Origin: Sphingomonas sp. Leaf17 | Lineage (GTDB): Bacteria > Pseudomonadota > Alphaproteobacteria > Sphingomonadales > Sphingomonadaceae | Length of the DNA stretch: 64,000 nucleotides | Assembly (NCBI RefSeq): GCF_001421505.1 | Contig: NZ_LMKL01000005.1 | Location: 1 to 64,000, forward strand | Reading direction: 5' to 3' | Shown here: piece after piece, positions 1 through 64,000 of the stretch | Position numbering within the stretch: the first letter of the stretch is position 1 | How the letters are laid out: each line of letters begins with the position of its first letter | The notes under the pieces: model-generated | Told to the model about the DNA's origin: nothing | The model's input: only the letters and a program-made list of their open reading frames with translations | The model's database searches: none | Position numbers and translations under genes: made by a program

Positions 1-1941
1 CCGCTCGGATGGGCGCACATCCTCCTCACTGGTGAATACCTCTGGCCAAAGGATACCGCCGCTTAGGGTGTCATTTCGCCCTCAGCCGGAACCGACCCCT
101 ATCTGACCACGCAGGCAAGGACATTGCTGAGCGCGGCAAGCCCTGCATTCGCCGCCGGATCGCCGTTGTTCCTGTCCAAATATTTCTACGATCTCACGCC
201 TGCCAATGACCAGACGACCAACACCGACACCTACCGAGCCGCCCTGTCGGCCCAGGGCGACTTCGATATCGCCAGCCGCAATTTCTACTGGTCGATCGGC
301 GGCAGCTATGCCCGCGTCGAGGGGCAGCAGCGAAGCTGGCAGATCGTCAATGCAAAGTTCCAGAACGCGATCAACGCCGTGTCGAGCGGTGGGCAGATCG
401 TCTGCGGCATCAACGCCGATGCGATCACCACCAACAACGATCCCGCCTGCGCGCCGATCAATCCGTTCGGTAACGGCAATGTCAGCGCAGCCGCCCGCGA
501 TTATGTGAGCACGCGCGCCGGGCTGGACTGGGTAAACGAGCAGGTCGATCTGCTGGCGACGCTTGGCGGTACGCTGGTCACGCTGCCGACCGGCAAGCTC
601 GACTTCAGCCTCGCCTATGAGCACCGCGACGAGCAGGCCCGCTTCGATCCGCTCGCTGCCAACCGCCTGGGCCTGTTCGGAACCGGCGTACAGCAGGTCG
701 CGCAATCCGGCGGCTACGACACCGATGAATTTTCGGCCGAAGTCATCATGCCGCTGATCGGCAGGGACTTCCAGCTGCCTCTGGTCAAGCTGCTGGAGGC
801 CAAGGGCGCGTTCCGCTATGTCGACAATAGCTATGCCGGGCATCAGAACGTGTGGGATCTCGGCCTGCGCTGGGAGGTCCTGGACGGCATCACGCTGCGC
901 GGCTCGCGCAGCCGCAACTTCCGCGCACCGACGCTTACCCAGTTGCTTGCCCCCTCGTCGAGCGGACTGGATTCGACGGGGTTCGACCCGTGCGACGCCG
1001 ATCGCATCAACGGTGGCCCGAACCCCGCGACGCGCCGCGCCAATTGCCTGGCCGTGTTCACCGCCAATCCCGGCTACGGCGTGGACGCGGATGGAACCGG
1101 CGCGTCGTTGAGCGCGGCGGGCCGCCTCGCCCGCTTCCAGGATCCATCCGAGAATTTTGCCCGGGCGACCGTCACCAGCGGGGGCAACCCGGCATTGCGG
1201 AACGAAATCTCGAACACCTGGACCTACGGCATCCTGCTCCAGCCGCGCTTCGTGCCCGGCCTGACGATCAGTGCCGACCGGATCGAGATCGACCTGAAGA
1301 ACGGTCTGTCGGCGTTCACCACCGCGGATTTCGCCGCCGCCTGCTACGATAACACGGCACCGGATCCGGCGGTATGCAATGCCTTTACCCGCCTTGCCGC
1401 CAGCGACGGGATCAGTCCGGGTGGCACGATCGCAACGGGCACGTCCACCACCTTCAACGCCGGCGTGGTCCGCTATCACGGCGAGAACTACATGGTGGAT
1501 TACCAGTTCCGGGTTGGTGACCTGGTCAACGGCGGGGACCTTGGCCGGTTGCAGCTGACCGCGACCGCGACGCACAATACGCTGCTGACCACCTCCGTCA
1601 CGGGGGCGACCTTCGTCCGCACCGACGACACCTATCTGTCGCCGGAATGGGTCGGCCGGTTCAATGTCGCGTATGCCAGGGGGCCGCTACGGTTGACCTA
1701 CCAGCTGCAATATTACGGGCAGACCGATGCCGGGCCGAACGTCTCGATCGAAACCACCCCGAACCCGACCCTGGCGAAGAACATAGTTCACGACGTGTCC
1801 GCGCAGGTCGAACTGGCCAGGATTGCGCTGCGCTTCGGGATCGACAACCTGACCGACAAGAGCCCGTCCTATCCACAGATCGCCTATGGCGACATTCTTG
1901 GCCGGCGCTTCTACGTCGGCGCGAAGATCAAGTTCAGGTAA
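1..1941 (+). CDS. TonB-dependent receptor, C-terminal part; 5' end cut by window, apparent frameshift near 60-70
   Basis: Outer-membrane TonB-dependent receptor for energised uptake of a ligand. The readable part from about 67 to 1941 is beta-barrel: SRNFRAPTLTQLL resembles the barrel motif of catecholate-type receptors, and the protein ends in a last strand DILGRRFYVGAKIKFR. The plug domain and TonB box would lie upstream of the window. In this frame a TAG stop occurs at 64-66 and no good start follows; TTG at 124 lies inside barrel sequence. In the +2 frame, bases 2-66 read RSDGRTSSSLVNTSGQRIPPL, which looks like the missing continuation, so a one-base deletion near 60-70 is likely. The gene is either a frameshifted pseudogene or carries a sequence error. 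It ends one base into a possible ATG of the next gene, so it probably heads the operon running to 6012. The ligand cannot be told from sequence. Confidence 0.8.
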
Positions 1942-2018
1942 TGGCCATGCCCGACGCTTTGCCGCCGGGCGGCCTCTCCCCATCGCCCCATGCGCCCCTG
2001 CAGGAAAAGACACCACCG

Positions 2019-3236
2019 ATGAACCGGCCGGAGCTCTCCGACCTCGCCCTTTCGGTCGCTGAGGTCGAACGCGTCGACGATGCTCGACCGTTCTCGACGG
2101 CTTCGTATTCGCAATGGGTGCGAAAGGTGATCCGTACCGTGCGGTCGGAGCGAAACCTGCTGGTGAGCCTGTTCGACAGCTCGGTGCCGGAACCGATCGA
2201 ACTGCTGCGGCAATTCGTGGTCGAAGGCTTTTCGGAAACGATCACCTCGCGCTACACCAGCGCCTTCGAGAACGGAAATCCGTACGTCGTCGAACAGCTC
2301 GCGCGGCGCTACGCCGTACCGCGCGATCAGGTGGTGTGCACGACCGGTGCCACCGGTGCGCTGTCGCTGATCTACCGCGCGCTGCTGAAACCCGGTGACC
2401 GGGTGCTCGTCGAAAAGCCCGGCTTCGACCTGTTTCACAAGATCGCCGAGACCTATGGTTTCGGGGTCGATCGTTTCGAACGGCGCGGCAATGATTTCGC
2501 GATTGATCCGGATGAGGTGGCGGCGGCAATGACCAGCGACACCCGACTGATCGTGCTCGCCAACCTGCACAATCCGTCCGGTATGGCGCTTCCGCCCGAA
2601 ACGCTCGCGGCGATCGGCCGGATCGCGGAGGCCCGCGGCGTGCATGTCATCGTCGACGAGGTGTATGGCGACTATATCGATCCCGCACATCGTCCGCTGC
2701 CCGCGATGCAGGTGTCGCCGGCGCTCATCAGCGTGAACAGCCTCACCAAATCGCATGGGCTGAGCACCTTGCGGTGCGGATGGATCGTCGGCGCGCCCGA
2801 GCCGATCCGCCATATCCGCGCGCTGGCGCAGGAAATCGACTTCGGCATCTCCAACCTGTCGCACGCGATCGCCGCACTGGTGCTGGAGCGTCCGCAGCCG
2901 TTCGACGACTTTCGCAGCGATATCATGCGGCGCGCACGGCCCATCGTGGAATCCTATCATGCATATTGGCGCGAGGAAGGCCTGGTTTCGGGCGACCTGC
3001 CGCCGTTCGGCTGCATCGCCTTTCCCCGGCTGATCGGCATCGACGACACCGTGCGCTTTTCCGAATGGCTGGCGGACCGCTGTGGCGTGATCGTGGCGCC
3101 GGGCGAGTATTTCGGCGGCCCCGGTCATATCCGCATCGGGTTCGCGCGCGCGCCCGCCGACGTCGATTACGGCTTGCAGGCGCTGACCGACGGGCTGATC
3201 CGATATCGCGACCAGCAAGCGGGGGATCGCAGATGA
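2019..3236 (+). CDS. PLP-dependent aminotransferase, class I/II fold
   Basis: Predicted cytoplasmic PLP enzyme of fold type I, 405 aa, which would transaminate an amino acid or a related amine. Visible features are TTGATGALS (cofactor phosphate-binding loop), NLHNPSGM (the usual NP-SG motif), VDEVYGDYI (Asp that pairs with the pyridine nitrogen, then Tyr), and SLTKSHGLSTLRCGW, where Lys244 should form the Schiff base. A C-terminal HIRIGFA carries the substrate-carboxylate Arg. ATG 2019 is preferred because AGGAAAAG lies about ten bases upstream. In-frame ATGs at 1941 and 1947 overlap the receptor stop and would add 24-26 residues without a better ribosome site. It overlaps the peptidase by 4 bp (ATGA), so the two are translationally coupled. 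Family membership is clear; the substrate is not. By context it may act on amino acids released by the peptidase. Confidence 0.88.
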   Translation: MNRPELSDLALSVAEVERVDDARPFSTASYSQWVRKVIRTVRSERNLLVSLFDSSVPEPIELLRQFVVEGFSETITSRYTSAFENGNPYVVEQLARRYAVPRDQVVCTTGATGALSLIYRALLKPGDRVLVEKPGFDLFHKIAETYGFGVDRFERRGNDFAIDPDEVAAAMTSDTRLIVLANLHNPSGMALPPETLAAIGRIAEARGVHVIVDEVYGDYIDPAHRPLPAMQVSPALISVNSLTKSHGLSTLRCGWIVGAPEPIRHIRALAQEIDFGISNLSHAIAALVLERPQPFDDFRSDIMRRARPIVESYHAYWREEGLVSGDLPPFGCIAFPRLIGIDDTVRFSEWLADRCGVIVAPGEYFGGPGHIRIGFARAPADVDYGLQALTDGLIRYRDQQAGDRR

Positions 3237-4705
3237 CCATGACACGAGGCCTGATCGCGGCGCTGCTGGCGATGTCGAGCTGGATGACCCCGGCGGATGC
3301 TCAGGACCGGCGGACCGCCGTCGAGGTCAGGGCGACGCGCGATCTGGTCACGACGATCCATGGGCGCACGCTTGCCTACACCGCCGAAGTCGGCCTGGTG
3401 CCGGTGTCGAGCCGGCCTGGCACCACCGACGCGACCGCCGGCTACATCTCGTACAGCGTCGCGGGCCCGACCGTGCGCCCGGTGATGTTCATCTTCAACG
3501 GCGGCCCCGGCGCTGCGTCCGCGTATCTGCAGATGGGAGCGCTCGGCCCCGCGCGCGCGCGCGTCCCCCAGGATCCGGCCGCCATGCTGCCGATGGCGGC
3601 TCCGGTCGATGCCAATCCGCAGGCCCCGCTGGACCTCGTCGATCTCGTCTTCCTCGATCCGCCGGGTACCGGCTTTTCGACGATAGATGCCAAGGCGGAC
3701 CGCACCTTCTATCAATCGGTGACGGGCGATGCCGATGCCGTGTCGCAACTCGCACGCGCATGGCTCGCCGCTCATGGTCGCACCAACGCGCCGATCTACA
3801 TCCTTGGCGAAAGCTATGGCACGATCCGCGCTGCGGCGATGGTCGATGCGTTGCGGGCGCAGGATCCGGCACTGAAACTGCGTGGTGTGGTGCTGCTCGG
3901 TCAGGCGCTCAACATGATCGAGACATCGCAGCGCCCCGACAATATTGTCACCTACCCGGTATCGCTGCCCACCCTTGCCGCGATCGCCTGCTACCACCGC
4001 AAGCGATCCACCCCTTGCGATCCGGCGGCGAGCGCACGCGAAGCCGCGGCCTACGGGCCGATCTATCTCGACGCCCTCTATCGGGGGCAAGCCCTGGACA
4101 CCGCGATGCGCGATGCGGTGGCGACGAAACTGGAAACCCTCAGCGGCATCCCGAAGACCTATTACATCGCACATGACCTGCGCATCTCGAAGGAACAGTT
4201 CCGCGTCGAACTCCTGCGCGCCGAGGGCAAGGTGCTCGGCCGCTACGACGCGCGCTACACCGCACCGCGTGCTGCCGGCGCTGGCGACAGCGTCGGCCCG
4301 GATGCCTTCTCGCCCGTATCCGAACTCTACGGGAAAGCCATCATCGACCATCTGGCGACGATCGGCGTCAGCGATGCCGCCGCCTACAAGGTGATCGTCC
4401 GTGGGGAAGGCGATTGGCGATACGGCGCGGGCGACTCGCCGTTCAACGACTGGCCGTTCATGGCTCGCCTTGAAAAGGCGATGGCGGCAACGCCTGGACT
4501 TCGTCTTTTCGTCGGCACGGGATTGTTCGACCTTACCACGACCGTTGGAGCCGCCGACTATCTGTTCGCGCAATCGTCGCTCGCCCCCGCGCGATATCGC
4601 AACGAACGCTATCCCGCCGGGCACGTCTTTTATTCAGACGACGTCAGCTGGCGCAAACTGATGCGCGACCTCCGCGCGTTCGTTGCCGATGGAGCACCGC
4701 GTTGA
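3233..4705 (+). CDS. serine carboxypeptidase, peptidase family S10, exported
   Basis: Exported S10 carboxypeptidase of 490 aa that should remove C-terminal residues from peptides. The N terminus MTMTRGLIAALLAMSSW, ending near PADAQ, is a signal peptide with a cleavage site close to residue 24. FNGGPGAASAYLQMG is the family oxyanion-hole region (normally NGGPG-S). GESYG holds the nucleophile Ser194. GTGLFDL supplies the Asp, and YPAGHVFY the His near the C terminus. The start ATG overlaps the previous stop (ATGA) and the end overlaps the permease (TTGA), giving a strict three-gene unit. S10 enzymes act best at low pH in many organisms, but nothing here shows the substrate. Together with the TonB receptor upstream, it suggests periplasmic trimming of an imported peptide. 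Confidence 0.9.
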   Translation: MTMTRGLIAALLAMSSWMTPADAQDRRTAVEVRATRDLVTTIHGRTLAYTAEVGLVPVSSRPGTTDATAGYISYSVAGPTVRPVMFIFNGGPGAASAYLQMGALGPARARVPQDPAAMLPMAAPVDANPQAPLDLVDLVFLDPPGTGFSTIDAKADRTFYQSVTGDADAVSQLARAWLAAHGRTNAPIYILGESYGTIRAAAMVDALRAQDPALKLRGVVLLGQALNMIETSQRPDNIVTYPVSLPTLAAIACYHRKRSTPCDPAASAREAAAYGPIYLDALYRGQALDTAMRDAVATKLETLSGIPKTYYIAHDLRISKEQFRVELLRAEGKVLGRYDARYTAPRAAGAGDSVGPDAFSPVSELYGKAIIDHLATIGVSDAAAYKVIVRGEGDWRYGAGDSPFNDWPFMARLEKAMAATPGLRLFVGTGLFDLTTTVGAADYLFAQSSLAPARYRNERYPAGHVFYSDDVSWRKLMRDLRAFVADGAPR

Positions 4706-6012
4706 GCGACGCCAACCTCGCCAAGGGCATTGACCTCTGGGGCGTCGTGGCACTCGGCCTGGGGACCGCGGTTGGCGTATCGATCTTCTCGGCGATCGCG
4801 CCCGCAGCGAAGATGGCCGGACCGGCGATGCTTTTGTCCGCGTTGCTCGCGGCGCTGCCGATGTACCTCATCGCGATCAGCTACGCGTTTCTCGGCTCGG
4901 CCTGCCCCGTATCGGGGGCGTCGTTCGTATGGCCGGCGCGGTTCCTGCACCCCGCCTGGGGCTTTTATATCGGCTGGGCGCGGATAGTCGCCAATGTCGG
5001 CGCGATCGTCGTGCTGGCGCTGGTGCTGGTCAGGTACGCAGCGATGCTGGTTCCTTTGCCGACGAAGCCGACCATGCTCGTGGTGCTGCTGCTCGCGCTG
5101 CTGGCCAACCTTTTCGGCATCGGCATTGCCGCGCGCGTACAGAAAATCCTTCTTGCGGGCATGCTGATACTGTTCGCGATCTTCGTCGTCTGGGGTGGGT
5201 CGACCGCAGTTGACGTGACCCGCTTGCAACCGTTGTTCCCCAACGGACTGCACGGGATGATCGCCGCGACGCCGCTGCTGATGGGGCTGTTTTTCGGAAT
5301 TGAGGCCGCGACCGAGGCCGGCGCGGAGGTGACCGACAGCCGCCGCACCATCCCGCTGGGGATCGCGCTGTCGATCGGCTCGGCGACGCTGCTGTATCTG
5401 GCGGTCGGCTTCGTCGCGCTGGGCGTGCTTGGCGGCGATGCGCTCGGTGCCAGCGATGCGCCGATCCTAGACGCCGCCAGGCGCTTCATGGGCCCCGCCG
5501 CAACGCCGATCGTCGTGCTGGCCGCAGTCCTGTCGATCGGCAAGTCGCTCAACGCGCTGTTCGCGATGTTCAGCCGCAGCCTCTATGCGATGGGCCTCGC
5601 GGGTTCGCTGCCCGCCGCGCTTGGCAAGGTTCATCCGCGCTGGCAGACCCCGTATGTGGCGCTGATCGCGGTATTCGTGCTGGGCTGCATCGGACTGCTG
5701 CTGCCAATGGAACTCACCTTCCTGTTCCTAGCGGTAAACATCCCCAACCTCCTCAAATATGGCAGCATCTGCCTTGCCGCCGCGCGCGTCACGGAACGGC
5801 ATCCCGAGTTGTACGAGGCGGCCGCGTTCAAGTTCGCCAAGCCCCGTATGCGCGCGCTTGGATATGCGGGTGCGTTTTGCGCCCTTGCGCTGATTTTCGT
5901 CGGGCTGGAGGCCGATTGGCGTCCCTACGCACTACTGGCGACGTGGATGATTGCCGGCATGCTGTATCGCAATTTCCCGCCCCAACGCCTGAGGGCGTGG
6001 CGATCGCGCTGA
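4702..6012 (+). CDS. APC-superfamily amino acid permease
   Basis: Inner-membrane secondary transporter, 436 aa, with about twelve hydrophobic segments. The first helix carries GLGTAVGVSIFSAIAPAAKMAG, the APC-type broken helix that binds the substrate backbone (G-x-G-I/V motif). A later segment GIEAATEAGAEVTDSRRTIP is the conserved loop after helix 6 seen in amino acid/polyamine permeases. Translation starts at TTG 4702, which overlaps the peptidase stop codon, so expression depends on coupling. The TTG start is supported by the overlap and because residues begin directly before the first helix. It would import the free amino acids or small products of the S10 peptidase. Exact specificity cannot be read from the sequence. 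Confidence 0.88.
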   Translation: MSDANLAKGIDLWGVVALGLGTAVGVSIFSAIAPAAKMAGPAMLLSALLAALPMYLIAISYAFLGSACPVSGASFVWPARFLHPAWGFYIGWARIVANVGAIVVLALVLVRYAAMLVPLPTKPTMLVVLLLALLANLFGIGIAARVQKILLAGMLILFAIFVVWGGSTAVDVTRLQPLFPNGLHGMIAATPLLMGLFFGIEAATEAGAEVTDSRRTIPLGIALSIGSATLLYLAVGFVALGVLGGDALGASDAPILDAARRFMGPAATPIVVLAAVLSIGKSLNALFAMFSRSLYAMGLAGSLPAALGKVHPRWQTPYVALIAVFVLGCIGLLLPMELTFLFLAVNIPNLLKYGSICLAAARVTERHPELYEAAAFKFAKPRMRALGYAGAFCALALIFVGLEADWRPYALLATWMIAGMLYRNFPPQRLRAWRSR

Positions 6013-6032
6013 TACGGCCACGCGGGCCGGCG

Positions 6033-6242
6033 CTACGACGACGCGGCCGGCGCGTTGCGGTTGACCGTCAGACCCGTGGCCTGGTCACCCGAGGAATGGC
6101 GGCCCGCCGGTTCGTCGTCAAAGGCAGAGGCGGTCGAGGGCTTCCCAATCCCGCGCCCCCGGACGCGCAGCGAAGCCTGCCCGGCATCCGCCGCACAGGC
6201 TGCTCCGCCTGAGGCCAGCGCGGCAAGGGTGGTGACGTCCAC
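6033..6242 (-). CDS. possible small ORF downstream of the rhodanese gene (doubtful)
   Basis: A 69-codon reading frame starting at GTG 6242 lies 7 bp after the rhodanese stop and is preceded by GAGGGAAAG, a passable ribosome binding site. The product begins VDVTTLAALASGGAACAADA and ends NRNAPAASS. It has no hydrophobic helix long enough to be a membrane segment and matches no family I recognise. It fills the 237-bp gap between the convergent permease and rhodanese genes. In this GC-rich DNA such frames arise by chance, so this is only a candidate; otherwise I see nothing in the gap. Confidence 0.2.
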   Translation of the reverse strand: MDVTTLAALASGGAACAADAGQASLRVRGRGIGKPSTASAFDDEPAGRHSSGDQATGLTVNRNAPAASS

Positions 6243-6249
6243 CTTTCCC

Positions 6250-6765
6250 TCAGGCCGCCGCGCGGCGGTTCCACGGCATCCTCCGCAACAGGCTTGCCAT
6301 GCCACACGAGCCGGTCGTGCCCGAGAACACCAGCCCGGCACCGACGAACGCGGACAATCCGAAAAAGCCCGGTGCGACAAACACGCCCAGCACCACACCG
6401 GCCAGCACCAGCGACCCCGCGGTGATCTGGACCTGCCGCATGATCTCCAGCGGCTGCGAGCGATCCGCGATGGTGCCAAGCCCGGCGCTGCGCCATGCGT
6501 CGATCCCGCCGTCTAGGATAAAGGCCGGGGCACCGCCGGCGGCGGCCAGTTGCGCGGCATTGGCCCTGGTCCGCATGCCCGAACGGCAATGGAACACCAC
6601 CGGCCGACCGTCGCGCGGCAGGTCGCCGATCCGCGCCAGCGGCAGGTTTGCCGCCCCGGCGATCCGCTCGCGCGCATGTTCGTCGGCGTCCCGGATGTCG
6701 ACCAGCCGGGCACCCGCGGCGATCGCGGCGCGCGCATCGGTCGGCGTCATCGTTTCGATCGTCAT
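6250..6765 (-). CDS. rhodanese-domain membrane protein (rhodanese + DUF2892, YgaP-like)
   Basis: A 171-aa fusion of an N-terminal rhodanese domain (about 1-105) and a C-terminal DUF2892 membrane hairpin (about 108-155). The rhodanese loop VVFHCRSGMRT carries Cys60, expected to hold the persulfide during sulfur transfer. The C-terminal part, from ITAGSLVLAGVVLGVF to GTTGSCGMA, gives two helices that place the enzyme on the inner membrane. The architecture equals E. coli YgaP. Start ATG 6765 is chosen because AAGGAC lies eight bases upstream and the domain starts at once. It follows the BigR-like gene by 4 bp, so both share one transcript, pointing to sulfane-sulfur handling under that repressor. 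Confidence 0.88.
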   Translation of the reverse strand: MTIETMTPTDARAAIAAGARLVDIRDADEHARERIAGAANLPLARIGDLPRDGRPVVFHCRSGMRTRANAAQLAAAGGAPAFILDGGIDAWRSAGLGTIADRSQPLEIMRQVQITAGSLVLAGVVLGVFVAPGFFGLSAFVGAGLVFSGTTGSCGMASLLRRMPWNRRAAA

Positions 6766-6769
6766 CGTC

Positions 6770-7081
6770 TCAGTCCTTGCAATACAGGGTGTAGAGGGTG
6801 CCGAGGAGCGTCTCGACGCGGGAATCGGCGATGCGATACCAGAGTGTCTGGCTTTCGCGGCGGAAGGCGACGAGTCCCTCGTCGCGCATCCGGGCAAGAT
6901 GCTGCGAGCACGCCGAGGGCGACAAGCCGACATCGCGCGCCAGATCGCCGACAGTCTGCTCGCCGTGTTCGACCAGCTTGCACAGCAGCATCAGCCGGCG
7001 GGCATTGCCGATCGCCTTGAGTATTTCGGCGACCTCGCCCGCCTTCGTCTCGAATGTCGCCAGATCCAGCGGCTTCATCAT
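6770..7081 (-). CDS. bigR: ArsR-family transcriptional regulator, BigR/SqrR-like persulfide sensor
   Basis: A 103-aa winged-helix repressor of the ArsR family. The DNA-reading helix is in VGLSPSACSQHLARMRDEGLV. Two cysteines, Cys34 in LMLLCKLVEHG and Cys101 in LYTLYCKD at the C terminus, match the spacing of the redox pair that forms a tri/tetrasulfide link in BigR and SqrR; no metal-binding CVC motif is present. It is the first gene of a unit with the rhodanese and diverges from the persulfide dioxygenase-like gene. The shared 70-bp intergenic region holds inverted repeats, so autorepression plus control of both transcripts is expected. The start could be either of two adjacent ATGs (7081 or 7078). 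The symbol is by resemblance, not proof. Confidence 0.87.
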   Translation of the reverse strand: MMKPLDLATFETKAGEVAEILKAIGNARRLMLLCKLVEHGEQTVGDLARDVGLSPSACSQHLARMRDEGLVAFRRESQTLWYRIADSRVETLLGTLYTLYCKD

Positions 7082-7092
7082 GGCCTTGCTCC

Positions 7093-7122
7093 ATTAGGTA
7101 TTGCTAATGTAGTTAGCGCTAA
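7093..7122. promoter_or_regulatory. probable BigR operator in divergent promoter region
   Basis: ATTAG (7093-7097) and CTAAT (7104-7108) form an inverted repeat with a 6-bp spacer, and TTAGCGCTAA (7113-7122) is a perfect 10-bp palindrome five bases on. The stretch is much more AT-rich than its surroundings and lies between divergent regulator and hydrolase starts, overlapping where both promoters must be. Assignment to the adjacent ArsR-type repressor is inference from position and symmetry. Confidence 0.65.
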
Positions 7123-7151
7123 TATATTGTCAATCCGAACGGAGGACGATC

Positions 7152-8030
7152 ATGACGCAGCCATATTTCCAGGGCTTCTTCGACACCCCGACCAACACGA
7201 TCAGCTATATCGTCGGCGATCCCGCGACGCGCATCGCGGCCGTGATCGACCCGGTCCTCGATTTCGATCTGGCGAGCGGCGTCGCCGATACCCGGTCGGC
7301 CGAACGGATCCTTGCCTTCGCCCGCGAGAATGACTGGCGCATCGCGATGGTGCTGGAAACGCATGCCCATGCCGACCATCTGTCGGCAGCCCCCTTCGTC
7401 AAGGCGCATACCGGGGCCTGGATCGGCATCGGCGAGCACATCCGCGACGTGCAGCGCATCTTTCGCCCGGTGTTCGCGATGACCGATCTGAAGACCGACG
7501 GCTCCGACTTCGACCGGCTGTTCGTCGATGGCGACCGGTTTGCGATCGGCACGCTCGACGTCGAGGTACTCCACGTCCCCGGACACACGCCGGCCGACGT
7601 CACCTACCGGATCGGCGACGCCGCGTTTGTCGGGGATACTCTGTTCATGCCCGACTATGGCACCGCCCGCGCCGACTTTCCCGGTGGCGATGCGCGCACG
7701 CTGTATCGCTCGATCCGCCGGCTGCTGGAGCTGCCGGCCGCGACGCGGCTGTTCCTGTGCCACGACTACAAGGCACCGGGACGCGACGACTATCGCTGGG
7801 AGACGAGCGTCGGCGAACAGCGCCGGTCCAGCGTCCACGTCCACGACGGCGTCACCGAGGATGATTTCGTCGCGATGCGCGAGGCGCGTGACGCCGGCTT
7901 GTCGGTGCCACGACTGCTGCTGCCGTCGATCCAGGTCAATATTCGCGCCGGGCACTTCCCGGAGGCCGAGGCCAATGGCGTCCGCTATCTGAAAATACCC
8001 GTAAAGACAGGAAACCCGACCCAAGGCTGA
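7152..8030 (+). CDS. blh: MBL-fold hydrolase, persulfide dioxygenase-like (Blh/ETHE1 type)
   Basis: Cytoplasmic metallo-beta-lactamase-fold protein, 292 aa. THAHADHLSAAP is the metal-binding HxHxDH motif, VPGHTPADV supplies the next His, VGDTLFMPDYG the bridging Asp, and LFLCHDYK the last His. This pattern and size fit Blh/ETHE1-like non-haem iron sulfur dioxygenases that oxidise glutathione persulfide to sulfite. GGAGGA lies 5 bases before ATG 7152. Divergence from a BigR-like repressor and a rhodanese is the arrangement known from sulfide-detoxification operons of plant-associated bacteria. A sulfide:quinone oxidoreductase and a sulfite exporter often accompany such genes but are not in this window. 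Confidence 0.88.
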   Translation: MTQPYFQGFFDTPTNTISYIVGDPATRIAAVIDPVLDFDLASGVADTRSAERILAFARENDWRIAMVLETHAHADHLSAAPFVKAHTGAWIGIGEHIRDVQRIFRPVFAMTDLKTDGSDFDRLFVDGDRFAIGTLDVEVLHVPGHTPADVTYRIGDAAFVGDTLFMPDYGTARADFPGGDARTLYRSIRRLLELPAATRLFLCHDYKAPGRDDYRWETSVGEQRRSSVHVHDGVTEDDFVAMREARDAGLSVPRLLLPSIQVNIRAGHFPEAEANGVRYLKIPVKTGNPTQG

Positions 8031-8031
8031 C

Positions 8032-8052
8032 GCCGGCCCGTGAAAGGCCGGC
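8032..8052. terminator. hairpin between convergent genes
   Basis: GCCGGCC (8032-8038) and GGCCGGC (8046-8052) form a 7-bp GC stem with a 7-base loop, placed directly after the stop of the hydrolase gene and before the end of the convergent esterase gene. There is no clear T-run, so it may be a weak or factor-assisted terminator. Confidence 0.4.
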
Positions 8053-8075
8053 CGCGATGGGTCGGTGGCGTTCCC

Positions 8076-10070
8076 CTACCGTATCCGCAATTCGAACGGC
8101 ACGGCGGGCAGGTCGTCTGCGCTATACAGGTTCACATAAGGAGAATCGGCCCAGGCATAGCGAACGCGCGTGACGCCGGGCCGGTTCGCACCGCGCAGGA
8201 TGACCCGCGTCCCGTCCGGCGTCCCGTCGACGAAACGGCAGGCCTGATCGTCGCATGCCTCGAATCCGATCGCCGTGGCGCTGCTGTAAGTGCGAAGGCC
8301 GCCCGTGGCATCGCGGAAATCGACGATCAGGTCCTCGCCCTGCCGTGTTGCCGCCACCGCCTCGGGGCCACCCGGTGCGATCGGTTCGCCATAGGCCACC
8401 GCCCGGGCCGCACGGGCCAGCCGCTCGCCGACGACGGTCTTCTGGGTCGGATGAATGTCGGTCCGGTCACCCACGTCGATCGACACGGCCAGTCCCGCAT
8501 GGCCATCGGCCCGCGCGACCTTGGCCTGCACGTCGCGCAACGCCGCGGATGCCGAGTTTGCCGGCTGGGTCGCGACCGCACCGTAATTGGCCAGCTGGAC
8601 GACCAGCATCGGCAGTGTCGGCTGGCCAAGGGTCCGCCGCCAGTCGGCCATCATCAGCGGCAGCAGCGTGGCATATTCATCCGCCGCACCGACATTCGAT
8701 TCGCCCTGATACCAGGCCGCCAGCTTGAAGCCGTAACCCGCCAACGGTGCGATCATGCCGTTGTATAATGTGGTCAAGCTGACCGGCACGTCCCAGGGGG
8801 CTGCGGGGATCGACAGGCCCCTGGCCGCCATCCCGACCTGATACCGCCACGCCGCCGTCAGCGGAATGAAGGCACCCGACGCGGTCTTTATGCCGCGATT
8901 GGCCGGCTGCCCCGTCAGGCCGCCGCCTGCGCCGCCGCTCAGCACACGGACCGCAATCACGTTGCGCCCCGCACGAAACACGCCCGCCGGTACCGTATAG
9001 TCGCGCCAGACCCACGCCGTGCTGCCCCCACCGACGCGCACGCCATTGACCCAGGTCGTGTCGAAGGTGTCGACCGGCCCGAGTTGCAGCAGGTTGGCGT
9101 CCCTGGCCTGCGCCTCGGTCAGATCGACCGTGGTGCGGAACCAGCCGACGCCGTCGAACGCGGCAAAAGCCGGAATGCCGGCGTCCTTCCACGATCCGGT
9201 CGGCGTCATCACCGGCCAGCGCGAGTCGTCGAAATCGGGCCTGGCCCACGCGCGCTGCGTCGCCGCCGCCGGGTCATGCGCGTCCCACCATGCCTCCTGC
9301 CGGCGCTCCTCGGTGGCGCGGGCCGCGGCCGGGTCGGTCGCGAGCTGCTGGACCGCCGCCACGCCGGCCGCATAGGCGGGCACGGTCCTGAGCGACGGGG
9401 CACCGATCCAGCCCTGAATCGTGGTGCCGCCCCATGCCGCCGTCACGAAACCGACCGGCACCTTCAGATGCTGCTTCAGCGATCGGGCCATGTAATAGCA
9501 GACGGCAGACGCCTCGCCGACCGTGTCCGGCCCGATCGCCCGCCACATCGCCGGCTTGGCCAGATCGTCGAGCGGCGCAGGCTGCGTCTCCTTGGGAATG
9601 GTCACGAAGCGCAGGTCGGGGTCGATTGCCGACGCGACCCCGCCCCAGGCATTGGTCGACAACCGGGCGGGGAACTCCATGTTGGACTGGCCGCCGCACA
9701 GATACACGTCGCCCACCGCAATGTCGGCGAACGAGGTGGCGGCCGTTCCCGCCCTGACGGTGAGCGTATGGCCCGTGCCCGCCGGCATCGCCGGGAACGT
9801 GACGCGCCAGCGCCCCTGTCCACTGGTCCGCGCGGTCACCGACCGACCAGCGAGCGTCACCGTGACGGCGGTCCGAGGCGCCGCCCTGCCCCAGACCGCG
9901 ATCGGCCGGTCGCGCTGCAGCACGGCATGGTCGGCAAAGATATGCGCGAAGGTCGGCGGGGCGGCCTGCGCCATCGCCGGCGCTGCGCCCGCCACCGTCA
10001 GCGTCGCCGCCGCGATTGCCACCATCGTCCCATATGCCATCGTCTTCTTCCCGTCCTGTCGTCGTGTCAT
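8076..10070 (-). CDS. sialate O-acetylesterase-like carbohydrate acetylesterase, exported
   Basis: SGNH-fold esterase, about 664 aa, that should remove O-acetyl groups from a polysaccharide. A signal peptide runs through TMVAIAAATLTVAGAAPAMAQA. DVYLCGGQSNMEF near residue 127 holds the nucleophile Ser and block I; AWYQGESN is the second SGNH block; DRTDIHPTQK has the Asp-x-x-His. A jelly-roll domain (about 275-395, starting near FDDSRWP) is inserted in the hydrolase domain, as in bimodular SAE/CE20-type xylan or xyloglucan esterases. ATG 10070 gives a positively charged n-region (TRRQDGKK). GTG 10088 overlaps the upstream stop, and ATG 10040 has the best ribosome site (GGGAAG), so the start is uncertain. 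It faces the mannanase genes, and deacetylation of mannan is the natural reading. True sialic acid as substrate is unlikely. Confidence 0.82.
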   Translation of the reverse strand: MTRRQDGKKTMAYGTMVAIAAATLTVAGAAPAMAQAAPPTFAHIFADHAVLQRDRPIAVWGRAAPRTAVTVTLAGRSVTARTSGQGRWRVTFPAMPAGTGHTLTVRAGTAATSFADIAVGDVYLCGGQSNMEFPARLSTNAWGGVASAIDPDLRFVTIPKETQPAPLDDLAKPAMWRAIGPDTVGEASAVCYYMARSLKQHLKVPVGFVTAAWGGTTIQGWIGAPSLRTVPAYAAGVAAVQQLATDPAAARATEERRQEAWWDAHDPAAATQRAWARPDFDDSRWPVMTPTGSWKDAGIPAFAAFDGVGWFRTTVDLTEAQARDANLLQLGPVDTFDTTWVNGVRVGGGSTAWVWRDYTVPAGVFRAGRNVIAVRVLSGGAGGGLTGQPANRGIKTASGAFIPLTAAWRYQVGMAARGLSIPAAPWDVPVSLTTLYNGMIAPLAGYGFKLAAWYQGESNVGAADEYATLLPLMMADWRRTLGQPTLPMLVVQLANYGAVATQPANSASAALRDVQAKVARADGHAGLAVSIDVGDRTDIHPTQKTVVGERLARAARAVAYGEPIAPGGPEAVAATRQGEDLIVDFRDATGGLRTYSSATAIGFEACDDQACRFVDGTPDGTRVILRGANRPGVTRVRYAWADSPYVNLYSADDLPAVPFELRIR

Positions 10071-10084
10071 TGAAAGTTCGTTGC

Positions 10085-11269
10085 TCACGCCCGGGCGACG
10101 GTGCGCAATCCGCCGATTCCCGCATCCGCCACCGGTGCGATCCGGTTACGTCCGTCCGCCTTGGCGACATAGGCCCAGCGGTCGGCGCGATCGAGCAGGG
10201 TCTCGACCGTATCACCTGGCTGGAGATCGGCGATGCCCCCGCTGACCGTGACCGCCGGCAGGGCGCCGCCCAGGTCGGGCAAGGTGCGGCGGATCGCCTG
10301 CGCCACCTGCCACGCACCGCGCAGCGTCGTGCGGTCGAGCATCACGACAAACTCCTCCCCGCCGATCCGGGCGATGACGGCCGATGGTGACACCGTCCGG
10401 CGCAGGGTGTCGGCAAAGGCGCGCAGCACCGCGTCACCGACCGCGTGGCCGAAGGTGTCGTTGATCCGTTTGAAATGATCGAGATCGAAAAAGATCAGCG
10501 CAAGCGGCATGTCCGTCCGGCGCATCTCGGCGATCATCCGCGCGGCCTGCCGCGCTAAACCGCGCCGGTTGGCGACCACCGTCAGCGGATCCGTTTCCGA
10601 TTCGCTGATCGTCTGGCCCATCGCCGCCTGCACCACGACAAGCAGGACGAACAGTCCGGCCATCACGATCAGCACGCCGCCGGTCGCCTGCGAGAACAGC
10701 GCGTAGGCGCTGGTGCTGTAGGCCATGGCGGTCGTGCCGGACCCGAAGGCGTGCGCGAAGAACGGCTTGGTGACGAAATGGGCCAGCATGAAGCCAAAGG
10801 TGATCGCGACGGCCAGCCACAGCCGTTGCCCCGTCCGGCGCGCGGCACCGATGGCGATCGACATCGACAGGGCCGCGGTCGCCATGAACGGTGCCTGATA
10901 CGCCAGTTCGTACCCCAGGTCGTTGCGCGGTCCGCCCCAGATCACGATCCGCGCCAGGATGCCGCCGGCCAGGATCGCGCCAACCAACCGCCAGGGCGCG
11001 GGTCGCCCAGCGGTCGCCGCCAGCCCGATCGACATGGCAAGACCGGACACCAGGAACGTGCCGTAGCTCGACGCGACGAAACTACTGTCCCAGGCCGTGA
11101 ACCGCACGCCCAGTTCGCTCAGCGGCGTCAGCATGCCGATGAGATAGGCCGTGCCGTACCAGATGACCTGCCGCTGCCCGGGGTACGACAGGCGAATGAC
11201 CGCAAAGGCGACGGCGAACAGCAGCGCCACCGACGCATTGACGATCAGAGCATACACCGCACCATCCAC
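10085..11269 (-). CDS. membrane diguanylate cyclase (GGDEF domain)
   Basis: A 394-aa protein with about seven hydrophobic segments in residues 1-215, then a GGDEF domain (about 225-380). FFDLDHFKRINDTFGHAVGD is the substrate/metal region and ARIGGEEFVVML the catalytic GGEEF loop, so it should make c-di-GMP. No RxxD inhibitory site precedes the loop (residues there are SPSAV), so product inhibition through the I-site is not expected. The membrane part is not a domain I can name. It lies immediately upstream of the acetylesterase, overlapping or abutting its start, and is therefore likely co-transcribed with a polysaccharide-degrading enzyme. The 222 bp between it and the divergent mannanase must contain both promoters; I saw no clear operator there. 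Confidence 0.88.
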   Translation of the reverse strand: MDGAVYALIVNASVALLFAVAFAVIRLSYPGQRQVIWYGTAYLIGMLTPLSELGVRFTAWDSSFVASSYGTFLVSGLAMSIGLAATAGRPAPWRLVGAILAGGILARIVIWGGPRNDLGYELAYQAPFMATAALSMSIAIGAARRTGQRLWLAVAITFGFMLAHFVTKPFFAHAFGSGTTAMAYSTSAYALFSQATGGVLIVMAGLFVLLVVVQAAMGQTISESETDPLTVVANRRGLARQAARMIAEMRRTDMPLALIFFDLDHFKRINDTFGHAVGDAVLRAFADTLRRTVSPSAVIARIGGEEFVVMLDRTTLRGAWQVAQAIRRTLPDLGGALPAVTVSGGIADLQPGDTVETLLDRADRWAYVAKADGRNRIAPVADAGIGGLRTVARA

Positions 11270-11491
11270 CTGGGGTCACCGTTCCTGTCGCATTGCCCTG
11301 TCCGACACCGCCATAAAACCGGCAGGCAACCATTGCGTTAATGCGCCGGCCTGTTTTCCACGGCGTACGCCATGATGTACTGCGGTCCTGTCTGACCGGA
11401 TAAATACTTTACGCCGCATGGCCTTGTGCATATCCAGCAGCGACCGGCCGAATACCGCTACCATGGCCGGTCACTGGAGAGGTTGCAGCGC

Positions 11492-12844
11492 ATGGATCAT
11501 GTTACCCGCCGTTCGATGATGGTCGCCGGCGCTGCCCTGTTGGGGGCCTGCGCCGCCGGAAACCGGCCCGGCACCCGCCCGGTGCCGCCGGCCGGCAGCG
11601 ACTTCGTCACTGTCGATGGCCTTGGCTTTCGTCGTCGTGGCGAACCCTATCGCTATGCCGGCGCGAACATCTGGTATGGCGCGTGGCTTGGTGCCGACAC
11701 CGCCTATGGCGATCGCGCGCGACTGGGTCGCGAACTGGACCGGTTGAAGGCGCTTGGCATCCGCAACCTGCGGATCCTGGGTTCGGCCGAACTGTCCCCG
11801 CTGAAAAACTCGATCACGCCGGGCTTTCGCGACAAGAGCAGCACCTACAACGAGGATCTGCTGAAGGGGCTGGACTGGATGCTGGCCGAGATGGCCAAGC
11901 GTGACATGACTGCGGTGATTTATCTGACCAACTTCTGGGAATGGTCGGGCGGAATGATGACCTATCTGTCGTGGGTCAATGGCGGCCGCTTCATCAACAT
12001 GAACGACCCCGCGCATCCCTGGCCCGAGTTTCCGAACTGGAACGCCGCCTTCTACGCCAACGGACAGGCGCAGGCGATGTACCGCGACTATATCCGCAGC
12101 GTCGTCACCCGGACCAATTCGGTCACCGGCGTCGTCTATGCCAGCGACCCGACGATCATGGCATGGCAGCTCGCCAACGAACCACGGCCCGGCGGATCGG
12201 ATGCGATCGCCGCCGCCAACCTGCCCAATTTCTATCGCTGGATCGACGGGACCGCCCGCTACATCAAGACGCTGGATCGCAATCACCTCGTCTCGACGGG
12301 ATCGGAGGGGTTGAAGGGGTCGATCGAGCGGGAGGATATCGTCCTCAACGCGCATCGCTCGCCGGCGATCGACTATCTGACCACGCATATCTGGCCGAAC
12401 AACTGGAGCTGGATGGACGCCGGGCGGCTGGCGCAGACCTATGATGCCGGCGCGGCCAAGGTCGCGGACTACATCGCGGCCCATGTCCGCATGGCCAAGG
12501 CGCTCGGCAAGCCGCTGGTGATCGAGGAGTTTGGCTATCCGCGCGACGGTGCCGACGCCTATGATCCGTCGATCCCGACGACATTCAAGGACCGGTTCTA
12601 CCGCCAGATCTATACCGCGATCGAGGCAAGCGCGAAGTCCGGCGGGCCGCTGGCCGGCTCGAACTTCTGGGCGTGGAATGGCGAGGCGCGGACCCCGCAT
12701 GCCGACCACCGGTTCGTGCGCGGCGACCTTGGCTATATGGGCGATCCCCCGCACGAGCCACAGGGGTGGTACGGCGTATTCGACAGCGATGCGTCGACGC
12801 TGGACGTGATCCGTGCCCACGCCGATGCGCTGGCGAAGGTGTGA
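11492..12844 (+). CDS. GH5 endo-beta-1,4-mannanase, probable lipoprotein
   Basis: Glycoside hydrolase family 5 enzyme, 450 aa, predicted to cut beta-1,4-mannan chains internally. The N terminus DHVTRRSMMVAGAALLGAC ends in a lipobox (LGAC) with a preceding twin Arg, so it should be a lipid-anchored, possibly Tat-exported protein. WQLANEPRPG contains the acid/base Glu230 of the NEP motif; VIEEFGYP holds the nucleophile Glu345 or Glu346. RNLRILG and HIWPNNWSWMD resemble the subsite regions of fungal-type GH5_7 mannanases. ATG 11492 is preferred, with GGAGAGG nine bases ahead; an upstream in-frame start at 11426 would spoil the signal. It is followed by the GH26 gene after 2 bp, so both belong to one operon. 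Confidence 0.88.
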   Translation: MDHVTRRSMMVAGAALLGACAAGNRPGTRPVPPAGSDFVTVDGLGFRRRGEPYRYAGANIWYGAWLGADTAYGDRARLGRELDRLKALGIRNLRILGSAELSPLKNSITPGFRDKSSTYNEDLLKGLDWMLAEMAKRDMTAVIYLTNFWEWSGGMMTYLSWVNGGRFINMNDPAHPWPEFPNWNAAFYANGQAQAMYRDYIRSVVTRTNSVTGVVYASDPTIMAWQLANEPRPGGSDAIAAANLPNFYRWIDGTARYIKTLDRNHLVSTGSEGLKGSIEREDIVLNAHRSPAIDYLTTHIWPNNWSWMDAGRLAQTYDAGAAKVADYIAAHVRMAKALGKPLVIEEFGYPRDGADAYDPSIPTTFKDRFYRQIYTAIEASAKSGGPLAGSNFWAWNGEARTPHADHRFVRGDLGYMGDPPHEPQGWYGVFDSDASTLDVIRAHADALAKV

Positions 12845-12846
12845 CG

Positions 12847-13878
12847 ATGCTGACCCGGCGCGATACGCTGGCGGCGACCGCCGCGCTCGGCCTGTCGACG
12901 GCGGCCCCGGCCTTCGCGGCGGCCCCGGCCTTCGCGGCGGGCGAGCCGGCGGCGGGCGTCCTCAGCAACCCGCGCGCGACCGCCGACGCACGGCGGCTCT
13001 ACGCTTATCTCTGGAGCCAGTACGGCAAGGCGACGCTGACCGGCCAGCAGGAGCAGGGATCGGGTCCGCCAAACCCGAATGCGGAACTCGACTATCTTCG
13101 GCGTGAAACCGGCCGTCTGCCGGCCCTGCTTGGCCTCGATTACATCGACCCCCGGGACAATGACGCGGTCAACGACCGTGCCACGGCCTGGGCACGCTCC
13201 GGCGGGATCGTCACCCTGTGCTGGCACTGGGGCGCGCCGGACATCGGCACGGGGTATGAAAACTCGAAAAGGGATTTCGATGTCGCCGCCGCGCTGAAGA
13301 CGGGCACGCCGCAGAACGTCGCCATGCTGCGCGACATGGATCATGTCGCCGGTCTTCTGGCCACCCTGCGCGACCGGGGCGTGACCGTGCTGTGGCGGCC
13401 ATTCCACGAATTCAGCGGCGACTGGTTCTGGTGGGGCAAGCATGGCCCGGATGCGTTCAAGGCGCTCTGGCGACTGATGTACGACCGTTGCACCCGGATG
13501 CACCGGCTCGACCACCTGATCTGGGTGTGCGGCTGGGCCGGGCAGAATGTCGATCCCGCCTGGTATCCCGGCCGGGCGCAGGTCGATGTGGCGGGCGCGG
13601 ACATCTATGCCGACGACCACGGCAATCTCGCGCCGATGTTCGCGCAGGTGAAACGAATCGTCGGCGATACCGTGCCGATCTGCCTTCACGAAAATGGTCC
13701 GGTCCCCGATTCCCGGCTTCTGGGACGCGATTCGGACTGGCTCTGGTTCATGACATGGCACTCCCGCTGGCTGACGGGCGCGGACCAGAACACGCCCGAC
13801 CAGCTTCGCCGCGACTTCGCCTCGAAACGCTACATCACCAAGGATGAACTTCCCAAATGGCTGAAGGCACGCGCATGA
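12847..13878 (+). CDS. GH26 beta-mannanase, exported
   Basis: Glycoside hydrolase family 26 enzyme, 343 aa, acting on beta-1,4-mannan. A leader beginning MLTRRDTLAATAALGLS and running to about residue 36 is a signal peptide with twin Arg; it contains an exact internal duplication. The catalytic domain starts near residue 45. WRPFHEFSGDWFWWG places the acid/base at Glu188, and CLHENGP places the nucleophile at Glu282. LTGQQEQ near the start of the domain is a common GH26 feature. Two mannanases of different families and different anchoring (the GH5 as lipoprotein, this one likely soluble) suggest division of labour between surface and periplasm. The stop overlaps the next ATG by 4 bp. Confidence 0.89.
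   Translation: MLTRRDTLAATAALGLSTAAPAFAAAPAFAAGEPAAGVLSNPRATADARRLYAYLWSQYGKATLTGQQEQGSGPPNPNAELDYLRRETGRLPALLGLDYIDPRDNDAVNDRATAWARSGGIVTLCWHWGAPDIGTGYENSKRDFDVAAALKTGTPQNVAMLRDMDHVAGLLATLRDRGVTVLWRPFHEFSGDWFWWGKHGPDAFKALWRLMYDRCTRMHRLDHLIWVCGWAGQNVDPAWYPGRAQVDVAGADIYADDHGNLAPMFAQVKRIVGDTVPICLHENGPVPDSRLLGRDSDWLWFMTWHSRWLTGADQNTPDQLRRDFASKRYITKDELPKWLKARA
12903..12938 (+). repeat. perfect 18-bp tandem duplication inside the GH26 signal peptide
   Basis: Bases 12903-12920 and 12921-12938 are identical copies of GGCCCCGGCCTTCGCGGC. They encode a doubled A-P-A-F-A-A segment around the expected signal-peptidase site. The exact identity suggests a recent slippage event that lengthened the leader by six residues without breaking the frame. 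Confidence 0.9.
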
Positions 13879-14978
13879 TCCTCGCCCGATACCTCCTGCT
13901 GGCGGCCGCCGCCTTTTCGGTGGCCGCCGCCGATGCGCCGGTCGGCGTCAGTCCGGCGCCTGCCGGCCGGGAACAGGGCCGTCCCCTGCCGCTGACGATC
14001 GGCGGGCGGGTGGACCGGCAGCCGGACGGGTATCACCGCCAGTGGCCGGGCACGTATTTCGATACCGCGTTCGACGGCGAATCGGTGCAGTTCGCGGTCG
14101 GGCCGGGCGACGTGGCGTTGAACGTCACCATCGACGGACAACAGGTCGCGCACCTCGTGAAGCCGCGCCCCGGACGCTATGCCGTAACGGGCCTGACGCC
14201 GGCCCGTCATACCATGCGGGTACAGGTCGCCAGCGAGAGCCAGGCCGGCCCGACCGTCTTCGGCGGCATCTATGCGACGGGCACCACCCGCCCCCTGCCC
14301 GCCCCGGCCCCGGTGCGACAGATCGAGTTCATCGGCGATTCGCATACCGTCGGCTATGGCAACACCTCGCCGACCCGCGACTGCACCGAAGCCGAGGTCT
14401 GGCAGACGACGGACACGTCGCGGGGCGTCGCGGTACAACTGTCTCAGCGTTACCGCGCGGCCTATCAGGTCAACGCGATTTCCGGGCGCGGGATCGTGCG
14501 CAACTATGACAACGCGCCCGGCGACACCGTGCCGACCGCCTACCCGTTCACGCTGTTCGACAAGGCGCGGGCCTACACCGATCCGGCATGGCACCCGCGC
14601 CTGATCGTCATCGCACTGGGCACCAACGATTTTTCCACGCCGTTGAAGCCCGGCGAGCCGTGGAAGACACGCGCCGACCTGCACGCCGATTACGAAACAC
14701 GCTACGTCGATTTCGTCCGTCGCCTGCGCGCGCGCGACCCGCAGGCCCATGTTCTGCTCTGGGCGACCGATCTGGCGGACGGCGAGATCGCGTCCGAAGT
14801 CGGCAAGGTCAAGGCAAGGCTGGATGCGGCCGGCGTCCGCAATGTCGGCTTCGTCCCGGTCAAGGGACTGGCCTTTTCGGGATGCCATTTCCATCCCTCG
14901 GCCGCCGACGATCGCCGGATCGCCGACCAGCTGGCGACCTATGTCGATTCGCATCCGGAACTGTGGTCGAAACGGTAA
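13875..14978 (+). CDS. CE2-type acetyl esterase (jelly roll + SGNH domain), exported
   Basis: Exported esterase of 367 aa with the two-domain plan of carbohydrate esterase family 2: a beta-sandwich (about 35-145) and an SGNH domain (about 150-365). A signal peptide MILARYLLLAAAAFSVAAADA opens the protein. FIGDSHTVGYGN has the nucleophile Ser156, ALGTNDF is the Asn-containing block, and GCHFHPSAADD carries the catalytic His. CE2 enzymes remove 6-O-acetyl groups from mannosyl or glucosyl units, which fits the two mannanases directly upstream. ATG 13875 overlaps the GH26 stop (ATGA); an earlier in-frame ATG at 13857 would lie within GH26 and precede the signal. With the SAE-like esterase at 8.1 kb, the locus holds two deacetylases of different families. 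Confidence 0.86.
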   Translation: MILARYLLLAAAAFSVAAADAPVGVSPAPAGREQGRPLPLTIGGRVDRQPDGYHRQWPGTYFDTAFDGESVQFAVGPGDVALNVTIDGQQVAHLVKPRPGRYAVTGLTPARHTMRVQVASESQAGPTVFGGIYATGTTRPLPAPAPVRQIEFIGDSHTVGYGNTSPTRDCTEAEVWQTTDTSRGVAVQLSQRYRAAYQVNAISGRGIVRNYDNAPGDTVPTAYPFTLFDKARAYTDPAWHPRLIVIALGTNDFSTPLKPGEPWKTRADLHADYETRYVDFVRRLRARDPQAHVLLWATDLADGEIASEVGKVKARLDAAGVRNVGFVPVKGLAFSGCHFHPSAADDRRIADQLATYVDSHPELWSKR

Positions 14979-15086
14979 CCATCGACCACCGTTTGCGGTC
15001 GGCTTCACGCCATTCGTCGCGTCCGATGTCATGATCCCGTCACAACGCTTGTCAGCCGATATGCAGCAGCGCTATGTGACGACGCC

Positions 15087-15956
15087 ATGACAATTCCCTC
15101 ACCGGATGGATCGCGCGACCGCCGGATCGAGGATCCTACAAACCTCTGGCTCATTCACCCGACGGCGCGGGCGCTGTTGCCGCGCGCGCTCGCCATGGGG
15201 CTGTCCGCCAACATGGTGTCGGTCGTCGGCCTGCTGGTCGGGACGGCCGCCGCCTTTTCCTTTGCCCAGTGGCGCGACTGGCGGTTTGCCGTTCTCGGCC
15301 TGGTCCTGGCGTTCTGCTGGCTGGTGGCCGACGGGCTGGACGGAATGGTCGCGCGCGCGCGCGGCACGTCCAGCGCGTTCGGGCGGATGATGGATGGCCT
15401 GTGCGATCACGGTGTCTTCTTCCTGCTCTATGTCTGCCTTGCGATGTCGCTCGGCACGCTGGAGGCATGGATGCTGGCCGTCGCCGCCGGGGTTGCCCAT
15501 GCCGTACAATCGAGCCTGTACGAGGCGGAACGCGCACGCTTCCACCGCCGGCTGAAGGGCGCGCCATGGGCTCCCGCCCCAAGCACCGGTGCGGCACTGG
15601 TGCGGCTGTACGATTACGTGGCCGGCAGCATGGAGCGTATCGCCGGCCGATTCGACGCGCGCATGGACGGCAGCAGCGCCGCCGCCGGACTTGTCGCCGC
15701 CTATTCGGCGCGGGCGATCGCGCCGATGCGTCTTTTGTCGCTGGAAACCGCAAACGTTCGCGTTATGGCGATCTTCGTCGCATCCGTCGTCGGCGATCCA
15801 CGTATCTTCTGGTGGTTCGAACTGACGGTGCTGACCGTCGTGGCCGCCATCGGCATCACCTGGCACCGCCAGGTCGAGGCCAGCCTTCTCCGTCGGCGCG
15901 CTGGCGCGTTCGACGATGCGAACCTGTCTAATTATTCGAAGGATCACTCTAGCTAA
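15087..15956 (+). CDS. CDP-alcohol phosphotransferase family membrane enzyme
   Basis: Inner-membrane enzyme of 289 aa that joins an alcohol or phosphoalcohol to a CDP-activated partner with release of CMP. The full signature is visible: Asp82, Asp85-Gly86, Ala89-Arg90, Gly99, Asp103 and Asp107 in DGLDGMVARARG through RMMDGLCDH. Several hydrophobic helices follow. At 289 aa it is longer than typical PgsA-like members (around 200 aa). Its stop overlaps by one base the start of inositol-phosphate synthase, and a sugar-phosphate-type nucleotidyltransferase follows. So it may use CDP-inositol (as in di-inositol-phosphate synthase) or attach inositol phosphate to CDP-diacylglycerol. Before the start, CGTCACA (15038-15044) and TGTGACG (15075-15081) form an inverted repeat of unknown meaning. 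Confidence 0.85.
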   Translation: MTIPSPDGSRDRRIEDPTNLWLIHPTARALLPRALAMGLSANMVSVVGLLVGTAAAFSFAQWRDWRFAVLGLVLAFCWLVADGLDGMVARARGTSSAFGRMMDGLCDHGVFFLLYVCLAMSLGTLEAWMLAVAAGVAHAVQSSLYEAERARFHRRLKGAPWAPAPSTGAALVRLYDYVAGSMERIAGRFDARMDGSSAAAGLVAAYSARAIAPMRLLSLETANVRVMAIFVASVVGDPRIFWWFELTVLTVVAAIGITWHRQVEASLLRRRAGAFDDANLSNYSKDHSS

Positions 15957-17044
15957 TGTCTAACATTCGTATCGCGATCGTTGGGGTCGGCAATTGCGCG
16001 AGCTCGCTGGTGCAGGGTCTGACCCATTATCGCGAGGGCACGAACGATACCGTCGGCCTGATGCATTGGGAAATGGGCGGCTACAAGCCAAGCGACATCC
16101 AGGTCGTGGCCGCATGGGACGTCGACCGGCGCAAGGTTGGCGTCGACGTCGCCGAGGCCATTTTCGCCAAGCCCAACTGCACCGCGATCTTCGCGCCCAA
16201 GGTCGAATCGACCGGCACGATCGTGAAGATGGGCGCGGTGATGGACGGCGTCGCCGACCACATGGCCGACTACAAGGATGACCGGACGTTCTTGGTCGCC
16301 AACGACACCCAGCCGACCAAGGCCGAAGTGGTCGCCGAGCTGAAGGCGTCGGGCACCGACGTCCTGATGAACTATCTGCCGGTCGGCAGCCAGCAGGCGA
16401 CCGAGTTCTACGCCGAATGTGCGCTGGAAGCGGGTGTCGCCTTCGTCAACAACATCCCCGTGTTCATCGCGTCGAACCCGATCTGGGCCAAGAAGTTCGA
16501 GGATGCCGGCGTGCCGATCATCGGCGACGACATCAAGGCGCAGCTGGGCGCGACCATCGTCCACCGCGTGCTGACCGACCTGTTCGCCAAGCGTGGCGTC
16601 AAGCTGGAGCGGACGTATCAGCTCAACACCGGCGGCAACACCGACTTCCTGAACATGTCGAACCACCGTCGCCTGGAATCGAAGAAGATTTCCAAGACCG
16701 AAGCCGTGCAGTCGGTCGCGGCCGAGCGGCTTGACGACGACAACGTCCATATCGGCCCGTCCGATTATGTGCCGTGGCAGAACGACAACAAGGTCTGCTT
16801 CCTGCGTATGGAAGGCCAGATGTTCGGCGGCGTGCCGATGAACCTCGAACTGCGCCTGTCGGTCGAGGATTCGCCCAATTCGGCCGGCGTTGCGATCGAC
16901 ATGATCCGTTGCGCCAAGATCGCCAGCGACCGCGGCCTGAAGGGCGTGATCGACCCGGCATCGGCCTATTTCTGCAAGCATCCGCGCACGCAGATGACCG
17001 ACGATCTCGCCCAGCTGGCGGTCGAGGAGTTCATCGCGGCTTGA
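15956..17044 (+). CDS. ino1: inositol-3-phosphate synthase
   Basis: Cytoplasmic NAD-dependent isomerase, 362 aa, converting glucose 6-phosphate to 1D-myo-inositol 3-phosphate. The N terminus IRIAIVGVGNCASSLVQG is the Rossmann nucleotide loop. VPIIGDDIKAQLGATIVHR, LNTGGNTDFLNM and SKKISKTEAV belong to the conserved catalytic region that contains the essential lysines. The size fits the short archaeal/actinobacterial-type enzyme rather than the roughly 500-aa eukaryotic one. Start ATG 15956 shares its A with the stop of the preceding gene, and its own stop overlaps the next start by 4 bp. It therefore supplies inositol phosphate to the two partner enzymes. The gene is uncommon outside inositol-lipid makers and thermophiles. 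Confidence 0.93.
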   Translation: MSNIRIAIVGVGNCASSLVQGLTHYREGTNDTVGLMHWEMGGYKPSDIQVVAAWDVDRRKVGVDVAEAIFAKPNCTAIFAPKVESTGTIVKMGAVMDGVADHMADYKDDRTFLVANDTQPTKAEVVAELKASGTDVLMNYLPVGSQQATEFYAECALEAGVAFVNNIPVFIASNPIWAKKFEDAGVPIIGDDIKAQLGATIVHRVLTDLFAKRGVKLERTYQLNTGGNTDFLNMSNHRRLESKKISKTEAVQSVAAERLDDDNVHIGPSDYVPWQNDNKVCFLRMEGQMFGGVPMNLELRLSVEDSPNSAGVAIDMIRCAKIASDRGLKGVIDPASAYFCKHPRTQMTDDLAQLAVEEFIAA

Positions 17045-17751
17045 ACGCGATCACGACCGCGGTCCTGCTGGCAGCAGGCGAAGGCAGTCGACTGCGGGGC
17101 ATGGCGGCGTCGAAGCCGTTGTGCCCCGTTGGCGGTCGGCCGCTCATCGAACATGCGCTGACCGGCCTTGCCGCCGCCGGGATCACCCGCGCGATCATCG
17201 TGCTGGGCTATCTCGGCGACGAGATCGCGGCGTTTCTCGCCTCGCGCGACTGGCCGCTCGCGGTCGAGACGGTGTGGACCGACGATTATCGCCAGCCCAA
17301 CGGCGTATCGGTGCTCGCGGCGCAGGATGCGCTCGCCGGTGACGATACGCTGCTGGCGATGTGTGACCATCTCGTCACGCCGGCGCTGTACCGGCGCATG
17401 GCGGAGGCCGGCACCGGTGGTGGCCTGCGGCTCGGCATCGACCGGCGGCTGGGGCATGACTGGGTCGACCCCCTCGACGTGACCTGTGTTGCGACCGAAG
17501 GCGACGCCATTGTCGCGATCGGCAAGGAAATGACCCCGCACGACTGCTACGACACAGGCGTCTTCGCGATCGGCCCGGCGCTCATGGCAGCGCTGTCAGG
17601 CCTCCAGTCCCCCTCCCTCACCGAAGGCGTCCGCATGCTCGCCGCCGAAGGCCGCGCACGCGTGGTCGATTGCAGCGACCTCGACTGGATCGACGTCGAC
17701 GACGCGCCTGCACTCGCGAAGGCGGAGGATTGGTTGCGGGTGCTGGCTTAG
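17041..17751 (+). CDS. nucleotidyltransferase, probable inositol-phosphate cytidylyltransferase
   Basis: A 236-aa protein of the sugar-phosphate nucleotidyltransferase fold. The N-terminal motif LLAAGEGSRLRGMA with SKPLCPVGGRPLI is the nucleotide-binding loop and Lys signature; MCDHLVTP contains the metal Asp, and LDWIDVDDAP is a second acidic site near the end. Translation starts at TTG 17041, overlapping the inositol-phosphate synthase stop (TTGA), a strong sign of coupling. From position I infer it makes CDP-inositol from CTP and inositol phosphate, which the CDP-alcohol enzyme two genes up would use. The alternative is activation of another sugar or phosphocholine-like alcohol; the fold alone does not decide. 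Confidence 0.8.
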   Translation: MNAITTAVLLAAGEGSRLRGMAASKPLCPVGGRPLIEHALTGLAAAGITRAIIVLGYLGDEIAAFLASRDWPLAVETVWTDDYRQPNGVSVLAAQDALAGDDTLLAMCDHLVTPALYRRMAEAGTGGGLRLGIDRRLGHDWVDPLDVTCVATEGDAIVAIGKEMTPHDCYDTGVFAIGPALMAALSGLQSPSLTEGVRMLAAEGRARVVDCSDLDWIDVDDAPALAKAEDWLRVLA

Positions 17752-17806
17752 GGGATTGGGCGGCTTACGGGACCGTCCAAAAGTGGCGGTAAGTGGACAA
17801 GGAGGA

Positions 17807-18184
17807 TCAGCAGGGGCCGTGCCAATAGATGTTTTGGCCCAACTCCGACCAGCACTTTGCAAACATGGTAAGGTTTCGCTTATCCGCAGCAAAACCATAT
17901 CCCCAGCCGCCATCAAAATATGGCCTCGTGGTCATGTCTACCATGTAGTGCCTAACGATCACCGAATATGGTTTGAGGCTGGCGATCGTCGGAGGCCATT
18001 TTTCTTTGGGAAGATAGACGGACGGCATGCCTACACCTACTGCATTATTCACGATAAGACGCTGAGATTCCACCGCTACGGCTGTCAATATCACCTGATT
18101 GGACGTCGGGTGCGGGAAGGCACTGTAGGTGGCCAGAGCGATTAGAATCACGACTGGGATGGCCATGCCTAGGCAGCTTCGCAC
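17807..18184 (-). CDS. hypothetical protein with N-terminal membrane/signal segment
   Basis: A 125-aa product starting at GTG 18184, chosen because GGGAG lies eight bases upstream; an in-frame ATG at 18166 would begin inside the hydrophobic stretch. Residues 1-25 (RSCLGMAIPVVILIALATYSAF) form a signal peptide or membrane anchor. The rest is soluble, aromatic-rich near the end (YFDGGWGYGFAAD) and has a lone Cys pair near the C terminus. I do not recognise the family. Codon and base use are less GC-biased than the flanking inositol and aminopeptidase genes, suggesting foreign or rapidly evolving DNA. It lies on the strand opposite to the inositol cassette. Confidence 0.6.
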   Translation of the reverse strand: MRSCLGMAIPVVILIALATYSAFPHPTSNQVILTAVAVESQRLIVNNAVGVGMPSVYLPKEKWPPTIASLKPYSVIVRHYMVDMTTRPYFDGGWGYGFAADKRNLTMFAKCWSELGQNIYWHGPC

Positions 18185-18264
18185 TTTAGTTTCTCCCACT
18201 TCGTAGGCTTTGCCGGTACTTTCTCGCCATTGAACTTAACGTGGCTGGCTTTGCGTGCCTGCAC
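18169..18264 (-). CDS. possible 31-codon ORF or gene remnant, Lys-rich (doubtful)
   Basis: Between the two hypothetical genes a short minus-strand frame, GTG 18264 to TAG 18169, reads VQARKASHVKFNGEKVPAKP and continues TKWEKLKCEAA. A TAA lies just upstream in the same frame. The text looks like the end of a real protein, with unusually many lysines for this genome, and overlaps the next gene start by 16 bp. It may be the tail of a broken gene or a tiny ORF. Confidence 0.2.
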   Translation of the reverse strand: MQARKASHVKFNGEKVPAKPTKWEKLKCEAA

Positions 18265-18308
18265 GGGGTGTTAGTAGACGTCACGACCCAATCTGCGACG
18301 AACGACTG

Positions 18309-18689
18309 TTATCGGGCGTCAGGCTTCGAAACGGCGGCATCCTTGACAGTACGTGGTACCCAGATCGTACACGATAATCCGCCACTTGCGGGCGAACCGT
18401 CGGGAAGCTGGATCCGCTTGAAACAGCCGCCGAGGGGAAAATCGCGGCTGAGCCAGCGACCTTCTGGCGTGTCCTGCTGATAGGGGCGTATCTTTGCCTG
18501 TTCGAGAAATTTCCAGAGGCTCGCGGCCGTATCTCCAGCACAGATGTATTTGTGGCTGTCTTCCGTGTCAGTTACATCCCCAGCGGCGACTGCGGCTGCC
18601 AAGCACGCTTCCATTAGGCTTGGCACCTGTTCAGGGAACGGGGTTTTAGCACCATCAGCAAGGATAAGGGCGGCGGCAATAATCAGCAT
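18309..18689 (-). CDS. hypothetical exported protein
   Basis: A 126-aa product beginning MLIIAAALILADGAKTPFPE, a short signal peptide. The mature part has four cysteines (MEACLAA, YICAGD, GGCFKR, LSCTIW) that could form disulfides, and a WKFLEQAK helix. I recognise no family. Start ATG 18689 has no strong ribosome site. It reads in the same direction as the other unknown gene at 17807-18184, with 124 bp between them. The 127 bp upstream to the aminopeptidase end hold no feature I can name. Confidence 0.55.
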   Translation of the reverse strand: MLIIAAALILADGAKTPFPEQVPSLMEACLAAAVAAGDVTDTEDSHKYICAGDTAASLWKFLEQAKIRPYQQDTPEGRWLSRDFPLGGCFKRIQLPDGSPASGGLSCTIWVPRTVKDAAVSKPDAR

Positions 18690-18816
18690 CAGTCATTGCC
18701 TATGCCACGACTAGTCTGCAGGCAATCTTCAACGTTCTAATCTGAGCGAAAGCCACCACCCATCCTCTATCTTGAATAATGTGGCGGGGAGCGCAACACG
18801 CCCCCCGCCCCTGCCA

Positions 18817-21402
18817 TCATTTACCAACCCAGGCCGCAGCCCCGCTGCGCAACTGGTCCGCCACCGCCTTGCGGGTGGCGATGCCGGCGATGGTGCGCTT
18901 GGCCCCGCCGCGTGACGCTTCGGGCAGGTTTTTGTCCGCAAATGCGGTGATCTTGCCCGGCATCGCGGGGTCGTTCGAGCCGCCGCCGAGGCCGACGATG
19001 TAGCCCGAGCGGGTGCTCTCCTCCAGGAAAGCATCGACCAGCGGCTTGTTGGCGACGGCCCAGTCGAACGCCATGTCGGGGTGACCGCCGGCGATCGAGC
19101 GGAGCAGCCCCGCCTTTTGCGGCGCGGTGAAGGTGTCGGTCTTCAGCAGCGCCAGCGCCCGCTGCGCAATCGAATCGTCGCGGGCGGCCCCCAGCAGCGC
19201 CACGAACCGGTTCTTGGCGACCGGGTTCGTCTCCGTCTTGGCCAGCGCCAGCAGCGAGTCCCATTCGGCCGGGGTCGCGTTGACCGCATAGGTCGACAGG
19301 ATCGGCTGGCGGATCGCCGGCGGAATCGCGGTCGGATCCTTGGCCAATGCCGCGACATAGCGCCGCGCCTGTGCCGCGGTGGCCGCGTCACCGTCCGCGC
19401 CGAGGCGACCGATCAGCGTCTCGCGCAGGTTGGTCACCAGCGGCGACTCGCCCGCCTTCGCCTCGAACCCGATCCGCGCCAGCACCGGCGACAGGATCGC
19501 CAGCGACTTGGCGCGCAACGGCTTCTCCAGCGGCGTGCCCTGATACAGCCGGCTCAGCGTGCCGAAATGCCCGGCCGCGACCGACCATTCGAGCGGGTCG
19601 GCGTTCGCGCCCACCTGCCCCATGACGGCCGCCCAGCGCGACAAGTCCTGATAGCCGCCCGCCGCCAGCGCGAAATCGTCGCCCAGCGTCCCCAGCCGGT
19701 CGTTCAGGTCAAGCCGGGTGTAATCGCGCACCAGCGCCGCGTGGCCGGCGTCGTCGTACAGCGTCCGGGTGTAGCTGCCCTTGCCGGTGTTCAGCACGAC
19801 GGTGCCGCAACCGGGCACCGAAACCGGCGTCGCCGCCGCGCCGCTGACGATCGCGCTCGTCTTGCCGCCACCCACGGTCGAGACGACCAATGGCACATGC
19901 CACGTCTGTGGTGCCTTGGACGCGGCATCCAGCCCGAAGCGCCCCTGCGTCAGCGTGACGCTGGTCCTGCCGGCCACGCACTTCGCGCCGGTCATCGTCA
20001 CCAGCGGCACGCCGCCCTGCAGCGTGAAGTCGTGCGCGATCTCGGCGACCGGCTTGCCCGCCGCCGCAGACAGTTCGGCCCAGAGCTGCTCGGTGACGGT
20101 GTTGCCGTATTTGTACTTCGCCATGTAGCTGCGGATGCCCATGCGGAACACATCCGGCCCCAGCGTCGATTCGAGCATGCCGATCACCGCTTCGCCCTTG
20201 GCATAAGTGATGCCGTCGAACGCCTCGCCGATCTGTTCGACCGTCTGCACCGGGCGGATGATCGGGTGGGTCGCGGCGGTCGCGTCGATGCCCATCGCGC
20301 CCTCGCGGCTGAACGCGACGGCCTGCGCCTCGGCCTTCCACGTCGGGTTCAGGTCACCCGCCGACTTGCTCTCCATCCACGACGCAAAGCCCTCGTTCAG
20401 CCAGAGATCGTCCCACCACGCCATGGTGACGAGGTCGCCGAACCACTGGTGCGCCATCTCATGCGCGACGACGGTGTAGATGCGCTGGCGGCCGCTTTCG
20501 GTCGTCCGCTTGGGATCGAACAGCAATTCGCTCTCGAAATAGAAGATGGCACCCCAGTTTTCCATCGCGCCGAAGAACTGGCTCGACCCCGGCCCGGCGA
20601 TCATGTCCATCTTGGGCAGCGGATAGGGCTGGCCGAAATAGTCGTTGTAATAGGTCAGCAGCGTCTTGGCCGATGCCAGCGCGTAATCGCCCTGATCGAC
20701 CACGCCCTTGCGGGTGATGATGCCGATCTCGACATTGCCGACCTTCTCCGCCTTGCGATCGACATCGCCCATGCCGAGGTACAGCAGATAGCTCGACATC
20801 AGCGGCGAATCGCCGAAGCGGTAGAGGTTGGTGCCATCGGCCTGCTTCGTCACGCTTTGCGCGGGCATGTTCGAAAACGCGGTCTGACCACCGGGCGCGA
20901 CGGCCGACAGGCGGAACTTCGCCTTGAACGCGGGCTCGTCCCACATCGGCGCGAACCGCCGTGCGTCGGGGGCCTCGAACTGGGTCGCCAGCATCCGCGC
21001 CTTGCTGCCGTCTGCATTGGTATAGTCAATCGCGAACAGGCCCGACGCCGACTGGTTGATCTTGCCGGTCCAGGCCAGCGCCACCGTGTGACGCCCGACC
21101 GTCGCGTCACGCGGCAGCGTCAGGGTGATCTGCTGAAGGCCTGCGTCGGTCTTCACCGGCACGGCCGCCCCGTCGAACATCGCCTTCGACACAGCAAGGT
21201 CGGCGGCGTTCAGCACGATGGTCCGGGTCGCGGTCTTCACGTCGACGGTGACCGTCTCGCTACCCGAAAACGTCATCGCGGTCGCATCGGGCTTCACGGT
21301 GATGTCGTACAGGATCGGCACGACCGACTTGGGCAACTGCCCGGCGGCGAGTGCGGGCGCCGAGACGGACAGGGACAGGATCAGGGGCAAGGCAAGTTTC
21401 AT
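18817..21402 (-). CDS. M1 family zinc aminopeptidase, exported
   Basis: A secreted or periplasmic aminopeptidase of 861 aa. The leader MKLALPLILSLSVSAPALAA is a classic signal peptide, which fixes the start at ATG 21402 rather than the longer frame to 21495. GAMENWG near residue 278 is the exopeptidase motif binding the substrate N terminus, and VVAHEMAHQWFGD near 314 with LNEGFASW further on is the zinc site HExxH-18-E. The C-terminal half is the long helical-repeat domain of the puromycin-sensitive/ERAP-like subgroup. It would release N-terminal residues of peptides outside the cytoplasm. It diverges from the nitronate monooxygenase gene with about 150 bp between them. Confidence 0.94.
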   Translation of the reverse strand: MKLALPLILSLSVSAPALAAGQLPKSVVPILYDITVKPDATAMTFSGSETVTVDVKTATRTIVLNAADLAVSKAMFDGAAVPVKTDAGLQQITLTLPRDATVGRHTVALAWTGKINQSASGLFAIDYTNADGSKARMLATQFEAPDARRFAPMWDEPAFKAKFRLSAVAPGGQTAFSNMPAQSVTKQADGTNLYRFGDSPLMSSYLLYLGMGDVDRKAEKVGNVEIGIITRKGVVDQGDYALASAKTLLTYYNDYFGQPYPLPKMDMIAGPGSSQFFGAMENWGAIFYFESELLFDPKRTTESGRQRIYTVVAHEMAHQWFGDLVTMAWWDDLWLNEGFASWMESKSAGDLNPTWKAEAQAVAFSREGAMGIDATAATHPIIRPVQTVEQIGEAFDGITYAKGEAVIGMLESTLGPDVFRMGIRSYMAKYKYGNTVTEQLWAELSAAAGKPVAEIAHDFTLQGGVPLVTMTGAKCVAGRTSVTLTQGRFGLDAASKAPQTWHVPLVVSTVGGGKTSAIVSGAAATPVSVPGCGTVVLNTGKGSYTRTLYDDAGHAALVRDYTRLDLNDRLGTLGDDFALAAGGYQDLSRWAAVMGQVGANADPLEWSVAAGHFGTLSRLYQGTPLEKPLRAKSLAILSPVLARIGFEAKAGESPLVTNLRETLIGRLGADGDAATAAQARRYVAALAKDPTAIPPAIRQPILSTYAVNATPAEWDSLLALAKTETNPVAKNRFVALLGAARDDSIAQRALALLKTDTFTAPQKAGLLRSIAGGHPDMAFDWAVANKPLVDAFLEESTRSGYIVGLGGGSNDPAMPGKITAFADKNLPEASRGGAKRTIAGIATRKAVADQLRSGAAAWVGK

Positions 21403-21554
21403 GTGGCGCGACTTTCGGTCTGGCAAATCCCGGAATGCCACTGTCTTAGCCGCATGCAACAGGAACGCAATCGCGCCCCGCGCCTGCCGTTGCAACCGTG
21501 GCGGAACCGGGGCGGCGGGCTGGACACCCGTTTCGGTTGCGCTATGAAACGGAC

Positions 21555-22529
21555 ATGACCGTTCCAGCCCTGCTCAGCCGCCTGCGCCTTCCCGTCATCG
21601 GGTCGCCGCTGTTCATCATTTCCGGCCCCGAACTGGTCATCGCCCAGTGCAAGGCCGGGATCGTCGGATCGTTTCCGGCGCTGAACGCGCGACCGCAGGC
21701 GCTGCTGGACGAATGGCTGCACCGCATCACCGAGGAACTGGCCGCGCACAACCGCGCGAATCCGGACCAGCCCGCCGCGCCGTTCGCGGTCAACCAGATC
21801 GTCCATCGCTCGAACGACCGGCTGGAGCAGGATCTTGAGACCTGCGCCAAATGGCAGGTGCCGATCGTCATCACCTCGCTTGGCGCGCGTGAGGATCTGA
21901 ACACCGCGGTCCACGGCTGGGGCGGTATAACCTTTCACGACGTGATCGACGACCGGTTCGCACGCAAGGCGATCGAAAAGGGCGCGGACGGGCTGATCGC
22001 GGTGGCCGCCGGGGCCGGTGGCCATGCCGGACGGTTGTCACCCTTCGCGCTGGTGCAGGAAATCCGCCAGTGGTTTGACGGGCCGCTGGCGCTGTCCGGG
22101 TCGATCGCGACCGGGGATGCCGTGCTGGCGGCGCGGGCGATGGGGGCCGATTTCGGCTATATCGGCTCGCCGTTCATCGCCACCACCGAAGCCAATGCCG
22201 ACGCGGCGTACAAGGACTCGATCGTCGCCAGCAAGGCGGCGGATATCGTCTATTCCAACCTGTTCACCGGCGTGCACGGCAATTACCTGCGCTCCTCGAT
22301 CGCGGCGGCTGGCCTTGATCCCGACAATCTGCCCGATGGCGACCTGAAAACGATGAACTTCGGTGGGGGCACGGACAATGGCGGCAGCAGCAAGCCCAAG
22401 GCGTGGCGCGATATCTGGGGATCGGGTCAGGGTATCGGCGCCGTCGATCGCATCGAACCGGTCGCCGACCGCGTCGACCGGATGACGCGCGAATATCGCG
22501 CGGCGCTCGCGCGGATCGGCGCGGCGTAA
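21555..22529 (+). CDS. nitronate monooxygenase (2-nitropropane dioxygenase family)
   Basis: FMN-dependent TIM-barrel enzyme, 324 aa, predicted to oxidise alkyl nitronates. LRLPVIGSPLFIISGPELV is the N-terminal flavin contact. VAAGAGGHAGRLSPFALV is the conserved glycine-rich segment with the general His, and LSGSIATGDAVLAARAMGADFGYIG is the phosphate-binding part of the barrel. ATG 21555 is the natural start; an in-frame start at 21498 would add a poorly conserved basic tail. GGGCTG (22546) and CAGCCC (22560) after the stop form a weak hairpin against the convergent rcdA-like gene. Many members have no known physiological nitronate, so the true role is uncertain. Confidence 0.87.
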   Translation: MTVPALLSRLRLPVIGSPLFIISGPELVIAQCKAGIVGSFPALNARPQALLDEWLHRITEELAAHNRANPDQPAAPFAVNQIVHRSNDRLEQDLETCAKWQVPIVITSLGAREDLNTAVHGWGGITFHDVIDDRFARKAIEKGADGLIAVAAGAGGHAGRLSPFALVQEIRQWFDGPLALSGSIATGDAVLAARAMGADFGYIGSPFIATTEANADAAYKDSIVASKAADIVYSNLFTGVHGNYLRSSIAAAGLDPDNLPDGDLKTMNFGGGTDNGGSSKPKAWRDIWGSGQGIGAVDRIEPVADRVDRMTREYRAALARIGAA

Positions 22530-22565
22530 ACGCGGCCGATCGGGCGGGCTGCTGGCGGACAGCCC

Positions 22566-23036
22566 TCAGAACGCGCTGGAGAGGCGCATCTGCATGGAGC
22601 GTGCGGGGCTGAACACCGGCTCAGGCAGGGCCTGCGCCTGATCGAGCCGCAGAACCCGGCGATGCAGATCCATGCTGGCCGCGACCAGCCCCTGCGCGCG
22701 CTCCGGCAGGACGCCGATGACATCGCCCGCCGTCGCCGGCGCATCGCCCATCCGTCGCGACGGATCCAGTGCATCGCGCGGCCGCAATTCACCCGCCTCT
22801 ACCGCCCGCTGCGTCAGCAACCAGGCAATGACATGCATCAGCCGGGTCGTGATCTTCAACGACTCACACGAAAACGTCACCCGCACGAATGGGTCGAGCG
22901 AGTCCCGATCGCCCCGGCCGGATTCGTCGAAATAGCTGCGCGCTTCATCGGCCAACACCATCGCCTCGACATACAAGGCGTCGATCAGGCGGCGTTGGAT
23001 CGCGGTGTCGGTTGTAAGGATCATATGACGGACCAT
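22566..23036 (-). CDS. rcdA: RcdA-family protein (DUF1465), predicted adaptor of CtrA proteolysis
   Basis: A 156-aa mainly helical cytoplasmic protein of the DUF1465 family, found in alphaproteobacteria and including Caulobacter RcdA, a ClpXP adaptor for degradation of the cell-cycle regulator CtrA. LIDALYVEAMVLADEARSYFD is the first conserved helix, FVRVTFSCESLKITTRLMHVIAWLL the central bundle, and a disordered tail follows. The start is uncertain: ATG 23036 or 23024 both fit, and the longer frame to 23132 overlaps the DUF465 gene. Its stop is close to that of the convergent nitronate monooxygenase. The family call is fairly firm; actual function in this organism is inference. Confidence 0.8.
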   Translation of the reverse strand: MVRHMILTTDTAIQRRLIDALYVEAMVLADEARSYFDESGRGDRDSLDPFVRVTFSCESLKITTRLMHVIAWLLTQRAVEAGELRPRDALDPSRRMGDAPATAGDVIGVLPERAQGLVAASMDLHRRVLRLDQAQALPEPVFSPARSMQMRLSSAF

Positions 23037-23128
23037 GGCGAATGCCGACCGCTTGATAAAGCCCGATGTGGCACCAAAATCCGGGCGTTCGTCCCAAACC
23101 GGTCCTACCCCCGGACCGGTTTTCCGCA

Positions 23129-23326
23129 TCACGCGATGATGTCGGGAACCAGTTCATCCTCCAGCATCGAGATTTCGTCACGCAGCCGCAGTTTGCGCTT
23201 CTTGAGCCGCGCCAGTTGCAACTGGTCGCTGCCGCCCCCCGCGATCAGTGCCACGATGGCCGTATCCAGGTCGCGATGTTCGGTCCGCAGCGCATCGAGC
23301 CGCACCGCAATCTGCGTCTCGTCCAT
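23129..23326 (-). CDS. DUF465 (YdcH-like) small coiled-coil protein
   Basis: A 65-aa protein forming a helical hairpin: DETQIAVRLDALRTEHRDLD, a glycine turn AGGGSD, then LARLKKRKLRLRDEISMLED. The LKKxKLRLxxEI motif is the hallmark of DUF465. ATG 23326 is taken as the start since this is where family members begin; a longer frame to 23461 is not supported. It lies just upstream of the rcdA-like gene on the same strand. A shorter second copy sits head-to-head at 23514. Members are widespread in proteobacteria without an agreed function. Confidence 0.82.
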   Translation of the reverse strand: MDETQIAVRLDALRTEHRDLDTAIVALIAGGGSDQLQLARLKKRKLRLRDEISMLEDELVPDIIA

Positions 23327-23513
23327 ATCCGCGTGCCTCCGGCTCGTTGCTTGACGCGCACCCTGTAGCAAAATGCGGACCGGCCGCGAGGGACAAAACG
23401 TATCGTCGCGCAAAACTGGTCGCACGGTCGATTTGCCATCCGGGCGATAGCGACTTTTCAAGCCGTGCGTGGTTTACTGATGTCCCAACCAACACCCTTC
23501 AGGAGGTAGGACC

Positions 23514-23669
23514 ATGCAGACATCGCATCAGGTGGCACTGGAAACCAAGCACGCCGGACTGGAACGCCAGATCGTGCAGGAAAGCCAGCGACCGATTCCT
23601 GACCCGGTAACGCTTGCAAGCCTGAAGAAGCAGAAGCTGCGCCTGAAAGAAGAAATCGCCAGCATCTGA
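23514..23669 (+). CDS. second DUF465-like small protein
   Basis: A 51-aa product with AGGAGG seven bases before ATG 23514, a strong ribosome site. HQVALETKHAGLERQIVQE forms helix one, a proline turn RPIPDP follows, then LASLKKQKLRLKEEIASI. It shares LKK-x-KLRL-x-x-EI with the divergent 65-aa copy, so both are DUF465 paralogs of different length. The 187-bp space between them should hold both promoters. No function is known. Confidence 0.8.
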   Translation: MQTSHQVALETKHAGLERQIVQESQRPIPDPVTLASLKKQKLRLKEEIASI

Positions 23670-23747
23670 CGACATCCCGGTTCCGCTGATTCTTATGGAA
23701 TGTCGCCTTCAGGATCAGCGGACCGTTTCCCTACGGTCCCGCCCGTT

Positions 23748-24125
23748 TCAGCGAACGCGCGACACAATTGGCTTGGCGTGCGCTGGAGTATGGTTACCCT
23801 TGCCGACCGGTTTGCGCACCTTTTGCGGGTCGATCGGCTTGTCGAGTGCGATGCCGGCCCGCCCCTCCGCATACCACGCCACCCGGCCGCGCATCAGGCC
23901 AAGGCCGCGCATCTCCAGTTCGACGCGCGTGTTCATGTCGGTGGGGTCGGGCAATTCCACCATCATTCCGCCGGCCGACAGGTTGCGGACGCGCACCTCC
24001 GTATAATCGGTCTGGGTATCGACCAGCCGCAGCCGCGCCATCAAAAACAGGCTGTTGCGTATCTGCGCGCGCTTGCTCTCGGCATCGGACGTGTCGCTGG
24101 CGGATGGCCGGTGGAAAATGTTCAT
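23748..24125 (-). CDS. PilZ domain protein
   Basis: A 125-aa single-domain protein. RNSLFLMARLRLVD opens the beta barrel and NLSAGGMMVELPD is the PilZ motif (D/N)xSxxG; VAWYAEGRAGIAL ends the barrel. The N-terminal arginine pattern is not a clear RxxxR, so c-di-GMP binding is likely but not assured. Residues after position 100 are Lys/Pro/His-rich and disordered. It follows dksA on the same strand after a 90-bp gap. With the cyclase at 10 kb and the EAL proteins at 38-45 kb, it could be one of several c-di-GMP effectors; its target is unknown. Confidence 0.83.
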   Translation of the reverse strand: MNIFHRPSASDTSDAESKRAQIRNSLFLMARLRLVDTQTDYTEVRVRNLSAGGMMVELPDPTDMNTRVELEMRGLGLMRGRVAWYAEGRAGIALDKPIDPQKVRKPVGKGNHTPAHAKPIVSRVR

Positions 24126-24215
24126 GCGCGATCCCGCACCGAATCTGGCAGATGGTTCTGGTTCGGAGACACTAGCACCAAACCGTGGACAGAAGCTTAA
24201 CCGACGGCGCTCGGC

Positions 24216-24683
24216 CTATTCCTCGCGCGATACTTTTTCGTTGCGTTCGTGCCGCTCCTGCGCCTCGACCGTCATGGTGGCGATCGGCCGCGCCTCCAGT
24301 CGACCAAGGCTGATCGGCTCGCCCGATACCTCGCAATAGCCATATTCGCCGTCATCAATCCGGCGGAGCGCGGCGTCGATCTTGGAAATCAGCTTGCGCT
24401 GCCGGTCACGGGTGCGCAGCTCGATCGACCAGTCGGTCTCGCTCGACGCACGGTCCGTCAGGTCCGCCTCGCGCAGTGAATCCTCCTGAAGCAGCGACAG
24501 CGTACCCTGGGCCTCGCGCAGGATCGCCTCTTTCCATTGCAGCAGCTTGGTACGAAAATAGGCCTGCTGCCGGGTATTCATGAACGGCTCGTCGGCGGAT
24601 GGCCGATACCCCTCGTCCCCATCGCTAGGGGCGTCAGAACCGGACCCGGCCGGTTGGTCGGAACGCGTATACGCCGTCGCCAT
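24216..24683 (-). CDS. dksA: RNA polymerase-binding transcription factor DksA
   Basis: A 155-aa stringent-response cofactor that enters the RNA polymerase secondary channel. NTRQQAYFRTKLLQWKEAIL begins the long coiled coil, with ETDWSIELRTRDRQRKLI on the return helix; DGEYGYCEVSGEPISLGRL is the C-terminal globular region. Only one of the four zinc cysteines of E. coli DksA remains, which is usual for alphaproteobacterial DksA, so no structural zinc is expected. The N-terminal 45 residues are acidic and unstructured. Start ATG 24683 is preferred, eight bases after GGGAG; ATG 24686 is directly upstream and longer frames are less likely. Confidence 0.9.
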   Translation of the reverse strand: MATAYTRSDQPAGSGSDAPSDGDEGYRPSADEPFMNTRQQAYFRTKLLQWKEAILREAQGTLSLLQEDSLREADLTDRASSETDWSIELRTRDRQRKLISKIDAALRRIDDGEYGYCEVSGEPISLGRLEARPIATMTVEAQERHERNEKVSREE

Positions 24684-25133
24684 CATCTTCTCCCAGTGGT
24701 CCGTCGGTGTATTTGACATCATACGGGCCACCCCTGTTCGCAGGCCCTATAGGCGGCGGCGGCGGGCGCGACAAGCGATTGAGACGACGCAATATAGGGC
24801 CGATCTCGACCGATTCTCTTTCGCGATTCCCGTTCGATCGGTAACCCCGATGCCGATGCGATCCATCCAGCCCGGGATTCCGCTCCCCCTCGATGCGATG
24901 GGGCCGGCATTTGATCTGCCGATGGACAAATCCTGTATCATTGCGGAACATTAACGAAGAACGGGGCCGATCCAGCCGATGAAAAGGGTTGGGAATGTCG
25001 ATTTTGAGAGTTAACGAGATTGCACTTAAGCGATTGTTCGGCACTTTGGGGCAAGAACGGCGCAGGAAGTCGTATCGGGTAATCGGGAACCGGTATGATT
25101 AGCACGCGGCGGTAACGGGAAAGAAAAAAGACC
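24684..25133. other. intergenic region between dksA and the Ser/Gly-rich gene
   Basis: About 450 bp with no supported gene. The half near 25134 is AT-richer and contains TTAAC twice (near 24952 and 25011), but no TTAA-N7-TTAA CtrA site. Divergent promoters for dksA and the Ser/Gly-rich gene must lie here. GGGAAAG about ten bases before ATG 25134 could be its ribosome site. Confidence 0.5.
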
Positions 25134-26123
25134 ATGTCGGTACGGATGGCTTTGGCAAAATTGTCGGCATGTGCCGCAGGCGGCGCGCTGATCGGCGGCG
25201 GTGCCGTCCATGTCGCGGAAAGCCCGCGCCGTCAGACGGTCATGACCAAATCGGTCAAGCAGAAGCCCGTGCAGGTCGCCCGTCGCAAGGTCGTGACCCG
25301 GACCGCGTCGGTTCGCCCGCGCGTCCGAAAGGTGGTGACGACGACGACCACCGCCTGTGCGCCGACCGTCGTCACGGTCGCCAATCAGGCCGCACCGGTG
25401 CCGGTGCCCGCCGCCTTCGGTGACGGCTTCGTCGGGGGTGGCGGCGGTGCCTTTCCGGTCGTGGTCGGTGGCAGCGGCGGGTTCTTTCCCGGTGGTGGCG
25501 GTTTCGGCGGCGGCTTCGGCTTTGGCGGCGGGGCCGGATCGAGCGGCAGCATCGTGATCTCCTCGACCTCCAGCGGCGGCAGCGTTTCCAGTTCGGGGAT
25601 CGTCTCCAGCTCAAGCTCGGGTGCCGTGTCGAGTTCGTCCGGGAACGTGTCCAGCTCATCGGGCAATGTATCGAGCTCCGGCACTGTCTCCAGCTCGGGC
25701 AATGTTTCAAGCTCCAGCTCGGGCGACGTTTCCAGTTCCAGTTCGGCATCGAGCGCCAGTTCGAGCGCAAGCTCAAGCTCCAGCGCGAGTTCGGCATCCA
25801 GCTCTGGCTATGGCTCCAGCAGCAAGGGGTGGTCGTCGGGCGGCTGGTCCTCCGGCGGATGGTCGTCGAACGGATCGAGCGGCAGCACGGGGTCAAGCAC
25901 CAGCACGGGATCGTCGACCAGCACCGGCTCGTCCGGTTCGGGCAGCACGTCGAGCGCCAGTTCTGGCAGTTCGTCGACCAGCAGCGCCTCGTCGGGCAGC
26001 ACCGGATCCAGCGGCGGGCCGCCGGCACCCGTCCCCGCGCCACCGATGGTGCTGCTGTTTGGGGCAGCGGCCATGGCGCTGTTCGCTCGCGGCAAGCTTG
26101 CCAAGGGTCGCGTCGCGGCCTGA
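25134..26123 (+). CDS. Ser/Gly-rich low-complexity exported protein with PEP-CTERM-like tail
   Basis: A 329-aa protein in four parts: a signal-like N terminus (1-30, LAKLSACAAGGALIGGGA); a basic segment with SVKQKPVQVARRKVVTR and a run of threonines (35-80); a glycine-rich linker with GGGGFGGGFGFGGGAG (about 95-137); and a Ser/Gly domain to about 293 made of irregular SSSSGNVS, SSASS and STGSS units. The C terminus is PAPVPAPP, then hydrophobic MVLLFGAAAMALF, then basic RGKLAKGR, the three-part layout of an exosortase-type sorting signal. The canonical PEP triplet is replaced by VPAPP. No cysteines follow the early CAPT. It is probably a surface or matrix protein; the Ser-rich part could be glycosylated. 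It converges on the attachment-family gene across a perfect hairpin. Confidence 0.75.
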   Translation: MSVRMALAKLSACAAGGALIGGGAVHVAESPRRQTVMTKSVKQKPVQVARRKVVTRTASVRPRVRKVVTTTTTACAPTVVTVANQAAPVPVPAAFGDGFVGGGGGAFPVVVGGSGGFFPGGGGFGGGFGFGGGAGSSGSIVISSTSSGGSVSSSGIVSSSSSGAVSSSSGNVSSSSGNVSSSGTVSSSGNVSSSSSGDVSSSSSASSASSSASSSSSASSASSSGYGSSSKGWSSGGWSSGGWSSNGSSGSTGSSTSTGSSTSTGSSGSGSTSSASSGSSSTSSASSGSTGSSGGPPAPVPAPPMVLLFGAAAMALFARGKLAKGRVAA

Positions 26124-26148
26124 ATCCACCACGGCGAGAGCAATCGGG

Positions 26149-26182
26149 AAAATGGCCCGCGGTGAGAGCCGCGGGCCATTTT
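26149..26182. terminator. bidirectional rho-independent terminator
   Basis: AAAATGGCCCGCGG (26149-26162) and CCGCGGGCCATTTT (26169-26182) form a perfect 14-bp stem with the loop TGAGAG. The A-run on one side and T-run on the other let it stop transcription from both convergent genes. Confidence 0.93.
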
Positions 26183-26186
26183 GGTA

Positions 26187-26627
26187 TCAGGCGTTCTGCA
26201 GGGCCTTGGCGATGTCGGCGATCGGGTGGCCGGTCAGATCCTTGTCGATCTCGCCCTTCAACCGGTCGCTGACCGTCTTGTGATAATGTTTTCGCAGCTC
26301 GCCCAGCGTCTTGGGCGGTGCGACGATGATGAGCGATTCAAAGTCGTTGGTCAGCGCCCGCTTCTTCAGCAGCTCGGCGGCATCGGCGGCGAAGCGGTTT
26401 TCTTCCAGCTGGTGGAAATCGGCATCCTCATAGCCGCTGCGGCCCGCTCCGACGCTGGACTGAGTCCGGCCGGGGCGGTCGGTGACATGGTCGCTGTTGC
26501 TGGGATTGTCCTGCTCGCGTGCGGTTTCCACCACCAGATTCGGCGTTACGGCATCCCCCTGATTACGCAGGAACAGCATCTTACGGCCGTCCGCGACAAG
26601 GACGACGGCGTTGTGGGGAAGCTGCAT
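26187..26627 (-). CDS. host attachment family protein (baeRF-like)
   Basis: A 146-aa cytoplasmic protein of the Host_attach family, named from Agrobacterium proteins needed for attachment to host cells and structurally related to archaeo-eukaryotic release factor domains. NAVVLVADGRKMLFLRN is the conserved first strand-loop; FESLIIVAPPKTLGELRKHY and LTGHPIADIAKAL are the later core elements. ATG 26627 is taken as the start because the family begins there; the longer frame to 26693 would add a basic tail. The biochemical role is unknown. It is convergent with the Ser/Gly-rich gene and divergent from serS. Confidence 0.8.
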   Translation of the reverse strand: MQLPHNAVVLVADGRKMLFLRNQGDAVTPNLVVETAREQDNPSNSDHVTDRPGRTQSSVGAGRSGYEDADFHQLEENRFAADAAELLKKRALTNDFESLIIVAPPKTLGELRKHYHKTVSDRLKGEIDKDLTGHPIADIAKALQNA

Positions 26628-26776
26628 GATGGTTTCTCCATGTCTGTTATCAATGCGGCGCCAACGCTTCGGGGCTTGGACGGGTTGCGCCATACGGATT
26701 ACACGGGCTGGATTACACCATCTGGATTATGGGGCCGGGTTGCGAACGCGGTGGCGCGCCGTCATAGGCTATGGCC

Positions 26777-28054
26777 ATGCACGACATCCGCCTGATCCGC
26801 GACGATCCCGCCGCCTTTGACGCCGCCCTTGCCCGTCGCGGCCTGCCGCCCCAGGCCGGATCGCTGGTCGCGCTGGACGAACGCCGCCGCCAGACGATCG
26901 CCGCCGCGCAAGAGGCGCAGACCCGCCGCAACGACCTGTCGAAGCAGATCGGCCAGGCCAAGGCGCGCAAGGACGAGGCCGTCGCCGCCGCGCTGATGGC
27001 CGAGGTCGCCGACCTGAAAGTCCGCCTGCCCCAGCTGGAGGAGGAGGAGCGCGCGATCGCCGCCGAGCTGGACACCGCGCTGGCCGCCATCCCCAACCGG
27101 CCCGCCGCCGACGTTCCCGCCGGTAGCGACGAGGATGACAATGTGCTGGTCCACAGCTGGGGCGAACCAAGGGCGTTTGCCTTCGAGCCACGCGAGCATG
27201 ACGTCATCGCTCCCGCACTGGGCATGGATTTCGACACCGGCGTCCTGCTGGCGGGGGCGCGTTTCACGCTGCTCCGCGGGCAGATGGCCCGGCTCAGCCG
27301 CGCGCTGGGGCAGTTCATGCTCGACCGGCTGGTGAACGATCACGGGTTCGAGGAAGTATCCCCCCCGCTGCTGGTCCGAGACGAGGTCGCGTTCGGCACC
27401 GGTCAGCTGCCGAAGTTCACCGACGACCTGTTCCGCACCACCGACGGGCGCTGGCTGATTTCCACCGCCGAAATGTCGCTGACCAACATGGTGCGCGAAC
27501 GCATCCTGACCGAAAAGGAGCTACCCTTGCGCTTCGCCGCGCTGACCCCCTGTTTCCGGTCGGAGGCCGGGTCGGCCGGGCGCGACACGCGCGGGCTGAT
27601 CCGCCAGCACCAGTTCGAAAAGGTCGAGATGGTGGCGATTACCACGCCCGAAGCCTCCGACGCCGAGAACGAGGCGATGACCCGCATCGCCGAGGGCGTG
27701 CTGGAGGCGCTGGACCTGCCCTATCGCCGGATGCTGCTGTGTACCGGCGATCTCGGTTTTTCGATGGCGCGGACCTATGACCTTGAGGTCTGGCTGCCAG
27801 GTCAGGCGCGCTACCGCGAGATTTCCAGCTGCTCGAACGGCACCGACTTCCAGGCGCGGCGCATGGCCGCACGCTATCGGGCCGAAGGCGGCAAGCCGCA
27901 GTTCGTCCACACCCTGAACGGATCCGGGCTGGCCGTGGGCCGGACGCTGGTCGCGGTGATCGAGAATTATCAGCAGGCCGACGGATCGGTCGCCATTCCC
28001 GCCGTGCTGCAACCCTATATGGGCGGCAAGACCCTGCTGGAGCCGACCCGCTGA
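26777..28054 (+). CDS. serS: seryl-tRNA synthetase
   Basis: Class II aminoacyl-tRNA synthetase, 425 aa, charging tRNA-Ser. Residues 1-110 form the long antiparallel coiled coil that grips the tRNA variable arm, with [19 protein letters not shown] as its hinge. [20 protein letters not shown] is motif 2, and [20 protein letters not shown] is motif 3. The length is normal. ATG 26777 gives the usual start [14 protein letters not shown] 26771 two codons earlier is possible. It begins an essential run with surE directly after, sharing one base with its start. Confidence 0.95.
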
Positions 28055-28818
28055 TGCGTATCCTGCTGACCAACGACGATGGCTATCATGCGCCGGGCCT
28101 GAAGGTGCTGGAGCGGATCGCCGCCTGTTTTTCCGACGACATCTGGGTCGTCGCCCCGGCGGAGGAACAGTCGGGTGCCGGCCATTCGCTGACGCTCAGC
28201 AAGCCGATCCGCGTCCGCCGGCATGGCGACAAACGGTTCGCGGTGGCCGGCACGCCGACCGACGCGGTGATGATGGCGCTGGCCAGGATCATGGCGGATT
28301 CGCCGCCCGACCTGATCCTGTCAGGCGTCAATCGCGGGGCGAATCTGGCGGAGGACGTGACCTATTCGGGCACCGTATCCGCCGCGATGGAGGGCGCGCT
28401 GGCCGGCGTCCGCTCGATCGCGCTCAGCCAGGTCTACAGCCGCGAGGGGATGGGCGATTCGGTCCCGTTCGAGGCGGCCGCCGCATGGGGTGAGCGGGTG
28501 TTGCGTCCGCTGATCGACGCGCCGCTTGCCCCCCGAACCCTGGTCAACGTCAATTTCCCGCCGCTGCCCGCCGATCAGGTACAGGGCATCCGCGTCGTCG
28601 GTCAGGGCCTGCGCGACTATGGCCGGTTGCAGATCGACACGCGCACCGATCCGCGCGGCTATGACTATCACTGGTTCGCGCTCGGCCCCGTCGTCCACAC
28701 GCCCGGGCACACGACCGACCTGGAGACGATCGCCGATGGCCATGTATCGGTCACGCCGCTGCACCTCGACATGACGCATTCAGCTTCGCTGGCGCTTCTG
28801 TCGCAGGCATATGGGTAG
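28054..28818 (+). CDS. surE: 5'/3'-nucleotidase SurE
   Basis: A 254-aa metal-dependent nucleoside monophosphatase of stationary phase. [16 protein letters not shown] has the Asp-Asp metal pair; VVAPAEEQSGAGHSLT and LILSGVNRGANLAEDVTYSGTVSAA are the other signature blocks. ATG 28054 overlaps the serS stop by one base. The downstream lipoprotein follows after 9 bp, giving the surE-nlpD neighbourhood common in proteobacteria; the isoaspartyl methyltransferase gene pcm, often between them, is absent here. Confidence 0.94.
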   Translation: MRILLTNDDGYHAPGLKVLERIAACFSDDIWVVAPAEEQSGAGHSLTLSKPIRVRRHGDKRFAVAGTPTDAVMMALARIMADSPPDLILSGVNRGANLAEDVTYSGTVSAAMEGALAGVRSIALSQVYSREGMGDSVPFEAAAAWGERVLRPLIDAPLAPRTLVNVNFPPLPADQVQGIRVVGQGLRDYGRLQIDTRTDPRGYDYHWFALGPVVHTPGHTTDLETIADGHVSVTPLHLDMTHSASLALLSQAYG

Positions 28819-28827
28819 GGGCGGATC

Positions 28828-29988
28828 ATGCGGGTGAAAACGGCGATACTGGCCATGTTGGCGGCAACGACCGCCGGATGCATCCCCAGCGTCGACGCAC
28901 CCGCGCCGACCTATGACAGCCCGCCGCCCGCTCGCGCGACGTCGCCCGAGCGCCCGCCGCAGCGCGGGCGATTGCCGCAGCAGGATCGCCTGCCCCGCGA
29001 TCAGGTCGACCGGTCGCCGCCGACCCGCGTGCCGGCCCCCGTCTATCCCGCCCGGCCTGCCGATACCGACGTCACCACCCTGCCCGCCCCGCGCCCGGCA
29101 TGGGAAGCACGGCCGGTCGTGGCCGATGCCCGCGTCGTCGCCGAAACCGTATACGTCGTGCAGCCCGGCGATTCGCTGCGCCGGATCAGCGAGCGGACGA
29201 ACGCGCCCTCCGAACTGATTGCCCGCGCCAACGCCATTCCGCCACCCTTCACCGTCCGCGTCAGCCAGCGGCTGACCATTCCCGGCGGCCGCTATCATCT
29301 GGTCCGGTCGGGTGAGACGGGCATCGCGATCGCCCGCGCATATGGCGTGGAATGGTCGCGGATCGTCGCCGAAAACCAGTTGGCCGACCCCTATATCCTG
29401 CGCACCGGCCAGCGCGTTGCGATTCCCGGAACCCGCACGACCGGCAGCACTGCCGCCGAACGCGCCGCCGCCTTTCGCCTGGACGTCGACGACATCCTGA
29501 CCGGCAGCCAGCCCGCGCTCGCGGTCAACGAGGCCCCGGCAAAATCGGTGGCGACGCCCAGGCGTGTCCTGCCCGCCACGGTAGCGATCGCGACTCCGGC
29601 ACGCCTGCGTACCGGGTTCCTGTGGCCGGTCGACGGGTCGCTCATCCGCCGCTTCGGACGGGGCGACAGCGGGGTCCGCAACGACGGCATCAAGATCGCC
29701 GCCCCGCTCGACACGCCGATCAAGGCGGCGGCGGACGGCGTCGTCGCCTATGTCGGTGACGGCGTCGCCTCGCTGGGCGGACTGGTCATCGTCAAGCATG
29801 GCGACGGCTGGACCAGTGTCTACGGTCACGCCAGCAAGCTGATGGTGCAACGCGGGCAGAGCGTGAAGCGCGGCCAGACCATCGCCCTGTCCGGTGACAG
29901 CGGCTTCGCCGATCAGCCGGAGGTGCATTTCGAGCTGCGCCGCGGCCGCACGCCGGTCGACCCGCTGGGGCAGTTGCCACGGCGCTAG
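28828..29988 (+). CDS. nlpD: NlpD/EnvC-like lipoprotein: two LysM domains + degenerate M23 domain
   Basis: A 386-aa lipoprotein with lipobox AATTAGC near residue 18, a Pro/Arg-rich linker, two LysM repeats (about 109-151, [13 protein letters not shown]; about 156-199, [14 protein letters not shown]) and a LytM/M23 domain from about 264. The metal site is broken: the usual HxGxD is NDGIK and the terminal HxH is EVH, so it should not cut peptidoglycan. Such inactive LytM proteins activate cell-wall amidases at the septum, as NlpD and EnvC do in E. coli. It would bind glycan through LysM from the outer membrane. It follows surE by 9 bp and precedes tyrS by 46 bp. Confidence 0.87.
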
Positions 29989-30034
29989 GCTCTATTGGCC
30001 GCTCGCCCGACACCATGCTAAGCGCGCGGGCATC

Positions 30035-31273
30035 ATGACGACCTATGCCTCAGATCTTCTCACCACGCTGACCACGCGCGGCTATGTCCACCAGATGACC
30101 GATGCCGCCGGCCTTGACGCACTCGCGGCCAGGCAGGTCGTCCCCGGCTATATCGGCTTCGATCCGACCGCGCCGTCGCTGCACGTCGGCAGTCTGGTGC
30201 AGATCATGCTGCTGCGCCGCCTGCAACAGACGGGGCACAAGCCGATCGTCCTGATGGGTGGCGGCACCGGCAAGATCGGCGACCCCAGTTTCAAGGACGA
30301 GGCGCGCAAGCTCGCCACGGACGATACGATCCGTAGCAACATCGCGTCGATCAAGCGGATCTTCGAACGCTTCCTGACCTTTGGTGACGGGCCGACCGAT
30401 GCCGTCATGCTGGACAATGCCGAGTGGCTCGACCGGCTGGAATATATCCCCTTCCTGCGCGAAATCGGCCAGCATTTCTCGGTCAACCGGATGCTCGGGT
30501 TCGATTCGGTCAAGCTGCGCCTCGACCGCGAACAGTCGCTCAGTTTCCTCGAATTCAACTACATGATCCTGCAGGGCTACGACTTTCGCGAGCTGTCGCG
30601 GCGGGCGGGATGCCGGTTGCAGATGGGCGGCAGCGACCAGTGGGGCAACATCGTCAACGGCATCGACCTGACGCGCCGGATGGACGGCACCGACATCTTC
30701 GGCCTGACCACGCCGCTCATCACTACGGCGGATGGCGGAAAGATGGGCAAGACGATGTCGGGCGCGGTCTGGCTGCACGAGGACCAGCTACCGCATTTCG
30801 ATTACTGGCAGTTCTGGCGCAACACCGATGACCGCGACGTCGGGCGTTTCCTGCGCCTGTTCACCGATCTGCCGCTCGACGAGATCGCCCGGCTGGAGGC
30901 GCTGCAAGGGGCCGAGATCAACGCCGCCAAGATCGTGCTGGCCAACGAAGCCACCGCGATGTGCCGGGGTCGGGCCGCCGCGGAGGATGCCGCCGAAACC
31001 GCGCGGCGGACGTTCCAGGAGGGAGCCGCCGGTGCATCCCTGCCGCGGTTCGTCGTGACCGGCTCGACGATTGGCGTGGTCGATGCCCTGATCGGCCTTG
31101 GTTTCTGCGCATCGAAGGGCGAGGCCCGGCGATTGATCGGCGGTGGCGGCGCGCGTGTCGATGGCGAAAAGGTCGGCGACGAGACCTTTGTCATCACGCT
31201 TGGCGACGCGCCGGCCAAATTGTCCGCCGGCAAGAAGAATCATGGGCTGATTGTCCGCGAACAACATCCATAA
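30035..31273 (+). CDS. tyrS: tyrosyl-tRNA synthetase
   Basis: Class I synthetase, 412 aa, charging tRNA-Tyr. [14 protein letters not shown] is the HIGH motif; [12 protein letters not shown] is the tyrosine-site loop; [10 protein letters not shown] is the KMSKS-like motif in its bacterial KxGKT form. An S4 RNA-binding domain ends the protein ([20 protein letters not shown]). ATG 30035 marks the normal family start; the frame runs open upstream to 29894 inside the nlpD gene and is not used. Confidence 0.95.
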
Positions 31274-31355
31274 CGGCGCGTATACCGGATCTTTGTCCTT
31301 TCCCTTCATGGTGATGCCCTATCGCCACGGGGGTGGGACAACACGGGGGTGCGCA

Positions 31356-31676
31356 ATGGCGACGAGATTCGCTGATCTGACGCACGAAGGGCGCAACGAT
31401 CAGCGTCATGCGGTGCATCATCGGCTGCGGCTCAGGCGCGGCCACACCGACTATTTCACGGCGACGATCGTCAACCTGTCCGTTCAGGGCTTCATGGCGC
31501 GGTGCGATCATGACGTTGCGGTCGGCGATCGGTTGAGCGTGACCCTGCCGGGCAACGGCGTCTTCGATGCCGAGGTGCGCTGGGCGCTGGGTGGGCGAAT
31601 CGGGTGCCGCCTCGACCGGCCGGTGCCGATCGCCGGCTTCTATGCGATGCTGGCGACGATGAGCGATCGGATCTGA
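31356..31676 (+). CDS. PilZ domain protein
   Basis: A 106-aa protein with RHAVHHRLRLRRGH before the barrel and IVNLSVQGFMARCD, the NxSxxG PilZ motif, then VRWALGGRIGCRLDRP. It resembles the PilZ gene at 23.7 kb in layout but is not close in sequence. ATG 31356 follows a G-rich stretch ACGGGGGTG that may act as ribosome site; the frame is open further upstream. It ends 4 bp before the convergent recG stop, leaving no room for a terminator. Confidence 0.78.
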   Translation: MATRFADLTHEGRNDQRHAVHHRLRLRRGHTDYFTATIVNLSVQGFMARCDHDVAVGDRLSVTLPGNGVFDAEVRWALGGRIGCRLDRPVPIAGFYAMLATMSDRI

Positions 31677-31680
31677 CGGC

Positions 31681-33732
31681 TCAGCCGGACCGCAGCAGCG
31701 CGACGCCGGCATCGCGGTCGAACAGATACAGCACGGTTCGTGCCGCCTGTCCGCGCGGCGCATCCAGCCCGCCGTCACGGTCGATCAGCAGCCGGGCGTC
31801 GTCCTGCGCGCACTGGATCAGGTCGTTCAGCGCCTCGGGCGCGACCAGCCGGAATGCCGCCTCCCCCGACTGACGCGTGCCCAGCATCTCGCCCGCCCCG
31901 CGCAAACGCAGATCCTCCTCGGCGATGCGGAACCCGTCATTTGTCTCGCGCATCAGCGCGAGGCGCGCGCGCGACGTCTCGCTGAGCGACGTCCCCCGCA
32001 GCAGGAAGCACCGCGACAGCCCACCGCCACGCCCGACCCGCCCGCGCAACTGATGCAGTTGTGCCAGCCCGAAGCGGTCGGCATGTTCGATGACGATCAG
32101 CGTCGCATTGGGCACGTCGACCCCGACCTCGATGACCGTCGTCGCGACCAGCACGCCGGTTTGCGCGGCGGAAAACGCGGCCATCACCGCATCCTTCTCC
32201 GCCGGCTTCATCCGTCCATGCACCAGCCCGACCCGGTCGCCGAACCGCGCGCGCAATGTTTCGGCGCGCATTTCGGCGGCGGCCAGATCGCTTTTCTCGC
32301 TTTCCTCGACCAGCGGGCAAACCCAGTACGCCTGCCCGCCATCGGCCAGATGCCGGCCAAGCGCATTGACGATCTCGTCCAGCCGGTCCTCGCTCATGAC
32401 CCGCGTTTCGATTGGCTCGCGACCCGGCGGCATTTCATCGAGCCGGCTGACGTCCATCTCGCCATATTGCGCCAGCGTCAGCGTGCGCGGGATCGGTGTC
32501 GCGGTCATCGCCAGCAGGTGCGGCGGAACCTTGCCCTTGGCCTGCAACATCATCCGTTCGGCCACCCCGAACCGGTGCTGCTCGTCGACCACCACCAGCG
32601 CGAGGTCGCGGTAGCCCACCGCCTCCTGGAAGATCGCATGGGTGCCGACCAGTATGTCGATCTCCCCGGACGCGAGTCCCATCAGCGTCGCCTCCCGCGC
32701 GCGCCCCTTGTCGCGTCCGGTCAGCACCGCGATATTCAGCGGCAGGCCGGCGAGCAGTTTGCGTAATGTCTCGTAATGCTGGCGCGCGAGGATTTCGGTC
32801 GGAGCCAGCATCGCGCCCTGCGCGCCCGCCTCGACCGCGATCAGGAGCGCCATCGCCGCGACCAGCGTCTTGCCCGACCCGACATCGCCTTGCAGCAAAC
32901 GCAGCATCGGCGCGCTCTGTGCCAGATCGCCCTCGATCTCCGCGATCGTCCGGCTCTGCGCACCGGTGGGCGTATAGGGCAGGTCCAAAGCATCCCGCAG
33001 CCGCCGGTCGCCGACCAGCGCCCGGCCTTTGCGCGCGCGGGTGGAAGCGCGGACCAATGTCATCGCGAGCTGGTTGGCGAATACCTCGTCATAGCCCAGC
33101 CGTTCGCGCGCCTTCGTATCGGTCGGGTCGGCATGGATCCGTTGCAGCGCATCCAGCCAGTCCGGCCATTCGCGCTTGGCCTTTAGCCCCGGCTCGATCC
33201 ATTCGGGCAGATCGGGCGCGCGCGCGATGGCTTGCGCCGCCAGCGCGGCCAGCCGGCGCGAGGTCAGTCCTTCGGACAACGGATAGATCGCCTCGCGCAG
33301 GGCGAATGCCTCGCCCGGCTCGCCAAGCTCGGGGTGGACCATCTGCAATTCCTGGCCATAGGTTTCCAGCCGCCCCGACACGCGCTTGGCCTCGCCGATC
33401 GGCAGCAGCTTCTTCACCCAGCCCGAATTGCCCCCGAAATAGGTCAGGCTGACATAATTGCCGAGCGCATCGGTCGCCTGTACCCGCGTCGGTCCGCGCC
33501 CGCTGCTGGTTCGGTAACTTTGCGGGGTCAGCGTGATCGCGATGATCCGCCCGGCATCGGCCATGTCCAGTTCGTCGCGCGGGATCCGGTCGACATGGCC
33601 GGTCGGCAGGTGGAACGCGACGTCGATGACCCGGGCCAGCCCCAGCCGGTCGAGCGGCTTGGCCAGCGCGGGGCCGACGCCCTTCAGCGCGGTAACTTCG
33701 GCGAACAGCGGATTGAGGATTTCGGGTCGCAT
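31681..33732 (-). CDS. recG: ATP-dependent DNA helicase RecG
   Basis: A 683-aa helicase that regresses stalled forks and branch-migrates Holliday junctions. The N-terminal wedge domain includes PLFAEVTALKGVGPALA and the OB fold; LLQGDVGSGKTLVAAMAL is motif I, VVDEQHRFGVAER motif II, TATPIPRTLTLAQYGEMDVS motif III, and LHQLRGRVGRGG motif VI. The C-terminal TRG segment ends at FDRDAGVALLRSG. It is encoded opposite to sdhE and mfd; the short gap to sdhE holds both promoters. Confidence 0.95.
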   Translation of the reverse strand: MRPEILNPLFAEVTALKGVGPALAKPLDRLGLARVIDVAFHLPTGHVDRIPRDELDMADAGRIIAITLTPQSYRTSSGRGPTRVQATDALGNYVSLTYFGGNSGWVKKLLPIGEAKRVSGRLETYGQELQMVHPELGEPGEAFALREAIYPLSEGLTSRRLAALAAQAIARAPDLPEWIEPGLKAKREWPDWLDALQRIHADPTDTKARERLGYDEVFANQLAMTLVRASTRARKGRALVGDRRLRDALDLPYTPTGAQSRTIAEIEGDLAQSAPMLRLLQGDVGSGKTLVAAMALLIAVEAGAQGAMLAPTEILARQHYETLRKLLAGLPLNIAVLTGRDKGRAREATLMGLASGEIDILVGTHAIFQEAVGYRDLALVVVDEQHRFGVAERMMLQAKGKVPPHLLAMTATPIPRTLTLAQYGEMDVSRLDEMPPGREPIETRVMSEDRLDEIVNALGRHLADGGQAYWVCPLVEESEKSDLAAAEMRAETLRARFGDRVGLVHGRMKPAEKDAVMAAFSAAQTGVLVATTVIEVGVDVPNATLIVIEHADRFGLAQLHQLRGRVGRGGGLSRCFLLRGTSLSETSRARLALMRETNDGFRIAEEDLRLRGAGEMLGTRQSGEAAFRLVAPEALNDLIQCAQDDARLLIDRDGGLDAPRGQAARTVLYLFDRDAGVALLRSG

Positions 33733-33807
33733 GACTATCTGTCCCCTACCCCCAGCCGACGGCCGCCGCCAGCGTCCGCCGGCCTATTCGTGTCTGGAGC
33801 GCTTTCG

Positions 33808-34074
33808 ATGGATCACGCCACCCGCCTGAAACGCCTCCGCTTCCGCGCATGGCACCGCGGCACCAAGGAAGCCGACCTGATGATCGGCGGGTTCTGCAAC
33901 ACCAACTGCGACAGCTGGACCGAGGAACAGATCGTCTGGTTCGAGGCGCTGATGGAGGAACAGGACGTCGACATCATGGCCTGGGCGATCGGCACGCAGC
34001 CCATTCCGCCGCGCTGGGACACCCCGCTGATGCAGGCGATGCGGTCAATCGACTACGTCCCGATCGCGAAATAG
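33808..34074 (+). CDS. sdhE: succinate dehydrogenase assembly factor SdhE
   Basis: An 88-aa protein that promotes covalent FAD attachment to SdhA. RLRFRAWHRGTKEADLMIGGF contains the conserved RGxxE motif that contacts the flavoprotein; WFEALMEEQDVDIMAWA is the helical core. ATG 33808 has GGAG ten bases upstream. The gene sits between recG and mfd, a conserved alphaproteobacterial order. A repeat element separates it from mfd. Confidence 0.9.
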   Translation: MDHATRLKRLRFRAWHRGTKEADLMIGGFCNTNCDSWTEEQIVWFEALMEEQDVDIMAWAIGTQPIPPRWDTPLMQAMRSIDYVPIAK

Positions 34075-34092
34075 CGCTCGCGTCGCGCACCG

Positions 34093-34189
34093 CCCCGGCG
34101 AAGGCCGGCACCAGCGGCGAGACGCTCGTGACGGCTGACGGTCCGTTGTTACCACTGCTTTTTCAACTGGACCCCGGCCTTCGCCGGGG
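34093..34189. repeat. dispersed inverted-repeat element abutting the mfd ribosome site
   Basis: CCCCGGCGAAGGCCGG (34093-34108) and its exact reverse complement (34174-34189) are separated by 65 bp. The right arm runs straight into GGGGAGG, the likely ribosome binding site of mfd. The arms resemble the 'proteins-free' intergenic repeats common in sphingomonads; two others occur in this window at 37.7 and 52.8 kb with different arm sequence. Confidence 0.85.
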
Positions 34190-34198
34190 AGGTACCCT

Positions 34199-37100
34199 AT
34201 GCCCGACCTGAAGACGATCCTCGCCGCCAAGACCCCGCTGACGCTGTCCGGTGTCGCGACCGGATTCCAGCCGTCGCTGCTGGCCGACCTGGCGCGCGCA
34301 GCGAAGACCCGTGCGGTGTTCATCGCGCCGGACGATGCGGCGATGCGCGCGATCGCGTCGACCGCGCCGTTCTTCGCGCCCGATATCGAGATCGTCCAGT
34401 TCCCGGCCTGGGACTGCCTGCCCTATGACCGCGCCTCGCCCACGCTGCGTGTCATGGCCGAGCGGGTGTCGGCGCTGCACAAGCTGCAGGCCCGCCCCAA
34501 GGGGCCACAACTGGTCCTGACCACCGCCAATGCCGCGACCCAGCGCGTGCTGACGCCGTTCCGCATCCGCCAGCTCGTTGCCCGCCTCGCGCCCGGCGAG
34601 CGCATCGACCGCGAAAAACTGGCCGTGCTGCTCCAGGCCAACGGCTATGTCCGCACCGAAACGGTTCACGATCAGGGGGAGTATGCAGTGCGCGGCGGCA
34701 TCGTCGACCTGTTCCCCAGCGGCGAGGACCACGCGCTGCGCCTCGACTTTTTCGGCGACGAGATCGAGACGGTCCGCACCTTCGACCCCGCCGACCAGCG
34801 CACCACCGGCCGCGTCGACGGCTTCGTCCTGCTGCCCGCGTCCGAGGCGCTGCTCGACGAGGAGTCGGTCAAGCGGTTCCGCAGCCGCTACCGCGAGAAG
34901 TTCGGCGCGACCGCGACCGGCGACCCGCTGTATCAGGCGGTGTCGGACGGACGGCGGCTGGCCGGCATGGAACACTGGCTGCCGATGTTCGAGGATAAGC
35001 TGGCCACCTTGTTCGAGCATCTGGGCGACGATGCGGTCGTCGTCCGCGACTCCGGCGTCACCGCAGCGGCGGAGGGACGGCTGGAGGCGATCGCCGACTA
35101 TCACGCCAACCGGCTGCGCGCGGCGGGGGCCGAACCGGGCAGCTATCGCCCGCTGCCGGCCAAGGCGCTGTACCTCGATGCCAGGGAATGGACCGCCTCG
35201 CTCGACGCCGCGACCGCGCATCTGACCACGCCGTTCCACGAACCCGAAAGCCCGACCATCCTCGATTTCGACGTCGACGGCCCGCGCGATTTCGGACCCG
35301 AGCGCAGCGGCGGCGGCAACGTCTATGAGGCGGTGGTCGCCCATCTCGAAAAGCTGCGAAAGGACGGCCGCAAGCCGATCCTCGCCAGCTATTCGGGGGG
35401 TGCGCGCGAGCGGTTGATGGGCCTGCTGACCGATCACGGGCTGAAAGGCGCCAAGATCGCCGAAACATGGCAGGAGGCGCTGGGCGTCGCCGATACGAGC
35501 AAGAGCTTCGGCACCGCGCTGATCGTCCTGCCGCTCGACCACGGCTTCACCGCGCCGGGCGTGGCGGTGCTCACCGAACAGGACATGCTCGGCGACCGGC
35601 TGATCCGCCGGTCCAAGCGTCGCAAGTCGACCGATGCGTTCCTGGCCGAACTCGCGACACTGTCGCCCGGCGATCTCGTCGTCCACGCCGACCACGGTAT
35701 CGGCCGCTATGAGGGGCTGACCTCGATCCCCGTCGGCAAAAGCCCGCATGACTGCGTCGCGCTCAGCTATGCCGGCGGCGACAAACTATACGTCCCGGTC
35801 GAGAATATCGACGTCCTGTCGCGCTATGGCTCGGGCGAGGATGGCGCGTCGCTTGACCGGCTGGGCGGCGAGGCGTGGCAGCGCCGCAAGGCGACGATGA
35901 AGGAGCGGATCCGCGAGATCGCCGGCGAACTGATCGCGGTCGCCGCCGAACGCGCGCTCCATCCCGGCGACCTGCTCGAACCCGACGCCAGCGGCTATCC
36001 CGCCTTTGTCGACCGGTTCCCGTACGAGGAAACCGAGGATCAGGACCGGGCGATCAACGACGTGCTCGATGATCTGGCGGCGGGCAAGCCGATGGACCGG
36101 CTGGTCGTCGGCGATGTCGGGTTCGGCAAGACCGAGGTCGCGCTGCGCGCCGCCTTCGTCGCGGCGATGGGCGGCAAGCAGGTCGCGATCGTCTGCCCGA
36201 CCACCCTGCTCGCGCGCCAGCACTACAATAACTTCTCCGCGCGGTTCGAGGGCTTCCCGATGAACATGGGCCGCCTGTCGCGGCTGGTGACCGCCAAGGA
36301 GGCCAAGGCGGTGCGCGAGGGGCTGGCCGACGGAACGATCGACGTGGTCATCGGCACCCACGCGCTGCTGGCGAAAAGCATCGACTTCAAGCGCCTCGGC
36401 CTCGTCATCGTCGATGAGGAGCAGCGGTTCGGCGTGACACACAAGGAACGGCTGAAGACATTGCGCGCCGACGTCCACATGCTGACGCTGACCGCGACGC
36501 CGATCCCGCGCACCCTGCAGATGGCGATGAGCGGCATCCGCGAACTGTCGGTCATCCAGACCCCGCCGGTCGACCGGCTCGCGGTCCGCACCTACATCAT
36601 GCCCTGGGACCCGGTGGTGCTGCGCGAGGCGTTGCTGCGCGAACATTATCGCGGCGGGCAGAGCTTCATCGTCACGCCGCGCGTCGCCGACCTGCCTGAC
36701 ATCGAGGAGTATCTGCGCGAGAACGTGCCCGAAATCCGCTACGTCATCGCCCACGGCCAGATGTCGCCGACCGAGGTCGAGGAGCGCATGTCCGCCTTCT
36801 ACGACAAGAAGTTCGAGGTGCTGGTGTCAACCACCATCATCGAAAGCGGCATCGACATTCCGTCCGCCAATACGATGATCGTCAACCGCGCCGATCGCTT
36901 CGGCCTGGGCCAGCTCTATCAGCTGCGCGGGCGCGTCGGCCGGTCGAAGACGCGGGCCTATGCCTATATGGTTACGCCGCCCGAACGGATGATGTCGGAC
37001 GCGGCGGAAAAGCGGCTGAAGGTGCTGTCCGACCTCGATTCGCTCGGGGCCGGGTTCCAGCTGGCCAGCCACGACCTCGACATTCGCGGGGCGGGCAACC

Positions 37101-37666
37101 TGCTCGGCGACGAACAGTCGGGGCATATCAAGGAAGTCGGCTACGAACTCTACCAGTCGATGCTGGAGGAAGCGATCATGGACGCCAAGGCCGGCGGCAT
37201 GGCCAGCCGCCCACGCGATTTCAGCCCCCAGATCACCGTCGATGCGCCGATCCTGATCCCCGACGACTATGTTCCTGACCTCGACCTGCGGATGGGCCTG
37301 TATCGCCGCCTGAACGAGCTGGAGGGCCGTCACGAGATCGAGGCGTTCGCCGCCGAGATGATCGACCGGTTCGGCCCCCTGCCCGATGCGACCGAAAATC
37401 TGATCCGCGTCATCGAGATCAAGGGCAATGCGAAAAAGGCCTGCGTGTCCAAGATCGACGTCGGGCCGAAGGGCGTGCTGATCGCGTTCCACGACAATAC
37501 GCCGCCCAATGTCGATGGGCTGCTCGCCTATGTCACCCGGCTGAACGGCCTCGCCAAGCTGCGCCCGGACAACAAGATCGTGGTCGGTCGCGCGTGGGAG
37601 GATCCGAAGGCGCGGTTGAACGGCGCGTTGCAAATTTCGCGCGGGCTGGCCCAGGCGGCGGGATAG
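34199..37666 (+). CDS. mfd: transcription-repair coupling factor Mfd
   Basis: A 1155-aa translocase that removes stalled RNA polymerase from DNA lesions and recruits UvrA. Order: UvrB-like N-terminal modules (about 1-340); RNA-polymerase-interacting CarD-like domain near 490 (GDLVVHADHGIGRYEGL); RecG-like motor from about 600 with GDVGFGKTEVALRAAF (Walker A), VDEEQRFGVTHKERLK (motif II) and LYQLRGRVGRSKTRAYAY (motif VI); and a C-terminal UvrA-shielding domain. The length is standard. ATG 34199 follows GGGGAGG, which overlaps the end of the adjacent inverted repeat, so folding of the leader could limit translation. Confidence 0.96.
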   Translation: MPDLKTILAAKTPLTLSGVATGFQPSLLADLARAAKTRAVFIAPDDAAMRAIASTAPFFAPDIEIVQFPAWDCLPYDRASPTLRVMAERVSALHKLQARPKGPQLVLTTANAATQRVLTPFRIRQLVARLAPGERIDREKLAVLLQANGYVRTETVHDQGEYAVRGGIVDLFPSGEDHALRLDFFGDEIETVRTFDPADQRTTGRVDGFVLLPASEALLDEESVKRFRSRYREKFGATATGDPLYQAVSDGRRLAGMEHWLPMFEDKLATLFEHLGDDAVVVRDSGVTAAAEGRLEAIADYHANRLRAAGAEPGSYRPLPAKALYLDAREWTASLDAATAHLTTPFHEPESPTILDFDVDGPRDFGPERSGGGNVYEAVVAHLEKLRKDGRKPILASYSGGARERLMGLLTDHGLKGAKIAETWQEALGVADTSKSFGTALIVLPLDHGFTAPGVAVLTEQDMLGDRLIRRSKRRKSTDAFLAELATLSPGDLVVHADHGIGRYEGLTSIPVGKSPHDCVALSYAGGDKLYVPVENIDVLSRYGSGEDGASLDRLGGEAWQRRKATMKERIREIAGELIAVAAERALHPGDLLEPDASGYPAFVDRFPYEETEDQDRAINDVLDDLAAGKPMDRLVVGDVGFGKTEVALRAAFVAAMGGKQVAIVCPTTLLARQHYNNFSARFEGFPMNMGRLSRLVTAKEAKAVREGLADGTIDVVIGTHALLAKSIDFKRLGLVIVDEEQRFGVTHKERLKTLRADVHMLTLTATPIPRTLQMAMSGIRELSVIQTPPVDRLAVRTYIMPWDPVVLREALLREHYRGGQSFIVTPRVADLPDIEEYLRENVPEIRYVIAHGQMSPTEVEERMSAFYDKKFEVLVSTTIIESGIDIPSANTMIVNRADRFGLGQLYQLRGRVGRSKTRAYAYMVTPPERMMSDAAEKRLKVLSDLDSLGAGFQLASHDLDIRGAGNLLGDEQSGHIKEVGYELYQSMLEEAIMDAKAGGMASRPRDFSPQITVDAPILIPDDYVPDLDLRMGLYRRLNELEGRHEIEAFAAEMIDRFGPLPDATENLIRVIEIKGNAKKACVSKIDVGPKGVLIAFHDNTPPNVDGLLAYVTRLNGLAKLRPDNKIVVGRAWEDPKARLNGALQISRGLAQAAG

Positions 37667-37687
37667 GCCTTCCCGCCGCGCCCCGGT

Positions 37688-37766
37688 CCGTCATTGCGAG
37701 CGCAGCGAACCAACCCAGAGCATGGCGCGCGACCCTGGATTGCTTCGCTGCGCTCGCGGGTGACGG
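37688..37766. repeat. dispersed inverted-repeat element between convergent genes
   Basis: CCGTCA plus GCGAGCGCAGCGAA (37688-37709) is mirrored by TTCGCTGCGCTCGC (37744-37757) and TGACGG (37761-37766). It is the widespread CGTCATTGCGAGCGCAGCGAA type of bacterial intergenic repeat. It lies between the ends of mfd and the NTF2-fold gene and may serve as a transcription stop or mRNA stabiliser. Confidence 0.88.
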
Positions 37767-37771
37767 GAGGG

Positions 37772-38194
37772 TTACGAACTATGATCCGCGATGATCTTCC
37801 ACCCCTCGCGCCGCCGCTCGAACACCAGCGTTGTCAAGCCGGTCTGCGGCGTCCCCGCGGCGGGCGTCAGCGTCCAGCGGGCGAACAGCAGCCGGTGGGT
37901 CGCGCTGATCGTGCGATAGGCGACCGCCTGAAAACGCAGCGTGCCGCGAACATTGCCGCCCTTGGTGAAACTGGGGCGATACCGATCGGCAATGGCGGGC
38001 CGCCCGTTGAGGACACCGTCTTTGGTCACGAACCCGGCGTCCGGCGCATAGATCGCAACGAACCGGTCGAGATCGCCGGCATTCCACCCGGCCGCGCTGG
38101 CGGTCATCGCCGCCATCACCTCCGCCTGCGGATCGGCTTTTTGGGCTGCGCCGGCACTGGCGACCAGCGCCAGTCCAAGGATCAGGCGTCGCAT
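37772..38194 (-). CDS. NTF2-like (DUF4440/SnoaL-type) exported protein
   Basis: A 140-aa protein with signal peptide MRRLILGLALVASAGAA and an NTF2-like alpha+beta fold: AAGWNAGDLDRFVAIYAPDAGFVTKDG is the typical helix-then-strand start, YRTISATHRLLFARWTLTP and GLTTLVFERRREGWKIIADHSS the later strands. The closing WKIIADHSS is common in DUF4440 proteins. Members range from ketosteroid-isomerase-like enzymes to ligand binders; nothing here decides. ATG 38194 overlaps the 3' end of the EAL gene by 13 bp, so they are co-transcribed. Confidence 0.83.
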   Translation of the reverse strand: MRRLILGLALVASAGAAQKADPQAEVMAAMTASAAGWNAGDLDRFVAIYAPDAGFVTKDGVLNGRPAIADRYRPSFTKGGNVRGTLRFQAVAYRTISATHRLLFARWTLTPAAGTPQTGLTTLVFERRREGWKIIADHSS

Positions 38195-40155
38195 CGTTCC
38201 TTGTCCTCCACCAACCGTGCCAGCGCCGCGTCGCCCAGCGGTTCGGCACACAGATAGCCCTGATAGAAATCGCACCCCTGCGCCGACAACAGGCCAAGCT
38301 GCGCCTGCGTCTCCACCCCCTCGGCGATCACCGCCAGCCCCAGCGAACGGGCCATGTCGATCACGCCGCGCACCACCACCCGGTCGCGCGCGCTGCCGGT
38401 GATGTCCTGTGCCAGCGCCTTGTCGATCTTCAGGTAATCGAGCGGCAGCGCCTTCAGATAGGCGAGGCTGGAATAGCCGGTGCCGAAATCGTCGATCGCG
38501 ATCCGGCATCCCGCCGCCCGCAATTTGCCCAGCAGGCTCGCTGCCGCGTCCAGATCGGCGATCAGGCCGCTTTCGGTGATTTCGATGGTCAACCGCTCGC
38601 GCGGGAAGCCGCTGGCATCGACACGGGCCAGGAACATGCTCGCAAAACCCGCGCGCGCCACATCGGCGGCCGTGACGTTCAACGACAGCCGGATATGCGC
38701 CAGCGACGCCGGCCAGGCCGCCGCCCGTGCCAGCACCAGTCCCTGGATATGATCGGACAGTGCAACGCCAAGATCGGCGCGCTCGGCCGCCGCAAACAGC
38801 GTGTCCGCGCCCAGATGCCCCAGCCGGGCATGGTCCCAGCGGGCCAGCGCCTCGACCCCGGTGATCCGGTTGCTGGCAATCTCCACCTGCGGCTGGAATA
38901 CGATGTCGATCTCGTCGCGGTCCATCGCGTGATGCAGGTCGACCGCCAGCGCGTCGATCGGTGCCGGGCCGGAACGCAGGGTCATGCGCAGGGTGGCCCC
39001 GTCACTGGCCTTCGCGCTCGCCAGCGCCTGACTCGTCCGCCGTAGCAGGGCGGCGGCATCGTCGCCCGGCCGGGTTTCCGCCACGCCGATGCGACTGCCG
39101 AGCGCGGCCAGCGCGCCATCGACCGGAAATGGCTGGGCCAGCGTTTCCTCCAGCTGCCCGGCCGCCAGCGCGGTCCGTTCGCTGTCCGCGTCGACGATCA
39201 GCAGGAACTCCGACCCCGCCACCCGTGCGACGAATGCCGCCTGCCCGAACAGGCCGGTGCCGACGTCGCGGATCCGCCGCGCGACGGCGCGCAGCAACAG
39301 GTCGCCGGCGGCCCGCCCGTGCGCGGCGTTGACCAGGTCGAACCGGGTGAGCGCGATCTGCATCGCCGCCAGCGGTCGTCCGGTGGCGAGCCGGCCGGTG
39401 ATCCAGCGGCGAGCGTCGCCGGCATCGCGCTCGCGCGTGCGCCATTCGCGCTCCGGCTCGGCTTCGCCCGACGGCAGTCGCTCGACCAGTGCCTCGATGC
39501 CGCCATCGGCCAGCTGGCGCAGATGTTCGACAAAGCGACCCGCCCCGGGAACGCCGTGCGCCACCGCGCTGGTTCCCGTCGCGCGCATCCGCCGTATCGC
39601 CGCAACGACCGCGGGCCGATCGGCGATCGCCACCCGCCGGAACAGCGCGCGGGCGCCCAGACGCTCGGGCAGGTCCAGCGCGGATGCGAGATCGTCGGTC
39701 AGGACGGCCCCGGCATCCCGGCCGATCCGCCATCCCAATGTCGTTGCGGGACGCATCACGTTCCAGTCACCCGCGACCCGTTCGGCGTGGCGGGCGGCGA
39801 ACCGCAAGGTCTGAACGAACTCGCCCTCGCCCGCCGGGCTGGCCAGGAAATGCGTCGCGCCAGCGTCATAGACCCGGCCGATCGCGCCGACATCGCCGCG
39901 CGATACCAACGCCAGCAGCGCGCCGCCATTGGCCGCTACGATCCCGCTGATCGCCACGATCGCGGCTAGCCCCTCGTCCAGGGCACCGCGCGCATCGACC
40001 ACCGCGACACGCGCGCCACTGGCCAGCAACCGCCGGGCAATGCCGTCGGCCCGGCGCGCGGCGACAACGTGCCAGCCGGCTCCACTGGCCAGTTGTGCCA
40101 GTTCATCACGCTGGCGAAATGACAACAGGAATAAAGGTGCCGCCGCATCGCTCAT
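38182..40155 (-). CDS. degenerate GGDEF + EAL protein, c-di-GMP phosphodiesterase
   Basis: A 657-aa soluble protein. Residues 1-120 look like a degraded response-regulator receiver domain (WHVVAARRADGIARRLL, VAVVDARGALDEG). A GGDEF domain follows (about 255-400), but the loop reads AGSEF, so it should not make c-di-GMP and may bind GTP for regulation. The EAL domain (about 410-650) looks active: GVEALARWDH, ITESGLIADL, IDDFGTGYSSLAYL and IAEGVETQAQ carry the metal and catalytic acids. ATG 40155 is preferred over the frame start at 40263. No membrane segment is seen. It reads divergent from moaA; the 176 bp between carry no clear operator. Confidence 0.88.
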   Translation of the reverse strand: MSDAAAPLFLLSFRQRDELAQLASGAGWHVVAARRADGIARRLLASGARVAVVDARGALDEGLAAIVAISGIVAANGGALLALVSRGDVGAIGRVYDAGATHFLASPAGEGEFVQTLRFAARHAERVAGDWNVMRPATTLGWRIGRDAGAVLTDDLASALDLPERLGARALFRRVAIADRPAVVAAIRRMRATGTSAVAHGVPGAGRFVEHLRQLADGGIEALVERLPSGEAEPEREWRTRERDAGDARRWITGRLATGRPLAAMQIALTRFDLVNAAHGRAAGDLLLRAVARRIRDVGTGLFGQAAFVARVAGSEFLLIVDADSERTALAAGQLEETLAQPFPVDGALAALGSRIGVAETRPGDDAAALLRRTSQALASAKASDGATLRMTLRSGPAPIDALAVDLHHAMDRDEIDIVFQPQVEIASNRITGVEALARWDHARLGHLGADTLFAAAERADLGVALSDHIQGLVLARAAAWPASLAHIRLSLNVTAADVARAGFASMFLARVDASGFPRERLTIEITESGLIADLDAAASLLGKLRAAGCRIAIDDFGTGYSSLAYLKALPLDYLKIDKALAQDITGSARDRVVVRGVIDMARSLGLAVIAEGVETQAQLGLLSAQGCDFYQGYLCAEPLGDAALARLVEDKERCDA

Positions 40156-40331
40156 TGCCGCTTCATGTCCACCCCAAACCCTGTGCTGACCAAGCCTAGA
40201 CCGGGATGTCCCGCCCGCCAATGGCCGAAATGGTCCTGTTCCTGGCCAGTCCGGCCGGATCACGCCCGATCCACCTGCGGCAGCATGATTGCCCCTTGTC
40301 CGCGCGCGCCGCAGACCCTAACTTTTGCCGG

Positions 40332-41342
40332 ATGACCACTGCCCCTCCCGCTACCCGGTCGCTGGTCGATGCGCATGGTCGCACCATTCGGTATCTTCGT
40401 ATCTCGGTGACGGATCGTTGCGATCTGCGCTGCCGTTACTGCATGGCGGAAACCATGACGTTCCTGCCGCGCTCGCAGGTGCTGAGCCTTGAAGAAATCG
40501 CGGTGATCGCCGAGCGGTTCATCGAACGCGGCGTCGACAAGATCCGGCTGTCGGGTGGTGAGCCGCTGGTCCGGCGTGACGTGACGGAACTGGTCCGTCG
40601 CCTGGGGTCGCATGTCGGCCGCGGTCTGCAGGAACTGACGATGACGACCAACGGCACGCGGCTGCGCGATCACGCGCCCGCTCTGGTCGATGCGGGCATG
40701 CGCCGGATCAACGTCAGCATGGACACGCTGGACCCCGACACCTTCCGCTTCATCACACGACACGGCGATGTCGCCACGGTCATCGACGGCATCCTTGCGG
40801 CGCGCGATGCGGGCCTGGCGGTGAAGATCAACATGGTCGCGCTGAAGGGGCTGAACGAGGATCACATCGCGCCGATGCTGGCGTGGTGCGTCGACAACGG
40901 CCTCGACCTCTCGCTGATCGAAACGATGCCACTGGGGGCGATCGACGAGGATCGCACCGACCGTTTCCTGCCGCTGACCGGCGTGTTCGACCGGTTGTCG
41001 ACCCGGTTCGAGCTGGTCCGCGACGGGCACCGCTCCGGCGGGCCGGCGCGTTACTGGCGCGTCGGATCGTCCGTGACCCGGCTCGGCCTTATCTCGCCGC
41101 TCACCGCCAATTTCTGTGACGGCTGCAACCGCGTCCGCCTGACGACCGAGGGCAAACTGTACATGTGCCTTGGTCACGACGATCAGGTCGACCTGAAGGC
41201 GGCACTGCGCGAGGGCGGACTTGCCGCGGTCGATGCCGCCATCGACATCGGGCTGGCCGAAAAGCCGGCGGCGCATGATTTTCGTATCGGTGCGGGCGAG
41301 GGCCCGGCGGTCGCCCGGCACATGAGTGTCACCGGCGGATGA
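40332..41342 (+). CDS. moaA: GTP 3',8-cyclase MoaA
   Basis: Radical SAM enzyme, 336 aa, for the first step of molybdenum cofactor synthesis. CDLRCRYC holds the CxxxCxxC cluster that binds SAM; CDGCNRVRLTTEGKLYMCLG holds the second 4Fe-4S cluster near GTP. The protein ends in SVTGG, with the C-terminal Gly-Gly tail needed for activity in the family. ATG 40332 gives MTTAPPATRSLVDAHG, a normal start. It overlaps nadK by 4 bp. Other moa genes are not in this window. Confidence 0.95.
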   Translation: MTTAPPATRSLVDAHGRTIRYLRISVTDRCDLRCRYCMAETMTFLPRSQVLSLEEIAVIAERFIERGVDKIRLSGGEPLVRRDVTELVRRLGSHVGRGLQELTMTTNGTRLRDHAPALVDAGMRRINVSMDTLDPDTFRFITRHGDVATVIDGILAARDAGLAVKINMVALKGLNEDHIAPMLAWCVDNGLDLSLIETMPLGAIDEDRTDRFLPLTGVFDRLSTRFELVRDGHRSGGPARYWRVGSSVTRLGLISPLTANFCDGCNRVRLTTEGKLYMCLGHDDQVDLKAALREGGLAAVDAAIDIGLAEKPAAHDFRIGAGEGPAVARHMSVTGG

Positions 41343-42118
41343 ACCGGTACGAACGGCGCGCGCTGGTCGCATCGCCCACGCCGCCGGCACAGGCGGCCGC
41401 CGCCGAACTGGCCGACCTGTTCGACTGGGTGCCGATCGAACAGGCCGATGTCGTGATCGCGCTGGGTGGCGACGGATTCATGCTTCAGACGCTGCACGGG
41501 CAGCTTGCCGGCCGGGCATCGGGCGTGCCGGTTTTCGGCATGAACCTTGGCACCGTCGGCTTCCTGATGAACGAATGGCGGCATCACGGCCTTGATGAGC
41601 GACTGGCCCGGGCCAAGCCGTTCAAGGTGACGCCGCTGGAAGTGTCGGTCACCGGCGTCGACGGGCGCGTCCGCACCATGCCGGCGATTAACGAAGTATC
41701 GCTGCTGCGTGAAACCCGCCAGACCGCCAAGCTGGAAGTGACGGTGAACGATCGTATCGTCCTGCCCGAACTGGCCTGCGACGGCATTCTGGTCGCGACC
41801 CCTGCCGGGTCGACCGCCTATAATTTGTCGGCGCAGGGGCCGATCCTGCCGCTTGGGTCCGCCCTGCTGGCGCTGACGCCGATCAGTCCGTTTCGCCCGC
41901 GGCGCTGGCGCGGCGCTATTCTGCCCGACAAGGCACGGATCCGTATCCGGGTACTTGATCCCGCCAAGCGGCCGGTGTCGGCGGTGGCGGACCAGCGCGA
42001 GATCCGTGACATCGCCAATGTCGATATCGCGATGGACCGCGCGCGCGAGCTTACCCTGTTGTTCGACCCCGAACACGCGCTCGACGATCGAATTACGATG
42101 GAACAGTTCATCGCCTGA
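41339..42118 (+). CDS. nadK: NAD kinase
   Basis: A 259-aa enzyme making NADP from NAD and ATP. IALGGDGFMLQT is the GGDG motif, MNLGTVGFLMNE the following loop, and TPAGSTAYNLSAQGPILP the conserved GSTAY region. The length fits the short alphaproteobacterial form. ATG 41339 overlaps the moaA stop (ATGA). The pair moaA-nadK has no obvious metabolic link apart from cofactor synthesis. tRNA-Asn follows after 90 bp. Confidence 0.94.
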   Translation: MNRYERRALVASPTPPAQAAAAELADLFDWVPIEQADVVIALGGDGFMLQTLHGQLAGRASGVPVFGMNLGTVGFLMNEWRHHGLDERLARAKPFKVTPLEVSVTGVDGRVRTMPAINEVSLLRETRQTAKLEVTVNDRIVLPELACDGILVATPAGSTAYNLSAQGPILPLGSALLALTPISPFRPRRWRGAILPDKARIRIRVLDPAKRPVSAVADQREIRDIANVDIAMDRARELTLLFDPEHALDDRITMEQFIA

Positions 42119-42208
42119 ATTTTTCCGTCGACGCGGGGTTGCCAGTTCCGGAAACCCGCTGCTATAGGCGCGCCTCCCGCAGGGCAGTGGCCTTGGGGGA
42201 GCGAGTAT

Positions 42209-42283
42209 TCCCCGGTAGCTCAGTGGTAGAGCGTTCGACTGTTAATCGAATGGTCGCTGGTTCGAATCCGGCCCGGGGAGCCA
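42209..42283 (+). tRNA. tRNA-Asn (anticodon GTT)
   Basis: Acceptor arms TCCCCGG (42209-42215) and CCGGGGA (42273-42279) pair, followed by G and an encoded CCA. The D arm GCTCAGTGGTAGAGC, the anticodon loop CTGTTAA with GTT at 42241-42243, and GGTTCGAATCC of the T arm are all present. No integrase or duplicated 3' end is seen nearby. Confidence 0.97.
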
Positions 42284-42323
42284 CTCCAGACGGTCAGCAT
42301 GATGACCACTCCGCCCAGCGGCA

Positions 42324-42758
42324 TCAGATCTTTTTCAGCAACGCCCGCATGATGCTCAATCCGCGATCGGACAGGGTCAGGAAGTGGCGACGCCGGTCGA
42401 ACGGATCGGCAACGCGGCACAGCAAGCCGCGATCGGTCAGCAACGCGATATAGCGCAGGCCGGTGGTCGTCGGCACGCCCGATGCCGCGACGCTGCGGCT
42501 GACGTTGATCTCCACCCCGCGTTCGTGGGCGATGTAGAGGTCCAGCAACAGATCCCAGGATGGTTCGCCGAACAGGTCGGCATCCTCGCCGAAGCTGTCG
42601 GTCCGGGTGCGCCGTGCCGCATAGATCGCCTCCGCGCGGGCGACCAGCGGGGCAATATCGGCCGACAGGGGGCGCGCGGTCGACCGAGCCGCGTCGGCCT
42701 CCTCGCCGTGCGACAACCAGGGTGGCGTGTCGCGGGGAACCGCGCCGTCTGAACTCAT
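42324..42758 (-). CDS. MarR-like winged-helix transcriptional regulator
   Basis: A 144-aa protein with a long acidic, disordered N terminus (to about residue 60), then a winged helix: SRSVAASGVPTTTGLRYIALL is the helix-turn-helix and DPFDRRRHFLTLSDRG the wing with the Arg-rich tip typical of MarR. There is no ligand pocket I can infer. ATG 42758 is the family-like start. The region upstream contains two inverted repeats (42808 and 42830) that could be its sites, and it is divergent from a c-di-GMP signalling gene. Sphingomonads often carry such short regulators of unknown regulon. Confidence 0.78.
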   Translation of the reverse strand: MSSDGAVPRDTPPWLSHGEEADAARSTARPLSADIAPLVARAEAIYAARRTRTDSFGEDADLFGEPSWDLLLDLYIAHERGVEINVSRSVAASGVPTTTGLRYIALLTDRGLLCRVADPFDRRRHFLTLSDRGLSIMRALLKKI

Positions 42759-43080
42759 TGATGGTACCCCGCCCCGTTCAAACCGGACATGTTCGGCACT
42801 CCTGCAGTCTGACACGTCAGAATCACGATATTGCAGTTTTTTGCAATCTGCATGACGCGGGTTAACCAACCGCTTCAAATCACCGGCGCTTGATGCTCGC
42901 AATTCCGATACGCGACCAACGGAATTACAACCGAAATGGTTTGTAAACCTTTCCCAAACTTTCCCACGCCCACTCTGCCTCCCGAGAAACAGACCCGGAA
43001 AGGCCGACAGGGCAGATCGTGACGCAGGGCCGCGCCGCGACCATGCGCGACCGGTCGTTCCGCCGCGGCAGGATGACACC
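42759..43080. promoter_or_regulatory. intergenic region with two inverted repeats, regulator/MHYT promoter region
   Basis: No gene is supported in these 322 bp. TCTGAC-AC-GTCAGA (42808-42821) and ATTGCA-N6-TGCAAT (42830-42847) lie 50-90 bases before the regulator start on the minus strand. The stretch to about 42960 is AT-richer, as promoters are here. The part next to the MHYT gene is GC-rich and shows nothing further. Confidence 0.5.
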
Positions 43081-45423
43081 ATGATCTCGGTCTTCACATG
43101 TATCGCGACCCAGCATGACTGGCGATTTCTGGCGGCGGCGGTCGTGATCTGCGTCATCGGCTGTGGCACCACCATCTTTCTGCTGGCGCGGATCGAGGAA
43201 TGTCATCCGGCCCACCGGAACCTCTGGATGGCGGCGGCTGGCGCGGCGGCGGGTCTCGCAATCTGGTCGACCCATTTCCTGTCGATGCTCGCCTATGACG
43301 GCGGCCTGCCGATCAGCTATAATCCCGGCATCACGACCCTGTCGGTGATCGTGGCGGTCAGCGCCTCGTGGGCGGCCATCCGTATCGCCCTCCTGCGTCC
43401 CAGCATCGTCCTGCTGGCGGCCGGAGGGCTGGCGCTGGGCATCGGCGTGGCGGCGATGCATTTCATGGGGATGCTGGCGATCGAGGCGCAGGCCCGGCTT
43501 GCCATCGACGAGGTGGCCGTCGGCGTCGCGATCCTGATCGGGTCGACGCTGGGCGCGCTGGCGTTCGTCGCCTACGGCCTGCTGACCGGTTATGCGCGGC
43601 TGATCGTGCCGACCGTCCTGCTGGTGCTGGCGATCGCGTCGCTGCATTTCACCTCGATGAGCGCGATCCGCCTGATCCCGGACCTCAGCATCGCCCCCGT
43701 CGTCATCGGCATCGACCGGGCGTTGCTGGCGGGCATGGTGGTCACGACGTCGGCGTTGCTGATCCTGTTCGCCGGCGTGGCGATGGTGCTCGACCGCCTG
43801 CTGACCGACCTGCGCGGGCTGGCCGACGCATCGCTCGAAGGGTTGTTGATCGTGCATGGCGACACCATCGTCGACGTGAACGAGCGGCTGGCCCGGCTGG
43901 TGGGTGCGTCGGGTTCCAGCTTTCTGGGACGAAACCTGACGACGCTGCTGGCGCTGGACGACGATGATCTGGCCTGTCGTACCGAACGGGGGCCGAGCGA
44001 GGCGACGCTTGTCCATGACGACGGACGGCATGTCGCGGTCGAGATCCTGTGCCGGAATATCGAATATCGCGGTCGCGAATGTCACGTCATCGCCATCCGC
44101 GACCTGACCGAGAAGAAGGAGGCCGAACGCCGCCTGGCGCATCTGGCATCGCATGACGGGCTGACCGACCTTGCCAACCGCACGCTGTTCGACGAACGGG
44201 TGGCACAGGCGCTGGTGCGGGCACGGCGCGATGGATCACAGATCGCCATGTTCGCGCTCGACCTCGACCGGTTCAAGGCGGTGAACGATATCTTCGGTCA
44301 TGCAGCCGGCGACGCGACGCTTCGCCAGGTCGCCGACCTGCTGCGGGCGGAGACCACACGTGGCGACACCGTCGCGCGGCTGGGCGGGGACGAGTTCGCC
44401 ATTCTCCAGACCGGACAGGTTCAGCCGCAGGGCGCGCGGGCGCTGGCCGACCGCCTTCTTGCCGCCTTCGCGCGCGAGATGGACACCGGCCGCAACCCGG
44501 TCGCGGTCGGCGTCAGCATCGGCATTGCCCTGTCGCCGAACGACGGTACCGACACGGTCGAGCTGCGCGCCAACGCCGACACCGCGTTGTACCGAGCAAA
44601 GGCATCGGGACGCGGCGTGGCGTCGTTCTTCGATGCCGACATGGACGATTCCTTCCGCCGCCGACGGATGCTGGAACACGACCTGCGACAGGCGATCCTG
44701 CGCCGCCAGTTGAGCGTCGTCTATCAGCCATTGGCCGACGCGCGGACGGGCGCGGTCGCTGGTTACGAGGCATTGTTGCGCTGGGACCATCCGACACTGG
44801 GCGCCGTCACGCCGGGCGTCTTCATTCCGATTGCGGAGGACAGCGGCTCAATCATTCAACTGGGGGAATGGGTGCTCGAGCAGGCCTGTGCCGAAGCCGC
44901 GACCTGGCCCGATCATCTGACGGTGGCGGTCAATGTCTCGCCGGTCCAGTTCCAGCTGGCCAGCCTCTACGGCCAGATCGTCGGCGCCCTGTCCCGCAGC
45001 GGCCTGCCCGGCAACCGGCTGGAACTGGAAATCACCGAAAGCGCGCTGCTGAAGGATCGCGCCAGCGTGTTATCCGTCCTCCACCGTTTGCGCGCGCTTG
45101 GCGTACGGATCGTCATGGACGATTTCGGCACCGGCTATTCCTCGCTCAGCAATCTCCAGAGCTTTCCGTTCGACAAGATCAAGATCGACGGCAGCTTCAC
45201 CGCCGCGCTGGAAACCGACACGGCCGCCCGGTCGATCGTCACCGCGATCATCGGCCTTGGCCACAGCCTCGACCTGCCGGTCGTCACCGAGGGGGTCGAA
45301 ACCGAATATCAGCGCGCAATCGTCGTCCAGCAGGGATGCGCCCAGGTGCAGGGCTTCCTGACCGGCCGCCCCGGCCCCGGCCCCCGCTTTGCCGCATCAG
45401 CGACCATCCTGCGATCCGCCTGA
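43081..45423 (+). CDS. MHYT-PAS-GGDEF-EAL membrane c-di-GMP signalling protein
   Basis: A 780-aa inner-membrane protein. Seven helices (about 12-245) hold three MHYT repeats, each with His/Met: STHFLSMLAY, AAMHFMGMLA, ASLHFTSMSA, thought to bind copper and sense O2, CO or NO. A PAS-like domain follows (about 255-345), then GGDEF (about 350-510, ARLGGDEFAIL, intact) and EAL (about 525-770, YEALLRWDH, ITESALLKD, MDDFGTGYSS, TEGVETEYQ, intact). Both opposing activities are possible. The I-site before GGDEF is not clear (TTRGDTVARLGG). It diverges from a MarR-like gene. Confidence 0.93.
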   Translation: MISVFTCIATQHDWRFLAAAVVICVIGCGTTIFLLARIEECHPAHRNLWMAAAGAAAGLAIWSTHFLSMLAYDGGLPISYNPGITTLSVIVAVSASWAAIRIALLRPSIVLLAAGGLALGIGVAAMHFMGMLAIEAQARLAIDEVAVGVAILIGSTLGALAFVAYGLLTGYARLIVPTVLLVLAIASLHFTSMSAIRLIPDLSIAPVVIGIDRALLAGMVVTTSALLILFAGVAMVLDRLLTDLRGLADASLEGLLIVHGDTIVDVNERLARLVGASGSSFLGRNLTTLLALDDDDLACRTERGPSEATLVHDDGRHVAVEILCRNIEYRGRECHVIAIRDLTEKKEAERRLAHLASHDGLTDLANRTLFDERVAQALVRARRDGSQIAMFALDLDRFKAVNDIFGHAAGDATLRQVADLLRAETTRGDTVARLGGDEFAILQTGQVQPQGARALADRLLAAFAREMDTGRNPVAVGVSIGIALSPNDGTDTVELRANADTALYRAKASGRGVASFFDADMDDSFRRRRMLEHDLRQAILRRQLSVVYQPLADARTGAVAGYEALLRWDHPTLGAVTPGVFIPIAEDSGSIIQLGEWVLEQACAEAATWPDHLTVAVNVSPVQFQLASLYGQIVGALSRSGLPGNRLELEITESALLKDRASVLSVLHRLRALGVRIVMDDFGTGYSSLSNLQSFPFDKIKIDGSFTAALETDTAARSIVTAIIGLGHSLDLPVVTEGVETEYQRAIVVQQGCAQVQGFLTGRPGPGPRFAASATILRSA

Positions 45424-45563
45424 CCGCCTGACCGGGTCGCAGCCAGCTGCCCGGGGCTGAATATCCGGGGCCGATTGCTCCGGGGCCGCGTGCCTGCCAT
45501 GCTTCCGATCGGACGAACGCGTCGGCCCCGGCCCCGTGCGCTCGCCGCCGGAGAAGGATGCCG

Positions 45564-46742
45564 ATGTTTCTCGACTTTCTGGACGAACTGCGCGGTGCCG
45601 GAATCCCGGCCAGCCTGAAGGAGCACCTCCTGTTTCTGGAGGCGCTTGACCTCGACGTGGCCGATCGGACGCCGGAGGGGTTCTACTATCTCGCCCGCGC
45701 GACCTATGTGAAGGACGAGGGGCTGCTCGACCGCTTCGACGCGGTATTCTCGAAGGTGTTCCGCGGGGTCGCGACGACCTTTGGCCCCGCCCCGGCCGAC
45801 ATTCCCGCCGACTGGCTGCGCGCGGTCCCCGCGAAATATCTGTCGCCCGAGGAGATGGCGAAGATCACGGCGCTCGGCTCGTGGGACAAGATCATGGAGA
45901 CGCTGAAAAAGCGGCTGGAGGAACAGCATGCACGCCATCAGGGCGGCAACACATGGATCGGCACCGGCGGCACCAGCCCCTATGGCAACGCCGGCTACAA
46001 TCCGGAGGGCGTACGGATCGGCGGCGAAAGCACGCATGGCCGCGCGGTGAAAGTCTGGGACCAGCGCGCCTTCCGCAACCTCGACAGCACGCGCGAACTC
46101 GGTACCCGCAACATCAAGGTTGCGCTGCGCCGCCTGCGCCGGTTCGCGCGCGAAGGCGCGGCCGACGAGCTGGATATCGACGCAACGATCGACGGCACCG
46201 CGCGCCAGGGCTGGCTCGACGTGCGGATGCGCGCCGAACGCCGCAACGCGGTCAAGCTGCTGCTGTTTCTCGACGTCGGCGGGTCGATGGATCCGTTCGT
46301 GACCCTGTGCGAGGAGCTGTTTTCCGCCGCGACGACCGAGTTCAAGAATCTGGAGTTCTTCTACTTCCACAATTGCCCGTACGAGGGCGTATGGAAGGAC
46401 AACACCCGTCGCTTTTCCGAACGCACGCCGTTGTGGGACGTGCTGCACAAGTTCGGCCACGACTATAAACTGGTGCTGGTCGGCGACGCGTCGATGAGCC
46501 CGTATGAAATCACCCACCCCGGCGGATCGGTCGAACATTTCAACGAAGAATCCGGCGCGACCTGGCTGCGCCGGCTGACGACGACCTATCCGGCCGCGAT
46601 CTGGCTGAACCCCGCACCCGAGGCGCACTGGAGCTATGCCCAGAGCATCCGCATCATCCGCGACCTGATGGCCGACCGCATGTATCCGCTGACGCTTGCC
46701 GGTCTCGACGCCGGAATGCGCGAACTGACCCGGAAGCGGTGA
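45564..46742 (+). CDS. VWA domain protein, CoxE-like
   Basis: A 392-aa cytoplasmic protein. MFLDFLDELRGAGIPASLKE is the N-terminal family segment. The VWA fold starts near residue 220, and LFLDVGGSMDPF has the metal-ion-dependent adhesion motif DxGxS with Asp237; the later VGDASMSPYEITH forms part of the site. CoxE-type VWA proteins work with MoxR-type AAA ATPases in metal insertion or complex assembly, but no ATPase gene adjoins here. ATG 45564 is chosen with GGAGAAGG six bases before it; ATG 45558 lies inside that ribosome site. The 140 bp before it carry several CCGGGGC-type GC repeats, unexplained. Confidence 0.85.
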   Translation: MFLDFLDELRGAGIPASLKEHLLFLEALDLDVADRTPEGFYYLARATYVKDEGLLDRFDAVFSKVFRGVATTFGPAPADIPADWLRAVPAKYLSPEEMAKITALGSWDKIMETLKKRLEEQHARHQGGNTWIGTGGTSPYGNAGYNPEGVRIGGESTHGRAVKVWDQRAFRNLDSTRELGTRNIKVALRRLRRFAREGAADELDIDATIDGTARQGWLDVRMRAERRNAVKLLLFLDVGGSMDPFVTLCEELFSAATTEFKNLEFFYFHNCPYEGVWKDNTRRFSERTPLWDVLHKFGHDYKLVLVGDASMSPYEITHPGGSVEHFNEESGATWLRRLTTTYPAAIWLNPAPEAHWSYAQSIRIIRDLMADRMYPLTLAGLDAGMRELTRKR

Positions 46743-46803
46743 CGGCGGTTGGCAGACCGGCGGCGCAGGGATAGCCTGCGATTATCCACCGGGAGAATCG
46801 TTC

Positions 46804-47109
46804 ATGCGCCTGCTCGCCCTTGCCCTTCTCGTGCTTCCGCATGGTGCGGTATCCGCCCAGTCCCTGCGAAGCGCGGAAAAGCCCGGCGGCTCCCTGTGCA
46901 GGACCGGACCATCGGTTGCCGCGTCGAGGCGGGCGGCACCGGTCGGGATGCACAAGCTGGGCGACCTTCCCCCCGCCGCCCAGATCCAGACCGTCTGGCG
47001 GCAGGTCGATGGATGCCCGACCCCGGTCGTGCTTCGCGACGGTATCGGGGCCAATCCCGGATCGGGCGGCCCGGTGTCGGGCGACGGACAAGTCTTGCGC
47101 GTCCAATAG
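46804..47109 (+). CDS. small exported hypothetical protein
   Basis: A 101-aa product beginning MRLLALALLVLPHGAVSAQ, a good signal peptide with cleavage after residue 19. The mature part has two cysteines (GSLCRTG, DGCPTP) and the segment LPPAAQIQTVWRQVDGC. It is not a family I recognise. It starts 61 bp after the VWA gene on the same strand and may belong to its transcript. Confidence 0.6.
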   Translation: MRLLALALLVLPHGAVSAQSLRSAEKPGGSLCRTGPSVAASRRAAPVGMHKLGDLPPAAQIQTVWRQVDGCPTPVVLRDGIGANPGSGGPVSGDGQVLRVQ

Positions 47110-47175
47110 CTTGGCGGAACATTCGCGGGCGATTGCCGGTTAAGGGATCGTCATTCCGACCGGAGTACCGCGTTC

Positions 47176-47358
47176 ATGTCCCACATTCCCTCGTCCGTCA
47201 TGCCCCATGCCCGCATCCATCACGATCCGGCACCCGCAACGACCAGCGCGAAGTCGATCGGCATCGGTCCGATCGTTGCGTTTGCCGCCGGCAGCATCCT
47301 GATCGGCGGCGCGCTGGCCGCGATCATTCCAGGCCTGTCACGCCCGACCAGCGCGTAA
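47176..47358 (+). CDS. small membrane hypothetical protein
   Basis: A 60-aa product with one transmembrane helix, SIGIGPIVAFAAGSILIGGALAAIIPG (about 28-54), preceded by a His/Pro-rich 25-residue tail. ATG 47176 follows an AT-containing gap of 66 bp. Convergent with anmK, whose stop is 6 bp away. No family is recognised; the high hydrophobic organisation is the main reason to keep it. Confidence 0.5.
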   Translation: MSHIPSSVMPHARIHHDPAPATTSAKSIGIGPIVAFAAGSILIGGALAAIIPGLSRPTSA

Positions 47359-47364
47359 AGACCG

Positions 47365-48459
47365 TCAGTCGGCGGGGTGGATCACCCCGCCGACCTGCGG
47401 TTGCGCGACACCGGTTGTCCCCGGAAAGCTGATCGGCAGGTCGCGCAGCGTTCGCACTGCCATGTAGGCGAATCCTTCCGCCTCCATCGCGTCGCCGTTC
47501 CAGCCAAGCGTATCGCTCGGCTCCGGCGTCAGGCCGGTCCGACCGGCGATCATCGCCAGCATGGTCGGGTTGTGCCGCCCACCACCCGCAACGATCAGCC
47601 GCTTCGGGCGCTCCGGTAGCTGGTTCAGCGCATCGGCCACCGTCGCGGCGGTAAACGCTGTCAGTGTCGCCGCGCCGTCTGCTGCGGAAAGCCCGCGCGC
47701 CGGCTGGATCGTGAAATCATGCCGATCGAGCGACTTCGGCGGCGGCGCATCGAAGAACGGGTGGTCGAGCATTGCGGTCAACACCGTCTCGTCGACGCGG
47801 CCGGCGGCGCCCAACGCGCCGCCAAGATCGTAACGCGCGCCCGTTTCCGTCTCCACCCACTGGTCGATAAGCCCGTTGGCCGGACCGGTATCGAATGCGA
47901 TCATGGCACCGCCTGCGCCGATCCAGGTGATGTTGGCCACCCCGCCAAGGTTCAGCACCGCGAACGGACCATCAAGCCCGGCCACCAGCGCCGCGTGATA
48001 GACCGGCATCAGCGGCGCACCCTGACCACCGGCCGCCACATCGGCCGAGCGGAAATCGGCGACGGTCGTGATCCCGGTGGTCCTGGCGAGTGCTGCGCCG
48101 TCACCGATCTGCCACGTCCATCCACGGTCGGGACGGTGGGCGATCGTCTGGCCGTGAAAGCCGATGACACCGACGTCGGCAGGGCTGACGCCCGCCTCTT
48201 TCATCAGCTTGTGGACGACCAGCGCGTGGGTGCGGGTGATGAGGTCGCCGGCCGCGACGATCGGCGGGCTGGCGCGCGGCCGGTCGAAGGTCAGCGCCAT
48301 CCGCGTCGCCTCCGCCAGCTGGCCGCGCGCGACGTCGGAATACGGCTCGCCGCGAAACGCGATCGGCCGGACCTGGTCTGCGCCATCGGTTTCGATCAGT
48401 GCCGAGTCGATCCCGTCGAGCGAGGTTCCGGACATCAGGCCGATTGCAAGCATGGTCAT
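47365..48459 (-). CDS. anmK: anhydro-N-acetylmuramic acid kinase
   Basis: A 364-aa cell-wall-recycling enzyme that phosphorylates and opens 1,6-anhydro-MurNAc. [15 protein letters not shown] is the ATP-loop signature, [11 protein letters not shown] and [11 protein letters not shown] are conserved blocks, and GGGRHNPTM ends the ATP site. The first ATG (48459) has AAGGA four bases before it; ATG 48453 is a second choice. It is divergent from rimO with about 170 bp between them. Usual partner murQ is not present here. Confidence 0.93.
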
Positions 48460-48627
48460 GTCTTCCTTCTGGTCGTGACCCATGCCGTCACGGGCCTGCG
48501 AAGTCGACCATGGCCGCGTCGAAAAGCCACCGGGCGTGGCATTGCGGCCACGGCGCGATGTGGGGTGAAGGCCCGCCACGTCCGCATCTGGCAAAGTGCC
48601 CAAGATGCCGCTATGGAGACGCATCCC

Positions 48628-49968
48628 ATGGCAACGATACTCCCCTCCCCGCCCCGCGTGGGCATGGTCTCGCTCGGCTGTCCCAAGAACCTTGTGGACA
48701 GCGAACGCATCCTGACCAAGCTGCGCGCCGATGGTTACCAGATGTCCCCCGACTATGCCGGGGCGGACGTGGTGCTCGTCAACACCTGCGGCTTTCTGGA
48801 CAGCGCCAAGGAGGAAAGCCTTGAGGCGATCGGCGAGGCTATCTCCGAAAACGGCCGCGTGATCGTCACCGGCTGCATGGGCAAGGAGGCGGAGATGATC
48901 CGCGCCCGCTTCCCGCAGGTGCTGGCCGTCACCGGCGCACACCAGTACGAACAGGTGGTCGACGCGGTGCATGAGGCGGCACCGCCGATCCCGTCGCCGT
49001 TTATCGACCTGGTGCCGGAATCGGGCCTGAAACTGACGCCGCGCCATTACAGCTACCTGAAGATTTCGGAAGGCTGCAACCATCGCTGCTCCTTCTGCAT
49101 CATTCCCTCCCTGCGCGGCGATCTGGTCAGCCGTCGTCCCGATGCGATCCTGCGCGAGGCGGAGAAACTGGTCGCGGCGGGCACGAAGGAACTGCTGGTC
49201 ATCAGCCAGGACACCTCGGCCTACGGCGTCGACCTGCGCCACGCATCGTGGCCGCTGAAGTCGGGTGGCGAGGTACGCGCGCACATGACCGACCTGGCGC
49301 GCGAGCTGGGCCGGATCGCGCCGTGGGTGCGGCTGCATTACGTCTACCCCTATCCGCATGTCGACCACGTCATCCCGCTGATGGCCGAGGGACTGGTCGT
49401 GCCCTATCTCGACATCCCGTTCCAGCATGCCGCCCCGTCGGTACTAAAGCGGATGAAGCGCCCCGCCAACGACGCCAAGGTGCTGGGCCGCATCCATAAA
49501 TGGCGCGAGATCTGCCCCGACATCGCGATCCGCTCGACCTTCGTCGTCGGCTTCCCCGGCGAGACCGAGGCCGATTTCCAGTATCTGCTCGACTGGCTGG
49601 ACGAGGCCCAACTCGACCGGGTCGGCGCATTCCGGTTCGAGCCGGTCGAGGGTGCCGCCGCCAACGCCCTGCCCGATCAGGTGCCCGATTCCGTGAAGGA
49701 GGAGCGCTACACGCGGATCATGGAAAAGACCGCGGCCATCTCCGCCGCCAAGCTCGCCGCCAAGGTCGGGCGCATCCTGCCCGTCATCATCGACGAGATT
49801 GGGGAGGAAGGCGCGACGGGCCGGTCGCAGGCGGATGCACCGGAAATCGACGGGTCGGTATTCCTGCGCGACGCCGCACATCTGGCGGTCGGCGATATCG
49901 TTTCGGTTGAAATCGAGGATGCCGACGAGCACGACCTGTACGGTGTTCCTATCTCGCCCGCGGCCTGA
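48628..49968 (+). CDS. rimO: ribosomal protein S12 methylthiotransferase RimO
   Basis: Radical SAM enzyme, 446 aa, that thiomethylates Asp89 of ribosomal protein S12. The N-terminal domain has cysteines in [24 protein letters not shown] and TGCMGKE for one 4Fe-4S cluster; [11 protein letters not shown] holds the radical SAM cluster. A TRAM domain ends the protein. ATG 48628 has GGAG nine bases before it; ATG 48613 would add METHP. It is followed by a beta-lactamase-fold gene 72 bp on. Confidence 0.95.
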
Positions 49969-50040
49969 CAGAACGCATCGCGATTGCGGCATGGGGCGGC
50001 AGATGCTTTGATGCACACCCGCCCTGTTCCCGGAGTGTCC

Positions 50041-51441
50041 ATGTCCTTCCGTTCCGTCCTGCTGGCCGCCGCGCTGTCCGTTTCACCGGCGGCGGCTATC
50101 GCACAGACGCTGACGCCGGCAGAGTCAGCCGCAATCGATTCGCTGGTCACGACCACGCTGGCAAAGACCGGCACGCCATCCGCCTCGATTGCGGTGGTGC
50201 GCGGTGGGCGGATCGTGCTGGCCAAGGCCTATGGCAAGCAGTCGGAGACCGGCGGCAGCCCCCGCGCCGACGCGCCTTACCAGATCGCTTCGGTATCGAA
50301 GCAGTTCACCGCCGCCGCGCTGTTGCTGCTGGAGGATGACGGCAAGCTCAGCCTCGATGACACGGTGGCCAAATACCTGCCCGGCATTTCCGGCGGCGAC
50401 ACCATCACCCTGCGCCAGTTGCTCAGCCATACCGCCGGCCTCCAGGATTACTGGCCGCAGGACTATAGCTTCAAGGCGATGGCGACACCGGTCGAACCGC
50501 AGGCCATCGTCGATCGCTGGGCGAAGAAACCGCTCGATTTCGCGCCCGGTACGCAGTGGCAATATTCCAACACCGGCTATGTCGTCGCCGGCATGATTGT
50601 CGAGAAGGTCGCGGGCCAGCCGCTGCTCAGCTTCCTGCAACGCCGGATCTTCGCGCCGCTGGGCATGACGGCGGTGGATCAGGATATCGCGATCGGCGGG
50701 CGTTACCCCACAGGTTACGGCCGCGCCGCACTCGGCCCGATGCGGCCTGTGGTGCCGGCCGCGCATGGCTGGCTGTTCGCGGCCGGTGAACTGGCGATGA
50801 GCGCGACCGATCTGGCCAGATGGGATATCGCCCGCATGAACCGGACCATATTGCCTGCCGATGACTGGGCGGCGCAGGAAACGCCGGTCACGCTCAAGGA
50901 CGGAACCTCGACCGGCTACGGCCTTGGCGTTTCGGTCGGCGGCACCGGGGACCGGCGTGTCGTGGCCCATAGCGGCGAGGCGGTCGGGTTCCTGACGCAG
51001 AATGTGGTCTATCCCGATGCCAAGGTTGCGGTGGTCGTACTGACCAATACCTGGTCCAGCGACGCGTATCGCACCATCGCCAGCGGGATCGCAAAGACGG
51101 CGCTGCCGGAGACGCCCGCGACCGCCGCCGATACCGCCGCGCTGGCCGGCGCTCGGACCCTGCTAGACCAGCTGATCGCGGGCCGCCCGGATCGCGCCCG
51201 CCTGACCGACAACGCGGCCTATTATTTCACAAACCAGGTGATCGCCGATTACCGGACCAGCCTCGGCCCGCTCGGGCGACCGACCGCGTTCGTCCAGACC
51301 GGGCCAGGCGCGCTGCGCGGCGGCTTCGTCGGGCGCAGCTACCGCGTCAGCTTCGGCGACCGCGCGGTCGCGGTCAGCACCTTCACCGAACCCGGCGCGA
51401 ACGGCCGATTCGAACAATTCCTCATCAGCCCGGCGGATTGA
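50041..51441 (+). CDS. beta-lactamase-fold serine hydrolase (class C/PBP-like), exported
   Basis: An exported 466-aa protein with signal peptide SFRSVLLAAALSVSPAAAIAQ. IASVSKQFTAAALLLLEDDG holds the SxxK motif and WQYSNTGYVVAGMIVE the YxN motif; HSGEAVGFLTQ is the third HxG-like site. A C-terminal extension from about residue 360 is a lipocalin-like or DUF3471-type part. Such proteins include esterases, D-amino-acid peptidases and AmpC-like enzymes; resistance function cannot be assumed. ATG 50041 is preferred over upstream ATGs by the signal peptide. Four bp separate it from the M17 gene, so the two form an operon. Confidence 0.88.
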   Translation: MSFRSVLLAAALSVSPAAAIAQTLTPAESAAIDSLVTTTLAKTGTPSASIAVVRGGRIVLAKAYGKQSETGGSPRADAPYQIASVSKQFTAAALLLLEDDGKLSLDDTVAKYLPGISGGDTITLRQLLSHTAGLQDYWPQDYSFKAMATPVEPQAIVDRWAKKPLDFAPGTQWQYSNTGYVVAGMIVEKVAGQPLLSFLQRRIFAPLGMTAVDQDIAIGGRYPTGYGRAALGPMRPVVPAAHGWLFAAGELAMSATDLARWDIARMNRTILPADDWAAQETPVTLKDGTSTGYGLGVSVGGTGDRRVVAHSGEAVGFLTQNVVYPDAKVAVVVLTNTWSSDAYRTIASGIAKTALPETPATAADTAALAGARTLLDQLIAGRPDRARLTDNAAYYFTNQVIADYRTSLGPLGRPTAFVQTGPGALRGGFVGRSYRVSFGDRAVAVSTFTEPGANGRFEQFLISPAD

Positions 51442-51445
51442 CCCT

Positions 51446-52816
51446 ATGGACCTGCTTCAAGCCGATCGCGGCCAGCCCGCGCGCGACATCCACGTCCTGC
51501 ATCCCAATGCCTATCCCGGCTGGATCGACCGGCAGTCAGCGCGGATCCGGGCGATCGTCGCCGCGCACGGCCTGACCGGCAAGGCGGGCGACCGTGCAAT
51601 CCTGCCGGGGGAGGGCGACGACGACTGGTCGATGCTGCTCGTCTGCAACGATCCGCCTGGCGCGCCGTGGCGGATCGCGTCGCTCGGCGGCAGCCTGCCG
51701 GCGGGCACCTATCGTCTGATCGATACAATGGTCGGCGAATCCGGTCTCGGCTGGATCCTCGGCCAGCATCGGTTCGACCGCTACGTCACACAGCCAGCCG
51801 CCGCTCCGCGTATCCTGCTGACCGATACGCCCGCCAACATCGTCGAGACGATCCGTCTGGCGGAGGCGACCGCGCTGGTCCGCGATCTGGTCAACACGCC
51901 GGCCGCCGACATGGGACCGGCCGACTTGGAGGCGCAGGCCGAACGGCTGGCGCAGGATCACGGCGGCACGCTTGGCGTGACACGCGGCGACGCGTTGGCG
52001 ACGGGGTATCCGATGATCCACACCGTCGGCATGGCCGCCGCCGTCGATCGTGCCCCCCGGCTGATCGAGCTGGAATGGGGCGACCCCGCGCATCCGCGCA
52101 TCGCGATCGTCGGCAAGGGCGTGTGCTTCGACACCGGCGGGCTGGACCTAAAGCCGTCGGCCGGCATGCGGCTGATGAAGAAGGACATGGGCGGCGCAGC
52201 CCATGCGCTGGCGCTTGCCGGGCTGGTAATGGCAGCGGGGCTGAAGGTGCGGCTGCACCTGTTGATTCCGGCGGTGGAAAATGCGGTGGCCGGCAACGCC
52301 TTCCGTCCCGGCGACGTCCTGCATTCCCGAAAAGGCCTGACCGTCGAAAATACCAATACCGATGCGGAAGGTCGGCTGATCCTCGGCGATGCGCTGACCC
52401 GGGCGGGTGAAGCGAACCCCGAACTGATCCTCGATTTCGCAACGCTGACCGGGGCCGCGCGGGTCGCAGTCGGCCCCGACCTGCCCGCCACCTTCTGCAA
52501 CGACGAGGGGATATCCGCCGACCTGCTGGCGGCGGCGGCGCTGGTCGACGATCCGCTGTGCCGCCTGCCGCTGTGGGACGGCTATGACGACATGCTGAAG
52601 TCGGACATCGCCGACATGGTCAACGCCCCCGACGGCGGCTTTGCCGGCGCGATCACCGCCGCGCTGTTCCTGCGCCGGTTCGTGCCCGCCGACACGCCCT
52701 GGGTGCATCTCGATACCTTCGCCTGGCGACCGGTGGCCAAACCGGGACGACCCAAGGGCGGCGAAGCCCTTGGCCTGCGCGCGGCGTATCGTCTGTTGCA
52801 GGATCGGTATGGGTAA
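51446..52816 (+). CDS. leucyl aminopeptidase family protein (M17)
   Basis: A 456-aa cytoplasmic zinc aminopeptidase. VGKGVCFDTGGLDLKPS with MKKDMGGAA holds the metal Asp and Lys ligands, and VENTNTDAEGRLILGDALT (near 303) the NTDAEGRL signature. The order is complete. It is in the same transcript as the serine hydrolase upstream, which may release peptides or modified amino acids. Start ATG 51446 comes 5 bases after the previous stop. A repeat element follows the stop. Confidence 0.93.
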   Translation: MDLLQADRGQPARDIHVLHPNAYPGWIDRQSARIRAIVAAHGLTGKAGDRAILPGEGDDDWSMLLVCNDPPGAPWRIASLGGSLPAGTYRLIDTMVGESGLGWILGQHRFDRYVTQPAAAPRILLTDTPANIVETIRLAEATALVRDLVNTPAADMGPADLEAQAERLAQDHGGTLGVTRGDALATGYPMIHTVGMAAAVDRAPRLIELEWGDPAHPRIAIVGKGVCFDTGGLDLKPSAGMRLMKKDMGGAAHALALAGLVMAAGLKVRLHLLIPAVENAVAGNAFRPGDVLHSRKGLTVENTNTDAEGRLILGDALTRAGEANPELILDFATLTGAARVAVGPDLPATFCNDEGISADLLAAAALVDDPLCRLPLWDGYDDMLKSDIADMVNAPDGGFAGAITAALFLRRFVPADTPWVHLDTFAWRPVAKPGRPKGGEALGLRAAYRLLQDRYG

Positions 52817-52831
52817 GGGCTGAACCGCATC

Positions 52832-52913
52832 CGTCATTCCGGCGCACGCCGGGATCCAGGGTTACGCGGCACATCCCCGGCACCTCGGGATCCCGGCCTG
52901 CGCCGGAATGACG
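52832..52913. repeat. dispersed inverted-repeat element between convergent genes
   Basis: The left arm CGTCATTCCGGCGCACGCCG with GGATCC (52832-52857) pairs with the right arm (52888-52913) at 25 of 26 positions. This is the CGTCATTCC-GGCG-type repeat common between sphingomonad genes. It lies between the ends of the M17 gene and tpiA and may terminate both transcripts. Confidence 0.9.
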
Positions 52914-52936
52914 CGGTAAGGCAACTGCCAAAACTC

Positions 52937-53683
52937 CTACATCGCTCCCGCCGCCTCGATGATCGGCACGAACTTCTCGGCCGTCAAACTCGCACCACCA
53001 ATCAGCGCGCCGTCGACATTGTCGATAGCCAGAATGGCCGCCGCGTTCGCGCCCGTCACCGACCCGCCATACAGAATGCGGATGCCCGCCGCCGCGTCGC
53101 CGACCAGCATCCGCAGCTTGGCCCGGGCGATGGCATGGATCGCGCCGATTTCATCGTGCGTCGGGGTACGGCCAGTGCCGATCGCCCAGCGCGGTTCATA
53201 AGCGAGGGTGAACCACGCGCCATCGGCGTTGTCGGGCACCGACTTCTCGATCTGCGCCTGCACCACCCGCTCGGCCCGGCCGGCATCGCGCTCCGCCTCG
53301 GTCTCGCCACAGCACAGGATGACCGACAGACCCTCCTTGTGCGCCGCCGCTGCCTTGCCCCAGGCGTCCTGGCTGGTTTCATGCTGGTCGGACCGGCGTT
53401 CGGAATGTCCGACGATCGTGAACCGTGCGCCCGCTTCGCGCACCATCGCCGCCGACAGGCAACCGGTGTGCGCGCCGGACGCATTCGCGTGCACATCCTC
53501 CGCGCCGATCGCGAGGCCCGGCACCCGCGCCGACGCCGGTTCGATCAGCGTGGCGGGAATGGCCACCGCGACGTCGATCCCCGGGTTGGCCGCCGCCGCC
53601 CGCGCGATGGCATCCAGTTCGTGCAGGGTTGCGCGCGACCCGTTCATCTTCCAGTTGCCCGCAACCAGCTTTCGCCGCGTCAT
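52937..53683 (-). CDS. tpiA: triose-phosphate isomerase
   Basis: A 248-aa TIM-barrel enzyme interconverting dihydroxyacetone phosphate and glyceraldehyde 3-phosphate. GNWKMNG has the catalytic Lys, VGHSERR the His electrophile, and AYEPRWAIGTG the catalytic Glu in the mobile-loop region. The size is normal. ATG 53683 is preferred, with CAGGGG six bases before; ATG 53689 is possible. It lies downstream of ahcY, separated by the hairpin at 53771-53805. Confidence 0.95.
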   Translation of the reverse strand: MTRRKLVAGNWKMNGSRATLHELDAIARAAAANPGIDVAVAIPATLIEPASARVPGLAIGAEDVHANASGAHTGCLSAAMVREAGARFTIVGHSERRSDQHETSQDAWGKAAAAHKEGLSVILCCGETEAERDAGRAERVVQAQIEKSVPDNADGAWFTLAYEPRWAIGTGRTPTHDEIGAIHAIARAKLRMLVGDAAAGIRILYGGSVTGANAAAILAIDNVDGALIGGASLTAEKFVPIIEAAGAM

Positions 53684-53770
53684 CGCCATCCCCTGTTTCG
53701 TTATCATTGATAGTGGGAATAACGCCGCCGCCCCCACGCACAAGCGCCAACGGACGGCTGCCGACATGCG

Positions 53771-53805
53771 AAAGGCCGCCCCCACACCTGGCGGGGACGG
53801 CCTTT
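53771..53805 (-). terminator. terminator hairpin after ahcY
   Basis: On the minus strand AAAGGCCGTCCCC pairs with GGGGGCGGCCTTT around a 9-base loop, with one mismatch. The stem ends in a short T-run. It lies about 28 bp after the ahcY stop and before the tpiA start. Confidence 0.75.
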
Positions 53806-53832
53806 CCACCGGCTACGACGCGGCTGCGTCGA

Positions 53833-55254
53833 TCAGTAGCGGTAGTGATCCGGCTTGAACGGCCCCTCGACCGGCACGCCTATATAACCCGCCTGCTTCG
53901 GCGTCAGCTGCGACAGCTTCACGCCCAGCTTCTCCAGATGCAGCGCCGCGACCTTCTCGTCGAGGTGCTTGGGCAGGACATAGACTTCGTTCTTGTAGTT
54001 CTCGGACCTGGTCCACAACTCGATCTGCGCCAGCGTCTGGTTGGTGAAGCTGGCCGACATCACGAACGACGGATGGCCCGTCGCACAACCAAGGTTCACC
54101 AGGCGGCCCTTGGCAAGGATGATGATCTGCTTGCCGTCCGGGAACTTCACCAGGTCGGTGCCCGGCTTCACTTCGTCCCACTCATAATTGCTGAGCGCGG
54201 CGATCTGGATTTCCGAATCGAAGTGACCGATGTTGCAGACGATCGACATCGGCTTCATCGCCTTCATGTGATCGGCGGTGATGACGTCGGCGTTGCCGGT
54301 CGCGGTGCAGAAGATGTCCGCGCGCTGCACGGCCTCTTCCATCGTCACGACCTCGAAGCCCTCCATCGCCGCCTGCAATGCGCAGATCGGATCGACCTCG
54401 GTCACCATCACGCGCGCACCACCGTTGCGCAGCGACTGGGCCGACCCCTTGCCGACGTCACCGAAACCGGCGACGCAGGCGACCTTGCCGGCGAGCATCA
54501 CGTCGGTCGCGCGACGGATCGCGTCGACCAGCGATTCCTTGCAGCCGTACAGGTTGTCGAACTTCGACTTGGTGACGCTGTCGTTGACGTTGATCGCCGG
54601 GAACGGCAGCTCGCCCTTCTTTGCGATCTCGTACAGGCGGTGAACGCCGGTGGTGGTTTCCTCGGACACGCCCTTCAGGTTCTTGACCGTCTCGGTCAGA
54701 TAGCCCGGATATTTCGCGACGAACGCCTTCAACGCGCGCTGGAACTCGACTTCCTCGTCATTTTCCGGCTCGCCGAACGAATGACCGGCCTCCAGCTTGG
54801 CACCCCACAGCGCGAACATCGTCGCATCGCCGCCATCGTCCAGGATGATGTTGGCGGTGGTGCCATCGGTGTCGGCACCCCAGTTGAAGATGTCGCCGAC
54901 ATAGTCCCAGTAATCGGCCAGGCTCTCGCCCTTGATCGCAAACACCGGCACACCCGTCGCGGCGATCGCGGCGGCGGCGTGATCCTGCGTCGAGAAGATG
55001 TTGCACGTCGCCCAGCGCACCTCAGCCCCAAGCGCGGTCAGCGTCTCGATCAGCACCGCGGTCTGGATCGTCATGTGCAGCGAGCCAGTGATGCGCGCGC
55101 CCTTCAGCGGCTGCGACGCGCCAAACTCCTCGCGCAGGGCCATCAGGCCCGGCATTTCCGTCTCGGCAATGTCGATTTCCTTGCGGCCGAATGCGGCAAG
55201 GCTGATGTCGGCAATGACGTAATCGGTCTTCTCAGGCGCAAGTGCGGTGGCCAT
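53833..55254 (-). CDS. ahcY: adenosylhomocysteinase
   Basis: An NAD-dependent enzyme of the methionine cycle, 473 aa, splitting S-adenosylhomocysteine to adenosine and homocysteine. [20 protein letters not shown] and [14 protein letters not shown] are the substrate domain, [12 protein letters not shown] is typical of the family, [19 protein letters not shown] the NAD loop, and the C-terminal PDHYRY tail reaches the neighbouring subunit. The length is that of the bacterial/plant form with an insertion. AGGAG precedes ATG 55254. A perfect 22-bp palindrome lies 113 bases upstream and may be an operator for a methionine-cycle repressor. The 138-bp leader follows the yqgE gene. Confidence 0.96.
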
Positions 55255-55366
55255 GAGGTATCTCCTGAAGCGCAGCCCTAAGGCGGGGTCGGCGGGCCGT
55301 GTGCCCGTGCCGGATGATCCATGCCTTACCGGTTCGGCGCGCGCGGATCAAACGGAAAGCAGTCGT

Positions 55367-55388
55367 GATATAAAGATATCTTTATATC
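55367..55388. promoter_or_regulatory. perfect 22-bp palindrome in the ahcY leader
   Basis: GATATAAAGAT (55367-55377) is followed at once by its exact reverse complement ATCTTTATATC (55378-55388), in an AT-rich island just after the yqgE stop. The symmetry, length and placement fit an operator for a dimeric ArsR-type regulator such as the SahR/SamR proteins of methionine-cycle genes. No such regulator gene adjoins. Confidence 0.7.
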
Positions 55389-55392
55389 TGCA

Positions 55393-55953
55393 TCAGGCCG
55401 TGCCCGTGTCCGCCACCAGCAGGCGCGGATCGACGCCGGCGGACGCAAGCCCGGCCGACCAGCGACGTGGTGCCTCGGTCGCGAACAGCATGTCCGTCGT
55501 CCCGGTGACGTTCAGCCAGCCGGGGCCAGCCAGTTCCTGCTCCAGCTGTCCGGCGGACCAGCCGGCATAGCCAAGCGCCACCACCCATTGCCCCGGACCG
55601 CGCCCGTCGGCGATCGCCCGCAGCACGTCGAGCGTGCCGGACAAGGCCCAGCGACCAGCGACATCGGTGGTGTCCTGCCCGGCCCAGTCGCGCGAATGGA
55701 TCACGAACCCGCGCCGCGTCGACACAGGCCCGCCGGCATGAACCGGTGCGTTGGGCGCGGTGCCACGCGGAATCTCGAACTGGTCGAGCAGGTCGTGGAA
55801 CGACAGCCCCTCCACCACCGCGCCGATACCGATGCCGATCGCGCCGTCCGCGTCATGCGCGCACATCGCGATGACGGCATGGTCGAAGCGGGGGTCGCCG
55901 ATGCCGGGCATCGCCATCAGGAACTGGCCGGTGAGGAATTGGGTCTGGATCAT
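55393..55953 (-). CDS. YqgE/AlgH family protein
   Basis: A 186-aa protein of the DUF179 (YqgE/AlgH) family. FLTGQFLMAMPGIGDPRFDHAV is the family start, with IGDPRFDHAVI the conserved block; VALGYAGWSAGQLEQEL is the other hallmark. Function is not agreed; some members are linked to exopolysaccharide control. ATG 55953 is the natural start; the open frame further to 56109 is not used. It lies upstream of ahcY and diverges from the peroxiredoxin. Confidence 0.87.
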   Translation of the reverse strand: MIQTQFLTGQFLMAMPGIGDPRFDHAVIAMCAHDADGAIGIGIGAVVEGLSFHDLLDQFEIPRGTAPNAPVHAGGPVSTRRGFVIHSRDWAGQDTTDVAGRWALSGTLDVLRAIADGRGPGQWVVALGYAGWSAGQLEQELAGPGWLNVTGTTDMLFATEAPRRWSAGLASAGVDPRLLVADTGTA

Positions 55954-56114
55954 CACGCGCAGGCATACCCTGTCGCCGTGCCGGTGCCACGCCCCAAATC
56001 GACGGGCCAAATCGGCGGGCCACATCGACGGGTTGAAAAACCGGGCGGTGCGACCGACCTTTACGCCAGCCCCGTGCACCGCCGCGCGGCGACCACAGCA
56101 AAGGACCATAGTTC

Positions 56115-56594
56115 ATGACGATCCGTGTCGGTGACCGCCTTCCCCCAGTCACGCTGGTCAAGGCCACGAGCGACGGCCCAGAGCAGGTCGAATCGACCAG
56201 CTTCTTCGATGGCCGCAAGGTTGCGCTGTTCGCGGTCCCCGGTGCCTTTACCCCGACCTGTTCCGCCCGCCACCTGCCCGGCTATATCGAGCAGGCCGAG
56301 GCGTTGAAAGCCAAGGGTGTCGACGAAATCGCCTGCACCTCGGTCAACGACGCCTTCGTCATGGGCGCTTGGAGCAAGGCGAACGAGGCCGCCGGCATCA
56401 CCATGCTGGCCGATGGCAATGGCGAGTTCGCGCGCAGCGTCGGCCTGACGATGGACGGGTCGAAGTTCGGCATGGGCGAGCGTAGCCAGCGTTACTCGAT
56501 GATCGTCGACAACGGTGTCGTCACCCAATTGAATGTCGAGGAACCCGGTGCGTTCGAGGTCAGTTCGGCCGAACATCTGGTCGACACGCTCTGA
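56115..56594 (+). CDS. peroxiredoxin, Prx5-type
   Basis: A 159-aa thiol peroxidase reducing hydroperoxides. VPGAFTPTCSARHL places the peroxidatic Cys49; a second Cys is in IACTSVNDAF (Cys74). The Prx5-type GMGERSQRYSMIVDNG segment completes the site. No glutaredoxin domain is fused, so the reductant is not known. ATG 56115 begins with no overlap. It is divergent from yqgE. Confidence 0.92.
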   Translation: MTIRVGDRLPPVTLVKATSDGPEQVESTSFFDGRKVALFAVPGAFTPTCSARHLPGYIEQAEALKAKGVDEIACTSVNDAFVMGAWSKANEAAGITMLADGNGEFARSVGLTMDGSKFGMGERSQRYSMIVDNGVVTQLNVEEPGAFEVSSAEHLVDTL

Positions 56595-56722
56595 AATCGC
56601 ACCCCGGCGGGGGCACAGGGCGGGTTGTCGACATGGCCGATCGGTTCGCAGGCGGAACAGGTTGTTCCGCGCTGCGTTGAGCGCATGAACCCGCAAGGGC
56701 CAACCATGGAGGAGTGCGTACC

Positions 56723-57133
56723 ATGACCGACACCGGCATCGACAACCTGATCGACAAGAGCCTCGCTGACAAGGCGAAGGACGCAGCAGCAACGGCCCAG
56801 GAACGCGTCGTATCGGCCGCCGGCACTGCGTCGGACAAGGTTGCAGCGGCTGCGTCGACCGCGTCGGAAAAGGTGTCGGCTGCGGCATCTACCGCCTCGG
56901 AAAAGGTTGCCTCGGCCACCAACGCGACGATCGAAGCGGCGAAGGAGCACCCGCTTGCCGCAGCCGCCATCGCCGGCGGCGTTGTCGCTGCCGTGGCGGG
57001 TGCCGCATATGGCGTCTCCAAGCTTCTGGAGGCCGACGCCAAGCCCAAGCCGGCACCGAAGCCGCGCCCGGCTCCGCGCGTGAAGGCGACAGCACCCAAG
57101 GCTCCCCCGGTCAAGGCCGTGCCGAAGAAGTAA
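56723..57133 (+). CDS. Ala/Lys/Pro-rich single-TM protein with 11-residue repeats
   Basis: A 136-aa protein. The middle carries four 11-residue units, SAAGTASDKVA, AAASTASEKVS, AAASTASEKVA, SATNATIEAAK, an amphipathic alternation like LEA-type or apolipoprotein-type helices. Then comes one hydrophobic helix (LAAAAIAGGVVAAVAGAAYG), and a tail PKPAPKPRPAPRVKATAPK rich in Pro/Lys, like histone H1 tails. GGAGG lies nine bases before ATG 56723; an in-frame GTG at 56714 is less likely. The layout resembles the DUF883/ElaB-like ribosome- or membrane-bound proteins, though I cannot name a family. A second such gene lies at 58.9 kb. Confidence 0.7.
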   Translation: MTDTGIDNLIDKSLADKAKDAAATAQERVVSAAGTASDKVAAAASTASEKVSAAASTASEKVASATNATIEAAKEHPLAAAAIAGGVVAAVAGAAYGVSKLLEADAKPKPAPKPRPAPRVKATAPKAPPVKAVPKK

Positions 57134-57159
57134 CCGGACCAGTCCGGCGACAGGACAGG

Positions 57160-57195
57160 GCGCGCAATCCAAACGGGTTGCGCGCGCTTTTTCTT
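57160..57195 (+). terminator. rho-independent terminator
   Basis: GCGCGCAA (57160-57167) and TTGCGCGC (57178-57185) form an 8-bp GC-rich stem with a 10-base loop, followed by GCTTTTTCTT. It lies 27 bp after the stop of the repeat-bearing gene. Confidence 0.9.
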
Positions 57196-57351
57196 ATGGC
57201 GTTGCACAGTTTGCGCCATCGGCGATCCGACGACGGCGGGTGTCGAGCCAACAGCGCCGCCGGATCATGTCCGGCAGACCGCGCGTCGCGACCGCGCGGG
57301 GGACGGCCTACTGCTCTTGCAACGCTTCGCCGCCGCTCCTAACCCTGTCCG

Positions 57352-58788
57352 ATGACACATGCCGCCGATATCGTCGCCGACCTCGATCGCCTCTACACCG
57401 CGTCGGTTGATCGCCTCAAATCCGCCCTGACCGCCTATCTGGCCGACGGCACCCGTCCCTCGCCCGCCGCGCGCAGCGACGGTTCGTTCGCCTACCCCGA
57501 AATCCGCCTGCGCTTCGCCGGCGACACCGACCGGCCAGCCCCGCTGCGCTCGTTCGGTCGGCTCGTCACCCCCGGCGATTACCGGATCAGCGTCACCAAG
57601 CCCGCGCTGTTCGCCGATTATCTGGTCGAACAGTTGACCCTGTTGATCGAGGATTACGACGTCACCGTCGAGGCAGTGGCCGGACGGCAGGAAATCCCGT
57701 TCCCCTATGTGCTCGATCCCGGCCACGCGCTGAGCCTGGACGAAGTGTCGGCATCCGAACTGGCGCGTCATTTCCCGGCGACCGAACTGGCGCATATCGG
57801 CGATGAAATTGCCGACGGCCTGTGGATCCCGCACGACGACATCCGCCCGCTCGCACTGTTCGACGGCCTGCGCACCGATTTCAGCCTCGCCCGCCTGCGC
57901 CATTACATGGGCACGCCGGCCGAGCATGCGCAGCGGTTCGTGCTGTTCACCAACTATCACCGCTATGTCGACGAATTCGTCCGCTGGGCCGGGTCGCAGC
58001 TTGGAGAAGGCAGCCGGTTCACGACCCTGTCGGGGGCTGGCGGCATCACGATCACGTCGGGCGACGATATCGACAAGATCATTTCGGACAGCGCGTGGCG
58101 GCGACACCAGATGCCGGCCTATCACCTGATGGCCGACGACCGCACCGGCATCACCCTCATCAACATCGGCGTCGGCCCGTCCAATGCCAAGACGATCTGC
58201 GACCACCTCGCGGTCCTGCGGCCCGAGGCGTGGCTGATGATCGGCCATTGCGGCGGGCTGCGCCCCAGTCAGCGGATCGGCGACTATGTGCTGGCCCACG
58301 CCTATCTGCGCGACGATCACGTCCTGGACGACGTCCTGCCGCCCGAAATCCCGGTACCCGCGATCGCCGAGGTTCAGGTGGCGCTGGCCCGCGCGGCCGA
58401 AACCGTGTCGGGTCAGTCCGGCGAGGAACTGAAGCGCCGCCTGCGCACGGGCACGATCGTGACCACCGACGACCGCAACTGGGAATTGCGCTACTCCAAA
58501 TCGGCGTTGCGCTTCTCACTGTCGCGCGCGGTCGGGATCGACATGGAATCGGCGACGATCGCCGCGCAGGGCTACCGCTTCCGCGTCCCCTATGGCACGT
58601 TGCTCTGCGTCTCGGACAAGCCGCTCCACGGCGAACTGAAGCTGCCGGGTCAGGCCAACCGGTTCTACGAACGCGCGATCAGCGAACATCTTCGTATCGG
58701 CATCGAAACCTGCGAACAGTTGCGCAAAGAGGGACCGAAACTCCACAGTCGCAAGCTGCGCGCCTTTGACGAGCCGCCGTTCCGCTGA
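57352..58788 (+). CDS. amn: AMP nucleosidase
   Basis: A 478-aa enzyme splitting AMP to adenine and ribose 5-phosphate. The N-terminal regulatory domain (about 1-190) starts at THAADIVADLDRLY; the catalytic phosphorylase-like domain follows, with GVGPSNAKTICDHLAVLRP, MIGHCGGLRPSQRIGDYVLA and DMESATIAAQGYRFRVPYGT. The size matches the bacterial enzyme. It is monocistronic between two repeat-rich membrane genes, and GC-rich upstream space of about 150 bp holds no visible operator. Confidence 0.94.
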   Translation: MTHAADIVADLDRLYTASVDRLKSALTAYLADGTRPSPAARSDGSFAYPEIRLRFAGDTDRPAPLRSFGRLVTPGDYRISVTKPALFADYLVEQLTLLIEDYDVTVEAVAGRQEIPFPYVLDPGHALSLDEVSASELARHFPATELAHIGDEIADGLWIPHDDIRPLALFDGLRTDFSLARLRHYMGTPAEHAQRFVLFTNYHRYVDEFVRWAGSQLGEGSRFTTLSGAGGITITSGDDIDKIISDSAWRRHQMPAYHLMADDRTGITLINIGVGPSNAKTICDHLAVLRPEAWLMIGHCGGLRPSQRIGDYVLAHAYLRDDHVLDDVLPPEIPVPAIAEVQVALARAAETVSGQSGEELKRRLRTGTIVTTDDRNWELRYSKSALRFSLSRAVGIDMESATIAAQGYRFRVPYGTLLCVSDKPLHGELKLPGQANRFYERAISEHLRIGIETCEQLRKEGPKLHSRKLRAFDEPPFR

Positions 58789-58862
58789 TCCGGGACATCG
58801 GCCGTTGCTGGTAGGGTATCGAAACCATCACGACGTCACCACGACACCACAGGGAGCAGATC

Positions 58863-59414
58863 ATGGCTACCACGCCGCGCAAGCCCGCCAAACCGCGCTC
58901 GACCACGCCCCCGACGCGGCGCGCTCGGCCGCCCAAGCCGTCGGCCCCCGCGCCCATCGACGTCGCGCAGCCTGACCCGACCGAATCTCCCGACGACGCG
59001 AGCGTATCGTCGGCCACCACGTCGGCCGGGTCGCCCCGCAAGTCGCGCACACCATCGCCGGCCGGCACGGAAGCCTCGCCAGCGGCAACTGCGGCAAAAC
59101 CCAAGCCCGCACCCAAACCGCGCTCCACGAAGCGGGCAACTCCCCGCCCCCGCCCAAAGACTGCGGCCACGCTCGCCGAACCAGCGACCACCGGCAAGAC
59201 CAGCGATGGTCCGGCCGGCAAATGGGGTGTGGCCGCCATCGCCGGCGGCATCGTCGCGGTCGGTGCAGCCGCGGCCCTGCTGACCCTGCGGTCCAGCACG
59301 CCAAAGCGGCGTGCGGAAACCCCGGAATCCGGCGGCGCGCATGAGGCCGATGGTACGGATTCATCGGCATCCTTCGCCGCCGACATCGCCGACGAAGGCA
59401 CTGTCCCCAATTAA
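58863..59414 (+). CDS. Pro/Ala/Lys-rich protein with single TM, histone H1-like N-terminal part
   Basis: A 183-aa protein. The first 120 residues are Pro/Ala/Ser/Thr/Lys/Arg-rich, basic and disordered (TPRKPAKPRSTTPPTRRARP, KPKPAPKPRSTKRATPRPRP). A hydrophobic segment VAAIAGGIVAVGAAAALLTL (about 122-141) follows, then an acidic tail. The basic part resembles histone H1-like proteins and the membrane helix resembles that of the 56.7-kb gene, although order differs. No family recognised. ATG 58863 follows GGAGCAGATC. It ends at a perfect terminator stem shared with the convergent DUF1467 gene. Confidence 0.65.
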   Translation: MATTPRKPAKPRSTTPPTRRARPPKPSAPAPIDVAQPDPTESPDDASVSSATTSAGSPRKSRTPSPAGTEASPAATAAKPKPAPKPRSTKRATPRPRPKTAATLAEPATTGKTSDGPAGKWGVAAIAGGIVAVGAAAALLTLRSSTPKRRAETPESGGAHEADGTDSSASFAADIADEGTVPN

Positions 59415-59449
59415 GCCGGATCATCCGACGACCGACGAACGCAGCAAGA

Positions 59450-59477
59450 ACGGCGGCTGACCCCGGTCAGCCGCCGT
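59450..59477. terminator. bidirectional hairpin terminator
   Basis: ACGGCGGCTGAC (59450-59461) and GTCAGCCGCCGT (59466-59477) make a perfect 12-bp stem with the loop CCCG, between the stops of two convergent genes. No clear T-run follows. Confidence 0.8.
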
Positions 59478-59481
59478 CTGC

Positions 59482-59769
59482 TCACCGCGTCACCATGTTC
59501 CCACGCCCGAACAGGTCGACCATGTTCGGCGTAATCCAGCCATAGGCGTAGTTGAGCTGAAACAGCGTGAACAGGATCGTCGCGACGACCGTCACGCGCA
59601 GCGCCAGCCGACCAAGATGGAACTCATGCGGCGCGCTTTCCGCTTGGCCCGGCACCACCGCCCCGCCGGCCTCCCGCGTGGTCTTCACGCCGAACGGCAG
59701 GACGAGAAATACGGTGAACGCCCAGAACAGGATGTAGATCGCCAGCGCCGAGGTCCACCGCATCGCCAT
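59482..59769 (-). CDS. DUF1467 family membrane protein
   Basis: A 95-aa inner-membrane protein with two helices, SALAIYILFWAFTVFLVLPFG and RVTVVATILFTLFQLNYAYG, and a loop AGGAVVPGQAESAPHEFHL. This DUF1467 family is found in alphaproteobacteria, often beside rnj. ATG 59769 is 5 bp after the rnj stop; ATG 59763 is a second choice. Its function is unknown. Confidence 0.85.
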   Translation of the reverse strand: MAMRWTSALAIYILFWAFTVFLVLPFGVKTTREAGGAVVPGQAESAPHEFHLGRLALRVTVVATILFTLFQLNYAYGWITPNMVDLFGRGNMVTR

Positions 59770-59773
59770 GATG

Positions 59774-61408
59774 TCAGCCCGCGATCAGCAGGACGTCGAC
59801 GATCGGCTTCTTGCCGGTCCACCGTGTGGCCACACGCCGCACCGACAGACGGATCTGTTCGCGCAGCTTGTCCTGGTCCCTGGCCCCGCCGCGCATCGTA
59901 TCAGCCGCCGCATCGACCGCGTCGGCGATGAACGCATCACGATCCTCCTCGACCGGTACGCCCTGCACCCGCACCTGCGGCCGCCCGACCATGCGGCCGT
60001 CCTTCACGGCCACGGCGACCGAAATGAGACCGTGCAGCGATAGGCGACGACGTTCGTTGATCGTCGTGCCCTCCGCCGGCAGGATCACGTCGCCGTCCAG
60101 CACGAGCCGGCCAACCTGCGCCTTGCCGACCTTCTTGGCCGCACCCGGCAGCAGGCGGACGATGTCGCCATCGCTCTGCACCAGCACCTGCGGCACGCCT
60201 TCGGACAATCCGAACTTGGCATGCTCCATCATGTGGCGCATTTCGCCGTGGACGGGGATCAGCACCTGCGGGCGGATGAACTTGTACATCTGTGCCAGTT
60301 CGGGCCGCGCCGGGTGGCCCGACACATGGACATGCGCCTGACGCTCGGTCACCATCTCGATGCCACGCCCAGCCAGCAGATTCTGGATCCGGCCGATCGC
60401 CACCTCGTTGCCCGGAATCTGCCGCGCCGAGAAGATCACCGTATCGCCGGAGTCGAGCGAGATCGTGTGCGATCCGTTGGCGACCCGCGCCAGCGCCGCG
60501 CGCTCTTCGCCCTGACCGCCGGTCGCGACGATCAGCACCCGGTCACGCGGCAGCCGCATCGCCGTGTCCGGATCGATCGTCTCCGGAAAATCCTTCAGAT
60601 AACCGCAGGCTCGCGCAACCTTCAGGATCCGGTCAAGCGAACGCCCGGTGACGCACAACTTGCGTCCGGTTTCGCGGGCGACCTCGCCCAGCGTCGACAA
60701 TCGCGCCGCGTTGGAGGCGAAACTCGTGACCATGACGCGACCACGCGCCTTGGCGACCGTCTCGGCCAGACCGCGACGCACGCTGCTCTCCGACCCCGAC
60801 GCCTCCATCGTCATGGCGTTGGTCGAATCGCAGACCAGAATGTCGACACCGGCATCGCCGATCGCCATCAGTTCGTCCGGAGTAGCCGGCTTGCCGATGA
60901 CGGGGTTGGCATCCAGCTTCCAGTCGCCGGTGTGGAACACCTTGCCCAGCGGCGTATCAATCAGCAACGCGCTGGATTCAGGGATGGAATGCGCCATCGG
61001 CACGAAGCGGAAGCCGAACGGCCCGACCTCGAACCGCTTGTCCTGTTCGATCACACGCACCTTGACGCGGTTGGCGATGCCCTCCTCTTCCAGCTTGCCG
61101 CGGATCAGCCCGGCGGTGAACTGCGTCGCATAGAGCGGCACACCCAGATCCTCGGCCAGATACGGCAGCGCCCCGATGTGATCCTCATGCCCGTGGGTCA
61201 GCACGATCCCGACCAGATCGTCCAGGCGCTCCTCGATGAAGGCCAGGTCGGGCAGGATGATGTCGACGCCGGGGTATTGAGGATCGGCAAAGGTGATGCC
61301 GCAATCGACCATCACCCACTTGCCATTATAGCCATACAGGTTGACGTTCATGCCGATCTCGCCGGAGCCGCCAAGGGCGCAGAAGAGAAGTTCGTTCTTC
61401 GGTGTCAT
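59774..61408 (-). CDS. rnj: ribonuclease J
   Basis: A 544-aa endo/5'-exoribonuclease of the metallo-beta-lactamase family. LTHGHEDHIGALPYL is the HxHxDH zinc motif; FRFVPMAHSIPESSALL and FHTGDWKLD hold the next ligands; CDSTNAMTMEASGSE and HVSGHPARPELAQMYKFI belong to the beta-CASP domain; the C-terminal domain follows. RNase J replaces RNase E-type 5' processing in many alphaproteobacteria. The gene is the middle of a run nuoN-birA-coaX-rnj-DUF1467. Start ATG 61408 has a normal N terminus. Confidence 0.95.
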   Translation of the reverse strand: MTPKNELLFCALGGSGEIGMNVNLYGYNGKWVMVDCGITFADPQYPGVDIILPDLAFIEERLDDLVGIVLTHGHEDHIGALPYLAEDLGVPLYATQFTAGLIRGKLEEEGIANRVKVRVIEQDKRFEVGPFGFRFVPMAHSIPESSALLIDTPLGKVFHTGDWKLDANPVIGKPATPDELMAIGDAGVDILVCDSTNAMTMEASGSESSVRRGLAETVAKARGRVMVTSFASNAARLSTLGEVARETGRKLCVTGRSLDRILKVARACGYLKDFPETIDPDTAMRLPRDRVLIVATGGQGEERAALARVANGSHTISLDSGDTVIFSARQIPGNEVAIGRIQNLLAGRGIEMVTERQAHVHVSGHPARPELAQMYKFIRPQVLIPVHGEMRHMMEHAKFGLSEGVPQVLVQSDGDIVRLLPGAAKKVGKAQVGRLVLDGDVILPAEGTTINERRRLSLHGLISVAVAVKDGRMVGRPQVRVQGVPVEEDRDAFIADAVDAAADTMRGGARDQDKLREQIRLSVRRVATRWTGKKPIVDVLLIAG

Positions 61409-61505
61409 TCGTTACTTTCAAAGGGTCAGGAGGATTGTCGGCACCAAGCCGACCTGAATGAGGATATGCGCCCGCCGGCCGTTGATCGGCGCGAGCGCGT
61501 GAGGG

Positions 61506-62282
61506 TTACATATGGGCGCGTTCCCACATCATCGCCAGCCCCTGTATCGTCAGGTCCGGCTCGATATGGTCGAATACCGTGGTGTGCTGCTCGAACAGCG
61601 TCGCCAGACCGCCGGTCGCGATCACCGTCACCGGCCGCCCCACCTCGGTTTTCATCCGCGCGACCAGCCCCTCGATCATCGCGATATAGCCCCAGTAGAT
61701 GCCGATATGCATCTGGTCGACGGTATTGCGCCCAATGACGCTGGTCGATGCCGGGGCCTCGATCGCGATTCGCGGGAGTTTGGCCGCCGCCGTTACCAGC
61801 GCGTCGAGCGACAGATTGATCCCCGGCGCGATGATCCCGCCCTTGTACGCGCCGCGATAATCGCTCAGGTCGAACGTCGTCGCCGTCCCGAAGTCGATGA
61901 CGATCAGATCGCCGGGGTACAGCGCATGCGCCGCAATGGTGTTGACCGCGCGGTCCGCGCCCAGCGACGCCGGCTCGTCGACGTCGATCGCCATGCCCCA
62001 GTCGACCGGCGGCTTGCCGGCGATCAGCGCCGGACCACCGAAATACTTCTCCGCCAGCACCTGAAGGTTGTGAAGGGCGCGTGGTACAACCGTCGCGACG
62101 ATCACGCCGGTCACGACATGCCGGTCATAACCCGCCAGGTGGAGCAACTGGCTGAGCCACACCGCATATTCGTCGGCGGTCCGGCGGGGGTCGGTGGCGA
62201 TGCGCCAGCGTGCCTTGATGGCCCGCCCCTCGACCAGCGCGAACACGACATTGGTATTGCCGGCATCAATCGCGAGCAGCAT
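61506..62282 (-). CDS. coaX: type III pantothenate kinase
   Basis: A 258-aa enzyme for the first step of coenzyme A synthesis. [15 protein letters not shown] is the ATP loop with the catalytic Asp; [13 protein letters not shown] and [12 protein letters not shown] are conserved; [15 protein letters not shown] carries the pantothenate site. This type needs a monovalent cation and is not inhibited by CoA. ATG 62282 is the normal start, 11 bp after birA. Neighbouring CoA- and biotin-related genes are grouped in many alphaproteobacteria. Confidence 0.94.
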
Positions 62283-63021
62283 GGCGAAACCCTTCAGATC
62301 GCAAAGACGTCGGCCGCATGAATGACATGGCGTGCCCCGTCCGCCAAGCGCAGGATCAGCGCCCCGTCCGGGTCCAGCCCCTCGAACGCACCTTCCACCA
62401 CCGAACCGTCGGGCTGGCGCGCGGCCAGTGCGGTGCCGACCGGATGCGCCCGTTCCAGCCAGCGCGCGCGGACCGCGGTCACACCCTGGCCCCGCCAGAT
62501 CTCCCTCCAACGATCGAACGTAGCCGCCAGCATCCGGAGAAAATCCGCCGGCGTCACCGACACACCGTGGCTGCGAAGGTCGGTCGTCGCGCGGTCGGGC
62601 AGGTCAGGATGGCTGCCGAGGTTGACGCCGATCCCGACGACCACAGCGTCTCCCGCCCGCTCCAGCAGGATGCCCGACAGCTTCGCACCACCAAGCAAAA
62701 GGTCGTTGGGCCATTTCAGCGTCAGTTTCGATCGCGCGTCATAGTTCAGGACGGCCGAAACCGCCTGCTCAAGCGCGACCGCCGCCACCAGCGCCAGCGT
62801 CGGGGCCGGCGGATCGTCGGCGCGCAACCGGACCAGCGTACTGGCGTACAGATTGCCGACCGGCGACGCCCAGTCTCGACCAAGCCGCCCCCTACCCGAT
62901 CGCTGCCGCTCCGCACGCAGCCAAAGTCCGTCTTCCGCACCCGCCTGCGCGAGTGACAGGACATCGGCATTGGTCGACCCCGTCTCCGCGACCGTAATAA
63001 ACCGGCTCAGATCCGCCTCGC

Positions 63022-64000
<979 letters not shown>

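Follow-up and report, generated by a model that had tools for sequence, protein, structure and literature searches.

A four-gene fragment at a transposon end in Sphingomonas sp. Leaf17, probably left over from a conserved TonB-coupled cluster for peptide use

Four genes at the start of a contig

Genes for a TonB-dependent receptor, an aminotransferase, a serine carboxypeptidase and an amino-acid permease lie side by side in Sphingomonas sp. Leaf17, raising the question of whether they form one coupled set and what such a set might import. The window, which is the whole stretch of 64,000 nucleotides analysed here, is contig C5 of the strain's own assembly from base 1, and so begins at a contig start. 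The four genes are probably, at odds of roughly 65%, what is left of the right-hand side of a conserved, TonB-coupled cluster for peptide utilisation. Their content, order and truncation, like the absence of the remaining genes from the assembly, are read from the sequence. The features at the left end of the window are as follows.

1 to 66, forward strand: C-terminal end of a Tn3-family transposase and its stop codon (PLGWAHILLTGEYLWPKDTAA, stop), identical to the end of the 965-residue TnpA of contig C4
59 to 99, no strand assigned: terminal inverted repeat of the transposon, 41 bp, with its outer end at base 99
100 to 1941, forward strand: 3' part of a TonB-dependent receptor gene, with the signal peptide, the plug and the start of the barrel missing
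1941 to 3236, forward strand: class I aminotransferase-like PLP enzyme (PF00155), with ATG 1941 or ATG 2019 as start
3233 to 4705, forward strand: S10 serine carboxypeptidase (PF00450, fold, invariant active-site residues), exported (signal peptide by eye)
4702 to 6012, forward strand: APC-family amino-acid permease with a TTG start (PF00324, PF13520)

Pfam recognises the receptor barrel (PF00593, 43.6 bits against a cut-off of 27), the aminotransferase (PF00155, 147.7 against 19.7), the carboxypeptidase (PF00450, 43.8 against 21.9, over residues 75-220 only) and the permease (PF00324, 115.9 against 24.6; PF13520, 114.1 against 27). The last three are intact frames in Leaf17 that stand without their native upstream region. 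The original prediction described three genes overlapping by 4 bp each; the overlaps are real, but there are two among the three genes, at the aminotransferase/S10 and S10/permease borders. The TTG start that it assigned is indeed that of the permease. A scan for regulatory signals gave no useful information, finding one promoter-like site where 0.8 were expected and three terminator-like sites where 3.6 were expected.

By Pfam, predicted fold and residues, the window protein is a member of the S10 serine carboxypeptidases. The ten best PDB fold matches of its model (45 sequences, pLDDT 90) are S10 enzymes, including cathepsin A and carboxypeptidase Y, at 12-15% identity, while a PDB sequence search with the protein returned nothing at E<=0.001. 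Asn89-Gly90 (within Asn-Gly-Gly-Pro), Glu193-Ser194, Asp433 and His464 are invariant in 45 of 45 aligned rows; presumably Ser, Asp and His form the catalytic triad, and Asn and Glu hold the C-terminal carboxylate of the substrate in the S10 fold. In the aminotransferase (39 sequences, model pLDDT 89.5), Lys244 and Arg372, numbered from the 2019 start, are invariant in the 39 aligned rows and are taken here to be the PLP lysine and the carboxylate arginine.

Further downstream, open reading frame translations judged by eye resemble a rhodanese-like protein, an ArsR-type regulator and a metallo-beta-lactamase-fold protein (window 6250-8030), perhaps a sulfide-detoxification set. A sialate-O-acetylesterase-like protein, a GGDEF protein and a mannanase-like glycosidase follow at 8076-12844, likewise by eye.

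Gene order in relatives

Two peptide patterns, run against genome contigs, yielded 92 confirmed relatives of the aminotransferase, and the loci around the best 80 of these were compared, with partner families called at E<=1e-8; contig ends truncate some of the loci. TonB receptor, aminotransferase, S10 and APC permease genes are consecutive and co-directional in 23 of these 80 loci (best 80 of 92). The S10/permease border has a 4-bp overlap in 21 of the 23 exact-order loci and the aminotransferase/S10 border in 13, and S10-, PLPv- (class V PLP enzyme) and S10+ stand directly upstream in all 23. The order, whose absence from relatives had been named beforehand as the refuting outcome, is therefore present, and the proposal that the four families form a coupled set holds up in sphingomonads, where they are conserved, co-directional and overlapping. 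The gene order is beyond chance. The chance of an S10 gene near the aminotransferase is about 0.8% per 21 kb, a rough rate based on 139 rows of S10 matches, with fragments counted too, from 100 genomes of an assumed mean size of 3.7 Mb.

The proposal that these four genes are the complete set is not borne out: the clusters of relatives comprise about ten genes, and the four form the right half. In four congeners the four genes keep this order beside a constant left half, consisting of an Lrp-type regulator, an OCD/mu-crystallin protein, an amidohydrolase, an S10 enzyme, a class V PLP enzyme and a second S10 enzyme. By eye, the amidohydrolase bears a signal peptide and the class V PLP enzyme has a Tat-like motif. 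Five more congeners carry the aminotransferase in rearranged forms of the cluster. Across the best 80 of 92 loci, partners are present as S10 (77), OCD-type protein (61), APC permease (60), Lrp-type regulator (58), TonB receptor (53), class V PLP enzyme (49) and amidohydrolase (49). The cluster ranges from Sphingomonadales to Caulobacterales and Azospirillum/Nitrospirillum.

In a panel of 100 genomes, the aminotransferase is found at E<=1e-40 in 10, the strain's own included, and S10 and amidohydrolase genes lie beside it in all nine others; several genomes belong to both the panel and the 80-locus sample, so neither tally is independent of the other, and related species likewise do not count as separate events. 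One panel genome (G001) has the amidohydrolase at 51% without the aminotransferase.

Two additional families recur. An open reading frame family of about 570 residues occurs in 44 of the best 80 of 92 loci and is M61-like: three of four exemplars match the M61 aminopeptidase model just over its cut-off, and one matches 7xyo at 6e-20. Seventeen frames in 17 loci represent a second type of TonB receptor, as judged from one scanned exemplar. Another group of 86 frames in 42 loci was rejected as a gene family, its coordinates pointing to a mostly antisense reading. Four Azospirillum/Nitrospirillum loci (L125, L132, L134 and L140) have a doubled OCD-type protein with two OCD domains per frame, and these long proteins were discarded as a clue to a new partner, being just two OCD domains. 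In several Phenylobacterium loci, two OCD-type genes are found close to the permease gene.

The transposon end and the missing left half

The receptor gene begins abruptly. Frame 1 of the window reads PLGWAHILLTGEYLWPKDTAA, then a stop, then the open receptor frame, and window bases 1-99 recur without a mismatch as the final 99 bases of contig C4, where they are the right end of a transposon, and in reversed form at an end of contig C11. The C4 element, about 5 kb long, encodes a 965-residue Tn3 transposase (PF01526, 433 bits) and a resolvase (PF00239) and has 41-bp inverted repeats; these features place this copy in the Tn3 family, and just its final 99 bp are present in the window. In a search for the 5-bp target duplication, TATCT flanks the transposon end on the receptor side, and no matching other side was found in the assembly.

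Within C4:576001-583243, the C4 copy sits inside a gene resembling penicillin amidase (PF01804), the frame of which stops shortly ahead of the transposon, and the same locus contains two 108-bp left-end copies at a distance of 162 bp, with a single intervening N. Contig C11, 26,964 bases long, has transposon ends at both termini and a left flank that looks tyrosine recombinase-like by eye; it is possibly the segment between two transposon copies.

An intact receptor in a relative has 1026 residues and a plug at 70-191. The window receptor aligns from residue 412, leaving about 411 residues (roughly 40%) missing, and thus lacks the signal peptide, the plug and the initial barrel segment; neither a plug domain (by Pfam) nor a signal peptide was found in the window copy. 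A start at TTG 124 was rejected, since this codon is internal to the gene, a short way beyond the transposon junction. The original prediction correctly saw receptor sequence ahead of the three genes, yet this is a fragment with the barrel part alone and no Plug match. As encoded, the receptor of Leaf17 cannot work, and the working receptor presumed for this strain is lost with the first 40% or so of the gene at the transposon end. The cluster in Leaf17 is a truncated remnant and probably no longer whole.

The 5' half of the receptor, the two S10 genes, the class V PLP enzyme, the amidohydrolase and the OCD-type protein were not found in the strain's own assembly. When the intact-cluster DNA of one relative (L035) is compared with the Leaf17 genome, the matches are the region from the receptor 3' part to the permease, a single downstream gene that is unrelated, and some short segments; for the closest relative, the left cluster portion (L083:1-8100) gives only four short matches. 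The genome has one S10 copy, and the amidohydrolase was not found in it at E<=1e-40. Deletion beside transposon copies, or recombination between them, is the likeliest cause.

The contig might instead be merely broken at a repeated transposon end, with the receptor and left half intact in the cell. Such a break is what a k-mer graph would be expected to produce, and the contig begins exactly with a repeat, the 99 bp common to the C4 and C11 ends. This explanation is improbable nonetheless. Several kilobases of unique DNA should form a contig of their own, the genome is recorded as 100% complete in 11 contigs, left-half DNA from two relatives gave only short matches, and the receptor 5' half is joined to none of the six transposon ends found in the assembly. 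Even with an assembly gap, an interruption at base 99/100 would remain in the receptor gene. Part of the receptor gap may come from the assembly breaking at the repeat.

The cut probably happened recently. The closest relative among the best 80 of 92 loci, Sphingomonas sp. OK281, has an intact cluster with an aminotransferase at 90% identity, an S10 at 83% and a permease at 92%; DNA similarity between it and the window ends at 5970, just within the end of the permease gene. Values of dN/dS against OK281 lie between 0.07 and 0.18 across all four window frames, which suggests the recent date. Decay of the remnant was considered and set aside: nonsynonymous/synonymous counts are nominally slightly raised on the window branch relative to the OK281 branch (receptor 30/87 and 14/64, aminotransferase 20/51 and 6/40, S10 39/58 and 31/53, permease 16/73 and 12/59).

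Proposed pathway and known systems

The ligand and each biochemical step that follows are inferred from gene content. In relatives with the intact cluster, the TonB receptor would bring a peptide through the outer membrane. The exported S10 enzymes, the exported dipeptidase-like amidohydrolase and, often, the M61-like aminopeptidase might then trim the peptide ends outside the inner membrane, where the exported class V PLP enzyme may work on a residue or product. The permease would take the freed amino acid inward, the aminotransferase would remove its alpha-amino group inside the cell, and the OCD/ketimine-reductase-type enzyme could deal with the resulting imine, while the Lrp-type regulator may sense the amino acid. 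APC permeases carry amino acids. The peptide-use reading put forward in the original prediction gains from the wider cluster, which adds more peptidases, and from the resemblance of the S10 model to cathepsin A and carboxypeptidase Y. Against a peptide cluster, the permease is not seen in 20, the TonB receptor in 27 and the OCD-type protein in 19 of the best 80 of 92 loci, some of them cut by contig ends, and the nearest named relatives of the aminotransferase are biosynthetic enzymes.

The OCD-type protein of relatives exceeds the PF02423 cut-off and is nearest to P2C reductase and the ketimine reductase mu-crystallin, at 219.2 bits under an equivalog cut-off of 322 for P2C/Pip2C reductase (NF004793). 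The amidohydrolase exceeds the PF01979 cut-off and is distantly like Xaa-Pro dipeptidase and the L-arginine carboxypeptidase Cc2672, at 84.9 bits under the Xaa-Pro dipeptidase equivalog cut-off of 500 (NF051886). The best NCBIfam matches of the aminotransferase are GntC (NF041364, 177.6 bits under a cut-off of 415) and the capreomycidine synthase VioD (TIGR03947, 161.4 under 390.9). Because the equivalog cut-offs of the nearest named families are missed, the substrates of all three enzymes may be quite different.

A possible alternative is general nitrogen scavenging, in which peptides are broadly digested with no special ligand and the aminotransferase and an alanine-dehydrogenase-like OCD-type protein free ammonia. 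Several exopeptidase types occur together, an Lrp-type regulator belongs to the cluster, and the OCD-type protein scores 171 bits against archaeal alanine dehydrogenase and also matches 1omo. The dedicated receptor and the conserved aminotransferase clade kept with the cluster, however, suggest a narrower substrate.

A pathway dedicated to peptides with an arginine-derived or other guanidino amino acid seems unlikely. The aminotransferase would here be a lyase or cyclase like GntC or capreomycidine synthase, put to catabolic use, and the OCD-type enzyme would reduce a cyclic imine. GntC is a hydroxyarginine cyclase. It occupies the top seven PDB rows in the fold search with the aminotransferase model, the cyclase OrfR (4m2j, 4m2m) is also among the matches, and the NCBIfam matches, the distant likeness to Cc2672 and the proximity of the OCD-type protein to P2C and ketimine reductases point the same way. 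The low scores against GntC and VioD speak against this reading, as do the ordinary aminotransferases close behind in the fold search. It is similarly speculative that the cluster represents a widespread, undescribed alphaproteobacterial pathway, in which a specific peptide with an unusual arginine-derived or ketimine-forming amino acid would be imported and then degraded by an OCD-type reductase together with a PLP enzyme resembling GntC, the exported PLP enzyme acting outside the cytoplasm. No description of the cluster was found in an open full-text literature search screened at search-result level; the part of an ochratoxin paper (PMC11640390) considered here has no bearing on it.

An island for biosynthesis and re-uptake of a small peptide-like metabolite, suggested by NCBIfam matches to the biosynthetic or tailoring enzymes GntC, SbnB and PvdN beside a receptor, is very improbable, given that SbnB (109.8 of 326.9 bits) and PvdN (36.4 of 650) fall far under cut-off, that, beyond the cluster's own families, recurrence was recognised in the best 80 of 92 loci only for the M61-like family and the second TonB receptor, and that no peptide synthetase or ligase is among the exemplars scanned, a scan that covered rare families in part.

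A peptide-utilisation cluster of this kind would give Alphaproteobacteria a TonB-dependent route of peptide use that can be tested. The transposon-cut copy in Leaf17 is the wrong place for function tests; OK281 or S. adhaesiva, with an intact cluster, are the right ones.

Several known systems frame the cluster. RagAB mediates TonB-coupled oligopeptide uptake in Porphyromonas. The cluster shares with RagAB-type loci an outer-membrane receptor beside degrading enzymes and an inner-membrane importer, but no SusD/RagB-like partner was seen in it, and S10, amidohydrolase, class V PLP enzyme, aminotransferase, OCD-type protein and Lrp-type regulator are present instead. The carboxypeptidase has the fold and invariant active-site residues of cathepsin A and carboxypeptidase Y, whereas its identity to them is low and no PDB sequence matches at the threshold used. 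GntC is the nearest fold to the aminotransferase and, with VioD, its best NCBIfam match, yet the enzyme stays far under both equivalog cut-offs and is placed in a peptidase and uptake cluster rather than a known biosynthetic one. The C4 element resembles Tn3-family transposons in its TnpA (PF01526), its resolvase (PF00239) and its 41-bp inverted repeats starting GGGG, and differs in having a passenger gene of its own.
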